Origin: Isoetes taiwanensis
Taxonomy: Eukaryota > Streptophyta > Lycopodiopsida > Isoetales > Isoetaceae
Assembly (NCBI GenBank): GCA_021234155.1
Contig: JAJEKV010000026.1
Span: 310,001-374,000, forward strand
DNA length: 64,000 nucleotides
Reading direction: 5' to 3'
How positions within the stretch are numbered: position 1 is the first letter of the stretch; each line of letters opens with the position of its first letter. Both the position numbers and the translations under genes were made by a program. Below, in pieces: positions 1 through 64,000 of the stretch. The notes below the pieces were generated by a model that was not told the origin of the DNA, did not search any database, and was given only the letters and a program-made list of their open reading frames with translations.

Positions 1-2013
1 ACATAACTTTAGAATGGTGGAGAGACTAAGGGGAGTTTTGATCTTGGCTAGTTCTTCTTGTAGTTCCAAGGGAACATGGTCTAAAGAATCTGGGGATCCA
101 ATGGTGACGGTTACTGGGGCATCGAGGCCAAAACTTCCTTGAGGAGCTCTACTTCAACTGCTATGTTAGGGTACGACTGAGCACGGGAAGTAGGCGTGGA
201 CGCGGAGGGCACCTCCTTACGTTGTTGAGCACGTGTTGTAGCGCGAACATTAGCAAGCGTGCGTCCTTCAGTGACTTGCATGAGCTTGAGATTACTTTGA
301 CGGACCTTGGGCATAACATGAGGCATGCGTTTTTCAAGATTGGGGGCAAAGTGCACCGTCTTTTATTGCTCGTGAGGGATAGTTTCCACAACAAAAGAAG
401 GCTGCGTGTCCTATGGCATGAGCGTCAAAGATCGAGTACCAAGATGCTGGCGTGATACCAGACCAACTCAGTTGGATTGTTGCACATGAGGGTTGAGAGC
501 TTGACAGATCTCTTCTTGGACTTGTTGGCCTAACACAGCTGGCGGAGGAGCTTGTTGGTTCTGTTGTTGTTGAGGAGCACGAGGAGGTTTTCTTAAAGTG
601 GGGCGTGGGCCTTGCTTCCCTTTTGCCACCCAGAGTTGATAGGCTATGAGGGGCATCACAGTTTGGTTAGTGCCCGGGAGTTGTACTTGAACTTGGGGAA
701 GTTCTGGGCACGCCGTAGTGGTGTGGCTCCATTTCCGATAGTGATAACATTGAGCTTTTGCAGGATCAAAGGGAGTATGTGAGCTTTGTCCTCTTGATTG
801 TTGAGGTTGCTGAGGTTGTTGATATTGTTGAGATTGTTGATATTGCTGAGATTGTTGATATTGTTGAGGCGTGGTCTGGACCTAAAAGACCATTTTTTGT
901 CTAAAAGGCGTGGGATGAGAGCACGTGAATTCTTTCGTAGCATGATTGCATATATTGCAACGCTTGCAGTGAGGAGGACCATTAGTAGAATTGCATTCAT
1001 TGGCCAGATGGCCTTGATACTTACAAATGTGGCACTAGATTTGACTTTTCTTTTGTGGAGCAGATTGATGAGGTTGAATCATGTTTTGTGGAACCATGAA
1101 GGAGGGATGAAAGGTAGAGCTGTGAGGGGACACATTGACGGAGTGATTGACCAGTTCGATGGCGTGGTCCAGCATCTTAGGTCGCAAGTATTCAGTCATA
1201 AGACGAATAGCGGGAGGTAAACCTTGCAAAAACCAGACCAAGATCTGACTCTGCGTGGGATACTTCTTGAGCTTGCTAACCAAGATATGCAGACGATCAG
1301 CAAAATCATGGGCAGATTCTGAGGGTTGTTGTTGGAGATCATTGAGTTGCTTGAGAAGTTGTTGATCATCATCTGTGGTACCATAATGAGATAGAAATGC
1401 TGTCTTCATTTCTTGCCAGTTATGTTTCCAATGACTTTTATTAGTCATGAGCCATTGATATGGTGCTCCACGGAGTGTGGTAGAGAAAATATGAAACTTG
1501 ATCTGGGGCTGAGAGTGTTCGTTTAAAACAGCAAGAGCTTCAAATTCTTCCATGTGAGTGTGAACACTCTGATCTAGAATAGACTTGCCTTTTGCATTCC
1601 AAAAACAAGATATGGAAGTTTGAGATTGTGAATGACGGCAGGGTTGCCAGAAAATACTGAGTCGATGGTATGGTGACCGAAGTGTAAAGCGATGGTGCAT
1701 AAGAATAAGCAAGTCCTTGAGGCACAATCGAGGGCTGTGAGCAAGGCATCTGCATGAGAATACTAAACCCAAGAGGTCCAGAAATTTGGGTATCATTTGG
1801 TAATATATCATATGTGCCATCCTCACTCAATTTGAGATCTCCGATATTGTACACATTGATAGGAGGTTGAAAAGATGGTGAGGACTGAAATTCCTGGACA
1901 TGGTTGGGATCAAAAGAACCTTTAGTGCAGCACATACCATGTTGTGGTGAAGACGATTGCGAAGGCAACGTCGTCTGCCCAGAAGAAATATGAATATAAG
2001 TACTCACCGGCAT
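1..2013 (-). mobile_element. LTR-retrotransposon gag remnant, antisense
   Basis: Minus-strand reading gives a retrotransposon Gag capsid region: the segment 1,035-1,600 carries the usual pattern of a capsid domain (ending in LVWFLQGLPPAIRLM). The N-terminal part (1,600-2,013) lies in another frame, so a frameshift falls near 1,600. A TAG at 1,035-1,037 is followed directly by a CCHC zinc knuckle, C-x2-C-x4-H-x4-C, at 993-1,034. Gag coats the RNA genome in the particle. Further low-complexity Asn/Gln-rich reading continues towards position 1, so protease and pol would lie outside the window to the left. No LTR was found on the right. The element is broken and probably inactive. Assignment to Ty3/gypsy is an inference from the capsid and single-knuckle layout. 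Confidence 0.7.
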
Positions 2014-2127
2014 TTGAAAATAGTGAGGAGTTTAATGAACTCGATCGGAGCAATCATGCCAGCTGTAAACCAACATGAGAATCCTAAATTGTTTATGAAG
2101 CTAGAAAAGCAGGGTATAGAAGGAAGG

Positions 2128-2151
2128 AAAAAAAAAAAAAAAAAAAAAAAA
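2128..2151 (+). repeat. poly(A) tract
   Basis: A run of 24 A residues. It could be the tail of a retroposed sequence to its left or simple slippage; I found no flanking target duplication. Confidence 0.8.
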
Positions 2152-5100
2152 CAACTGTCAAAACTTTGGAAGAGCAGTCTCCATGCAAAAGTAAAAAATC
2201 ATCCCTGCTCATTGCAAATGATAGCACAATGTGGCAAACTTTTAGGCAGAGCATGAGTTACTTCCCGTGCATGTGGTGCAGACAGCCACCTGACCAACTC
2301 TACACATATTGGCAATGTGAAGTAGTGCAGCAAATCTGGAAACAAGGCATTAGAATGATTGAAGCCCCCCACATCCAAAGTTGATTTCTTAGAATGATTG
2401 AAACCCATCACGTAGTAAGATCAAATTACATAGAAGAAAGATGGGTTTAGTGTTTTCTTCGATTTTACCTCCATCATCGAGTCGAACTGTGCCTCTAAAA
2501 ATCAAACAACCACATACATGTGGGGCTCGTATCGCCGGCTTCTTTCCCTTTCTTAGAGCGAATCATTTCATTCAAGTTTAGTTTCGTAGATCTACTTTGT
2601 GAAAACCGAGCTTTGAACTGATTCGCGGAACGATTGCTCGGTTCTCACCCAGAGATGTTAATTAGAGATGGCCCTTTTTTGGAGAGCTTCAAATCTACTG
2701 GAGTTATGGAGTTGGAGCTTCTTTATTGTAGTAGTTAAAAAGAATGTAATGACATTGTACTCATACATGCGACTAGTTGGGGTGTCATGCATTGCTTTTC
2801 TGTTAATATATAACTTGTATGTAGTGCCGATAAGAAAACTGAAGCAAAAGCGTGAAGACACTAGAAGGATTGTTGCATACTAGAAATGTGAATATCGTTT
2901 CTCAGAACAACGTTGTACGGATCACAAGAAGGAAGGTATTGTCTATTGGTCTTTTCTATTAACATCTCTTATCTTTGCAGGTTGATCTAAAAGCTTTTGG
3001 AAACTGGGAGGACATATGATGATGAGAAGGTTGGAATTTAGGAATTTAGTCTTGTATACATTTTCTGGCATCAATAGATTTCTCTCTATAAAATAGTAAC
3101 CCTTTTGCTAGTTAATTTTGCAATCCAAATTATATGAACTATGCCTTCTTTTAGGAGGTCATCATACCCTACTATGGCAGAGAATGCAAATTTGAGAGAG
3201 CAAATAGAAGTACCATTAAAAAGATGTCGTTGGCTTGAGAGGTGCATCTGGCAGAGATCAGTCATGCTATGTATATTCTTCAAGCAGAGTTAGACATGAA
3301 GATCGCTGAAGTCCAGATTATGTAAAATACAATTAACCATGTTGGAAGCTCCGCTGTTGCTATCCCGCTCACTACCATAGTGCCGATCTACCTTGCACCT
3401 GCTTTAACATTTTCTAGGGTCTTGTGTTCCTCGTATGTCTATTCGAGTAGGATGCTTGGAAAAGCCCATCAAATGCTTGGAAGCTTAAGAAAGATGGTAG
3501 ATGAATATCCAAACCAAGTTTTTTATGAAGTGATATGGTTAACAATGTATAGTGAGATCTCTTATTTAATGAATGATATGAAAGGTTGCTTCAAGCTTGC
3601 AATAAGACTTCAGTTTTTGCAAGGGATATTGATATGGATAAGGAAGATCATGTTCTAACATACTAGATTTGTAAAAGAAATGATGATTCTTTTATGGTGA
3701 TTCACTGGTGTCTACAATTGTGTTTGGAACAAAGTCGAAATGATAGCAAGACCATCTTCCCTAAAGATTAGAAAGGAAGATCTTGGCAGCCAAGCTCATA
3801 TTTTCTTAATAAAATGAGTGCTTGTAGAGGCATGTGCATGTGCAGCCCAATGGCTTGAAAAGGTAAATGATTCTTCTCATAGTATTCTAATTGCTGCCAA
3901 ATAAATCTAAATACACAACAACAAACCCAACTCACCTATTTTGCTCTGCACCAACCGAAACCCTGCTCCATCACATAATAAAACCTCCAGGTCTTCACCA
4001 TGGACCCTGCCACCAGACCTTCCTCGCTGCTAATCGAACCTAAGCTAACATGAATTGGTAGAAATTGGAGACCCATGTATACATAGAGGGCAAATAGAAG
4101 CTTCAACGATGCATTACAAATACCAGAAAACCTCTGAGACAATTTTACTAAACGAAGGGTAAGCAAAGCTGCAGAGAAAGGATCGCCAAACTCCGAGGAG
4201 GCAAACTCCGGCAGACAATTACTTGGGTTTTCTGATTTCTCTGGCCCTAGGATTCGAAATTACAGAATCGGACGGGTCAAAATGATTATAGCTGACGTGG
4301 CAGGACATGTGGCATAGCTAGAATCGCAGGAAAGTGGGCAGCTCGGGTTAGGCAACCCTGCTAAAAAAATACAAATACTAGTAGCTTCCCCTATCTAACT
4401 CATATAATTGCTATTGGCAAGATGCCTTATAAATTTCGTAGTGACACGTTTGCTTTTTCGGATATTCTGTGTTTCGGTGGGGAAAAAATAGCATATTTCA
4501 AACTGATAAAAAAAAAATCTGCACACAAACCGAAAAATATATGCCACGTACTATTTTTTTTCCCCTTCCAATCGCTTATTTCTTTGCTTTCTGTTTTGTG
4601 GCAAGACAGAGCACCGCCGCTGTCTGCGGTTGATTCTTGCAGCAGGGCAATCGCCCACTTTGCAATTGATTTTGCCTCTACAATCGGGTGCCAGTAGTTT
4701 GCCGTGTCCGACTTCCACTGCATCTTCTGGCGCCATCCACCATATACCCATAGCTCGCGCATTTAAACTAGGGTTGCTAAGGGCAAGGATTGTAGCAAGC
4801 TGCTTCAACAACATACAAGAAGCAAGATTCGTACTGTATGCTTCCTTTCTTGAGCTTCCTTAATATTGTATGCTCCCTTCGTTGAGCTTTCTTGATACGT
4901 TTTCGATTAGGGCTTCCTTGATATTGTACGCTGTTAAGGGAAAAGAAACAATGCCCAAGAAAGGCCCAACTGGTTTGCTTCCTATTCCCTGCACCCTGCA
5001 TCTGGAGATGGCCCACAACGCCCTGCACTATTTACCAGCACCTGGATATATACGCTGCAACAACCCTGTACTCCAAATGCCCAGATTATCCTACTTGATA

Positions 5101-6553
5101 AGAGCACATGAATCCAATATAAAGCGTCCTCCAAGCTCAATCGGTCTGATACCATCTGAATTGGTCTTGCCATGACCCTCAACATAAAGGGTTCCAGATT
5201 CTGGTTCCATGCCTCTGTCATGATGCACAGAAGGGGGTCTTTCCCTTAGTTTTGGCCCAGTCCAGCCAAGTGGACCCATGTTTTCAATGATCCCCCTTTT
5301 TTTCATAACATTTAAATTAAAAAAAAATGCTAGTTAACACATGGGACATTGACCATTAAAAAACATGGATCTGCCAATCTCAATCTTTCTATAGTAATTT
5401 GGCCCAGTTCATGCTGCCACAATATGCAAAAGTAATGTATATTGTATCGATTTTAATATCAAGTCGAATCAATTTGGATACAGTTTGTTGCGCTTCCGAG
5501 GAGAAGAAGCAGACCTGAATTGGACTTAGAGCAAGAGTGGCATGCTGCATGTGCAAACTGTGCGAAAATGAAGCTGGATATTGTATCTTGAATTTTTTTC
5601 ACGTTTTCTCACTCAAACAACTACCATATCTAGATTTTTTGCCAAGACTATGGAGAAGCATGTAACGTTGCATTTATCTTAAATTGTTTTCATGTTTTCT
5701 CACTCAAATAACTATCATAGCTAGATTTTTAGCCAGGATTGTGCAGAAGCATGTAACACTGCATTTTTCTGCAAGTGTTTTCTACGACATCCATTGGCAA
5801 ATTGTTGATAAGGATGCAATTGCATAGAGTAGTTGAGATGCTTTCGCATTGCTTTTGAGCTTTTTGAGAAAAAAAACTGGAGGTTAGAGTTCTCCAACTT
5901 AGACACATTTAGTTCAATTTCGCGAGTCTATAGCTGAGATCGTTTTGACTTGATACAAAACTCCTTTGCCATGAGTTGGGCAAAAGAAATGTTCCGCCGC
6001 GATAAATTTCTTTTACATATAAGCCCGACTAAGACTCATATTTTCTATAAATACTACGCGCTCCGCCCCATACATACAAACCTCAAGATCTTCCGGCCCT
6101 GTTCAGCTGAGCTCGCGGCAAGCCCAGAGTCTCCAAGGCATGCTTTTTTCTTCCTTCCTTTTCCTCTTAACTGATCTGGTCTATCAGCACTTTTTTCCCA
6201 CCACGTTCACATCTGGGCTTCGGCCTGCTTTTTCAGACGCACAGGTATGTACTGCACTTTGATCAAAAGGACTTATACCCTTTTTTGCAAACTTTAATGG
6301 CAGCAACTGGGAGAAAATTATCTCAGCCCAAGTCATTTGAAGCATTCAGGTCCATCTTTTTGCTCAGGCCACTTGGGAACAAACGGCCAGAATCTTTGTT
6401 AAAGACAACCAAAGAGGTAATCCTTTCATTTTTTTAACAATCACCAATGATTTAATCCTTCCATTTTCTTAAATTAATTCCTCCTGTAACAACCATCCTG
6501 GTGGGCTCCAATTCCATTTTACCTCTGTATTTATGCTGCAGAACATTGGAGAC
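2152..6553. other. Unassigned AT-rich intergenic DNA
   Basis: No gene can be supported here. Short open stretches near 3,150-3,300 (after a good 3' splice-like TTTTAG) and 3,380-3,660 look peptide-like but break quickly and match nothing I recognise; they may be relics of a decayed spliced gene. Segment 2,480-2,640 is less AT-rich and resembles promoter or leader DNA. No RNA gene is visible. Confidence 0.5.
5588..5772 (+). repeat. Imperfect tandem duplication, about 110 bp
   Basis: Two adjacent copies share the words ACGTTTTCTCACTCAAA (ATGTTTTCTCACTCAAA in copy 2), a CTAGATTTTT block and GAGAAGCATGTAAC/CAGAAGCATGTAAC in the same order. Divergence is clearly visible, so this is an old duplication. 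No coding potential. Confidence 0.7.
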
Positions 6554-6558
6554 CAAAG

Positions 6559-6859
6559 TGTTGGAATATGGAATCTCTCATGATCACCACTAACATTTGT
6601 TTTGTCTCAAACTGTATTTGGAGAAGACCGTTGCAACTCCACCAACTCGAGATACTATATAAAGAAGCATCCGGTATCATACATATCACTTCTTCCTCCA
6701 TTCTTGCTATTCTGAGTTCTTCAATCTGCAGAGAAGGGTGTGGTCCCGAGCCCTATTCGGGACATGAAGATGCATGAGGCATCTTCCTTGTCTCCTATTC
6801 TCCTGATCTGTGTTGTCAATACTAAGATCTATATCCTCCATCTTTTTTAGTTTCCAACA
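6559..6859 (+). repeat. 5' LTR (301 bp)
   Basis: Starts TG, ends CA, with 8-bp terminal inverted repeats. A TATA-like CTATATAAAG at about 6,655 would serve as the core promoter. A GC hairpin GTCCCGA...TCGGGAC lies near 6,743-6,763. It differs from the 3' copy by A/G in CCAACTCGAG and T/G in GCATCTTCC. Confidence 0.93.
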
Positions 6860-7252
6860 GGTTATGGGCCCACTTCACGCCGACGAGCGCTGCTTTCAAA
6901 TTCTTTTCTTGCTATCCTTCCCATAAATCATCTTCTAGTCGTTTCTCATTTGTTTCTCACTTCAGATCGAAATAAATCTTGGATTTCTTAGAGATGACGA
7001 ACTAGGGATTTGCTGACTGTCTCTTAATCCAGTCGCCTTGCCTATTGCATGCCAGTTCAAGTTGTTGCAACAAGGACAAGAAACACAATGCATTCTTGCA
7101 ATTTCTTCATCTCGTTGAATACCGACAGGAGCTTTCTGTGATTCAGTGGAATGCATGTGATCTTCTGGCCTTCATTATTGCTTCCTCCTATGCCATGGAC
7201 TTTCCCTTATACCCATGTTCTTCAAAGAAACGTACTTCGAAAATATTTATCT

Positions 7253-9509
7253 TCTATATATTGAACACTGGAAAAGCAAAAGATTGTGAGGATTTGCAGG
7301 CTGAATTTTTGATCCATGGAATGGATACCCTTGCGCCTATTGTGGCAGATTTATTCAATGAGATAATATGCTCAAGCTTTCCAAAAGCATGGACCATTAA
7401 TATCATCAAGCCAATTTTTAAGGCCGGAGACCCAATGAATCCAAACAACTACCGCCTTATAATGATTGGACATGTCATGGCAAGATTATATGGATGTGCA
7501 TTGGACTTGATTATCAGTGAATATGCGGAGATAAATCTCCTTAGAGCAAAGGGCCAGGCTGGTTTCAGGAGGAATTTCTCAACAATAGATCATATCTTTA
7601 CCTTACGGTCAATCATTGAGGAAGCTAAAGCAAAGAAAACAAAAGTTTATTGTTGCTTTGTGGATTTCCGCAAAGCTTTTGATACGGTCCCTCGAAATCG
7701 CCTATTTCATAGACTTACTGAACTTGGATTGTCGCATCAAGTCATATGGGCCGTTTTGATGCTCTATGAAAATGTTTTGGGAAGAATTAAAGTGCCTGGG
7801 GGCTGGTCGGATAACATAAGCAGCACAATTGGGGTTAAACAGGGCTGTCCCTTATCCCCTACACTCTTCGGTGTGTACATTGACGAGCTGGAAAGCTTCA
7901 GAGCAGCAGCACTTGGAGGTGCGGATCTGCTTTAGCTGATGAATGCATATCCATCCTTCTATATGCGGATGATGTGGTACTTATATCTTCTTCTCCTGAG
8001 GGCCTTCAGCATCATTTAATGGCACTTGAGAAATTTTGCGCTCAAAGAGAGCTTAAAGTGAACTTGGACAAAACAAAAGTGATGGTTTTCAACACATCAC
8101 ATGCTTGCATGCATCGCAGCAGCTTCTTTTTCATGAATCAACAAGTGGAAGTGGTCTCTCATTATACTTACTTAGGGGTGCAATTTAAGGGTCCCGTCTT
8201 TAGCATGAAAGGCGCGCAGCATATGACAGGCTCACAAAGGGATATGCCTCGCTTGCAATGCTAGAGAAGAAATGTTTCAAAGCAGATTTTCAGGATGTCC
8301 CAGCAAAGATTCATCTTTTCAATACCTTAGTTAGACCAGCTGCTCTATATGGAGCTTTGATGTGGGGAATGGATATGACAGCCAAAGAATGGGGTCATAT
8401 AGAAAGACTGCAAATTTATTTTCTCTCCAAAATGATTATGAGCAAAGCATCTGTGCCACATTCAATCATATTGGCAGAATTTTCAGCCACTCCGCTTCAA
8501 CTGGACGCAGCATTCCAGTTAGTCTCCTTTTGCATAAAGTGCACCAACTCGGGTCCTCGCAGCAAGGCCAATGCAGGCTTCCATGGATTGCTCTCAAGAG
8601 CTCCAAAGATCTGGCTGAAAAGGGAGTGCAGGAATGTTGGTACGCAAAAGCATCGCAATGGGCTGCTTCCTTAGGATTTGGCTTGGGAAACCTGCCCCCC
8701 TTTCAACATAATGTAGCTGCAGCTAATACAGCGGTAAAACCTGGAGCAAAAAAGAGACTTGAAAAAGAGAAGAACCAGCTCATACGGCACGATCTGGAAA
8801 TTTTATACATATCAAGGACATGGTTAACCCCAAGTGATCTTCCTACCAAGATGCAATTTTACAAAGATCACTTCCTTGAGATCAATGAAGATGGTTTCAT
8901 CGGCGACCAGGATATTTGAATATTCACCTCGCACATAAGGTGAGACATGCTATCGGTCAGCTCAGGGTCTCATCTCATCAGCTCGAGATCGAAGCTGGTC
9001 GTGCTAGTAGACCGAAGGTGGAGCGCTCGAAAAGAATCTGCAGACTATGTCACTTGAATGTAATTGAGTCAGAGGAACATTTCATCTTCACATGTCCAGT
9101 CTATTATGAAATACGGGGCAGATTCCATTGCCTATTTCGGGAACCTACCTCCCTCTCCAAACTGATCGCCTATGAGGATCAGAAATGTATAGCTCTTTTT
9201 CTTCACCAAATGACGGTGCATAGAAGAAATCTATTAAAGGAGCAAGCTGGGGGAAGAGCGGGACATGAAAACGATCCTACGCAAAGACTGATCACTTTCT
9301 TTCTCATTGGAGGTGATAATGATAATAAACGGAAGGCAGGTTCTCTCCCCGGACCATCTCATCCAATCTCAAAAGGAGTAACCATGAAAGTGTCGAGAAG
9401 AAGAAAGCGGACGGTAAAGGATAAACATAAGCAGTCCTTCAAAAGAGAAAACAAGTCTGACATTACTTTATACTTTGAGCCCGTGGCCAAGAAGACAAAA
9501 GTTTCTTAA
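7253..9509 (+). pseudogene. LINE reverse transcriptase, broken by frameshifts (copy 1)
   Basis: Non-LTR reverse transcriptase read through at least five frame segments. Visible in order: the fingers with NNYRLI (about 7,440); palm motif A, FVDFRKAFDTVPR (about 7,655); motif B, GVKQGCPLSPTLFG (about 7,830); and motif C, LLYADDVVLIS (about 7,955), reached after a frameshift near 7,920. Then come the thumb, a long connector, and a C-terminal CRLCH...H...C zinc-binding segment (about 9,035-9,100). The tail is rich in Lys/Arg with KRTVKDKHK and KKTKVS, a likely nuclear-localisation region. The endonuclease and most of the fingers are missing, so it is 5' truncated, as is usual for LINEs. A weak 7-bp TTTATCT pair (7,246-7,252 and 9,650-9,656) could be the target duplication. 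It sits inside the LTR element. Confidence 0.88.
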
Positions 9510-11345
9510 TCTCATTGTTTTAGTTTTCTTTTTCCTTTTTTATGCAATATCTCTAGGTGGCTGCAAATGCGCCCCTAGCTGGACATGATTGATGTATATT
9601 TGGTCTCATAGACCCAAGCGGTCTCTCGTAGACGTTAATATAATCTTTCTTTATCTCATGCTACCAACCATCCAGTCCTCCCTCTTTCCCTTTCGTCTGC
9701 ATTCCCTACTGCCTATTTGTTATTTTTGCTGCTGCTTATCTTGAATACCAACCTATATTGATGGCTTGCCCAAATTAACTCCATCATAATTCTCTCCTTA
9801 AGTTTTTTTTGCTGACTTCTGGCTAAGATTACAGGTTACTTGTGCTTGCTTGGAAGTGACCTTTATTTGATATCATGACAGCAACTGTTGAAGGTGAAAG
9901 GTACTCTTACTCTGGAAGCTGTGAAGAACTGTCTATCTCTTATTTTGCCAGCCGCCAATTTCATTTGTCTATCAAGACTACACATCTGATTTCCATTCGC
10001 TTCTCTTTCTCTTCCTTTTAATCTGTAACTCACCTTTTAAGTTGGTCTGCCTGCCATGACCTGTATCCTCCCTGCAATTCTCTTGTCTTGCCCTTCTTTT
10101 TACCATCCTATCTCATGTGCCCTTTCTCTTCTGCCTTCTTTCTTTCCTTTCCCTTCCTTCATCTTGTCATTCTATCCTTCCTAATCCCATTTTTGCACTG
10201 CACCTTGTTGAAAATATTTGCTCTTTTTAGGGTGAACCATACAAGGATTTGCTGCTTCTATGTGGTCAAAAGCATATGATTTCCTTGCTGAAATCTGGGT
10301 GTGGTGGAATTTATGGATCATCCAACTATTTGTTCTGTTCGTCCCTTGATAACCAGTTATGCTACTGAAGGGAAGAATATTATCAGATGTGGAATCAACA
10401 CTGGAATTCCTGTTTGATGATAACGCTTGGATCAAAAGGATATGTTGCCAGCCTTCTTGGACAAGAGGTTCGTAAGGATTGCTAAAATCAGGATGCAAAG
10501 GTGGTTGATATGACTGGTGTTGAAGTCTTGTTTGTTTCCTTTATGGATTGATACATGGATTTTTACTTGAAATTTGTTGTCACATAGCTTGTTGAGCATG
10601 TACAACAGTTAGCCTATTCAGAATCTTGCTGAGGTTAATATTGAAGGATGGCACCTTGTGTTTTGTTTGAGTGTTCTTGCCAAGGGACAAGTCTGTGTTT
10701 TGTTTGAGTGTTCTTGCCAAGGGACAAGTCTGGAAGACCTCTCTGATTTATGTTGGGATGAGCGCCAGTAAGCAAGCTGAGCATGTGGTACTCTCTTGCC
10801 GAGTCTGGGGAACATCCCTGTGGTAGTAGTGATTTGTGTTGTGATGTTAGCGCCAGTAATCAAGCTGAGCATGTGGTACTCTCTTGCCGAGTCTGGGGAA
10901 CACACTTGTGCTATAGATTTGCTGGTCGAGGCAATGGCACTGTTTAAATTTGTGAACTTTGACATCCTTTCCAGTGGAACGAGGGTACTCCTGATATGTA
11001 TAGTGATGTCCTAAGCAAGCAAGGGACCAGAAATGTTTGTATGATCTTGCGACATACACTTGGATGTGTGACAGAGTAGGATGTCGGCATGCCAGACAGC
11101 AGGGTGGAGATTGTAGACACACCCAAGGTGATCTTATTCATCTCCTGAATTTTGTCTTCTGTATTGCTGGAGAATTGATTTTCGTTGTGGAGATCAGTTT
11201 TAAGTGGGGGCTTCACACTTATGAAGAACAGGGCCTCATTACATTTCGGTATCCCTTTGAGTGGGGGTACTGGAACATGAGATTCCATCTGTGCTAGTTT
11301 TCAAAGGGAACCTCCATTTCATTACGGCATCCCTTTGAGTGGGGG
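9510..11345. other. Non-coding interior of the LTR element and LINE 3' tail
   Basis: 9,510-9,649 is the LINE 3' untranslated region, ending in a GACGTTAATATA motif and a T/C-rich tail. From 9,650 to 11,345 I see no gag, pol or host gene. A diverged second copy of the polypurine/LTR junction (CCCTTTGAGTGGGGGTACTGG) occurs at 11,252-11,272, about 80 bp before the true 3' LTR. Confidence 0.6.
10643..10912 (+). repeat. Two short tandem duplications inside the LTR element
   Basis: A 41-bp unit containing GTGTTTTGTTTGAGTGTTC is repeated head to tail between about 10,655 and 10,736. Just downstream, a unit containing GCTGAGCATGTGGTACTCTC appears at about 10,778 and 10,864. The copies are nearly identical, which fits the young age of the element. 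Confidence 0.85.
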
Positions 11346-11646
11346 TGTTGGAATATGGAATCTCTCATGATCACCACTAACATTTGTTTTGTCTCAAACT
11401 GTATTTGGAGAAGACCGTTGCAACTCCACCGACTCGAGATACTATATAAAGAAGCATCCGGTATCATACATATCACTTCTTCCTCCATTCTTGCTATTCT
11501 GAGTTCTTCAATCTGCAGAGAAGGGTGTGGTCCCGAGCCCTATTCGGGACATGAAGATGCATGAGGCATCGTCCTTGTCTCCTATTCTCCTGATCTGTGT
11601 TGTCAATACTAAGATCTATATCCTCCATCTTTTTTAGTTTCCAACA
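11346..11646 (+). repeat. 3' LTR (301 bp)
   Basis: Same length as the 5' LTR, with two substitutions. It is preceded by the G-rich polypurine tract and followed by the target duplication CAAAG. Confidence 0.93.
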
Positions 11647-12039
11647 CAAAGTTGGGTCCACTCGTAAGCTTGATCTTCATTTCTTAAGGCTGGACTTTCA
11701 TGCATTGTTGCTGCAGTGGTGAGTCCAAATTTCAATAAGTATAATGTTTATCGGGGTGTCTTCTTGATCATGATACTTCTTTCTGGTGTGAATCCTCCAG
11801 ATCCCTGTAAAATATATGCTCTACAATAGTTCCAAATGATATTGGCTTTTCTAATTCGGCTATTTATCATTTGAAATTGAGGGTCCCATGGGATGATTGC
11901 TCCGATCGAGTTCGAGGGCGCATTTTGTTTCGAGATATTCTAGCAAGATCACATTAAGCGTAAAGCGGATTATTGTGCAGGTAACTTTTTATTTTGACGT
12001 AGTTGTAGCTTTTTATTTTGGGGTAGCTTTGATTGCATT

Positions 12040-12145
12040 ACTACCTTAAAAAACACACCTTTTTGGAAAGCCCATTCGTGGTAGCTTTTATCGCATTAAG
12101 ACCTAGCATTAAAAACACACCCTTTTGGAAAGCCCATTCGTGGTG
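12040..12145 (+). repeat. Tandem duplication (about 60-bp unit)
   Basis: The block AAAACACACC(C/T)TTTTGGAAAGCCCATTCGTGGT occurs twice in a row. It lies in otherwise featureless AT-rich DNA between the LTR element and the F-box gene. No gene is seen from 11,652 to 12,740. Confidence 0.8.
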
Positions 12146-12740
12146 GAATCCTTTTGCTTCCATCTTATGCCGCAAAAGTTTTGAGGTTCGTGGGTTCTTA
12201 AACAATTCTAATTTTTATCCTAGCATCTATTTGGTACATTTCATCTTGTGTTGAAGCCTTACCATAAGACTTACAAGAAGATGAGGATGATGCAACTCCA
12301 AGGTGCATTCAATTCACAAAATCCTGTCAAAAGCAATAGAATTGTCTGATGACATCTCATTTCTTTTTGACGAAATGTTTATGTAAAAAATCCCATTTGA
12401 AGAGGCTGAAGCAATAAACAGATCATTCACAGAAACTCTTGGTGACTTTAGTAAGCTACCGTCTGTTCTTTACTTAACACTTTGATGATAAACGAATTCT
12501 CTTATGGTTCTTGTTTTGAATAAAAGAGATGCAAACCAACTGGCATTTCCTCCTTTGTCCTTGCCACTAAGAAGTAATTTTACAATAAAAAAGTTATTGC
12601 ATTGTATTGCATAATTTTTTCTGATGATGATGTAGCAGCTATAATAATATCAAAAAACAATTTGCAATGAGGCATGTCAAAAAAAGATTGGATAACTGAC
12701 AGCCACTGTGGATGTATTGATAGGTAGCACTTGTTTAAAG

Positions 12741-14006
12741 ATGGAGGAAGCATGTGGAGACCTTGAGTGCTTTGTGGGAACCAATATAGTGCTTTTGATC
12801 TTAGCAAAGCTTGATCTGCATAGTATGTTTAAGGCACGCTGTGTTTGCAAATCGTGGTATGATCTAGTTTTATCTCAGCAGTTTGTAGCAATTTGGAGTC
12901 AATTGCTTGAAGATGAAGGCGGCGATGCGTGGGGTGTAGTGCGAGAAAGGACTCAAGCCCCAAAGAATCCCAATGAAGATAATCCCAATGAAGATATAGA
13001 CTGTTATGACCACAACTTAACCAAAGCATCACACACCCAACTTTGGCGTCTTAAGCAGCAAAGGAGAAAGAGGTATTTGTCTTGTCATTGCCCATTTGGC
13101 CCTTATGATACCACCTTGCGCCCCCTCTGGGCCTACTCCTCCAATGGCCTGGTCTGTGCTAAGCTTACAGAGGATACAGAATGTTGCACATTCATTGTTG
13201 GAAACCCTATCACAAATCAGTGGAAGACGTTGCCTCCAGCGCCCTCCTGTTTTCGAGATGATTTTCGTCTTGCCTACCTTCCCATGGCTTTTGACTATGA
13301 CCTGAAAAATTGCAGCTATAGTCTTTTGTTGTACTGCCCTCGAAGCATCGATGCAGTAGCACAGTATGATTCCCAACTTGATACATGGCAAATTGGACCA
13401 GGTTTTGATTATGATGACCAGCCTGTAATTGATGATGCAAGAGTGCTGTTCAAATGTAGCCTTTTTGATCCTCTAATGATGGGGTGCCCAGTTGCAGCGT
13501 ATGACGCTGCCTGCATGGCTTGGTACCATGTTACCCTTCCTAGTGTTTCCAATGTTATTGAATTTGCCAATGACGAACCCACGGGGTGCCCAGATGTCTG
13601 CTTACTTGGCATGTTCAAACATCACAAGATGGGCCTCATTGTTCCCCTGGTATATGGTACTTATGATGAACACTTGGGATTTGGAGTATGGAGTTTGGTA
13701 GTGGAAGATAGAAGGTGGAATCCCTTGGCACGTTTGACCGCGAAGAATGCATTTGGGGACAATTGGTGTGTTGATGATGACACTGACTTCAAAGTGCAAT
13801 TAGTTGGAGATTGGCTCATATTCTCTTCTTGGTACAAGAGCTACACTTTTGGAACACTTCCACCTTTTGCTTACAACTTGAAGACCTCCACATGGTGCTC
13901 TTTTCTTAAATCATCAATGCAACCTGCACCACAAGATGAAAAAAAATGTCTTCTTGATTTTGAATGCTGCTATGCCTTCTTGCCCAATTTGGCGGCTCGA
14001 CCGTAG
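12741..14006 (+). CDS. F-box protein with F-box-associated (kelch-like) domain
   Basis: Encodes 421 aa in one uninterrupted exon. Residues about 11-50 form the F-box (FVGTNIVLLILAKLDLHSMF then RCVCKSWYDLV), which docks on SKP1 in an SCF ubiquitin ligase. Residues about 135-172 show the plant F-box-associated signature SSNGLVC...VGNPITNQWKTLPP, the substrate-binding beta-propeller region. A further repeat-like hydrophobic pattern runs to the C terminus. The ATG at 12,741 was chosen because it sits just before the F-box; an in-frame extension 33 bp upstream begins only with GTG. The length is typical of plant F-box/kelch proteins. Substrate and pathway are unknown. A 250-bp piece is duplicated at 18,608. 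I infer it is functional because the frame is clean amid decayed surroundings. Confidence 0.88.
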   Translation: MEEACGDLECFVGTNIVLLILAKLDLHSMFKARCVCKSWYDLVLSQQFVAIWSQLLEDEGGDAWGVVRERTQAPKNPNEDNPNEDIDCYDHNLTKASHTQLWRLKQQRRKRYLSCHCPFGPYDTTLRPLWAYSSNGLVCAKLTEDTECCTFIVGNPITNQWKTLPPAPSCFRDDFRLAYLPMAFDYDLKNCSYSLLLYCPRSIDAVAQYDSQLDTWQIGPGFDYDDQPVIDDARVLFKCSLFDPLMMGCPVAAYDAACMAWYHVTLPSVSNVIEFANDEPTGCPDVCLLGMFKHHKMGLIVPLVYGTYDEHLGFGVWSLVVEDRRWNPLARLTAKNAFGDNWCVDDDTDFKVQLVGDWLIFSSWYKSYTFGTLPPFAYNLKTSTWCSFLKSSMQPAPQDEKKCLLDFECCYAFLPNLAARP

Positions 14007-14529
14007 TTGTCTTTGATTTTGGTCTTTACCTGCCAGGATTATCAAACTTAAAAAATGTTGCTAGGGGATTATTGTCTTTGATTGTGGTCTTCACCTATCG
14101 ATATTAGCAAATTAGTAAAGGTGCCCGGTGTTGCTGGGCATAAGTTAAACGTGTAAATGTTCAAAAAAATAATGAGATGCCCTAATGGGTTGGTTTTTGC
14201 ATCATTGTAATTTTGAATTTGCAGACTTTCTTCACGTTTTTTATTTTTCAAGACTTTATATTGGTGTGTGAGTCTAATTGATATGGTAAAGAGTTGAGTG
14301 TAATCGTTGTATAATAATACTACTTCTATACTTCTAACAGTTGTAAATATTGCAAACATTGCCATGTTAAGAGCAACAATTGGAGTGTTTTCTACATTCC
14401 ATGAAGATAGCATTTGACATGAAAATAGTTGCACGTCACAACATTGGTAGAAACAATAGGAATGGAAGAATATCTTTGCATTCAAAATGTGAAACTTGAA
14501 TGTGAATTTGATTGAATAATTATGTGAAA

Positions 14530-14780
14530 TTTGAATGTGAATTTTGTTTAGTATTTTATATTTTGTGTTTTTTAATTGATCATGTTGTTGACACATGGAA
14601 TATTGTATTGATCACCAGACCAATATATTGAGATGAAAGAAGTTGCATATACACTTACCTCACAGCTAGAACTATTTCATGTTACAAAATTTGAACGACA
14701 ATAAAAGCTAAAGTGAAGTCTCAAGTGACGGATGGAGAACAATTTAAATAACTATGAGCATCGAGCAAAAGGGCTCAAAA
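14530..14780 (+). repeat. Duplicated 3' flank of the F-box gene (copy 1)
   Basis: Blocks here recur in the same order at 18,281-18,604, including GTTGTTGACACATGGAATAT and the 38-bp stretch ending GCATCGAGCAAAAGGGCTC. Copy 2 carries a small extra insert (18,359-18,440). This shows that a region next to the F-box gene was duplicated about 3.8 kb downstream. Confidence 0.85.
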
Positions 14781-14787
14781 GAGCAAA

Positions 14788-15690
14788 AGGGATCAACTGC
14801 TGTCTTACAGCACTATGGTGCCCAACTTCCTAAGGTGGGATTATATCCTGCCTACAAAGTGTGCATGTAAGGCAAAAGTTTTGCCCAACGGATGTGTAGT
14901 GAGTTGGTATAGGCCTAGTAATGCCAAAATAAATGTGCATTTGGTCATGGGTTCAAACCTTGCCAATGTATGTTTATCTTTGGGAGTTGGTTATTGGGGT
15001 TATACGACGATGACCCCCGACGTGGTAGAACTTAAAAGCCTATACGTGTCCTCCACTTTGGCTGCCGCAAGGTAGTGGGATAAACTAGCTAGTCTGTACA
15101 AGATTAGTCTAGTATGGACCTTAAACAAGCTCTAAAAAATTAATGGGCCATGGATCAACTGCTGTCTTACAGCACTATGGTGCCCAACTTCCTAAGGTGG
15201 GATTATATCCTGCCTACAAAGTGTGCATGTAAGGCAAAAGTTTTGCCCAACGGATGTGTAGTGAGTTGGTATAGGCCTAGTAATGCCAAAATAAATGTGC
15301 ATTTGGTCATGGGTTCAAACCTTGCCAATGTATGTTTATCTTTGGGAGTTGGTTATTGGGGTTATACGACGATGATCCCCGACGTGGTAGAACTTAAAAG
15401 CCTATACGTGTCCTCCACTTTGGCTGCCGCAAGGTAGTGGGATAAACTAGCTAGTCTGTACAAGATTAGTCTAGTATGGACCTTAAACAAGCTCTAAAAA
15501 ATTAATGGGCCATGGATCAACTGCTGTCTTACAGCACTATGGTGCCCAACTTCCTAAGGTGGGATTATATCCTGCCTACAAAGTGTGCATGTAAGGCAAA
15601 AGTTTTGCCCAACGGATGTGTAGTGAGTTGGTATAGGCCTAGTAATGCCAAAATAAATGTGCATTTGGTCATGGGTTCAAACCTTGCCAA
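14788..15690 (+). repeat. 362-bp tandem array, about 2.5 copies, with tRNA-like boxes
   Basis: Copies start near 14,788, 15,150 and 15,512 with an exact 362-bp period and almost no divergence (one C/T difference noted). The third copy stops after the word AACCTTGCCAA. Each unit holds GAGTTGGTATAGGCC and, about 50 bp on, GGGTTCAAACCTTG, resembling the A and B boxes of an internal RNA polymerase III promoter. The array is bracketed by identical 38-bp direct repeats (14,741-14,778 and 15,689-15,726). The open frames inside are simply the repeat read three times and are not called as genes. Confidence 0.88.
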
Positions 15691-15726
15691 TTTAAATAAC
15701 TATGAGCATCGAGCAAAAGGGCTCAA

Positions 15727-17158
15727 TTTGCAGTTAAATAATTACTAGTAATAGTGCCCAACGTTGCTGGGCTGTAAAGTTATCAGTGAACAATGAGAAG
15801 ATGAGAAGAGAGGTCGTAATAACTGTGCAGTAAAATCTTTATTGGCATCTAATTACACATTCAAGAGGTAGTACATTGTTACTTATAAGTCATTTCAACA
15901 CGAAACTTACACATTGAAGAGGTAATATACCATTACCAGTCTAGGGGGAGGGGGCTACAAATTATTGCAATCAAAGACAATAATTGATTAATGCCTATAT
16001 AATATTGTATGAAACTTGACCTATGTAAAATTGTATGAAGCCTGACCAGATACATAGACCTTGCTTAGTTTGTGAAAAACTCAAAAACATTTATATTCCT
16101 CAGGGACTTGCCTATATTATACATATCGTTGTAATTTTTTACGATCTTAAGTTCCAGATTTTCATTTGTATACAAACGTTTTCTTATATGTTGAGTCGGA
16201 GCAGGTCTATCTGCCATGTATTATAAATATAGTGCTGATTCTGCAGGTTGATGTCACAATTAATGCTGATACAATGGTTTCAGAGTTTGGATCAATGCCA
16301 ATTTTGGATAAATATTCTACTTGTTCTTTCAAGAATTCCAAAGATTCTGTGAAAAAACCTGGGCTTGGATTCTCTGTAGTTGCTCACGTGTATTTCCTGT
16401 TCTTCCAAAAACTTATTTATGTGCAGAAGAAAAGAAAACAATACAAAAATCAACCAACATTCAGATGCTTCCAAACGTATATCTGGAAAGGAATTCAAAT
16501 AGGAGATGAAAGCCGAGAAACATACAATATTTGCACATGATAGAGTATGGATAATTATTTTTAGCTCAACTCCAGTTAGAACAAGCTCAAGAAGCCTCGA
16601 AACCCTATGCTTCAGTGTATATATGATGCGCCAGTGTATATATGCTACAATCTGCTGCAACATTCTCATGCCATTTTTTAGTTCGATTATCAGCAATGCA
16701 ACATGGGCTTGGCTCACTGGGTACGCCGTCAGAATTCGAAATCTGTAGAAGGGATGCAAAGTGGAGTTGTGGAGCAAAGGAAAGAAGTCGTAGGGCCAGG
16801 CCACATCTGGCTACCACCATAGCTGAGGCTTCAGCTTCTATGAAAATCAAACATGAGGTAGAATGTAGATTCTTGGCTCCCCGAAAGAGCTCCTGCCTGT
16901 CCCTAAGCCGGCCGAAAATTCTATGCCCGATTTTAGCAACCCGCAGGGAGTCGAACCCTGCATGCACTCTTGTCAAAGCCGCTATAGCTGCAGGCATCAT
17001 CCATTGAACCCTAAAAAGCTAAAGCGAGAAGGAAAAACCATGGGCTATCTGGCCCGTCGAACTAAATTAAAGATCAAATCCGAGCCGTCAAAATTTTAGG
17101 GCGTGATTCAAGACATACCGGATAACATTATAATATAGGATAGGATGTTTATAATAAT
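15727..17158. other. Unassigned region with one exon-like segment
   Basis: Little coding signal. Segment 16,247-16,392 follows a good 3' splice-like TTCTGCAG and stays open (begins VDVTINADTMVSEFG), so it may be an isolated exon of a decayed gene; no family is recognised. At 15,748-15,772 a GTGCCCAACGTTGCTGGGC hairpin repeats a similar one at 14,119-14,141. Confidence 0.35.
16930..17010 (-). repeat. tRNA-derived (SINE-like) fragment
   Basis: On the minus strand a perfect T-arm-like stem-loop is present: GCAGGG, loop TTCGACT, CCCTGC (about 16,943-16,961). It contains a canonical B box GGTTCGACTCC. An A-box-like TATAGCGGC lies about 30 bp upstream. Full cloverleaf pairing could not be drawn, so this is called a SINE-like relic and not a tRNA gene. 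Confidence 0.5.
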
Positions 17159-18290
17159 ATAATGTGAAGGGAGAATATGGAAGGAGCGGCTAGGGTTTGC
17201 GGCTAGGGCTTCTGCCCTTGGCGGCGGCCCTGTTTTCGTGCAGAACCACAAACAGATCGATGCTGGAAGGGCCTGCATCTTCGGCCAGATCTGCTGCTGC
17301 CCCTCTCTTGATTTGTTTTCTGATCAGTGGCCGTGCTCATCTCTTTTCAGAAGTTCCTGAGAACCAGCAGCAAATCACAGCAAGAGGTAACTCCAACTAG
17401 GTCTTCAGCTTATTTAACGCAGGTTAATAGATCAGAAAATATTTGAGAATCGGCTGGGAAAGCCCGCACCCATTGCGGGCTGCCAAGCTCATGAAAGGCA
17501 CTCCAGGTGCTGAGGGGTTTTTTCGTCTGCTTCCTGTGTATACTTTGCTACTAGTAGGTGTTGCTTCTTGGTCTGAACAGTAGAGGCCCTCCCTATCCCA
17601 GCAAGGGGAGGATTGTGAGCAGATGAGGGCTGCTCCGATCATTCTGGAATAGGCTATAGGTGGTTTGCCATGGGCTGCCCTGGGCGGGAGACTAGGGAGG
17701 CCCGGGCATTGTGGGAATGAAGCCCATATCCTTCGTACGATGGGATGGTTCAGCAGGCCTGTCATATTTTCTTACTGCTTGGAAGAAGGTTATACCTGTA
17801 GTACTGCAGTAATGGAATCAGGCCGAGTTAATGCGTATGAGCCTCGCCTTGGTTGCTGGGATATTTTTCGGAGAATGCTTCAAGTGGCTCCTTCTCACTA
17901 AGATCTCTTATGGCCATTCTTGAATGGGAAGCAACAGCCTGAACCCTGCTCTTGATCCTGGGCGGTGGAGACAAGATTAACGTATATCTGGTGACCAGGT
18001 GCTTAAAATATTCTATCAGGCCTATTTCGGAGCCTCTGTAATAAGGTCGTAGACCGTTTCTTTATAAAATTTAGCCTAGGAACTGAGGCCTTCTCTCCTA
18101 TAGTATCCTATGGAGAAGAAGTTGAGAGAGGCTCCAAGTACTGGGCTAGAGTCTGGACTGCTTATCATGGATTGGAGAAGTGATAGTAGCTCTGGACTCA
18201 CTGTATGTGTAAACACTCTTATCTTTTGAATACAATACAGATCATTCTTGCCTTCAAAAAAAAAAAAAAAAAAAAAAAAAATAATGTGAA
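17159..18290 (+). mobile_element. Poly(A)-tailed retrocopy with 10-bp target duplication
   Basis: The 1.1-kb insert (17,169-18,280) ends in about 25 A residues and is bracketed by ATAATGTGAA (17,159-17,168 and 18,281-18,290), the hallmark of LINE-driven target-primed insertion. Upstream of the tail lies GAATACAATACAGATC, resembling a transcript 3' end. I recognise no protein in the insert, so it may be a truncated LINE, a retroposed non-coding or LTR-derived transcript, or a processed pseudogene. It landed within the duplicated F-box flank. Confidence 0.75.
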
Positions 18291-18604
18291 TTTTGTTTAG
18301 TATTTTATATTTTGTGTTTTTTAATTGATCATGTTGTTGACACATGGAATATTGTATTGGATTTAAGTGTTCATGCATATTGGGTTTAAGTGTTCATGCA
18401 TTTCATTAGTATGTTGGTTGAAATGTTCATGCAACCCAGCACCAGACCTATATATTGAGATGAAAGCAACTGCATATACACTTACCTTACAGCTAGAACT
18501 ATTTTATGTTACAAAATTTGAATGACAATAAAAGCTAAAGTGAAGTCTCATGTGACGGATGGAGAAGAGTTTAAATTAACTATGAGCATCGAGCAAAAGG
18601 GCTC
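18281..18604 (+). repeat. Duplicated 3' flank of the F-box gene (copy 2)
   Basis: Diverged copy of 14,530-14,780. It contains a small tandem insert with TTCATGCATATTGG and TTCATGCATTTC and joins directly to an F-box gene fragment. Confidence 0.8.
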
Positions 18605-18607
18605 CAG

Positions 18608-18860
18608 ATATCACAACAGTTTGTAGCAATTTGGAGTCAATTTCTTGAAGATGAAGAAGGCGATGCTTGGGGTGTAGTGCGAGAAAGGACTCAAGCCCCA
18701 ACGAATCCCAATGAAGATAATCCCAATGAAGATATAGACTGTTATGACCACAACTTAACCAAAGCATCACACACCCAACTTTGGCGTCTTAAGCAGCAAA
18801 GGAGAAAGAGGTATTTGTCTTGTCATTGCCCATTTGGCCCTTATGATACCACCTTGCGCC
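18608..18860 (+). pseudogene. F-box gene fragment
   Basis: Copies 12,871-13,122 of the F-box gene at roughly 95% identity by eye. The frame carries NPNEDIDCYDHNLTKASHTQ as in the parent, then diverges after ACCTTGCGCC and hits a stop two codons later. It lacks both the F-box and the substrate-binding domain. Its 5' neighbour is the parent's 3' flank, so the order is that of a tandem duplication that later lost most of the second gene. Confidence 0.85.
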
Positions 18861-19927
18861 GCCACTAGTATATTGTTGCAATTCAGTGGATATATTCATC
18901 AAGGAATTGAGAATCCTGATAGACGCATTTATACGCAATGGTTTCCAAGAGCAGAGATTAAGATCCTTGGTGTGCAACTATTTGAAGGGAAATTCTTTTC
19001 CAGCTGCTAAGTTCGACATTAGTATTGCATCTTCAAAATTACTAGAAAATAAATACTAGAAGGTATTGATTTGCCCCTGTTTACCTAAAATGTTTCGATT
19101 CTTCCTCTTTACAAATAGTCTTTTGCAAATTGTAGCTATTACATTTGAGCTTTCCATAAACACGATGATGGATATATAAAAGGCTTTATCAAGGTCTTTC
19201 TTCATTTGGCATTAGGGATTCACTTTCGTACTTGATCATTACTTTAAAAAATGTTGGTTTGTTATATATAAAAATATACTTGCCCTTAGCCCGAGGATTT
19301 AAATGCACAAACAAGTATCGTGCTAAACCTTGTGCTTATAATTAAAAAATGACGGAACTTGCTATGCTGATAATGGTACTTAATGACTTTTTAGCAAACA
19401 TTTGGTTGGTACACTAATATCTTAACCATGTGGGTTAAAATAATGCTTTAGCTCGTTGCTTCAAATCCACAAACTTGCTTCTGTGTAATAACTATTAATG
19501 TTTTTTTCATCTTTACTTGTCAAAATTCGTCAAAAATTGTCGTCCAACATAACATTTTCGTCTAGGGTTTCTTGGACATGGTTTTGCCCTAAACCATCCA
19601 ATTTTTTTTTCCAATTTTACTTTTCGGTCAAATGATTCAGAGGAGCTCGTTATTATTGGAATTTGATTCTAGCTTTTAGGGTCTACCAACCTAGCTATTA
19701 ACAATCCAGGTATGTTTCTGCTTTCGTATACTGCCAGGTGTTAATCACTGGCTTCGATTCTGCATGAAATGACCTTATATAATAGATTCCAGCTTCATTA
19801 GATCCATATCAAATCTCCTTTGCATGATTTGGCCCTTATCCTCTGGGTCCTGTTTGATCCCTGTTACTGGCAGCAAATATCTTTGTGGAGTGGTGAAGTG
19901 ATTTTCTTCAAATTTATCTGTACAAAT

Positions 19928-20761
19928 ATGGCTTCAAGCTCTGATGTTCTTGATGATTCTGAGTCTGCAAATCAGGTATGATACACCAACCCCTTGTTGT
20001 AACAGCGTGATTATTTGATGACTGCAATTAAACTCTTCTGATAATCTAGACAATGCTGCTCTATGTAAGTATACTATTAACTCTCTATACGAGTTCATGA
20101 CGGAGGTGTTCAGGCTTCTGCATAAACTACATGTGATATCCATAATTAACCATTATAAACCTTTAAAAATGAAAACTTGGCTTATAGATACTATCCTCTT
20201 TCAATCATTTTGCGAAAACATGCCTCCACTGCTGGTCTGGTTTAAAGTTTTTATCACAAACCTGATCTATTGCTTATGGTTGGTGTTTACATGAATCGAA
20301 CGAACTCTCTACGATCTTGTTGTTATGTTTTAGTTAATTAATGATATGACAAATGGCTCAAATCAATGTTCACATACTAGGTTGCTTTTGTCCAAATCTA
20401 TTGTAATAGCTCAAAAATGTTCCTATTTTTTTACATAATCTAGAAACAATTTCTGTAGTGTTAATAGTAAATAATTTTCCATTTGAGTGCAATCAATTAG
20501 ATGCTCTATAGTTATATCGATGTTTTCCTTAAATCTAAGATGTAGTTTGGTTTAATTACATAGATCAATTTATGGTTTTACTGGCCGTTCATTTGCATTC
20601 ATAAATACAAAAAATGTTGGACATGGATAACAACTGGTTCTTTGCTATGACACCTGTAATTCGGATAGCAACTAACTTCGTTTGTTTGCTTTCTATGGAT
20701 GCAGGTAAGAGCAAAGGCCTTGGCCTTTGATGTATTTGGACAGCAGAGGTTGCCTTCTTAG
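19928..20761 (+). CDS. Possible tiny two-exon gene or gene relic
   Basis: An ATG opens a 16-codon exon (19,928-19,975, starting MASSSDVLDD) that ends at CAG/GTATGA. A second phase-compatible segment follows TATGGATGCAG at 20,705-20,761 (VRAKALAFDVFGQQ) and stops at TAG. Joined they give only 34 residues. The splice sites look good, but the length suggests either the start of a truncated gene or chance. No family is recognised. Confidence 0.2.
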
Positions 20762-21052
20762 AAGGGAGTAAAATAATTCTGTCTGTTTGAATGTCATTAG
20801 TTAATTTTTCCAGAAGGAATACCTTACGGTCACAGTTATAACACTATCTCACATTTATTTAGTTTTAGTTAAGGTTTCGCTTCATTAAGTTTAGCTTTGC
20901 TAAGGTGTTCTCGTCTCCCCCCCCCCCCCTGCCCCTCTCGGCTGGAGGTTTAACCCATGCAATGTTGTTAAAGCTAGTAAATGCAGCTTTAAAAGAGGCC
21001 TTTCCCAGCTCGTGGCTATATTAAAAAAAATTTGGGCCCTTCGGAAGGAATT

Positions 21053-22215
21053 TCACATGGTAGAAACAACGATACAACAAACTATACGTGATGTTAGAAA
21101 CAATGAGAGAGACTTTATTAAATGAGGCAATTTGTATTTTTTTGGCCCTTCGGGCCCTAACAAATTCGAACATGCAACACAACATAGAAGAGCAAGGCTT
21201 ATGGGAGCCAAGAATGCACTTCTAACATCGTAAAAAGCCATCCATCTGTCTTCTTCTAGTATGGGAATCGTGAGTTGCCTTGGTGGCCATCTGTCTTCTT
21301 CTAGTATGGGAATCGTGAGTTGCCTTGGTGGCCATCTGTCTTCTTCTAGTATGGGAATCGTGAGTTGCCTTGGTAGTGTCAGGGGCCACTCCACAAGAAT
21401 TTTAAACAGTTTCTGTAAAACATACCACAACTTGGAGGGCTTGTTAGCATCAATTTGCTCTTCAAAACTTCACAAAAGAGGGCAGCATTTTTCTGCTTGT
21501 TCTGGTAATATTGACACCTGTGAAATCCACATCCATTGATTGAGTGATGTTGTTGAAGTTGTTTGCTGCAATGCGCGGTCCGAAGCCGTGGAGCACTCAT
21601 CATTCTTTTCAAATTGCTTCACAACTTTCTTCACAATGTTCTTCTCCCGCGAACCGATACTGCGCTGTGACTAAGTAGGGGCTGAATTACATCCCACTGA
21701 AGCTCACCACTAGACCTTTTGAGAAAATGTGAAGCAGCCACAAAGCAGGCATAAATCAGGTATATCAATGTGAAGGCAACTGAACTCCAGAAATTAATTT
21801 TGCCAATTATCAAGATGATGCCGAGGACAGCAACCGCCACCAAAAAGAAAGATAGGTCCCTGATGAAGCACCATCTATCTAGATGAACAGCAGATCCTGT
21901 GGATACCAAGCTAACAGATCCTGCCACAACAGTAACAAGAAAAATAGCTCCTCTAAGCACACTGCTAAGGCCTAACTCTGCCACACCTGCACCTGCAAAG
22001 GCCATAATACTTGCAGCCACATGTGGAGCTCCATTTCCAAATGGTAAAAGTGTTACACCACAGCTACAGTAGGATGCAAATGCAATATCCAAAGAAAAGC
22101 AAAAGTAATCTTCTGCATTATTTCCTAACATATAAAATAGAGCAATAAGCCACAAGGCAAGTAGCAAATAACCCAGACCGGGATTCTTTTGGACAATATG
22201 GAATTCTTTGCTTCA
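21053..22215 (-). pseudogene. Cation/calcium exchanger (CCX type), truncated and broken
   Basis: Family members swap Na+/K+ for Ca2+ across internal or plasma membranes. The minus strand shows the first Na/Ca-exchanger repeat: YLLLALWLIALFYMLGN, then the alpha-1 signature GNGAPHVAASIMAF. The usual motif is GNGAPD, so the conserved Asp is His here. Several membrane helices follow, and then VEWPLTLPRQLTIP, typical of the CCX linker. Defects: a TGA upstream near 22,203, a frameshift near 21,665, an in-frame TGA near 21,470, and loss of the whole second exchanger repeat after APISLALLCC. A 15-residue linker piece is triplicated. It cannot make a working exchanger as it stands. Confidence 0.8.
21242..21375 (-). 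repeat. 45-bp in-frame triplication within the exchanger relic
   Basis: Three copies of a 45-bp unit (starts 21,242, 21,287 and 21,332) encode PPRQLTIPILEEDRW three times in the exchanger frame. The unit length is a multiple of three and the copies are nearly identical, so the expansion is recent compared with the other damage or has been homogenised. Confidence 0.92.
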
Positions 22216-22419
22216 AGCCGCCGGAACCGGAAGTTGAATCTGCAGAGCACTGGTAACTCCACTTTCCTTCATATTGACAGCAATGGTAAACTACAAATTA
22301 GTTCTCGCTGTGTAACACTACCATCAAAGCAGAAGTGTAAGATTTCTTTGTTCGATTTCAAGAGAGGAATCAAAACGTCACTTCGGAGCAAGAAAGACCG
22401 GCAAAGAAAAGGGATGAAA

Positions 22420-22989
22420 TAAAAAATCTCACATTTGAAGAATTATTCTTTGTATCGGAGTCCTGTGCATCTGTTCAATCCGGCCCCGATTGCATAAACC
22501 CTAGTTACTCGCCGGCAATGCCTTGTTGGTTTAAAGAAACTGCCATACCTGGAGGTGCCGGATCTGCAGAGGTGCAACGAGTCCAAATTACCCCTTAACA
22601 ATCGCCCAAATCCGGCATCAAATTCATCCTGGCTCGTCCAAATCCATCACCATAGATGCCCAACTTTTTGCAAAAAGCCAATCTTACCTGTTAAGCTTAC
22701 TTTTTTTTACTGTGCGATCCCCTAAAGAAGTTAACAAGTTGAACCCTAAAAAAACCCTAAAAATAATGGGAAGATATCCACCACAGGATTTGCCCCCTTT
22801 TCTAAAATCAATGGCTAACAAAAGGGTGCACTCTAGAAATACTATTTAGTACACCTGGATGAATACGGCCACCAAATCATATGAAAACCTTAGAGAAAAC
22901 AGTACAAAAACAGAAAAAAAACCCCCTGTTATAATGCTACATATTGATTTGCAGTTTTTTTTGCAAAACTAGTGGCTAGTAAAACACTA
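22420..22989. other. Unassigned spacer
   Basis: No open frame or repeat of note between the exchanger relic and the next LINE fragment. Confidence 0.5.
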
Positions 22990-24070
22990 AGATTAGTATG
23001 TGGGCAGAAGGAAATGGAGTAAGGGCTATGGGGCAAGCAGGATTTAGACCTGAGCAGTCTACCATAGACCATCTGATAACTCTGTATGCCATGATAGATT
23101 CAGTCATTGGCAAAAAAAGGCCTTTATATGCTCTTTTTGTGGATTACGCTAAAGCCTTTGACACAGTAAATAGGTACAATCTCTGGCAAAGAATGGCTAA
23201 TTGGGGTCCCAATGGAGCTAAGACAAGTGGTCAAGATATTATATGCGAAAGTCTTGGTGCAACTTTCCCTCCCTTATGTGAATGAATGTGAAGATGTTGT
23301 GGTGAGTAATACTGGAGTCAAACATGGCTGCCCCTTATCTCCTACATTGTTCGAGTTGTTTATCGATGAGTTGGATGATGGAACATGGAGGGGATGGGAC
23401 ATTGGTGAATGGCTATATGATATTGCTTTTGCTTTATGCAGATGATGTAGTCATCCTATCTCGCTCAGTAATAGGGATGCAGAAACATTTGGATGCTCTC
23501 GCACATTTTTGTGATAGCAAAGGGATGCAAGTAAATTTAGCAAAAACAAAAGTGACAGTCTTTGGAGCTAATAAGACAGAACATCTGGCATTTTATTATA
23601 AGGGCATGTCAGTAGAGTTGGTAAACTCGTATAAATATCTCGGAGTGGAAGTTGATAAGAGCCCTACAAGAGTGAATGCGTGATTGAAAGCATTATATAG
23701 CATGCAACGTAGAAGTGGTAAAGCTGAAATTTGAAATTTTAACATGAAAAAGATGTTATATAAGACGCTTGTTCAGATAGTATTGCTATATGGATGTGAG
23801 GTTTGGGGGCCAGAATTGGCGGCAGATACATGGAAAAAAGGTGGAGAAAGTGCAGAAGAACAAACTACATATGATATGCTATTGGCCGAACGCGGTATGT
23901 TGCCTGTTGAAGCAGAAGCTTTGTGTAAGTTGCTTACATATCTTTATAAGATATGATTTGAAAGGGCCGAGATAGTTTGCCGCGTTTGGCAATAGAGAAG
24001 ACAAAGATGAAGGGTTGGTATGCTGACGTGGAGGAATGGATGTGGAAGTGGGGACTAAATATACAGGATT
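22990..24070 (+). pseudogene. LINE reverse transcriptase fragment (copy 2)
   Basis: Begins in the fingers-palm border (GQAGFRPEQSTIDHLITLYA), then motif A (FVDYAKAFDTVNR), motif B (GVKHGCPLSPTLF, usual Gln replaced by His), and motif C (LYADDVVILSRS) after a frameshift. The thumb (YKYLGVEV) and LLYGCEVWGPELA follow. Several frameshifts and stops, 5' truncated, and its 3' part is cut off by the next element. It is closer in wording to copy 3 (59,697) than to copy 1. Inactive. Confidence 0.85.
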
Positions 24071-24601
24071 TGTATACACAACAAGAGAAAGGTCAATTAG
24101 CTACGTCTGTAGCGACGTCTGTGTCACGTCTATGCGACATCTGGCCACGTGACACAGACGTGGCATAGACGTCGCTGGAGACACGTCGCATGCGACGTGG
24201 TGCTAGACGTCGCATGTGACGTCTATAGACGTGACACAGACGTGACATAGATGTGACACAGACGTAACCCACGTGACCCAGACGTGACCATCTGGTAGAC
24301 GTCACATGCGACATATACCAGACGTGGCATGCGAATAAATATTTATATAAATATATTTTATTATTAATTAAAAAAATTAAATAAAATAAAAATAAAAAAT
24401 TTTAGACGTCGCATGCGACGTCATGCAAAAAAAATAAAAATAAAAAATGAATGAATTACTTAGATAATTACAATATGATGTACAAGAAGCAAAAGGCTTG
24501 TCATCTTTTTTTTTTTTAATTAAAAATCGTGTATTGTGTTTATATTTTTAAATAATCACAAAAGACTCGTTAAGGGGAGTATCCACCCTTTTAGCCTAGA
24601 G

Positions 24602-25131
24602 CTAATCTCTGTCAGACTTGGTGGAGTCGTCATCCAAGTAAATGGTTTGAGGACGCCTCTCAACCTCATCTTGAGGTTCGCGATCGGATGACTCTCCAAA
24701 GTTCGAGGCTCCCTCGTCGACCCCTCGTCCTGCGTCCTTGTCTAAGGCTTGGTTCATGTGTTCCACTGCTTCCTATAAAAACCAGAAGAATATGGCATTA
24801 ATGTGGCATTAATGTAGTTCATAGAATTACAATAATTACGTACAACACACATTGGCATTCCCGTGATGTGGGATAGTTCCCTCTTTGTATAACTGTTCAT
24901 ATATATAAACAACTCCAAGAGTAGTGGCTATTTGTACGTGCTCCTTGCTAGGGGAAAACCCGTATAGCTAGTACTATGACAATATAACGAGTATTAGCTA
25001 ATGACATTTAAAGTTCTTATTAAAATTAATGTGAACCAATTTATAGCTCTTACGAATCTATGGTGAAACCCTTTCCGACCGCCGGAGCCCAAATGAGACA
25101 GAATTTGTTGACTTGCAGTTTCTTTCGCAGT
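24602..25131 (-). CDS. Transposon-borne spliced gene, 3' end (three exons)
   Basis: Three antisense segments have GT-AG borders and all join in phase 0. First is 25,054-25,131 (TAKETASQQILSHLGSGGRKGF; donor GTAAGAGC). Second is 24,851-24,967 (YGFSPSKEHVQIATTLGVVY; donor GTGTGT). Last is 24,602-24,772, after a TTTTTATAG acceptor, ending in an acidic tail and TAG. The first exon resembles the K..S..N/Q......H..GS..F motif of plant Ptta/En/Spm transposase-associated proteins, so that is my tentative family. A stop in the run upstream of 25,131 leaves the 5' end unresolved; it may be a decayed gene. Its place inside the ACGT-bordered element supports a transposon origin. Confidence 0.45.
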
Positions 25132-25310
25132 CTGTTATGTATGTTTCTTCAGTGGATCCTTTGCACGTTGGAATGCGATCTGATTGCAAGGCACACAACA
25201 TTATCACAAGTTAAAGTGAACGAATGGCAAAAAAAAAAAAAGGCCTTGATATCTTCCTAGCCCTAGCTACCTCTACCTAAAACTGACAATAAATGTGAAC
25301 TAAGGCCCGA

Positions 25311-25682
25311 ACACCTGGTCCTCCCCACTCTTGGTGGAGCCGACCATGTCCTTGCCGTAGCCACCTCTACCTAAGAATGAGAAGAAAAATGGACTTGGAC
25401 CCGGACACCTGGTCCTCTCCACTCGAGGTGGAGCCGACCGTGCCCTTGAACAAGTTACTACAATTTTATTTTAAACCTAAAAAATAACAAGTGGAACTGG
25501 AAGTGGACTTGAATCCGAGTACGTGGTCCTCTCCACTCTAGGTGGAGTCGACCGTGCCCTTGAACAAGCCACTCCTTAACCTAGAAAAAATTTATGATTG
25601 TAGTGAAAGTGGACTTCGACCCGAGTACGTGATCCTCTCCACTCTAGGTGGAGCCGACCCGTGCCCTTGAACAAGCCACTCC
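25311..25682 (+). repeat. Four spaced copies of a 50-bp box
   Basis: A box with CTGGTCCTCTCCACTC then GGTGGAGCCGACCGTGCCCT recurs at about 25,311, 25,406, 25,521 and 25,627. Spacing is near 105 bp. The inner CTCCAC...GTGGAG forms a hairpin in every copy. Function unknown; decayed exon repeats of the transposon gene are possible. Confidence 0.8.
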
Positions 25683-25849
25683 ATCAATTTTTTTAAAGTA
25701 CTTAAAACTATAAAAATAAAATGCAAGTGCGATGAACTACTTACCAAAAGAAGGGCGTGTGTACACAAGATCCTGTCGGGTCCAAATCGTAATAGAAAGC
25801 TGCAACAGAAGTAACAAAGCATTAGAAGAATAAGAACAAAGAACAAAAA

Positions 25850-26425
25850 GATCGAAGAAGAAAGAAAGGAAAAAAGGGGAGGGGGGAGGGGAATAGGAAA
25901 CAAGAGATTAAAACAAGAGGAAGGAATAAGAGAAGATATAAAAGAATAGAAGGAAAGAAATAAGGATAGAATAAAGAAGAAATAAGAGAAGAAAGAAGAA
26001 AGAATGAAGAAAAAAAGAGGAAATAAGAGAAGGGAAGGGAATAGAATGGAAGGAAGAAATAAATAAGGGAGAGGAAATAAAAGGATCGAAGGGAAAGTGA
26101 GGAAGAAATGCAAAAGAATGAAGAATAAGAAATAATACGAGAAGGACGGGGAGAGAAGGAAAAAATAAGAGAAGGAAGGGAAGAGAAGAAAGAAATAAGG
26201 GAAGGGAGGGGAAAAAATGAGGAATGAGAAAGCATGAGAAAGAATGGAAATGAGAAAGCATGGGAAAGAAATGAGAATGAGAAAAGAAATGAGGAAGAAA
26301 TGAGGGAGGAAGAGTGAGGAAAGAAGAAATGTGGGAAGAATAGAAGCATGGAAGAAAGAATGAGGAAAGAATGAGGAAGAAAAATAATGAATAAAGAAGA
26401 AGAGGAAGGAAATGAAACAAAAAAA
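25850..26425 (+). repeat. 575-bp purine (GA/GGA/GAA) tract
   Basis: Nearly every base on the plus strand is A or G, in irregular GAAGAA, GGGAAG and AATGAG words. Long open frames on the minus strand here (Phe/Ser/Leu-rich) are by-products of this composition and are not annotated. Such tracts can form triplex DNA. Confidence 0.85.
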
Positions 26426-26869
26426 TTTGAAATCTAGCCTAACGATTCGATCCAAAAACCTATTCAATCTAAAAATCATGATGTACTAACCTTAAAAATA
26501 GTTCTTGCAAGTCGAGAAAGCCTTTAGCGCCGGAATTCGCCCAAAAAGTCGTGACTTTGAAGCCTAGAAACGGACCCAGATCTGTAAAAAGCTCTAGACG
26601 TCACATGTGTTGTCGACGTCGCATGCGACGTATTTTCAAAAATGTGTAAATACGGCTTTACGTCGCATGCGACGTGCATGTGACGTATTTTGTTATAGCG
26701 ACGTCTGGCACTTTTTAATTTTTTGGGTGCCTTTTTTTATGTGATGGTCATGAAAATTTGTCCTTAAGCTAATTTGGACCTGTCTAAGCCATGTATGCAG
26801 TCAAATTCACATTCTGGATTTATCCAATCTTCTATTGCTACTACTTATAAATGTTAACGGGATGTTTGA

Positions 26870-29800
26870 GCCTGGGGTCCTTGCTCTCCCCTCCTGTGAG
26901 CTCGGGATCTTTTTTGGGTCCCGCCTCCTGGGGTCCTTGCTCTCCCCTCCTGTGAGGAGGCCTTGCAAGGACCTGGCCTTGTTTGACTTGGGGAAGAGTC
27001 CCAGCTCGGTTGCCCAACAACGGGCTGCAGGGACCGCTCTAATGCTAACTCCTTGATCGAAACCTTGTCCGAAAATTCGAAAAATTGGCCTGTATGTTGG
27101 TGATGACTTAGGAAACCAGCTGGCAAAAAATTGGAATTTAATTCCGTGCTATGCATTAATTACGAATTTATGGATGCTTTGCTACTACAAAAGCGGCCCT
27201 CGACATCGGATTGCCACATCAGGAGGAGGGCAGATCCAAACTCCATTCTGCCAGTTCCACTTGCTTCGCGTTCCCAAGTGCAGTCTCTTGGCCAGGTCCC
27301 AACTGCAAAGGACAAAAACTCGGCCCCCAAAATTGTAAGAGACCCATGGGAGACCGCTCGAGTAGATCTTGCTGTGCGTTCCTGAGACACCGACATAAAT
27401 GGGTAGAAGCGACTACTCATAAAAAGTCTAGACGGTTTTGCCCAGTTGACTAAGAGCATGTCAGTTAGGAACGTTACAAAAATGCAAACCCTCCAAGAAC
27501 CTGGCAATTTACAGGGTTTATGTTTCGGAGGCCCTATCCTTGTCAGATACGTCCTAGATCTTGCGCCGCGTCTTGAAGTAGGGGGAGGTGTCCAGGCCAG
27601 AGCACGGACCCTAAAAACCCGCCCGAAGCAGCTTGCCCCAAAAGTCCTCTCCCGAAGGCCCTGGCGACTGACGGGCAAGCTCCCCTATCCGAAACCGTGA
27701 TTTGGCTCTTTCATTGGGGCTAGAGCGTCGACAATACCCTAGAAACCAAGTTTCATGGCCAGAAGACCACCCACTCTTCCAGAAGCGCCAAAGTAGCTCA
27801 TCTCTAGTACCCTCGTAGTCAATTGGCATGGGAGGTGGATGCGGAATACTGCCATGTAGGGTGCACGGGTTCCTTCCTCATGCAAAACTGATCGTGTAAC
27901 TTGGTTCCTAGGGTAATTTCGCCATTCCAGACGACTTGGCGAAGTCGAATCTCCATTCCGAGCCTCCGCCGCAGTGCCCGAACGACAAAACACTTCGGTT
28001 TCTACACGGTCGCCTGCAGGACGCTCTGCGGTTTGATAAGTTCCCCCAGATCGATCTTGGATTTTTCCATACCTGCCCGAAGAAGAGCCCATGAATGGAG
28101 GATTCAATGGTCGGATAGGGAATCGAGCTCCGGGAGGATGGTCATTAGCGTATGGCCCCCGGGGAGCGCTGTCAGGAAAGGCTGCCTCGGGAACTTTTTT
28201 GGGTCCCACCTCCTAGGGTCCTTGCTCTCCCCTCCTGTGAGGAGGCCTTGCAAGGTCCTGGCCTTGTTTCACTTGGGGAAGAGTCCCAGCTCGGGTGCCC
28301 AACAACGGGCTGCACGGACCACTCTAATGCTTGTCCAGAAATCCAAAAAATTGGCTTGTATGCTGGTGATGACTTAGGAAGCCAGCTGGCAAAAAATCGG
28401 AATTTAATTCCGTGCTATGCATTAATTACGAATTTATGGATGTCTTGCTACTGCAAAAGCGGCCCTCGACTTCGGATTGCCACATCAGGAGGAGGGCAGA
28501 TCCAAACTCCATTCTGCCAGTTCGGCTTGCTTCTTGTTCCCAAGTGCAGCCTCTTGCTAGGTCCCAAGTGCAAAGGACCGAAACTTGGCCCCCAAAACGC
28601 AAACCCTCCAAGAACCTGGTACGTTTCGGAGGCCCTATCCTTGTCAGATTCGTCCAGGACCTTGCGCTGCATCTTGAAGTAGATGAGGAGTGTCCAGGCG
28701 AGAGCATAGGCCCTAAAAACCCCCCAGAAGCAACTTGCCCCAAAAGTCGACTCCTGAAAGCCCTAGCGACTGACGAGCAAGCTCCCATATCTGGAACTGT
28801 GATTTGGCTCTTCCATTGGGACCAGAGCGTTGACAATGCCCTGGGGACCAAGTTTCGTGGCTAGAAGACCCCCACTCTCCCAGAAACGCCAAAGTAGCTC
28901 ATGTCCAGCACCCTCGTAGTCAATTGGCATGGGAGGTGGATGCTGAATACTGCCATGTAGGGCACATGCATTCCTTCCTCATGCAAAACTGGCCGTATAA
29001 CTTGGTCCCTAGGGTAATTTTGCCATTTTGGATGATCTGGCGAAGTCGAATCTCCGTTCCGGGGCCTCCGCACTGCCCGAACGATAAAACACTTCGGTTT
29101 CTACATGGTCCCCTGCAGGACGCTCTGCAGTTTGATAAGTTCCCCCGGACCGATCTTGGATTTTTCCAGACCTGCCCGAAGCAAAGCCCATGAATGGAGG
29201 ATTCAATGGTCGGATAGGGGAACCGAGCTCCAGGAGGATGGTCATTAGCGTACGGCCCCCGGGGAGCGCTGCCAGGAAAGGCTGCCTCGGGAACTTTTTT
29301 GGGTCCCGCCTCCTGGGGTCCTTGCTCTCCCCTCCTGTGAGGAGGCCTTGCAAGGTCCTGGCCTTGTTTGACTTGGGGAAGAGTCCCAGCTTGGTTGCCC
29401 AACAACGGGTTGCACGGACCGCTCTAATGCTAACTCCGTGATCGAAACTTTGTTCAAAAATTCGAAAAAATGGCCTGTATGCTGGTGATGACTTAGGAAG
29501 CCAGCTGGCAAAAAATTGGAATTTAATTCCGTGCTATGCATTAATTACGATTTATGGATGCCTTGCTACTGCAAAAGAGGCCCTCGACTTCGGATTGCCA
29601 CATCAGGAGGATAGCAGATCCAAACTCCATTCTGCTAGTTCTGCTTGCTTCGCGTTCCCAATTGCAGCCTCTCGGTCAGGTCCCAAGTGCAAAGAACCGA
29701 AACTCGGCCCCCCAAACGCAAACCCTCCAAACCTGGTAACTCACAGGGTTTACGTTTCGGAGGCCTTATCCTTGTCAGATTCGTCCAGGACCTTGCGCTG

Positions 29801-30765
29801 CGTCTTGAAGTAAGGGCGGGGTGCCCAGGCCAGAGCACGGGCCCTAAAACCCCCCGGAAGCAGCTTGCCGCAAAAGTCCTCTCCCAAAGGCCCTGGCGAC
29901 TGACGGGCAAGCTCCCCTATCGGGAACCGTGATTTGGCTCTTCCATTGGGACCAGAGCATCCACAATGCCCTGGGGACCAAGTCTTGTGGCCAGAAGACC
30001 ACCCACTCTCCCAGAAGCGACAAAGTAGCTCATGTCCAGCACCCTCATAGTCAATTCGCATGGGAGGTGGATGCTGAATACTGCCACGTAGGACGCACGC
30101 GTTCCTTCCTCATGAAAAACTGACCGAGTAACTTGGTCCCTAGGGTAATTTTGCAATTCCGGACGACGTGGCAAAGTCGAATCTCTGTTCCGGGGCCTCC
30201 ACAATGCCCGAACGACAAAACACTTCGGTTTCTACATGGTCGCCCGCAGGACGCTCTGCGGTTTGATAAGTTCCCCCAGACCGATCTTGAATTTTTCCGG
30301 ACTTGCCCGAAGCAGGGCCCATGAACGGAGGATTCAACGGTCGGATAGGGGAACCGAGCTCCGGGAGGGTGGTCATTAGCGTACAACCCCCCGGGGGAGC
30401 GCTGCTAGGAAAGGCTGCCTCGGGAACTTTTTTGGGTCCCACCTCCGGGGTCCTTGCTCTCCCCTCCTGTGAGGAGGCCTTGCAAGGTCCTGGCCTTGTT
30501 TGACTTGGGGAAGAGTCCCAGCTTGGCTGCCCAACAATGGGCTGCATGGATCGCTCTAATGCTAACTCCTTGATCAAAACCTTGTCCATAAATTTGAAAA
30601 AATGGCTTGTATGCTGGTGATGACTTAGAAAGCTAACTGGCAAAAAATCAGAAGTTAATTCCGTGCTATGCATTGCTACTACAAAAGCGGCCCTCGACTT
30701 TGAATTGCCACATCAGGAGGATGGCAGATCCAATCTCCATTCTGCCAGTTCCTATACTGGCTCAT
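26870..30765 (+). repeat. Tandem array of a 1.1-1.3 kb unit, about 3.3 copies
   Basis: The word TGTGAGGAGGCCTTGCAAGG recurs at 26,951, 28,236, 29,336 and 30,468, giving periods of 1,285, 1,100 and 1,132 bp. Approximate units: 26,907-28,188, 28,189-29,289, 29,290-30,423, and a partial unit 30,424-30,755. Shared landmarks in order: CTTGTTTGACTTGGGGAAG, AATTTAATTCCGTGCTATGC, a CCTGGGGACCAAG block, and AACTTTTTTGGGTCCC. The units are GC-richer than the surroundings. Open frames occur on both strands, but none is kept intact in all copies, so no gene is called. Unit 1 has extra sequence near 27,340-27,470. A young satellite or a segmentally amplified transposon piece is likely. Confidence 0.85.
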
Positions 30766-31489
30766 AAAGTGGCCAGGTCAGTTATAAAATCTTTTATTTT
30801 CATTTGGTTCCAGACTGGGTGTATTGGATCCTCAATTAAGCTTCACAAATGGGTAAACGGACCTATATTTCTTAAAGCTTTGAAAATACGACTCAAAGAA
30901 TGCCTATAAGTGCTACTACAATTTGAACAATCCTTTATTTATAGCGCCATATTTAATATGTATGATAGATGACTATTTGATGAGAGAACTATTACTAAAA
31001 TTGCATGTTGTAAGTGCATCAGAACACTTGTGGAGGTTTTGCAATTGTTCTCAGAAATGAAGATGTCGATCTGTGAGAATATTTGATAGGTAGTCCTTGA
31101 ATACACATCAAGAATAGACTAGTTGTACTAAATTCTTATAATTATGAGGATGCGGGGCCCTTGTGTAATATTATGGAAGTGAAATGTAATCTTCATATAG
31201 TATCTTCACGAACTCATGTCTATGAGTATAAGTATATGTATAAAAACTTTGCCCGTTTCATCTTCATTTTAATATGTGACATTATTAGTATGTGTAATCC
31301 TTGTGGATTTCTATGTCTTTACGAACTCAGGTCTATAAATATAATTATATACTAATCTCAAACATTATCTTTTGTAATTGAATCAATGGCTCTTTTTTCC
31401 TCAAGAGCACGCATTACAGAGAAATAACATCAAAATACGTCCACAAAAACACATCAACCCCAATTCTAGGTCCATTTTTTATTTTTAGA
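30766..31489. other. Unassigned AT-rich spacer
   Basis: No gene, structural RNA or clear repeat is visible. Confidence 0.5.
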
Positions 31490-32375
31490 AGGTGTGGTCT
31501 TTTCTTGAGGTGTGGTTGTTTTTAAGAGGTGTAGTTTCAAAGGTGGTGTTTTTAAGGAGGAGGTGTTTTTTTAGGTGTGGTTTATAAGCAGACATAGCTT
31601 TTAAGTAGTTGTTTTTTAAGGAAGTATAGTTTTCTAAAGTAATATGAATTTTTAAGTTGAGACGTTGTTTTTTGGGGTGTGGTTTATAAGCAGGCATAGT
31701 TTTTAAGTAGTTATTTTTTAAAGAAGTATGGATTTTTGAGGTGTGGTTTATAGGTGGGAGTAGTTTTTAAATGGTTTTTTTTCAATAAAGTATGGTTTTT
31801 TGAAGTGGTGTAGTTTATAACTAGGTGTAGTTTTTAAGAAGCTATTTTTTAAGGAAGTATGGTTTTTATGAGATGTTTATATAACTAGGTGTAGTTTTTA
31901 AGAGCTGTTTTTTAAGAAAGTATGGTTTTTCAAGATGTGATTTATAAGTAGGTGTAGTTTTTAAGTGGTCGTTTTTTAAGGAAGTGTGTTTTTTTGAAGT
32001 GGTGTGGTTTATAATTAGGTGTAATTTTTAAGTAGTTATTTCTTAAGGAAGTATGGTTTTTTTAGGTGTGATTTATAACTAGATGTAATTTCTAAGTAGC
32101 TGTTTTTTTAGGGAAGTGCGGTTTTTTGAGATGTGGATAAGCAGGTGTAGTTCTTAAGTAGCTATTTTTTTAAAGAAGTATGGTTTTCTGAAGTAGTTGA
32201 TTTTTAAATCAATGTGTTGTTTTTTAAGGTGTAGTTTATAAGCAGGTGTAGTTTTTAAGTAGTTTTTTAAGGAAGTGTAATTTTTTGAGATATGGTCTAT
32301 AAGTACGTGTAGTTTTTAAATGGTTGTTTTTTACAGAACTTTGGTTTTCTGAAGTGGTGTGAGTTTTCTTTATAG
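31490..32375 (+). repeat. T-rich minisatellite, unit about 66 bp, roughly 13 copies
   Basis: Diverged head-to-tail units follow the pattern GTGTGGTTTATAAG, AGGTGTAGTTTTTAAGTAG, TGTTTTTTAAGGAAGTATGG, TTTTTTGA. Units vary from about 60 to 72 bp. Non-coding. Confidence 0.88.
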
Positions 32376-32944
32376 CTGCTTTTGCAAGCATAACCATATC
32401 ATCATGCTCCACTTATTCATATGACTCACTACGGTGTCATTGCATGCTTGTGTCAAACTGTCATTAGCTTAAGGAAATGAGGCAAGTTAAAAAGTTTGGC
32501 AATGGTTGTTTTTGCAAAAACCTCCATGGTGACATGGAAAGAATATGACGATGTGGCAAGGGTAATTATGACATGGCAAAATCATTATGAGCAATTGATA
32601 AAATCTTCAACGTGCTCAAGAATGTCAGCCAAGCATTATGCCTTTCTAATGAATATTGTATCTTATATATACTATTTCAACTTGTTTTACGATTAAATAA
32701 GTGAATCTAAAAGGCAGGAGACATGCTGCGTACATTCGGAGGAAATATGACTATAACTTTTGGCCAAGAATGTTTTTTTTTTTTATATTAAAGGACGTCA
32801 TTCTATTCATCATCACATCATGAGAACATTCTATATCACTTTATTCTATATATCACATGGATCCACTACCTAAACAAGATATGCTAGGAGCTGCTCTGCA
32901 TATCATTATCGAGTACATATGGCAGAATTAAGGTCTCTATCACA

Positions 32945-33080
32945 GGAGCGGTTGGTCGTACTTGAAACCGTGACCTCGGGGCAATGGATTTTTAAGGTTC
33001 CCATTACTAGACAGATATTGGCCAGTTTTAAACCCGTGATCTCGGGTGTGGCAATTTAAGGTCCTGCCACTAGACCATGC
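32945..33080 (-). repeat. Dimeric SINE-like unit (two tRNA-like promoters)
   Basis: On the minus strand, TGGTCTAGTGGCAGG (A box, 33,063-33,078) is followed by GATCACGGGTTTAAAAC (B box region, about 33,025-33,041). A second diverged pair follows: TGTCTAGTAATGG (33,001-33,013) and GGTCACGGTTTCAAG (32,960-32,975). The two halves share a CCTTAAA...CCGAGGTCACGG layout, so this is a head-to-tail dimer of one tRNA-related unit of about 65 bp. Confidence 0.65.
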
Positions 33081-33311
33081 CTTGAAGGGCAAACTAGGAA
33101 TGTTATTAGCCATGGCAGCTTCAAACAATACAATGCAGTAGTTTCTATTGTTATAATTACAAATGATACATGTGGAGAAAGAGAAAGAGGATACTCCACT
33201 TGTCGATAATGCAACCAAAGGGATTGCACCTAACGGAATCAAATAGCTTGAAAGATCACAAAATAGCAGTAGAGGGATACCTTTAAAGATGACGACATCA
33301 ATATAGCAAAA

Positions 33312-33652
33312 CATTCCACAATAAAGATGGATGCTTGAGTAATGCAAGGGATCGTAAGAAATGGAGATGATCTGATCTAAGCTGCAACAACGCTGAAATT
33401 ATAGAAGGCTGGAGTTGGTCTAAAACCAGATGTATGGGAAGATATGTCCAGAGGCATAAACAAGCATTCAGAGTTAGGTAGAAAATTCCACATTGAAGAT
33501 GGATGTTTAAGTAATGAAAGGGATCGTAAGAAATGGAGATCGCTTAGTCTTTGTCCCCAGAGCTGCAACAGCACTGGAATTATAGAGGCCAGAGATGGCC
33601 TGAAACCAGATATACGGGAAGCTATCTCTGATAAGCATTCAGAGTTGGGTCC
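33312..33652 (+). repeat. Tandem duplication, about 172 bp
   Basis: 33,312-33,475 and 33,487-33,652 share GGGATCGTAAGAAATGGAGA, GAAATTATAGA/GGAATTATAGA and AAGCATTCAGAGTT in order. Copy 2 is open in one frame (residues DRKKWRSLSLCPQSC). No protein family is recognised. Confidence 0.85.
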
Positions 33653-33759
33653 ATCCCCAACAGGCATGTCTCGCTTATTTTTCTCAACCCTCCCTTTCTT
33701 TAGATCAGGATCTAATGGCACATTGAGTGGCCAGGTCAAATTTTAAGCCAGGTGGATAG

Positions 33760-34706
33760 GTTAGGCTTTCAGATAAGGTGACACTTAAGGTTAGGCTGTT
33801 GTGCTACCTAATTTTTTAATAATAGAGCATAAACATCCGAGTTCTAGGGTGTATTCTGCCTTAACAAATTGGTCCCGAGAGCTTTATCAAACTCGCCCCG
33901 AGTGCTTTATGGTGGTTTCCATAACACGCTAAGTGTTTACGTTGATTTTCATAACAAGCTAGGTGATTTACAGTCATTTTTTATTTCAGCCATGGAACTT
34001 GAGGGCCAGGTTGTGAAGGTGATATAAAAATACTATGGAATCCTAAAATAGAAAGCGAATAAGATTTGTCTTAGGGCGAGATTCCACTGCAACAGATGGC
34101 TATTATTTATTTTGCCGCAACTGCCACAACTGCCTGCATTCAGGAAAACGGAGGTATTGCCGTTTGATTCCACTATGATGATCCGCTTTTGCTAGAATGA
34201 AATCAAAGAGCAAATTTGTCGATTATGATGAATGCCTGTCAAGATCTCTGCCTGATAGTTTTTTTAGGATCAAAATGTCAGGGGAATTCCCCAACAGTTA
34301 TCCAGCAATTAATTGCTTCCCTAGCCTCTCCCAGATGCTCCATATCATGTCCACGGACCTAAATTACATCCAACACTGGAATCTCAATTTCTAGCCAGAA
34401 TTAATAAAGATTCCTCCACTGCTCTGGATCCTGCTCCGTAATTCTCGGCACCACATCCAAGCTAAAAAACCCGCCCCTCGTTTGCATCTTTGAAGTTTGA
34501 AATCTTCTCTTCTTTTCGGCCTGTTGCTAAAAGCCAGGCACTAACTGATGCCAGTGGAATCTAAGCCTTATACAACACATGACACTTGCGACGAATACAA
34601 AATCATAGAAGCTCCGGGACAGACACAAATCCCCCGTAACATAGAAGGAATTCCCGCATGAATTTTTTATTGAGTGCATTGCTAAACAGCATTTTACTGG
34701 CTGACC
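33760..34706. other. Unassigned region
   Basis: Short open stretches only (for example 34,197-34,394, beginning MKSKSKFVDYDECLSRSL), with no recognised domain and no splice context I trust. Confidence 0.4.
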
Positions 34707-34756
34707 CATCTACAACGATGGTTTTAAGTACGCCCGATTTGGGTTGGCCTCCCATG

Positions 34757-34980
34757 GAAACCCTTCCGGCTTTCCATGGAAACCCTTCCGGGTTTTAATG
34801 AAAACCCTTCCGGGTTTTAATGGAAACCCTTCCGGTTTTCAATAAAACCCGGAAGGGTTTTCATGGAAACCCTTCCAGTTTTCCAGAATTTGAAAACCCG
34901 GAAGGGTTTCTATGGAAAGCCGGAAGGGTTTCCATATTGGAAAATCCGGAAGGGTTTCCATGGAAATCCGGAAGGGTTTC
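34757..34980. repeat. Fold-back cluster of CCGGAAGGG / CCCTTCCGG motifs
   Basis: About ten copies; the first run in one orientation (AACCCTTCCGG) and the later run inverted (CCGGAAGGGTT). The whole can fold as a long imperfect hairpin. Related motifs reappear at 35,107-35,215 and at the opposite end of the element. Confidence 0.9.
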
Positions 34981-36629
34981 CACAAAATTATTTTTTTTCA
35001 AAATATTTACACAAGTGAGCCTTTATGGCTCACGCCTTTCCACATGGACGTCCGACATTAAGGCGCACGTCCATCGAGCGCACGTCACTCAAAATTCAAA
35101 TTTTTAGTGGAAACCCTTCCCGATTTCCTTGCATGATGGAAATTGGGAAGGGTTTCCACAGGAGGAGGAAAATAGGAAGGGTTTCCACAGGAGGAGGAAA
35201 ACAGGTTAGGTTTCCACGCAAAAGGGGTTATTGTGATGTACCTGAGCGGCACTAGACGAAGCACTAGACTAGTAGCATCTTGCCTCACACGGGTTAGGAC
35301 AGTTTATAAGGATCCTGCAACAAAAGATAATTTTAAGTTTCACATATCTTTGTGGCTTTTAGATTGAGGCTTGTAGATCAAATACATTTATTCTCCACAA
35401 TAGCATGATAAATTTGCATGATTGAGTTTATGCCTATGGTTTTCCAACTCGACATTATTGTGGTTTATCTTAGCTCTCATTGTAACTAATATCAACAAAG
35501 AAAAGTTGCATCGATCACAAAGACATGATCACAATAGCCAGCTAAAAATTCATAGTGGTTTTGCATATGTGACCTTAATGATGCACTAGTGTGGATTCAT
35601 TTCTCTTGTCCCAGTGCAACTGCACTGCTATTGTACCTTAAATTAATAAGGTAATTCTTGGCAACAATTTTATCAAAGGCTTGCTGCCATCTGTTATGCT
35701 TACAAATTCCAAAAATAAACATTATTGATGGTCTCTATGATATTCTTCTTCTTTTATTCTTTTCCACAATGATTCTCACCATGCAAAAGAATTAAAAAAA
35801 AAAACAAAAAATTGCCTTCCAAAAGCATGTATTTGTGGTTCCTTCAAGCTGTCTGGCAAGCCAGATATTGAATAAATCCATGAGCATCATGAGATGAACT
35901 ATAAATAATAGCCATTGAACAACTATAATTACCTCATAGAATGGTATAAAATGGATCCATACAGATGTCTCTACCTTGTTCAGGCAGCTCTATGTAAGGA
36001 TGAATTTGTTTTGAAAGTCAAAATCTCGCCTGTATTGCACATATTTTGCAGGCTGCCTGGAAAGGATTGCAGAACTATGCAAAAACACTGACCCATATAT
36101 ATGCCAATCAAGTAGCAAATAATAATATGCCCTTGTCTATCTGCATTGTACTTCAATCTGGGTCGATCGAACAACTCATCCCCGCCAAGACGTGGACAAG
36201 GATCAATGGTCTGTATATTCTCTACCTGGTATATCAATGGTCTGTGTTAGTAGAACTAATGCTGGAGATACTCTTCCAATGGTCAGTATATTGAAGTTTG
36301 TTTTCCATCTTTCCATCCACTGTTATAGTGCAAATTTAAAAACCAATGTAGATAACTGAAGGCCATGGAACATTGAAGGATGTAATCCAATAAATTTTAA
36401 ATTGGAAGCATTTTGATCACCAGTCTGCTCATAGGCTCATGGTATTCCAAGAAATTTATGTTGTGCATCTTCAAATGAATCACAACTCTGCTCCTAAGCC
36501 CATCAACACCAGCTTCTACACATAGTTCATCAACACCATATTACCAAACTTGCATTAACAATGAATCACTTGAATAATAGAACTGTTATGTCAATATTCC
36601 TGCAGCTTATCTAAATTCATGTCACCTGT

Positions 36630-37145
36630 TAAAAGGAAGCTCATCATTCTCAACTACTTTAAATGGCCTTAGTTCCAGTGCAATGCCACGTGCAAGTTCC
36701 ACATCTGGCAATAAGCAATGTCCAAATTCCAAACGTATTAAAATTAAAAATAAGAATGCTATCAGATAAAAATAAGAAGACACCAAAGAACCAAGTGACA
36801 TACACACCCAACGTTTTATATCAAACGGTGTGTTGGTCAAGCGGCCAGTCCACAATTTTGTCCTAAGAGCTTTCAATACAGCAGGATTTTGTCTCAAGCC
36901 ATGAGCAAACCAGCCAACATCTGTCCCAGTGGTACGTGCATTACAAAGTGGTACCTACATTTATATAGCAAAAAACAACTTCCATGGGAGCAACAGAAAC
37001 ACATACCTTGTATTAAGTATCTCAGGATGCATCTTGTATAGCTGATTGAAACATGCAAACAGGAATTTATCCTCTGGCATTTCATAATCAGAATGTTTTA
37101 GCAAATTTGCCACATCAAGAACATGAGGGTTCTCTGCCATAACCA
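36630..37145 (-). pseudogene. Captured gene fragments inside the MULE-like element
   Basis: Three antisense exon-like pieces are visible. The first is about 37,012-37,140 (residues DVANLLKHSDYEMPEDKFLF) with donor AAG/GTATGTG. The second is about 36,807-36,950 (GWFAHGLRQNPAVLKALR) after a GTAG acceptor. The third is about 36,631-36,706 (ELARGIALELRPFKVVENDE) with donor AACAG/GTGACA. Each has a good coding look, but the phases do not join cleanly between pieces, which points to a decayed or mosaic gene. I do not recognise the parent. Confidence 0.4.
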
Positions 37146-38456
37146 TCATCATCACTGAACTTCAAGCAGCAAATCCAATCAAAGAAAGAAATTTTCCAAC
37201 CTGCCCATGGTGATGGTACTGCAAAAATCATCTGATTTATTGCTCTTCTATGATTATAATGCCCCGTTTCGATTTCTGCAGCTGCAATCTTCTGCAGTTG
37301 CGGGAGTTGCAAAGACATCAATAAAAAACTCTTACAGTTATCTGAGGAATTGATATGCAAAACCAGAAGAACCTCACCATGGCTATAAACAATCAGTTGC
37401 GCTCGCATAAGAAAATGCATAAGGGGCTAAATCATATCTCTGTCAGCGCCATGCCATCGAGACCTAAAAAAAAAACCAAAAGCAGATAACCGTCAAAAGT
37501 AGACGAATGAATCAGAAAAAGGGGCATCATAGTCCATCAAAAAATCCAGAAAACTAAGAGAAACATCAATTATTTACCTGTTTGAGAATGAGAAACCCGT
37601 CTGATTCAAAGAAACACATGTGGATTGCATGCTTGGAGCGGAATCGTAGGAGAACGCAGGATGAATAGCTATGAACAGAAAATTTGAATAGCTATGAACA
37701 GAAATTTTTCTTCGTAAAATAAAACAGCCGCATCAATTGAATGCTAGTATTGATTAGTGGTGAATCTCCAACCACCCAAAAACTTTATTTCAAGCGGAAA
37801 CCCTTCTGGACTTCAAGAATAGGAAACCCTTCCGGAAGGGTTACCATATTTCTAGGTTTTCCAACCCAAATCGGGTGGAGATAGTGTGAGCGCATCTACA
37901 ACGTAGCGAAGTCGCATCTTCTTATGAGACTTAAAATTTCGATTGATTAAAAAACTTGAAAAATAGGAAACGAGTTTAAAATTTTGATTGAAGGCCAGCC
38001 TGATCCATAACACTCATACACTAGTAGACGAATAGAATGTTATTTTTAGTGAACATTAGTTAAATTAAACCATACCATGGTAGATAAATAGAATGTTCTT
38101 ATAAATGAACATCCCAATTAATAACTACATAGGTAAAGCAGGAGGATTACAAAAAAGTGCCAATCAAAAATTTGTCGAAAGAGTGCCACTGCTATTTCCT
38201 GAGATGACTGCTGCAACGCTCGAGGGTTTCTCGAAAGCTTTTGAGCAACCTCTATTGCACTTCCCATCAAAGCAGTAACATATAATTGTAGCATATTAAA
38301 CAGAGCACAAAAGTTACTGCCAAAACCTAAGTTGAAACCGTCAGATTGACAGTATATGTGCGCATCCTGAGGAGACAATTACAAGGTATAAGCAAAGTCT
38401 TGTTATGGCCTTCTCATGAAGGAGAGAAGGACCCAAATCCACAAGAGCGATACCAT

Positions 38457-41388
<2,932 letters not shown>

Positions 41389-41888
41389 GATACTAAGATC
41401 TGATTCTAGGCACGGAAAGAAGGGAATAGAGGCTCCTTGGAAGCGCCGGAGTTGGGAAAGAGGCAGCACGGCAAGGCGGCGAGGATATGGCGCCTAGGGT
41501 TCCGGCAGCCTAGAGCAAGGCGGAAGCTTGGAACCGTCGTATTGAGCGCAGAGCTAGGCCCTCAATCGGGCGGCGTATAGGGTAGACGGGCTTATGACGT
41601 GCCCTGACGGGTTTGACGCCTTCTTGCCCTTCTCCATTAATTCCCCAACGGTCCATGGTTGCCTTATGGCCTTTGGGCCCGTTGTGGCCCATTTACAACC
41701 ATTGGATCCCTTCCTATTGGACTCTAACCTTTGATGCCCATAATGTATGGGAATATTCTGAAGATCAAGATATCATGTCCCCTCGGATTTGTAACCCTAA
41801 AATTAGAACTACAAACCGTAGAAAATACATCATGAACCTACAATGAAGAATACATAATGGTTAACACAGCCGACGGGATCTGAACCTA
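41389..41888 (-). promoter_or_regulatory. Putative UAP56 leader and promoter region
   Basis: About 500 bp between the helicase start codon and the left terminal repeat of the Rep-like element. It is GC-richer near the gene. No certain TATA box or motif can be named; the call rests on position only. Confidence 0.4.
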
Positions 41889-41949
41889 TTATGTGGGCGA
41901 AATTTGAAATGGTATTTTTATAACATAAGGTTTTCAATGGTTAGTATGG
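41889..41949 (+). repeat. Left direct terminal repeat of the Rep-like element
   Basis: Matches 44,230-44,290 in the same orientation. The first 31 bases are identical; differences cluster in the centre (ATAACATAAGG against TGTAAGGTAAGG). Homology stops after GGTTAGTATGG on the right side. Confidence 0.9.
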
Positions 41950-42234
41950 GTATTCGTGAGGGTAGGAAATGACGGTGGCACTATGGATTCGAAATTTTGG
42001 AATCTAGAGCTGGCATCTGTTCCTGGGTTGGTCGGAACTGGGAGTTCTCACGTGGTCTGTGCCAACAGAAATGGCGATGGCGGCGCCGAGTATGTGTCTT
42101 GGCTGTGTGATTGTTTCTGTTTTTGGGCCATAGGATAAGGAGGGGTCGTTTTGGTTGTTCGGAAGCCCATCTCCAATCTTGTGCAAGCAGATTTCTGTCA
42201 CAAGTAAGCCGGGTCTGTTGCTTTTATTTTGTTT

Positions 42235-42837
42235 ATGATGTCTTTGAAGAGAGCAGCGAGGAAAGGGAAGGGTGTTGCTTGCTCTGTGCCTCCTTCTCTG
42301 AGTTGTTTAAAAATCGGCTCCTCTAATTCTGGAGAGCCTAAGACTGGGGGACGTGCTGCTGGTTGTTCTCTTGGTCGAGATTGGAGTGCCATAGGTGTCA
42401 GTGTGACCTTGGGTTTGTCTAGGCAAGATGTGCCCATGAGTTTTTATGATGCTCTTGTTGGGTTTTGCAATCGAAGGTGTTTGGCTGGAGCTGTGGCCAT
42501 GGAGCGTGGTGCGAGTGTTGATCACTTGCATTGCCAGGCTGTTTTTAGAGCTCGGTTCAAGAGCCCCAGGGCCATGAATGATGCCATAAAAAGGGATTTC
42601 AATTGGGTTTCAAAGTCATCGGGTGTGATTTTGGTATGCAAAGCCCTTAAAAACACTTGCCTTCATTGTTTTGAAGGCATGATTGGGTACTGTATGAAGG
42701 ATATTGAAAAAGTCCATTATGTTTGTCATCTCCATAATGTGAGTGAGGCTGCTATTGAGAAAGGAAAAGATCTGTATTTGATATGGGGAGTTGGTGATAC
42801 GAAAAATCTTGTTGTGCTTGACAATAAAACCTCTTGA
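42235..42837 (+). CDS. Rep-like HUH endonuclease (transposase), N-terminal catalytic domain
   Basis: Encodes 200 aa from the ATG at 42,235. The Rep/HUH signature appears in canonical order: a motif-I-like beta strand IGVSVTLGL (residues 53-61), the metal-binding H-L-H in DHLHCQ (H97, H99), and the tyrosine motif Y-C-M-K (Y152, K155). Such enzymes nick one DNA strand and stay joined to the 5' end through the Tyr, driving rolling-circle or single-strand transposition. The N terminus is basic (KRAARKGKG), useful for DNA binding. No helicase (GxxxxGKS) follows, unlike most circular ssDNA virus Reps and Helitrons. The frame ends at TGA in an overlap with the next open frame; a 1-nt slip would fuse them into about 346 aa. 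An undamaged catalytic triad suggests recent activity or function. Confidence 0.72.
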   Translation: MMSLKRAARKGKGVACSVPPSLSCLKIGSSNSGEPKTGGRAAGCSLGRDWSAIGVSVTLGLSRQDVPMSFYDALVGFCNRRCLAGAVAMERGASVDHLHCQAVFRARFKSPRAMNDAIKRDFNWVSKSSGVILVCKALKNTCLHCFEGMIGYCMKDIEKVHYVCHLHNVSEAAIEKGKDLYLIWGVGDTKNLVVLDNKTS

Positions 42838-43274
42838 ATCGAACTGCACATTTTGTGAATTGCCATGGGAATCATAGGTTGACTGCTAGTCTGTTGTATA
42901 CCTTGGCTAGGATGATTCGATCTGGAAAATTTACCTTGTCTAGTTCATGGATCATCCCTTCAAACACGACTCATATCAATGAACATCGTGTTCGGGCTGT
43001 GTGGAGAGTGTTGTTCAACCCTAGTCACTGCATGCCGTCGGATATGAGGACGATTCTATTTGGTTTGCCAGCAGGCTTTGTGCCTGTGGAGAGGAATGGG
43101 CCTGGGCGCAGGCGTTATTGGGATGATGCTATTCTTGCTGATAAGGAAGACAATAATTTTGAGGATATACATGATGCTTCTTATAGTGCAGATAGCCCTG
43201 ATGTCGTGATACTTGAGCCTGGCGTAGATTATATCCTTGTGCACAAGGGTGATCGTATCATGGTTGTTGGCTGA
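42834..43274 (+). pseudogene. Probable C-terminal part of the Rep-like protein (-1 frame)
   Basis: A 146-codon open frame starts with TTG inside the stop of the preceding frame and has no ATG until 42,912, so it is best seen as the continuation of the Rep-like protein after a frameshift (natural or a base error). Visible: a conserved-looking block with NCHGNHRLTASLLYTLARM, then W-I-I-P and VRAVWRVLFNPS, an acidic stretch, and an end in VHKGDRIMVVG before two stops. No named domain is recognised. Programmed frameshifting, splicing or a single sequence error could each explain the break. Confidence 0.5.
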
Positions 43275-43352
43275 TGAACTTGCTTGGGGGTTGGTTGTAC
43301 AATTGAGTTTCTTTGTTTTCATGCTTTTGTTTGTTGTATAGTTGCAGGAGTC

Positions 43353-43763
43353 ATGGAGACTGATCCGGAACTAGTTGTTGGCGTGGACGAGCCTGTTGCG
43401 TCCTTGCCTGAATCTTTCATTTCATCTGCTGTAGATGCATCCCATCCCGACCCTGTTGTGTATTCAGCTGAACCAGAAGCAGCATTCTCCACTCAGAAGT
43501 TTGTTAATAACGTTATTCAGGTTGGGACTAAGGCGCATAGGGTTGCGGCATCACTGTGTTTGCTTAGGCGGCAGCTTAGAGCATTCTATATGTCCATTGA
43601 CAGTGCTATATCTGTTGTGGAGTGGGAGCACTTGGGTGTGCCTGTTTCTGAATTGCACATATTGCGTTCTCATATGAGCCTTGCAAGAGCATTACTTGTG
43701 CAGGAAATACGCCAATTAGATGCGGTCATAAGGCATGCGCAAAGTGGTTCGGCTATGAACTAG
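43353..43763 (+). CDS. Hypothetical protein in the Rep-like element
   Basis: Encodes 136 aa from an ATG that follows a splice-acceptor-like TATAGTTGCAG at 43,337-43,347. It is in the same frame as the Rep C-terminal segment, after two stops, so it may be a 3' exon or a second gene. The first 50 residues are acidic and Pro/Ser-rich (METDPELVVGVDEPV). The remainder looks alpha-helical with regularly spaced Leu and Arg (CLLRRQLRAFYMSIDSAI). No domain is recognised. Its position between the Rep gene and the terminal hairpin suggests an accessory DNA-binding or oligomerising protein, which is inference only. Confidence 0.4.
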   Translation: METDPELVVGVDEPVASLPESFISSAVDASHPDPVVYSAEPEAAFSTQKFVNNVIQVGTKAHRVAASLCLLRRQLRAFYMSIDSAISVVEWEHLGVPVSELHILRSHMSLARALLVQEIRQLDAVIRHAQSGSAMN

Positions 43764-44126
43764 TTTATTTTTATGTTTATGTTTTGCTGGTTTGTCATTT
43801 CTATATGAAGTTCATGGACCTTGATCTGGATTTGTGTTATAGTGCTTGCAGGAGCACCTTGGTGTTGGGGAGCTCAACTTCGTTCACCTGATTGAGTGTC
43901 CTTCAACATTGTAAAGTCTGTTTTGAGTTATTAATGTATAGGTGTGGTTATGCTGGTTATGGGAAATGGTTTCTGATAATTGTGAGTAAACTGAATTTGG
44001 TTAAGGGCAATTATGTTATGAGGTGAGTTGTTATTGATGTTTCATTATGTAAATGGGACTAACTTGTTTGATGTCTTAGTGGGCTTCAGGCCCTGGGCAT
44101 ATTGTGGGATGCCTGCTATGTTTGGA

Positions 44127-44168
44127 TGAGCATGGGAATTTATACTGGGGTTCGACTCCCCAGGCTCA
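44127..44168 (+). promoter_or_regulatory. Two-part hairpin near the right end of the Rep-like element
   Basis: Inner stem CTGGGG/CCCCAG (44,145-44,150 with 44,158-44,163) closes the 7-nt loop TTCGACT. An outer stem TGAGC/GCTCA (44,127-44,131 with 44,164-44,168) encloses it. It resembles a tRNA T-arm but no cloverleaf surrounds it. HUH enzymes commonly recognise hairpins next to their nick sites, so this is a candidate recognition structure. Confidence 0.6.
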
Positions 44169-44229
44169 TTGTAATTTATATGGTGGCTGCTGCTTCAATT
44201 ATGTCTGAACGAAATTATGGTTATGGGAT

Positions 44230-44290
44230 TTATGTGGGCGAAATTTGAAATGGTATTTTTTGTAAGGTAAGGTTTTGAATGGTTAGTATG
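44230..44290 (+). repeat. Right direct terminal repeat of the Rep-like element
   Basis: Second copy of the 60-bp repeat. It ends immediately before GCTCT, the target duplication of the chromovirus insertion. Confidence 0.9.
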
Positions 44291-44295
44291 GCTCT

Positions 44296-45894
44296 TGTGA
44301 CGTTCCACGTATTTATACGGTCTACTATACGGGACACGTACAAATACAAGCACGTCACTCCCTAAAGGTACGCTACCATGGGGGTATGGGAACCTAATTG
44401 CAACCTAGGGGGTTACCTTACAAAGGATTAAATTAGCTATGCTAATTTAACACATTATTAATAATAACCTATAACCTAGGAAATTAGGATAATTACCAAT
44501 TGGGAAGGCGCCACCTGCCCCAATCGATTGGGCAGCATGGGGGTTGCCAAGTTTGGATGCCAACTTGACCCCTATCCCTGGGATTGACTCAAGAAGATCG
44601 ACCAAGGAAGGCCCGGGGTGGCGCCATCAACCACTGCAGAGAACCCCCATACCGGTCGTCCTGTGAAGCCACGGTGAATCTTCAACCGCCGAGGAGATGG
44701 AAGGCCCCATGGGAATGAGTCCGGCCGAGAATTCAGGTAGGTGGCTATGTGAATTCTAGTTAACACTTGGTTGTGTCCGTCTTTCTCTGTTCTCTTTGTA
44801 ATTCAATCATAGAAACTAATCCTTGATTGTACAAACAAGTTCTCTTTATATTCAATTACGGTTCTTTTCTCGAAAGGATGGATTGTTAGTTCTTTGTTTG
44901 ATCGACTCACGAAGCGGGGGATTACGGGGGTAGAGGCCTCAGAACAGCGTATAGTAGTATGCTCCTAGATAGCCTCAAAGTCCCATTAAATGCGGCACGT
45001 GCACAAGAACCCACCGGGTCCTAGATGCTATGGTGCGGCTTAGCACCGGACAAGGAACACACAAGTGGTGACATGAGGGGTGGGGTCTTGCATGAGCATA
45101 CAAGGCTCCCGAGACTCCTACTGATGGGCTAGGCGATGGCCGGTCACGTGAGGGGCGGGTATGGGTCCGACACTCCACTGGGTGGGAAGGTGTGATCCGT
45201 ATGGAGCACCTTGCACTTTGAGTAGATTTAGGGTGAGTAAGTTGGATGCGGGATGCGGGGGGGCCCGATGCGCACGTATTCTCTAGCTCACCCATGGAAC
45301 CTTGTGATTACGGAAGGGGACTTCCCAGGCCGCCTCATCGGACCAGGCGTCATGAACACGGGTAGGCTCGGGAGGGTGATGCACGAGTTTTGCGTCTCAG
45401 GAAGGCTATAGCAAAGCCATAGCATGAATTGACCCATCGCAAAGTGTGCGGGAGGGGCGGATGGAGTGGACAACCCTAGCCAATGTTCTATGCCCGATAG
45501 CGCCATGCCAAGACTCGGTCTGGCTGATCTCTTGAGGCCCAGCCGTCGGTCGATCCCACGAGAGTCCGAGGAGGGGGTAGAACACAGGGGTTTGGGTGTT
45601 TTTCTTAGGATTATTTTGCATATTCTATGCCGTTGGTATATTGGATGGATCGCCACCCTTCATTGGTGGTTATTTATGTATATTCGATTTGTGTGCTAAC
45701 CCTTGTATTCATGCTTCCGACGTAGGAGTCCCATTGAAGGCGTGGGCGAATGACCCCTTCGTGTCCTTCTTGGGCCTCATTTCATCGATGGCCCGAACGG
45801 AGGGAGGGCCACGCTCATGGTGAGATGATCGCCATGGGAGGGGAAAGTCCCGTATGTATCGTCAGAGGGTCGTATATATGCAGGGCGTCCGCGG
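44296..45894 (+). repeat. 5' LTR of the chromovirus (about 1.6 kb)
   Basis: Pairs with 55,814-57,417. Begins TGTGACGTTCCACG. Its 3' end is altered to GGGCGTCCGCGG, where the partner has GGAGCGTCACA, so the exact last base is uncertain by a few positions. Confidence 0.9.
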
Positions 45895-45907
45895 TGGTAT
45901 CGAGCCG
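45895..45907 (+). promoter_or_regulatory. Primer-binding site
   Basis: TGGTATCGAGCCG directly after the 5' LTR closely matches the plant initiator-methionine tRNA primer site, which primes minus-strand DNA synthesis. Confidence 0.85.
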
Positions 45908-48900
45908 TGATTTTGGTTGTTGAAATCATAGCGGCCAAACACTAACTTCGTAGTATACGGTAGTTAGGAGGAGGCTAAGTCAATGTGTCGTTAGTTCTCT
46001 TTGTTGTTTGGTTTGGTGTTAGGTTAAGTTAAGGAATTGTAGCTTTGAAGTGGAGGGGCCAAGATTGGAGGCCTAACAGGTGCCGATGGGTAACTCAAAT
46101 GACAAAGATGATGGCTCCATTGGATTGGGCGCACTTGAATTACCCTAAAACAATCAACTCGGCGAAAAAATAGTCAAAGGCGGGCCCAAAACGAATTGGG
46201 CGCCGCTTGCTTTTTGTCGCTTTGCGATCAAGTTAAAAGCGCCCGAAATCTTTGTCGGCGCCCGACCGTCGGACTTCGAGTCAACGGACCCGCCAGTCAA
46301 CTTCGGCGCCGCTTGCATTTCGGCGACACCGGTCGGCGAGAACCCCGTATAATGCCATCGGTACCGGTATGCGATTGTATGTGGTGGCGTATTTCCGTGA
46401 GTATATTTTTTTTAATAATAAAATTTTGAAGTTAATAAGGAAAAAATTTGAAATTTTAAAAGTTAATTGGCCGTTTAGCAAACCATTTTACGTCATTTGC
46501 TTTTGCTTCCGCCTCCAAACGCTTTGAGCAGCCCTCGCCATCGCCCGGACGGACCGCCCTTGATCTTTGCGCCCTTGTGCCTTGTGCCTCCTAAGCCCCC
46601 TCGCCATCCTCTTAGCCGCCCGCCCTCACTATTCCCTATGGCTATTACCAAGAGCGCTCGGACCCGTCCACCATGAGCATCGTGGAGATCACGCCATGAT
46701 TGCTAAGCACATGGCTCTTGACCCAGCCCTCATCGACATCTTGTTGGATGAGCTGGTCAATAGGTTTGAGAACAATGATAGGATTCCATATCCCGTCTAT
46801 CACTTCTCGAGCCATTCCTCATCCATTTGAACCCACGCTGACTCCCTATACCCTTGTTGAGCAAGCGATATGGTGATGATGCTCATCAAATTTTATCCTC
46901 GAACAAGAAGGCCATACGGAGGAGGAAGATGTCGGGGATCTGAGGTGGCCAGGATTAGGGGTTTTGCGGGGAAGGCGACCCGACCGGGAAATTGGCGGTA
47001 CGATACACGCCGGCGGGGTAGGGAGTCTGGGGTACCTCGGGAGGCGGCTTTGCCGTCATCGATGGCGAAACCATTGAGGTTCCCCATACCAATGGCATGA
47101 GGGTTCCAATGGCTTTGTATGGGGAGAAATCCCCGACATTAGCATAGACTATATCGACCACTATTCGGATAGATATGGGTCTGCATGACCACAAAAGGTA
47201 CCAATGAACTTAATCGGCGTGTCATGACCCAACTTTTTGCTCGGATCCAAGAAGACACGAGGAGAGGCTTCGGGGAGGCCTTGAGAAGTTGGAGCAAGAG
47301 GAGCGGGACCGACAAGATCAGCGGGACCAACAGGGAGGAGGTGCATCTAGGAGTGGCTCGAACCCAAAACCCACGCATCCGACCGTTAAGCTCCGAAGGA
47401 AGGGAGTTGCTCATAAGGCCGGCAGTCAATACAAGGATAAGTTAAAGACTGTCGGGGCTTTTGGGAAGAAGACCAGCTCCGACCGGAGGCAGCAGAGAGT
47501 GGATAACTCCGGCGGTTCTTTGGGGCTAAGGCAGTGCCGACATCATCGGGGCCCTCGGCGCTGGCGAAAGCCTCCTCATCGGTTCCGGCCGATGCAGTGG
47601 CATTCTGGGGAGATCCGCCAAATTTCAGAAGTCCACGGACCTTCGATCGAGGGAAAGCTGCCTTTTTCAGAGGCTGGTACGGGGAGATCGCCGCGACAAT
47701 TTAAGACCCGATCTCCGTTTCCGGACCTTTGCAATTTTGGCGCTCCAAGATTTCTTGAAGCCTACTTGGTAGCACTTTTTGGTGATGCCAACCTTTGCGC
47801 TATCCCATAAAGAGGGTCACCATAATGCCTAAGGATTTGGCCCTCGCCCGGTAGGATACGGGGAGCAACCTTAGTCTACTGGGGATCCGCATTTGTATAT
47901 ATTTTTTGTGATAATTAATAAAGAAGCTTTTATTTTGAATTAAAAGTTTAATGTTTTTTTTTTTTTCATGATAAATTTAAAATAAAATCGACATCAGCTT
48001 TATTAAGAGGGTTTAAAAGGGGATTTGTAGGGTTATTTTAGCGGCTTCTTTTCCTCTCTTCTCCCTTCTAGCGCCATGGTGCCGCCACGGAAGACCTTCT
48101 GCTGGTACCTTGATGGAGAGAAATGGGATCCACAGGTTCCCTTCGACTGCTTTGCAGCCTTTGCTATGCCAACGCATAGACCTCCTTGCCAACATGCGGC
48201 GGCATCCAGGACTATCCGGATTCCTTGACTTTTACATGGAGGAAATGCTTCCTCTGTGTATTCCTCTAGGGGATCCTCCCCACTTGTATTTGGAGCGGGA
48301 GATAGTTCGGCGGATGCTAGGCGGGGACACACATGCCTATGGCGTCTTGAAGGGGAAACTCCGATGGGGTAAACACCTACCTAGGTGGTCCAAAGATCGG
48401 GGCGGCGATATCGGAAGCTACTTTCGCAGCTCTAGCCATCCTCATGGACCAATACGTTGAGGATGAAACCTTCCGGTGCAGAGAAGGGCAAGCTGCCGAA
48501 TCCCTCGAGGAGGGGGATGGCGAGCATATAGGAATGGGCGACTTTGCCCGTTGGAAAAGCTAGCGAGGAGCTACCACCAGCCCGTGACCAATCTATAGGC
48601 TTGTCGGGGTTAGGCGGCCTTCGATTATTTATCACCGAGGGCAGGAATACCTTCTCTTGGATGATATTATCGGGCGTATCGTAGTGGCGGATTTAGACGC
48701 AAAGCGCAAGGACCATGTACTTTATGAGCTTGCGGAGTATTGTATGGATGATTTCATCGACTTCACTTCTACCGAAGCTTCTGAGGAGGTGCACCATTGC
48801 TTTGCAGATTCCGTCGGGGAGACCCTAGAGCGGCGGAGACTCTATTACGTCTTAGCGACTTGCGTGATGCAGGAACCGGCTTAAGAAGCACGCACCGGAT

Positions 48901-50600
48901 GCCTTCGGCTATGGGACCTCCGTCCCAAATATCAATATGGTTGAGGTTCCCTCGGCTCCGGATGATGAGGGTGAAGATTTATATCATAACCTGCGCATAA
49001 GAAGGAGGAGCAAGAGGAGCTCAAGGAGGAAGAAGTCCCCATGGACTTGGATAAGGAAGTGGCGCATCATCGAAACTCCCGCAAGGGAAGGTGCTCGGTA
49101 ACCACCTCACCCGTTTCTTTTTGTCGGCCTTCAAATACGGGCAAGTTCTCTTCATAGCGGGACTTAGGGCCGAGGTGAAGCTTCATGGTGGGCCCTCCGC
49201 GCACTTTCTACACTCGCCCGACCACAAGAAGCTTCCCTATCGTGCGTTTACGTATGTACTTTCGTCTGACGGGATCTTGCCCTTACGACCTTGGGCGAGG
49301 ATATTTTGCCTTGGATGGGCATGAAGCTCCTCACGGCAGCCCCATTGGCCGTTGCCTATCCACCGGAGGTTGCATCATTCTTGTGACCCGCCACCGTGGA
49401 CCACTGGGGTAGCTTCTGGCTGCGACACCGCCAGCCTCCACCACCTCCTAGGGCTAAGGATAAAGAGGCAGGGCCTAGTTCCTGAACTAAGGGTGCTATA
49501 TAAATTTTGTTATGTATATATATATACACATGTAGTTATGAGATTTTGGGATTGGCAATTGTTTAAACCATCTGAAAAATGTGTACCTTATCTACTTATT
49601 AAATACAAAGTTTTCTTGATGAGTATAACTAAATTGTTTTTTATGACATCCTCTTCCAAAGCATTAAAGTTTAGGGTATAGTGGAATTACAAAATGTTCT
49701 CTATTCACTCCAACTATATTTGAGAGGAAACCATTTGGGAGTATGAGGAAAGAATCAGACATGGTTAGGAGAGGCGATCCGGGGCGCCCGACCGGGACTA
49801 TGGCGAGAGATATGGTGAATATCAGTGGGAGGAAGGCTATGAAACCAGAACCCCGCCGCCACGGGGGAACTCGACCACGACAAAGGGGCTGGAGATAGTT
49901 AACATCCTCGGGGATCGAGCTTTCGAGGATCACGAAGATGACCACGCGGTCGTACACAGGACCTCTTGGAATATGACCGAGTGCACGAAGCCTTCGAGGG
50001 CCAGCGACCATCTTTGGCAACTCTTTTTATGCGATGCGAAGGCTCTTTAACCTTCGATTATCAGCCCAACATGGGAGTACCAAGCAATCATTGTCCAAGC
50101 ACGGGCACGCTATAAACTTCGTCCGAAGCATGCGGAGAGTACCACTTCTGCGATCGTACCCCATACCGCCAACCCTTAGGCTTGGTCTCTTACGTTATGT
50201 TTTCTTTGTTCTTTGTTCTTTTATTTGTGCGGATAGAATTTTAAGAGTTTTCAGCTTTGTATCATACCTACTTTCGTCTTAACCCATGTACCAATATACT
50301 TGTTTTGTACTTTCGACTTCAATGAAATAAAAACATTGTTTTTGTTTGTATATTCTTTTGATCTCAATTATTTTAAAAGGGATTATACATTAGTATAAAA
50401 TGCTTATATATTCATGAATGCTCCCTATAGGCGATTATGCGTAGCTTGGCTTGGCAAACACCCTCCAGCGCCCGGTGAAATCTCCCCCTGAGCGAGGGAA
50501 TTGATGTTAATGAAAAGGCAACTTCGGTGAGTTACGGGCTTATGTGTTGCATACCAATCCCCGCCACATACTTTCGGGAGGACGGACGGAATTACCTCGC
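45908..50600 (+). other. Long leader of the chromovirus with unknown ORF remnants
   Basis: About 4.7 kb lies between the primer-binding site and gag, much longer than a usual leader. Plus-strand peptide-like runs occur near 47,185-47,445, 48,076-48,460 (opening MVPPRKTFCWYLDGEKW, then a shifted frame with GLSGFLDFYMEEMLPL), 48,657-48,884 (IIGRIVVADLDAKRKDHVLY) and 49,091-49,330. They share the broken style of gag-pol and the same strand. They could be an additional element gene or captured host sequence. No family is recognised. Confidence 0.5.
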
Positions 50601-50618
50601 GACCATTGAGTCCACACA

Positions 50619-51625
50619 ATGACCATCTCCTCCCGAGCTAGCCGTACACATGCGAGAGGAGGACTCATGCTAAGCGTCATCGAAGTTCCTCTAAGGATAG
50701 CGCCCGCTTCCTCACATTCAACCACTTACGGTTCTTGGGGTCCTCGCTATCGAGGCGGTGATCATTCAAGGCGTAAGGATAAGGAATACCGAAAAACCGT
50801 TGACCACGACCATCACTAGTATATGGAAGAACATGAAGGCTGGCTCGGTTTGATGGGAAATCAGAGGGAGGCTTGAATGCGGAATCTTGGTTGGGCGAAA
50901 TGAAGGAATTGGGGAAGTCCTATGGAATGGCAGAGAAAGAAATATCTGAGGGAAGGTCGCCACCACCGAACCTTTACCGGGCTGCTCGTATTTGGTGGAA
51001 GGGTTACGCGAGAGCTAAACACACGGATAGGAGCAGATGCAAGTTCGGGAAGTTTGCTAAGGCTTTTAAATCTCATTACGTGCCTTCGGCGCACAAATGC
51101 CATGATTCGGACCTTCTGAGGTTGGAGCGAAAAAGGCATGTCCGTGCGAGGCCTACACCGATGAATTCATGCGTTTGAGGTTGTATGTGCGAGGGAATGA
51201 ATGAGAAAAAAAGCGATGAGAGGGCTACATTGAAGGGTTGGCCCCATCTATTAAGCGAATGGTCAAGGCTATCGACCCAAAGTCGATGCTTGAGGGAAGC
51301 TAAGGCATTAAGCCTTGAGGAAGACACGCCAAAGAACCGGTATCTGCGACACGCTCCTTACTCATGACCCACGGCCGTCCACACCTTACAAACCCCGTTC
51401 GCCAAGTCAGGGGCCCTCTCAAACACAATTCTTATGGCCGCCCGGGAGAAGAAAGTAAGCCTTTAGCACGCTGGGATAAGCGAGAACAATCTTTGGCAAG
51501 GAAATCTGGGGCCTCTTACGGTCCATTCCTAAAGAGGCGGAAGAACAGCTCAGTAGGGGATAAGGCATGCTACGGTGCATGAGGCACGGACACTTCATGC
51601 GAGAATTGTCCGTGACGTCCGCCAG
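50619..51625 (+). pseudogene. Chromovirus gag
   Basis: Capsid region read through frameshifts: YRAARIWWKGYARAKH and FGKFAKAFKSHYVP are typical of plant gypsy Gag. An Arg-rich N-terminal stretch near 50,740-50,800 precedes it. A CCHC zinc knuckle C-x2-C-x4-H-x4-(C) is seen near 51,565-51,610 (CMRHGHFMRE), with the last Cys lost at a frameshift. Gag would package element RNA. At least three frameshifts make it non-functional as written. Confidence 0.8.
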
Positions 51626-51799
51626 ATCGCTCAACCGGCCATGGCCGACTGGATTGGGAAGATTTGGAGTCAATCTTCTTTGCGGAAGACGAGGCTCGAA
51701 AGTACATTCATGGTGCGTCTCATATTCTTGCCGCTATAGAAGCAGAACTTGGCTGAAAAGTCGACCTCTGTTATTTCTACAATAGGCCAAGTAGGCGAG

Positions 51800-53645
51800 T
51801 AAGCCCTTCATAATTTTGATGGACACGGGTAGTACGCATAATTTTGCTTCTCCTAGAATGGCCCAGTGCTACGCATTTGGAAACATTGAGATCCGACCTA
51901 AGCCGGTCACATTAGCTAGCGGTAAGATCGGACACACTCATGGCGTAGTATTAACCTTAAAATGCACCGGCTGCCGGGTGCACCGGTTGCCTTGGGTGCG
52001 AGTTAATGGACATTGGCAAATATGATCTTATTGTGGGAATGGAGTTTTTAAGCGTCTGCTGGGGCCCACATAGGCTGCGGAGAAAGCGGGGAGGTCACCT
52101 TCAACGCCGCTAATGGAGCACGTGTGACAATAAAAGGTGATTCATTACACTCAGCTATGCGGGCAATGTCAATAAAGCGACTAGGAAAAGCTATGCGAGG
52201 AATGAACTTCTTTGCCTCATTAAACTTGCTTCCATTGAGTCGGACTCCAAACAGCGACAAGTAATCGGCGCTTTACCATCGGACATTCTTGCCCTTCTTG
52301 AGAATTTAGCGATCTTTTTCGGATGAGATCCACAAGCTTCCTCCTTTTAGAGGGGTGGAATGTGAGATAACTCTTGAAGCAGGGTACTAAGCCTACCGGC
52401 AAAGCCCGTCAGAATGAGTCCTCAGGAGTTAAGCGAGCTTAAGAAACAGCGACTACAAGAGTTCTTGAATTTGGGGTTTATTAGGCCTAGTGTTTCACCA
52501 TTTGGCTCCTATTCTTTTTGTCAAGAAGAAGGATGGCTCCTTAAGGATGTGTATTGATTATAGGCAACTCAATAAGCATACCATCAAGAATCGCTATGCT
52601 TTGCCTAGAGGCGAGATGATCTTATGGACCCGGTTGCAAGGAGCAAAATATTTCTCAAAGATTGATTTGCGCTCCGGGTACCATCGGATAAGGATTAAGG
52701 AAGAGGACATCCATAAGTGCGCTTTTAGGTACCGGATATGGGCATTACGAATTCTTTTGTCATGCCTTTTGGATTGACCAGCATACCTAGCGTTTATGCG
52801 GTTGATGAATGACATCTTCGCCAATACTTGGATGACTTTGTTGTCATTTTCTTTGATGACATTCTCATCTATAGTAAAACCTTGCGACAACATGAACAAC
52901 ATCTTGAATAGCTTTGCAAAAGCTAAAGGCGCCATCGACTCTTAGCCAAGTTCTCTAAATGCAAGTTAAGCCACTCAGGGTAGACTATTTGGGGCATATT
53001 ATCTCGTGAGAAGGAATTGCTCTGAGACCCGGCTAAGATAGAAGCGGTAAAAGGATTGGCCCATTCCGGCTAATGTTTGAGAGGTCAGGAGTTTCTTGGG
53101 ACTCATGAGGATATTATCGGAAATTTGTTAAGGATTTTGCAACAATTGCCGCACCTCTTACTAATCTCACAAGACATGAGAAAGTAAAGGTTGGATGGAA
53201 CATTGGAAAACAAAAGTCCAAGTAAAACTTTCAGAAACTCAAGGATGCTTTAACATACGCACCGGTCCTTACCTTGCACGATCCGGGAAAAGGATAAATC
53301 GGTAGCCACCGATGCGAGTAAGATAGCTACCTAGGTGGTGTCTTAATGCGGGGAGGGAGAGTTAATTCAAAGAAGATGAAGCGATGCGAGCAGCGATATC
53401 CTACCATGATCGGGGAGTTGCTAGCGGTTATGCGTGCTCTCGTATTTGGAGACACTACCTTCTTGGTAGAAGATTTCGGTTGGATACGGATCATCGAGTC
53501 TCAGCTATCTATCCACCCACCAAGTCTAAATCTCCGTCGTGAAGATGGATGGAATTCCTCGAGGAATATGACTTGAGATTGTATACAAGCGAGGGAAAGC
53601 ACAATGTGGTTGCGGATGCTTTGTCACGTCATCCCTTTATAACCC
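51800..53645 (+). pseudogene. Chromovirus protease, reverse transcriptase and RNase H
   Basis: The protease active site is MDTGSTHNF (about 51,820), a retroviral-type aspartic protease. The reverse transcriptase follows with [20 protein letters not shown] (about 52,507), [13 protein letters not shown] (about 52,660) and the catalytic FFDDILIYSK (about 52,848). RNase H ends with KHNVVADALSRHPF (about 53,598). Frameshifts separate most motifs. One example is TTTGGCTCCT near 52,500, where an SPFGAPIL frame needs two more bases at a GC-GC site. All catalytic residues that can be read are conserved, so the breakage looks recent or technical. Confidence 0.88.
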
Positions 53646-53859
53646 GCACCCATTGTAATGCCATTTCCACACTCACCGGCGAGTTTGGGAAGCGGATAGA
53701 AACAGACCTTGGCCCTGAGATCCCGAATTACGTAATATTTGGGAAAGTTTGGGTAAGGAAGCCGTCTGCAGATAGAGAGCGCGTGAAGCATTAGTTCATA
53801 TAAGAAGGAGGGCAATTTATTATATTACAAAGATAAGTTGTGTGTTCAATGACTTGAGG

Positions 53860-55150
53860 GGTGCGAAAGTTGATTCTCCATGACACACACAGCAGCCCTA
53901 TAGCAGGACATGCGGGTTTTATGAAAACTTACTTTTAAGATCCGCTCCAGCTATTTTTGGCCTTCCATGAAGAAGGATATTGCTAGGTACATCAAAGCGA
54001 TTGTCGGGTTTGTCGACAAACCAAAGGCGGAACAATTAAGAGTTCTGGGGAGTTGCAACCTTTGGATGTGTGCCCAGCGCCAAGTGGGAAGTCATAACCA
54101 TGGATTTCATTGTGGGGCTTCCATTACTCTCGTGGGTATGATGCCTTAATGGTCGTGGTCGACAAATTATCAAAGATGGCTCACTTCACGCCATGTCGCA
54201 CCACGGACACCGCCTTTGACACCGCCTTGCTCTTTGCAAAGGAAATTTTTCAAGTTGCACGGGATCTAGAAAGTAATTGTATCGGATAGGGATCCTAAGT
54301 TTGTCGGTGCATTACGGAAGGATTTCTTCGCCACCATCCGGACCAAGCTTGCTATGAGTACGACCTACCATCCTCAGACGGATGGTCAAACGAGCGTGTC
54401 AATCGTATTATCGAAGATATGCTAAGAAGCTATGTATGGAGTAAAGCAGTCACAATGGGCGATTATATTTACTTGGTGGAATTTGCCTACAACGATTGCA
54501 AAGCGGGGAGTCTTCTAGAATGTCTCCTTTCATGATAAATTATGGCTATCAATGTCTTACTCGGACACATGGCATAATCTGTTTCTAAAGTGGAGGTCTC
54601 TCAACAACTCCTTCTAGAAATCACGGGCCTTGGTGGAAGAAGTTGGGGGTTACTTATTGGCGCGCGTAGTCGTCGAGAAGAGTCTAGCGGATAAAGCAGA
54701 ACCCACGAATCTTCAGTGGGCGAATCGGTTTGGCTTAAAATCAAAAGTAAAACAAGCCAAGCTTAAAATTGGTAGCTGTAAAAGGCGGCACCGGATGGGG
54801 CGTTCGGGATGCTTGAGCGTGTGGGAGAAACAGGCATATCGCTTGGACTTGCCACCCGGCTTGAAGATCCACAAGGTCTTTCCGTGAGTCTTACGAAGCA
54901 ACACACCCACGATCAGGAGGAGGTTTTGGATACCCCTACCCTCCTAGAAATGGTGAAGAGCGACTGGAAATAGTGCGAAGCTCTTCTTGATCGAGCTTAC
55001 AAGCAGACCGAAGGACTCAAATGTTGCAATACTTGGTCAAGTGGAAGCACTTACCGGTTGAAGATGCTACGGGTGATGAAGATAGACCTTGAGAAGCACT
55101 ATCCAGGACTTCATCTGCGGGAATCTCAAGGCCGCACCATCAACGATGCT
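53860..55150 (+). pseudogene. Chromovirus integrase and chromodomain
   Basis: The integrase zinc region has GHAGFMKT (about 53,908). The core contains VVVDKLSKMAHF (first Asp, about 54,155), SDRDPKF (second Asp, about 54,282) and DGQT...RVN (third residue, Glu, lost to a one-base deletion near 54,390). At about 55,022 a chromodomain reads QYLVKWKHLPVEDAT, which would tether integration to marked chromatin. No long intact frame remains. Confidence 0.85.
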
Positions 55151-55800
55151 ATCAACCCAGCTCCGTGGTAAGCTTGAAGGCTTGATTGTAGAGAGTCATG
55201 TTTTAGAAGGGTAGGCGCATCGTATATGATAGTAATAACCGATGATGAGATCACCTTCGTGTTCTCTAGGGCGTAGTGTATTGTTGATGTTGACATGACC
55301 GCGAATTGCTAGGAAGGCATCTAGTAAATGGCTGCGTTAGTTAACGGCTATAAGAGGAATTGCAAGCCGTACACATGATAGATTCCCTTCTAGATATTTT
55401 TTCTTTTATTTCTAGGGGGTGGTCCCTGCAACCACAATTTAATCATACTATTAACCTCCGGGTATATGGTTGTGTGCAGGCCAATGAACAAGTCGTCACC
55501 TGCATTGTATAGAGGGTTCTTTGATGACCCAACTTGTCCGTATTGGTTTTGTCTACATGTGTGAATTTTGTTGTCGAATGTTTTAAATGGGACTCAGGTC
55601 CTAAACTCCTTTGATCATAAGTTTGTATCGAGAGCACCCGGTGCTAGTACTTTGATATTTTAACTTCAATGTATTACTGTCCAAATTACTATAATCTCAA
55701 CGTATTAATGATATATTCTTAACTTCATTCTCTAATTCAGTGCTTTACGTATATGTATTCAATTAGCTAACCCTAATCTTTGAGGGACAGCATTATTTTT

Positions 55801-55813
55801 AAGGAGGGGAGAA
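55801..55813 (+). promoter_or_regulatory. Polypurine tract
   Basis: AAGGAGGGGAGAA directly before the 3' LTR primes plus-strand synthesis. Confidence 0.9.
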
Positions 55814-57417
55814 TGTGGCGTTCCACGTATTTATACGGTCTACTATACGGGACACGTACAAATACAAAGCACGTCACTCCCTAAAGATGCGCTACCATGG
55901 GGTATGGGAACCTAATTGCAACCTAGGGGTTACCTTACAAAGGATTAAATTAGCTATGCTAATTTAACACATTATTAATAATAACCTATAACCTAGGAAA
56001 TTAGGATAATTACCAATTGGGAAGAAGCCACCACCCTTGTCGATTAGGCAGCATGGGGGTTGCCAAGTTTGGATGCCAACTTGACCCCTATCCACGGGAT
56101 TGACTCACGAAGATCGACCAAGGAAGGCCGGGAGCTGGCGCCATCAACCACTGCCGCAGAGAACCCCCATACCGGTCGTCCCTGTGAAGCCACACGGTGA
56201 ATCTTCAACCGCCGAGGAGATGGAGGCCCCATGGGAATGAGTCCGGCCGAATTGGTAGGTGGCTATGTGAATTCTAGTTAACACTTGGTTGTGTCCGTCT
56301 TTCTCTGTTCTCTTTGTAATTCAATCATAGAAACTAACCCTTGATTGTACAAACAAGTTCTCTTTATATTCAATTACGGTTCTTACTCGAAAGGATGGAT
56401 TGTTAGTTCTTTGTTTTGATCTCGACGAAGCGGGGGGATTACGGGGGTAGAGGCCTCGAACCGGCGTATAGTAGTATGCTCCTAGATAGCTGTAAAGTCC
56501 CATTAAATGCGGCACTGTGCACAAGAACCCAGGGGTCCTAGATGCTTATGGTGCGGCTTAGCACCGGACAAGGAACACACGGTGGTGACATGAGGGGTGG
56601 GGTCTTGCATGAGCATACAAGGCTCCGAGACTCCTGATGGGCTAGGCGATGGCAGGGTCCGTAGAGGGCGGGTATGGGTCCGACACTCCACAGGTGGGAA
56701 GGTGTGATCCGGTATGGAGCACCTTGCACTTTGAGTAGATTTAGGGTGAGTAAGTTGGTATGCGGATGGGGGGGCTGATGCGGCACGTATTCTCTAGCTC
56801 ACCCATGGAACCACTTGTGATTCGGAAGGGGGCGCTTCCACAGGCACGCCTCATCGGACCCAGGTCATGAACCCGAGTAGGCTCGGAGGGTGATGCCCGA
56901 AGTTTTGCGTCTCAGGAAGGCTATAGCAAAGCCATAGCATGAATTGACCCATCGCAAAGTGTGCACGGGGAGGGGGGCGGATGGAGTGGACAACCCTAGC
57001 CAATGTTCTATGCCAGATAGCGCCATGCCAAGACTTCGGTCTGGCCGATCTCTTGAGGCCCGGCCGTCGGTCGATCCCACGAGAGTGGAGAGGGGTAGAA
57101 CACGGGGTTTGGGTGTTTTTCTTAGGATTAGCTGCATATTCTATGCCGTTGGTATATTGGATGGATGCGCCACCCTTCGTGGTGGTTATTTATGTATATT
57201 CGTGCTGTGTGCTAACCCTTGTATTCATGCTTCCGCGACGTAGGAGTCCCATTGAAGGCGTGGGCCGAATGACCCCTTCGTGTCCTTCTTCGGGCCTCAT
57301 TTCATCGATGGCCCGAACCAGACGGAGGGCCCTGCTCATGGTGAGATGATCGCCATGGGAGGGGAAAGTCCCCGTATGTATACGTCCGAGGGTCGTATAT
57401 ATTCTGGGAGCGTCACA
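55814..57417 (+). repeat. 3' LTR of the chromovirus (1,604 bp)
   Basis: Starts TGTGGCG and ends CGTCACA. Followed by the target duplication GCTCT. It differs from the 5' LTR by scattered small indels, many at CG dinucleotides. Confidence 0.93.
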
Positions 57418-57422
57418 GCTCT

Positions 57423-58928
57423 AAGGGGTAAGTCAAATACAATGGATTTTACCACATCTTGACTTGAATTCAAGGGCTGAAATTTGATAAGATGGAATAT
57501 GTTGTGCAATATACTTGCATCTAATGTTCCAAAACAATTTTAATACACTCCAAATGATAATACACGCCAAGCGAAATTACATGAATATCTTGAGTACGAC
57601 TACTGAATACTGTATACGTGCCTGCTTAGCTTTCCATTTGTTGACTTTGAGCATTTCCCAACCAACTTTAGAAAACTGACACTGCAAAAATCAAAGGAAA
57701 ACAAAGTGCAAAACCAAAATTGAAATAGATATGTCCATTAATGAGACAGACATCTCCAATTTCAAAAACTACCAAACAATAAATTAAGTAATTGTGTCCA
57801 GCACCATGCTGCCACAAACAACTTAAACAACAAGCTGCTATCGAGAATAGCACCAAACTAAAAACAAAATAAACCAAAGGCATATGAAAAGAGTTCCAGG
57901 TGTCCAGTATACCAAAGTGCCCATTTATCCTGCTAGTCCACAACATGTCATGATGCCTCATATTCCGATGCATGACTGCCCTGCAGCGGCTTGAAGCTGC
58001 TCTAATGATAATAGCTTATGAAGTTGTAAGTCTATGAGACCCTGCATCCATACAAGTCAGCCAAAGATCTGCGCAACCGCTTATATTGCGCATAGTGTCA
58101 CTAAGCTGCTCCACAAAAGCAGACAACCAAACTATGTTAAGAAGCTCTTCAACTTCCAAAGTTTAAAGATCTGGCTCAAATGTAACATGGAGATCAATAT
58201 CAACATCTGATTGATAGGATGATCAGGATCCATGGGGTTGGAACAGCAAAACAATAGAATATTCAAGACGGGGCCCAAATAGAATGAGGATGCTCAATTC
58301 TAGCAATATCCTCAACATTGAGATCCTAACATGAGAAGGAGGAGCCATAGGCTCATTAAAACCACCTGAAAAATCATCCTCAAGAACATCAATCTACATC
58401 AGTAGTATAATCATCAATACTAGAAGGTTTATACTCAACTTCTGCTACATTCCTGGATGGTCTGAAAATATCAACGGAATCTCCAACATCAAATGATAGT
58501 CAATTTTACTCTCAATAATTTAAAAACAAAGGTATGTAGCCATTGAATAGAGATGATTATCCAGCCCTTCCAAGTGTACTCCATTTTTTTCATACATTAC
58601 AATGAGTTCCAATTCCCTTTCTATGCAGTCAAAGGTACCTTTCACTTAACAAGCTGTAACCTGCAGCTGCCTTCTATGTTCAATTCCATTATATATGAAG
58701 TTTTTTTGTAAGGGTTGTATATTGTGAGCTCGTAGATGCGACGTTGCAGGTCAGTTGTAGGGTCTGCTCCTGTGATGATATCTTGGGTTTTTGATAGATT
58801 GAATTGTCCAGCATATTTGCTTAGAATGGGTTTACTTGGGCTTTAAGTGCAACAATAACAGGGGGTAGTGTACTGAAAGCATTGTTTGATACCTATTGTC
58901 TTAACTAATTAACATTGTTTGGCAATAG
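57423..58928. other. Region to the right of the chromovirus, no clear gene
   Basis: AT-rich. Short minus-strand peptide-like runs at about 58,150-58,530 (for example RNVAEVEYKPSSIDDYTTDV) look like a decayed gene end, possibly transposase-derived, but stops are frequent. No repeat or RNA gene is recognised. Confidence 0.4.
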
Positions 58929-61900
58929 AGAAGTTACGAATAATTTGAGAGCACGTAGGAGATCAAGCAGTTCAAGAAAAACATCAGGACAAGGTAGTAA
59001 AGCAAACAAGAAGAAAGATAATGTCATTACCAGAGGACGTGTTATTTTGACTGATATATTCTAAACGAGGTGCACCCTGGACTACCACAGTCGTCGGATC
59101 TGTCAATCCTACTGCCCAAACTGTATGTTGGGCCTCTGGACAATTTTTTATCTTAAATTTATATTTTTTTTATATGGAATTGTTTTAGAAATATGGTCTA
59201 TGGTTTCAGAAATTATATCCTTATCAAATCCCTTGGTATTTTGCTATATATTCTAAATGAGGTGCACCCTGGACTACCACAGTCGTCGGATCTGTCAATC
59301 CTATGGCCCAGACTGTATGTTATGGGCACCTTTCGTTCTGCTTATCCTCATTTATGATTGGGGCACCTATGATTTTGAGATGTCAAATACGAATTTGCCT
59401 AGGGTTTTGATGGTATATCGAGCCTCTATACGGCTTTGCTTGAGGTTTTAGAATATGAAATACGGGAGCTCGAACCTCTACCAAAATAACTCAATGTCCT
59501 AATAAAACTGCTTGAATCAATCTAATCAGTGAGTTAACCTGACTATTTTTTATCTTAAATCTATGTTTTTTTTTTATGATAACCCATTGATATGCTCTAT
59601 GGTTTCAGGAATTATATCGTTATCAAATCCCCCTGGAATCCCCTGTTATTTTGCTACATATTCGTCCTCTGATGAGAAGATCCACTCTTCTGATGAAATG
59701 GGGTGGGCCAGCTTTGCTAGGGCCTCTGACAGCGATCATTAACCAGGCCATAAGGGAGGGCCTCCCGGGGGAGTGGATGGTTAGCAAGGTCACCCCAATT
59801 CATAAGACATGTAATATGGATGATTCGGCGAACTACCGCATGATCATGGTGAGCCCATTACTCGCAAAGCTTTTAGCAGGTGTGGTGGAGAAGAAGTTAA
59901 CTCAGTGGGCTGAGGAAGCTAGAGTGCGTGCAGTTGGCCAAGCGGGGTTTCGCCCTGCCCACTCCACAATCGACCATATATTCACTCTCAAAATCCTTAT
60001 GGAAGCTACTCGCAATGCGCGGCGTGACCTGTATTGTTGTTTTGTAGATTTCAAGACGGCATATGATACGGTCCCTCGGGACCTGTTGTGGCAGCATTTG
60101 CAGGCGCTGCATGCCCCACATGACTTACACAATGCCATCTATAGACTCTATGATGGGATATATGCTGCATTGCCTGCATCAGATCAGCGAGTTGCTAGCA
60201 CCATAGGGGTTAAATAGGGATGTCCGTTATCTCCAACGCTCTTTGGTCTCTACATTGACAAGTTGGAGACCTAGATGCAAGAACATGGGGGCGGTGGCCC
60301 GCAGCTATCAGAGGCATACAGTATAAGGCAATTGCTCTATGCAGATGATGTAGACTTGCTATCCCATACAGCCAGGAGTATGCAGCAGCATTTGGACGCT
60401 CTTAGTGGGTTCTGTGACACAACAGGAATGACGGTGAACCTGCAAAAAACTAAGCTCCTGGCAGTCCTCTCCTCGCAGCATGATATCCCAGATCTCTATT
60501 ACAGAGGACAGAAGGTGGATGTTGTAAGGACCTTCAAGTATCTGGGAATCAACTTTTGCGCTAGCATGTTATGGGATGACTGTGTGGAAAGACGGGTCAG
60601 CGCGGGATGGAACGCCCTATATGCTATGCAGAATAGCTGTTACAGAATAGACCTATGTGACTGGGCACGTAGAGCACACCTGTTCAGAGCATTCGTTGAA
60701 CCAGTACTGTTGTATGGGGTAGAGGTCTGGGGTCCAGCAATTAGCAAGAATACCTGGGATAAGCTAGAGAGGGTGCAAAAGGCCTTCTTAACATACATCC
60801 TAGGTATCCAGGACACGGTGCCTTATCAGATTTTGCTATATGAGACTGGGTTCTGGCCCCTGCAACATTCTCCGATGCGCATACATCTTGCATATTTCCA
60901 CAAGGTCGCCAGCATGGATGCACAACGTCTTCCCCCGAGGGCTTTGTTATTGGCACAAGAGCCACAATGACTGAAGAGGGTATGGCAGGAGCACTGTCAG
61001 GGGTGGTTCGCAACGTGGTCTATAGACTACCAACAGATTGTGGCTATGCCTGATGCCCAGGGACAGGCTGCACACCTGAATGAGCGCTTTGCCACCACTC
61101 TGTGGGATGCAGCCACTCGTGCAAAGCCTAAAACAGAGAACTACCACATGCAAGTTAATCCAACACTGGAACATGACCCACACCAGTACTTGAAAGCGCA
61201 TATATCTATGGAGAAACGGAGAGTTATTGCCTCCGTGAGGACGGGGTCCCATCATCTCAGAATTGAAATAGGTCGTTGGACTACAGATGGAGGGCAGAGA
61301 ATCCCCCAGCATGAGAGAATATGCCAGTGTTGCCACATACGGACAGTAGAGGATGAGCACCATGCTCTGCAAGAGTGTCTGGCATATACGCATATCCGAG
61401 CAACACATGCTGATCTTAGATGCTCTGCGGCACCGCTGCATCAATTGCTGGCATCGCCAATGGTTGCACGTCTCGCATCCTACATTTTGCAAGTCTCTAC
61501 CGTCAGAGAATCCCTTACAGGACAAGGGATCTGAGAGCCTACTACCAGGGTTTTTCCTCCCATGTGGGGGTTTTTTCCTCCCAGTAGTAGGGACACATTG
61601 TATAGTAGCATTTGTCTTTTTGGTGTGGTTTTATCTGCTTTGTGTACTGCATGTACCATCTCATAGGTCAAGTTTGGCCTCCGCAGACGTTAAAATATAC
61701 TTCCTTCCTTCCTTCCTTCCTTCCTTATTCTGTTGATTCTTCTGATGATAACAAAGATGATCCTAAAGGAGGCTTGGCGGAGGAGATCAAACTGTCCTAT
61801 TGTGTTCAATTCAAGAAGTTATTAAAATCTGATGTATAAGTTCTTTTCTTTAATCTATGTTTTCCTTTTCTCTCGTTGTGGCAAAAAATGATCAGATCAG

Positions 61901-63942
61901 ATACTTGTTTCACTTACTTAATTGGTCAAAGCCTATTATGGTGGATATTTTATATCCGAACAGAATGGGTTAGAGGAATTTGTGACATGTGTATATGAAG
62001 GATATTCGGGCTATATTCTTTTAGAGCTTGTATGGCTCAATGATAGGGGCTAAGGACAAAAAAAAAAATATAAGCTACATAGGCTCTAACCGAAATGCTA
62101 TGTTAAGAAATGATATATGGTTGAATTATGAGGAAAGATCAAAACGAAAGCATGCCGACTCTGTTGATTTTGGATAAGTGCAGTGCCAGAGGGATTCAAC
62201 GATGGCATAAAAGTCGAATTATGCATAAAGTTTTGGTGAACCGGCTTTGGTGCATCGAATTGGATGCTTATGGTGCTACAGTGATTGCACCCTTTTGATT
62301 GAATAGCGATCTTTCATTAACCATTGGCTTTATTATTGTTATTTGCCTAAGCCAAGGGGCTTTTAAGAAGTTGCTTGTTTACTTGTTGGGTAAGTAGAAT
62401 TCACAGTCTATCCCTATCTATATAATCAGGTCAAGGGTTTTGGCCAACTTGGCTATGGGCATAATTTGCAAAACCTACTTTGTAAGGACGAAAAAAGAAG
62501 GTTTGAAAGAGTCCAACCATAAATTGAAGGCTTGAGAAAGTCCAACAATCATGTGATCTTCTCGTATATTGGAAGGGCGTGGCTTGCATATGTCGTGGGC
62601 AAGTGGTTGACATATAAACAAGGGCATTGACTTTGCCATTTGATAGACAAATAGGGCCACTTGGGGTGCAAATTTTGCCTAACTAGTTGCATCTTGCATT
62701 CATTTTCTTGCATGATACCTTTATGCATTCATTTTCTTGCATGATACTTTTCTTGCATTCCTATTTTATTTTACATAGCCTTATGAAATACATGGTTGCC
62801 AAGTGTTGGCTTCTGCCTTTTGTAGCTTGCATGCACTCTAGCTACTTTTCTCACGTTGGATATGGCAAAAAGGATCCTACATAAATAGGATTCACATGCA
62901 TGAATTAAAAGGCACTTGAAGAGGGCTTCGTTGCCACAACATCCTTTTAGCTCCACGTATCTTGAATATACATGCATGCATGCTTGCCATATGTTGGCAT
63001 GTCCTTTGCACTAACCTTTATGTTATATGGAAGCCATGACAAGGATGGATCTACATAGGTACGTTTTATATTCAATGCAGGATGCAAAAAGATGGAAAAA
63101 TCATTTGAAGAAGGGCTTATCACTTTGCAAAGGTTCGATTCCCAAATACAAGGTATTTTGTTAACTTTTTGAACGAAGGTCATGAGGAAAATACCCGATG
63201 GCTGATTATGGTATAGGATATCAGCAACAACCTATTATCATTTACCATTGTTGCCCTAAACAGTTTCGTTGCCCTAAAATGTTTATGTGACCTAGCACAG
63301 CCGCTTCCTTTTGGCATTGTTCTATTTGCCATGAATCCGATTCATGCCCAACCATATGCCAAATTTAATTTGTACTCCATTTCTTTGTATCTGATGGAGG
63401 TTCTTTAGTCGGTAAAGGACAAAGAATGTGTACAACGAGCAGTATTTGTGTCTCACAACCATTGGAGTTACGATAGTTCCATTGCAAGGTTCATTGATCA
63501 AGAATATGGCCTTACAAAATGCTTCAACTATTACACATATTATTCATGCTACTGGAAACAGGTTTTACTCATAACTTGTTGAAGATTTGGTACTGGTTTA
63601 TGAACTATTTCCTTCATTTAACTGCACTATTCTCCACATGTTTTTATGGCAAAACAAGTCCCTAGCACTTGTTTATCTTTGTTCTAACAAATCTGGCCGA
63701 TTCTTTACAATGTTGATGGTTGGGGATTTTTCCCTTTGATAATTTTATAACAAGCTGACACTGCCTATAGACAGTTTGTCTTTCTTCACTTTGTTTTCAA
63801 TATCCTATCCATTTTTTGTAGATTCTAACTTTGGGCAAAGGGTTACAAAGGGTGATTGGTTATAAACCGAGAGGACCCAATGTACCTTTTGGCCCTTGCT
63901 TTGATACCCTTATCAGGCTAACAAAGTATTGTTTGGCTGCAG
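58929..63942 (+). CDS. Unrecognised spliced gene, partial, interrupted by a LINE
   Basis: Five plus-strand segments have acceptor/donor borders and compatible phases. They are: 58,929-58,993 (basic, RARRRSSSSRKTSG; donor GTAGTAAAG); 59,609-61,833, an exon split by the LINE at 59,697-61,738; 63,081-63,152 (DAKRWKNHLKKGLSL); 63,409-63,561 (SVKDKECVQRAVFVSHNHWS); and 63,822-63,942 (QRVIGYKPRGPNVPFGPCF), which continues past the window. Removing the LINE with one 10-bp target copy leaves the second exon open, with an acidic Ser/Asp run, and it ends in FKKLLKSD at a GTATAAG donor. No family is recognised. Five phase-matched exons are unlikely by chance. It may be a gene knocked out by the LINE, or the LINE may be removed or read through. 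Confidence 0.45.
59057..59335 (+). repeat. Direct repeat of about 80 bp, 190 bp apart
   Basis: GAGGTGCACCCTGGACTACC and the following CACAGTCGTCGGATCTGTCA occur at about 59,069 and 59,260. Neighbouring words (CTATGGTTTCAG plus AATTATATC) also recur at 59,202 and 59,597, so the start of the second exon and its acceptor were duplicated in tandem. Confidence 0.88.
59697..61534 (+). pseudogene. LINE reverse transcriptase, one frame with three nonsense codons
   Basis: One reading frame covers the fingers (NYRMIMVSP), palm A (FVDFKTAYDTVPR), palm B (GVK-stop-GCPLSPTLFG), palm C (LLYADDVDLLS), the thumb (FKYLGINF), a connector with LLYGVEVWGPA, and the C-terminal CQCCH...H...C zinc segment (about 61,322-61,380). 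Only three stops interrupt it: TAG at 60,215, TAG at 60,272 and TGA at 60,968. The first replaces the Gln that copy 1 keeps (VKQGC), a CAG to TAG change; the third fits CGA to TGA. There are no frameshifts in over 1.8 kb, so this is the best-preserved LINE here. The endonuclease is missing. Confidence 0.9.
59697..61738 (+). mobile_element. 5'-truncated LINE (copy 3) inserted in an exon
   Basis: CTTCTGATGA occurs just before (59,687-59,696) and just after (61,739-61,748), a likely target duplication. The element ends in GCAGACGTTAAAATATA followed by six TTCC repeats (about 61,701-61,725), the short tandem tail of many LINEs. About 14 bp lie between the tail and the second duplication copy, so the right border is slightly uncertain. 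Confidence 0.75.
61840..63080. other. Probable intron of the unrecognised spliced gene
   Basis: Lies between the GTATAAG donor at 61,834 and the TTCAATGCAG acceptor at 63,080. AT-rich, stops in all frames. It includes a small duplication (GCATTCATTTTCTTGCATGATAC at about 62,696 and 62,724). Confidence 0.4.
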
Positions 63943-64000
63943 GTACGGGTCCTCTCTTCTCTTTGTATCTCATTTGCTTCGCTTAGTTTATTGTCTGCTG

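Follow-up and report, generated by a model that had tools for sequence, protein, structure and literature searches.

A Replitron of an abundant family, probably no longer mobile, in the genome of the lycophyte Isoetes taiwanensis

The window analysed here, a 64,000-nucleotide stretch of the Isoetes taiwanensis genome (assembly GCA_021234155.1, contig JAJEKV010000026.1, positions 310,001 to 374,000), carries what is probably an immobile copy of an abundant Replitron family, and we give this reading, together with the nicking and strand-displacement mechanism and the splicing that we infer for it, a probability of about 75%. Replitrons are said to have been first described in 2023 by Craig in PNAS. 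An earlier sequence-only reading of this DNA had proposed a Rep-encoding HUH transposon of the Replitron type, free of a helicase and bracketed by direct repeats, in a plant nuclear genome. Protein-family and genome searches bear out the transposase type, the plant nuclear setting and membership of a mobile, multicopy family whose 5' end is sharply defined, but they move the 3' end of the element. Judged by the sequence of its transposase, the element is a Replitron and a structural variant of a known transposon class (Table 1).

Table 1. Features of the Replitron copy and of the retroelement nested within it, in window positions.
Feature	Position	Strand	Remarks
DR1, 5'-terminal 61-bp direct repeat, element start	41889..41949	+	family 5' border, in differing flanks
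Putative 5' splice donor GTAAGC	42204..42209	+	some 30 bp before the start codon of Rep
ORF1, HUH endonuclease domain of Rep	42235..42837	+	200 aa; Pfam PF21859 match
ORF2, C-terminal part of Rep	42828..43274	+	in another frame than ORF1 in the window copy
Putative 3' splice acceptor, pyrimidine-rich TTGCAG/G	43330..43347	+	5 bp before the ORF3 ATG
ORF3, 136-aa companion protein	43353..43763	+	acidic N-terminus and predicted two-helix hairpin
DR2, second 61-bp direct repeat, subterminal	44230..44290	+	conserved sequence continues beyond it in other copies
GCTCT, left target-site duplication of the LTR element (Replitron sequence)	44291..44295	+	
Degenerate 13.1-kb LTR retroelement inside the Replitron	44296..57417	.	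ends TGTGACG...CGTCACA
LTR pair of the nested element	about 44296-45879 and 55814-57417		paired within the window
GCTCT, right copy of the LTR element's target-site duplication	57418..57422	+	
3' tail of the Replitron	57423..57570	+	ends near ..CAAATGATAATACACG; matched in 23 of 34 loci (L009-L042)
Short hairpin remnant in the 3' tail	57432..57452	+	imperfect in the window

Assignment of the transposase rests on ORF1, which matches the Pfam family PF21859 (Replitron_HUH) with an E-value of 1.9e-20 and 73.9 bits against a cut-off of 28.5, over profile positions 1-127 of 128. The motifs previously noted in this frame are all present: a motif-I-like strand near residue 54, HLH at residues 97-99 and YCMK at 152-155. 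Among projected copies, HLH is intact in 18 of 26 and YCMK in 17 of 22. Reps of CRESS-DNA viruses and plasmids have motif I, HUH and YxxK in the same order as ORF1; the element differs from these in that no helicase family and no viral Rep profile was reported for ORF1-3 in Pfam at E<=10, where only Replitron profiles appeared, and in that PHROGs returned no match to ORF1 at E<=1. ORF2 had a single weak PHROGs match of unknown function (E=0.026), NCBIfam returned nothing for ORF1 or ORF2, and the sole PDB match to ORF1 was weak (E=0.071) and unrelated by name. Protein searches yielded no relatives of Rep, nor did scans of viral and GTDB contigs. A structure model of ORF1 computed without an alignment was useless (pLDDT 31.9), which counts against our reading.

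The C-terminal half of Rep had been thought new, and ORF2 does fall under the Pfam cut-off for PF21860 (Replitron_C; 15.3 bits, cut-off 27), but this weak match lies at the position expected for the domain, and ORF2 may be a diverged Replitron_C rather than a new domain. At the corresponding place, the same profile scores 14.2 and 13.7 bits, again under 27, in L043, a copy from a diverged subfamily, and in L044, for which PF21859 scores 74.4 and 72.2 bits, respectively. Taken jointly, the three long frames of the window copy are not reproduced by first-order Markov sequences, where a third-longest open stretch of at least 146 codons arose in 0 of 1000 (observed, 148); a single open stretch of at least 160 arose in 19 of the same 1000. 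Rep is open in subfamily copies that are 75% and 61% identical in Rep, with an uninterrupted frame of 345 aa in L043, and in the subfamily comparison both Rep and ORF3 show few non-synonymous changes and nearly saturated synonymous sites. Pooled pairwise dN/dS, from pairs that are not independent, was 0.465 for ORF1 and 0.377 for ORF2, and indels were rarer in the ORFs (10-18 bases per kb) than in non-coding controls (32-55).

The break between ORF1 and ORF2 is nearly private to the window copy. At least one extra base is present in this stretch in 23 of 24 projected rows of other copies (22 loci), the state of the window recurring only in L025, and most other copies hold ORF1 and ORF2 in one frame, some with breaks or stops of their own. 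We read the break as copy-specific decay or an assembly error; the latter is possible because the assembly is nanopore-based, according to the available portion of its description (PMC8566536), and because the LTR pair discussed below is rich in gaps. An intron at 42774-42877 spanning the break was considered and rejected, as it leaves the Pfam score about equal but most other copies read straight through.

Copies of the element were sought in the whole assembly (1,658,258,908 bases, 1110 contigs). A 72-bp query from the 5' end matched at least 40 scored places of 181 candidates. The ORF1 protein query gave 3477 first-look candidates, which are loose and not confirmed copies, and all 150 of those scored matched Rep at 61-100% identity. 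Thirty-four loci (L009-L042) were taken around hits of the 5' query and are thus selected for a recognisable 5' or 3' repeat; flanks are common to several of them (four on C1033; L029/L030, L032/L033 and L036/L040), so their ends are not all independent. Several near-complete dispersed copies, as well as internally deleted ones, have the same architecture.

The direct, rather than inverted, repeats described previously are real, extending over 61 columns with 5 differences and an identical first 31 bp. A 24-bp core, searched with up to 3 mismatches, occurs in the window only at DR1 and DR2 and had 0 matches in 100 shuffles. No inverted repeat of at least 20 nt was reported within 41000-45500; with the borders corrected, the two terminal 40-base stretches share inverted words of no more than 5 nt, and the longest inverted match of the first 200 bases to the tail is 8 nt. 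Direct words common to these 40-base ends of the window copy likewise reach 5 nt at most, and the longest lies away from the termini, the 3' terminus itself being imprecise.

Comparison of copies showed that the repeats do not bound the element at both ends, as had been claimed: the claim stands for the 5' end at 41889, but the 3' end lies beyond an LTR element, near 57570. At the 34 5' ends among loci L009-L042, homology stops at or a few bases from the initial TTATG, with A immediately before it in 32. Most of the 21 3' repeats detected in these loci are followed by conserved sequence that runs on into a tail of about 150 bp with a variable end near ACACCCCAAATGATAATACACCCC. L015 is an exception, departing about ten bases after its repeat (at 4185), and L021, L036, L040 and L041 differ just past the 3' repeat and then rejoin the tail. 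Because a nested LTR element splits the Replitron, with the conserved tail resuming on its far side, we place DR2 in a subterminal position and take 44290 as the end of DR2, not of the element, whose size without the insert is about 2.55 kb. The genome-wide repeat search that the sequence-only reading had envisaged thus reset the borders, but a single genome search with joined flanks found no empty insertion site. A word pair, GTCAAAT-7-ATTTGAC, occurs in most of 16 tails compared, with minimum-energy folds that vary between copies, and this hairpin may take part in termination. By eye, the sequence to the right of the 3' end of L018 is similar to the latter half of the 61-bp repeat and may be an older, related end lying next to the insertion. 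On the left of L042, the initial 65-80 bp of the joined-flank query match about 30 other places in the genome, and another repeat family adjoins the copy there.

The LTR retroelement inserted later than the Replitron, between DR2 and the tail. It appears Ty3-like, with a reverse-transcriptase fragment recognised by eye near 52469. Alignment of its LTRs with each other gives 121 substitutions and 34 gap events, of which 23 involve one base (49 mismatches and 62 gap openings with another aligner), and other repeats in the window have fewer gaps. The differences between the LTRs are patchily clustered and include many one-base gaps, perhaps a trace of consensus errors in the nanopore assembly.

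No target-site duplication of at least 4 bp was found for the window copy, which counts against our reading, as does the empty-site result. Among 15 copies, flank matches of at least 4 bp numbered 5 (null 2.15, P=0.04) or 6 (null 2.34, P=0.009) in comparisons chosen after inspection, and short target duplications in the family are hinted at.

The role of the long repeats can be read in two ways. Rather than nicking sites, they could be recombination partners or leftovers of tandem insertion, the ends of the element being set by its 5' terminus and its tail. Such an origin would suit the position of the 3' repeat, about 150 bp inside the element, and the two head-to-tail copies at L015, as well as L044, where no long direct repeats were found within the 3.5 kb retrieved. 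L043 has different long direct repeats of its own (184-388 and 2904-3072, with 61- and 97-bp blocks), placed differently from those of the window copy. Both L043 and L044 count in these respects against our own reading. However, the repeat pair is retained in many dispersed copies, including the internally deleted L012 and L038, which suggests that it is needed, and we consider the recombination origin rather unlikely.

Under our preferred reading, in which the repeats are recognition sites, movement would begin at DR1. In the HUH superfamily, the catalytic tyrosine cleaves single-stranded DNA and links to it through a 5' phosphotyrosine, as stated in the available part of a published account (PMC13231165). 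Coupling this chemistry with the duplicated repeat, we infer nicking at DR1 and a second cut at or beyond DR2. Rep would nick one strand at DR1 with its single tyrosine, Y152, and become covalently attached, and host enzymes would displace the strand through the element. DR2 would then serve as a second recognition copy, where cutting or re-joining of the strand would yield a single-stranded intermediate, perhaps a circle, for insertion elsewhere by a further Rep reaction. The variable 3' ends would fit a loosely specified termination past DR2.

The extra small gene reported earlier, ORF3, also withstood scrutiny. Comparisons among copies indicate that it is a real conserved gene under purifying selection that persists in two diverged subfamilies. 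Against its counterpart in L043, dN/dS is 0.10 with synonymous sites near saturation, and in L044 the C-terminal part is 66% identical, with the N-terminal part in another frame. Pooled pairwise dN/dS, again from pairs that are not independent, was 0.468 in frame versus 0.607 and 0.901 in the other two frames; the 5' leader, a non-coding control, gave 0.592 and 0.504 in two of its three frames, which counts against this measure. Read from the first ATG past the acceptor, ORF3 spans at least 130 aa in 10 of the 19 copies with a recognisable acceptor and is shorter in the other 9, some of which are themselves truncated; it is broken in L010. No significant relative was found in Pfam, NCBIfam or PDB, the one NCBIfam match being far under its cut-off (E=0.18). 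A single-sequence model of two long helices (mean pLDDT 69) gives only a hint of its fold.

Splice-like motifs flank Rep in three subfamilies and define a putative intron of about 1.14 kb that encloses the whole Rep frame. The donor GTAAG is present in 23 of 27 projected copies, 19 of them with AG/GTAAG, and altered in 4; the window copy has AA/GTAAG. The acceptor AG is kept in 16 of 20 projected copies and altered in the remaining 4. L043 and L044 have canonical donors and acceptors at the same places, though their spacer sequences differ. This pattern suggests that unspliced RNA would give Rep and spliced RNA the predicted ORF3 product, removal of the intron placing ORF3 directly behind the leader. 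Frames that run from the leader into ORF3 lack conservation, and we therefore take the ATG of ORF3 as its start codon. In L041, ORF3 is open from this ATG, but the junction is not spanned in its frame by any open stretch of more than 100 codons. L044 has no open frame of more than 100 codons across the proposed junction, which counts against the splice model, and a pattern search detected no splice site in L025 and L023b, two of the 12 copies tried. With its acidic tail and helical hairpin, the ORF3 product could assist Rep, or the replication apparatus of the host, as an accessory partner.

The acceptor could also serve a different intron. If ORF2 and ORF3 were joined by a short intron, such as 43249-43347, the product would be one longer Rep, extended at its C-terminus by helices. 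GT-AG introns of about 99 bp that keep the frame do exist at the ORF2/ORF3 boundary, the stretch 43230-43375 is free of indels in 16 of 21 projected rows, and the acceptor is conserved in 16 of 20 copies. Nevertheless, Rep ends in ..M(A/V)VG followed by a stop in both the window copy and L043, which argues for a complete protein, and L044 lacks an equivalent of the donor at 43249 but has one of the donor ahead of Rep. A fused product is unlikely in our view.

Taken as a Replitron with a separate companion gene, the element can be compared with described systems. Replitrons show target-site duplications of 2-8 bp and are known from green algae, liverworts, mosses, lycophytes and ferns. The available text of a recent review gives them a size of 0.9-4 kb and terminal direct repeats of 5-11 bp, and lists lycophytes among the hosts (PMC10741241). 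The suggestion that a land-plant copy would extend the host range therefore falls, at least by that list. Our element resembles Replitrons in its helicase-free HUH endonuclease, its size, its lycophyte host and in that no inverted repeats were found. It differs from those in the consulted portion of the review in its 61-bp repeats, the 3' one subterminal, and in a second conserved gene with splice-like signals (PMC10741241), and from a typical Replitron in a C-terminal domain that scores under the Pfam cut-off. An HUH transposase, a plant nuclear genome, the lack of inverted repeats and a short hairpin near the 3' end are shared with Helitrons, from which the element is separated by the lack of a helicase domain, a single catalytic tyrosine and direct repeats, the Helitron side of this comparison drawing partly on the same portion of the review (PMC10741241). 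The long direct repeats, of which the 3' copy is subterminal, and the conserved companion gene differ from the review's description, though we claim no priority for them. It is possible, if on balance doubtful, that they mark a distinct, massively amplified Replitron lineage with two obligate alternatively spliced products and long origin-like repeats, one of them subterminal. Were this so, ORF3 would be, to our knowledge, the first accessory protein assigned to a Replitron.

With its many dispersed copies, open Rep frames, well-marked 5' end, paired candidate recognition sites and companion protein, this family is a concrete test system, suited to the question of how a helicase-free HUH transposase moves in a plant; we know of no test of the Replitron mechanism. 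The apparent terminal repeats here are not the termini, a reminder that the ends of an element are best set from its copies in the genome.

Next to the Replitron lies a UAP56/DDX39B-like DEAD-box helicase gene, with one exon at 40252-40554 and a start exon at about 41388, both on the minus strand; the start exon had no match in PDB. Its likely start codon, placed by eye, is about 500 bp from the 5' end of the Replitron, which would sit in the putative promoter region of this gene. That neighbour and the single break in the Rep frame might recall a host gene that has been domesticated, or an inserted viral Rep, in place of a transposon. This reading is scarcely credible: the dispersed copies already contradict it, with Rep matched at all 150 scored genome places and ends common to copies in differing flanks, and neither a viral Rep profile in Pfam (E<=10) nor a PHROGs match to ORF1 (E<=1) was reported. 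A tRNA T-arm-like hairpin at 44126-44170 matched a tmRNA model with E=0.0075, below the gathering score, and was set aside as weak, since 10 of 200 shuffles fold as well. Elsewhere, the window holds a LINE reverse transcriptase and an F-box protein gene at 12744-14003 (plus strand), a stretch of which is partially duplicated (12871-13122 and 18609-18860).
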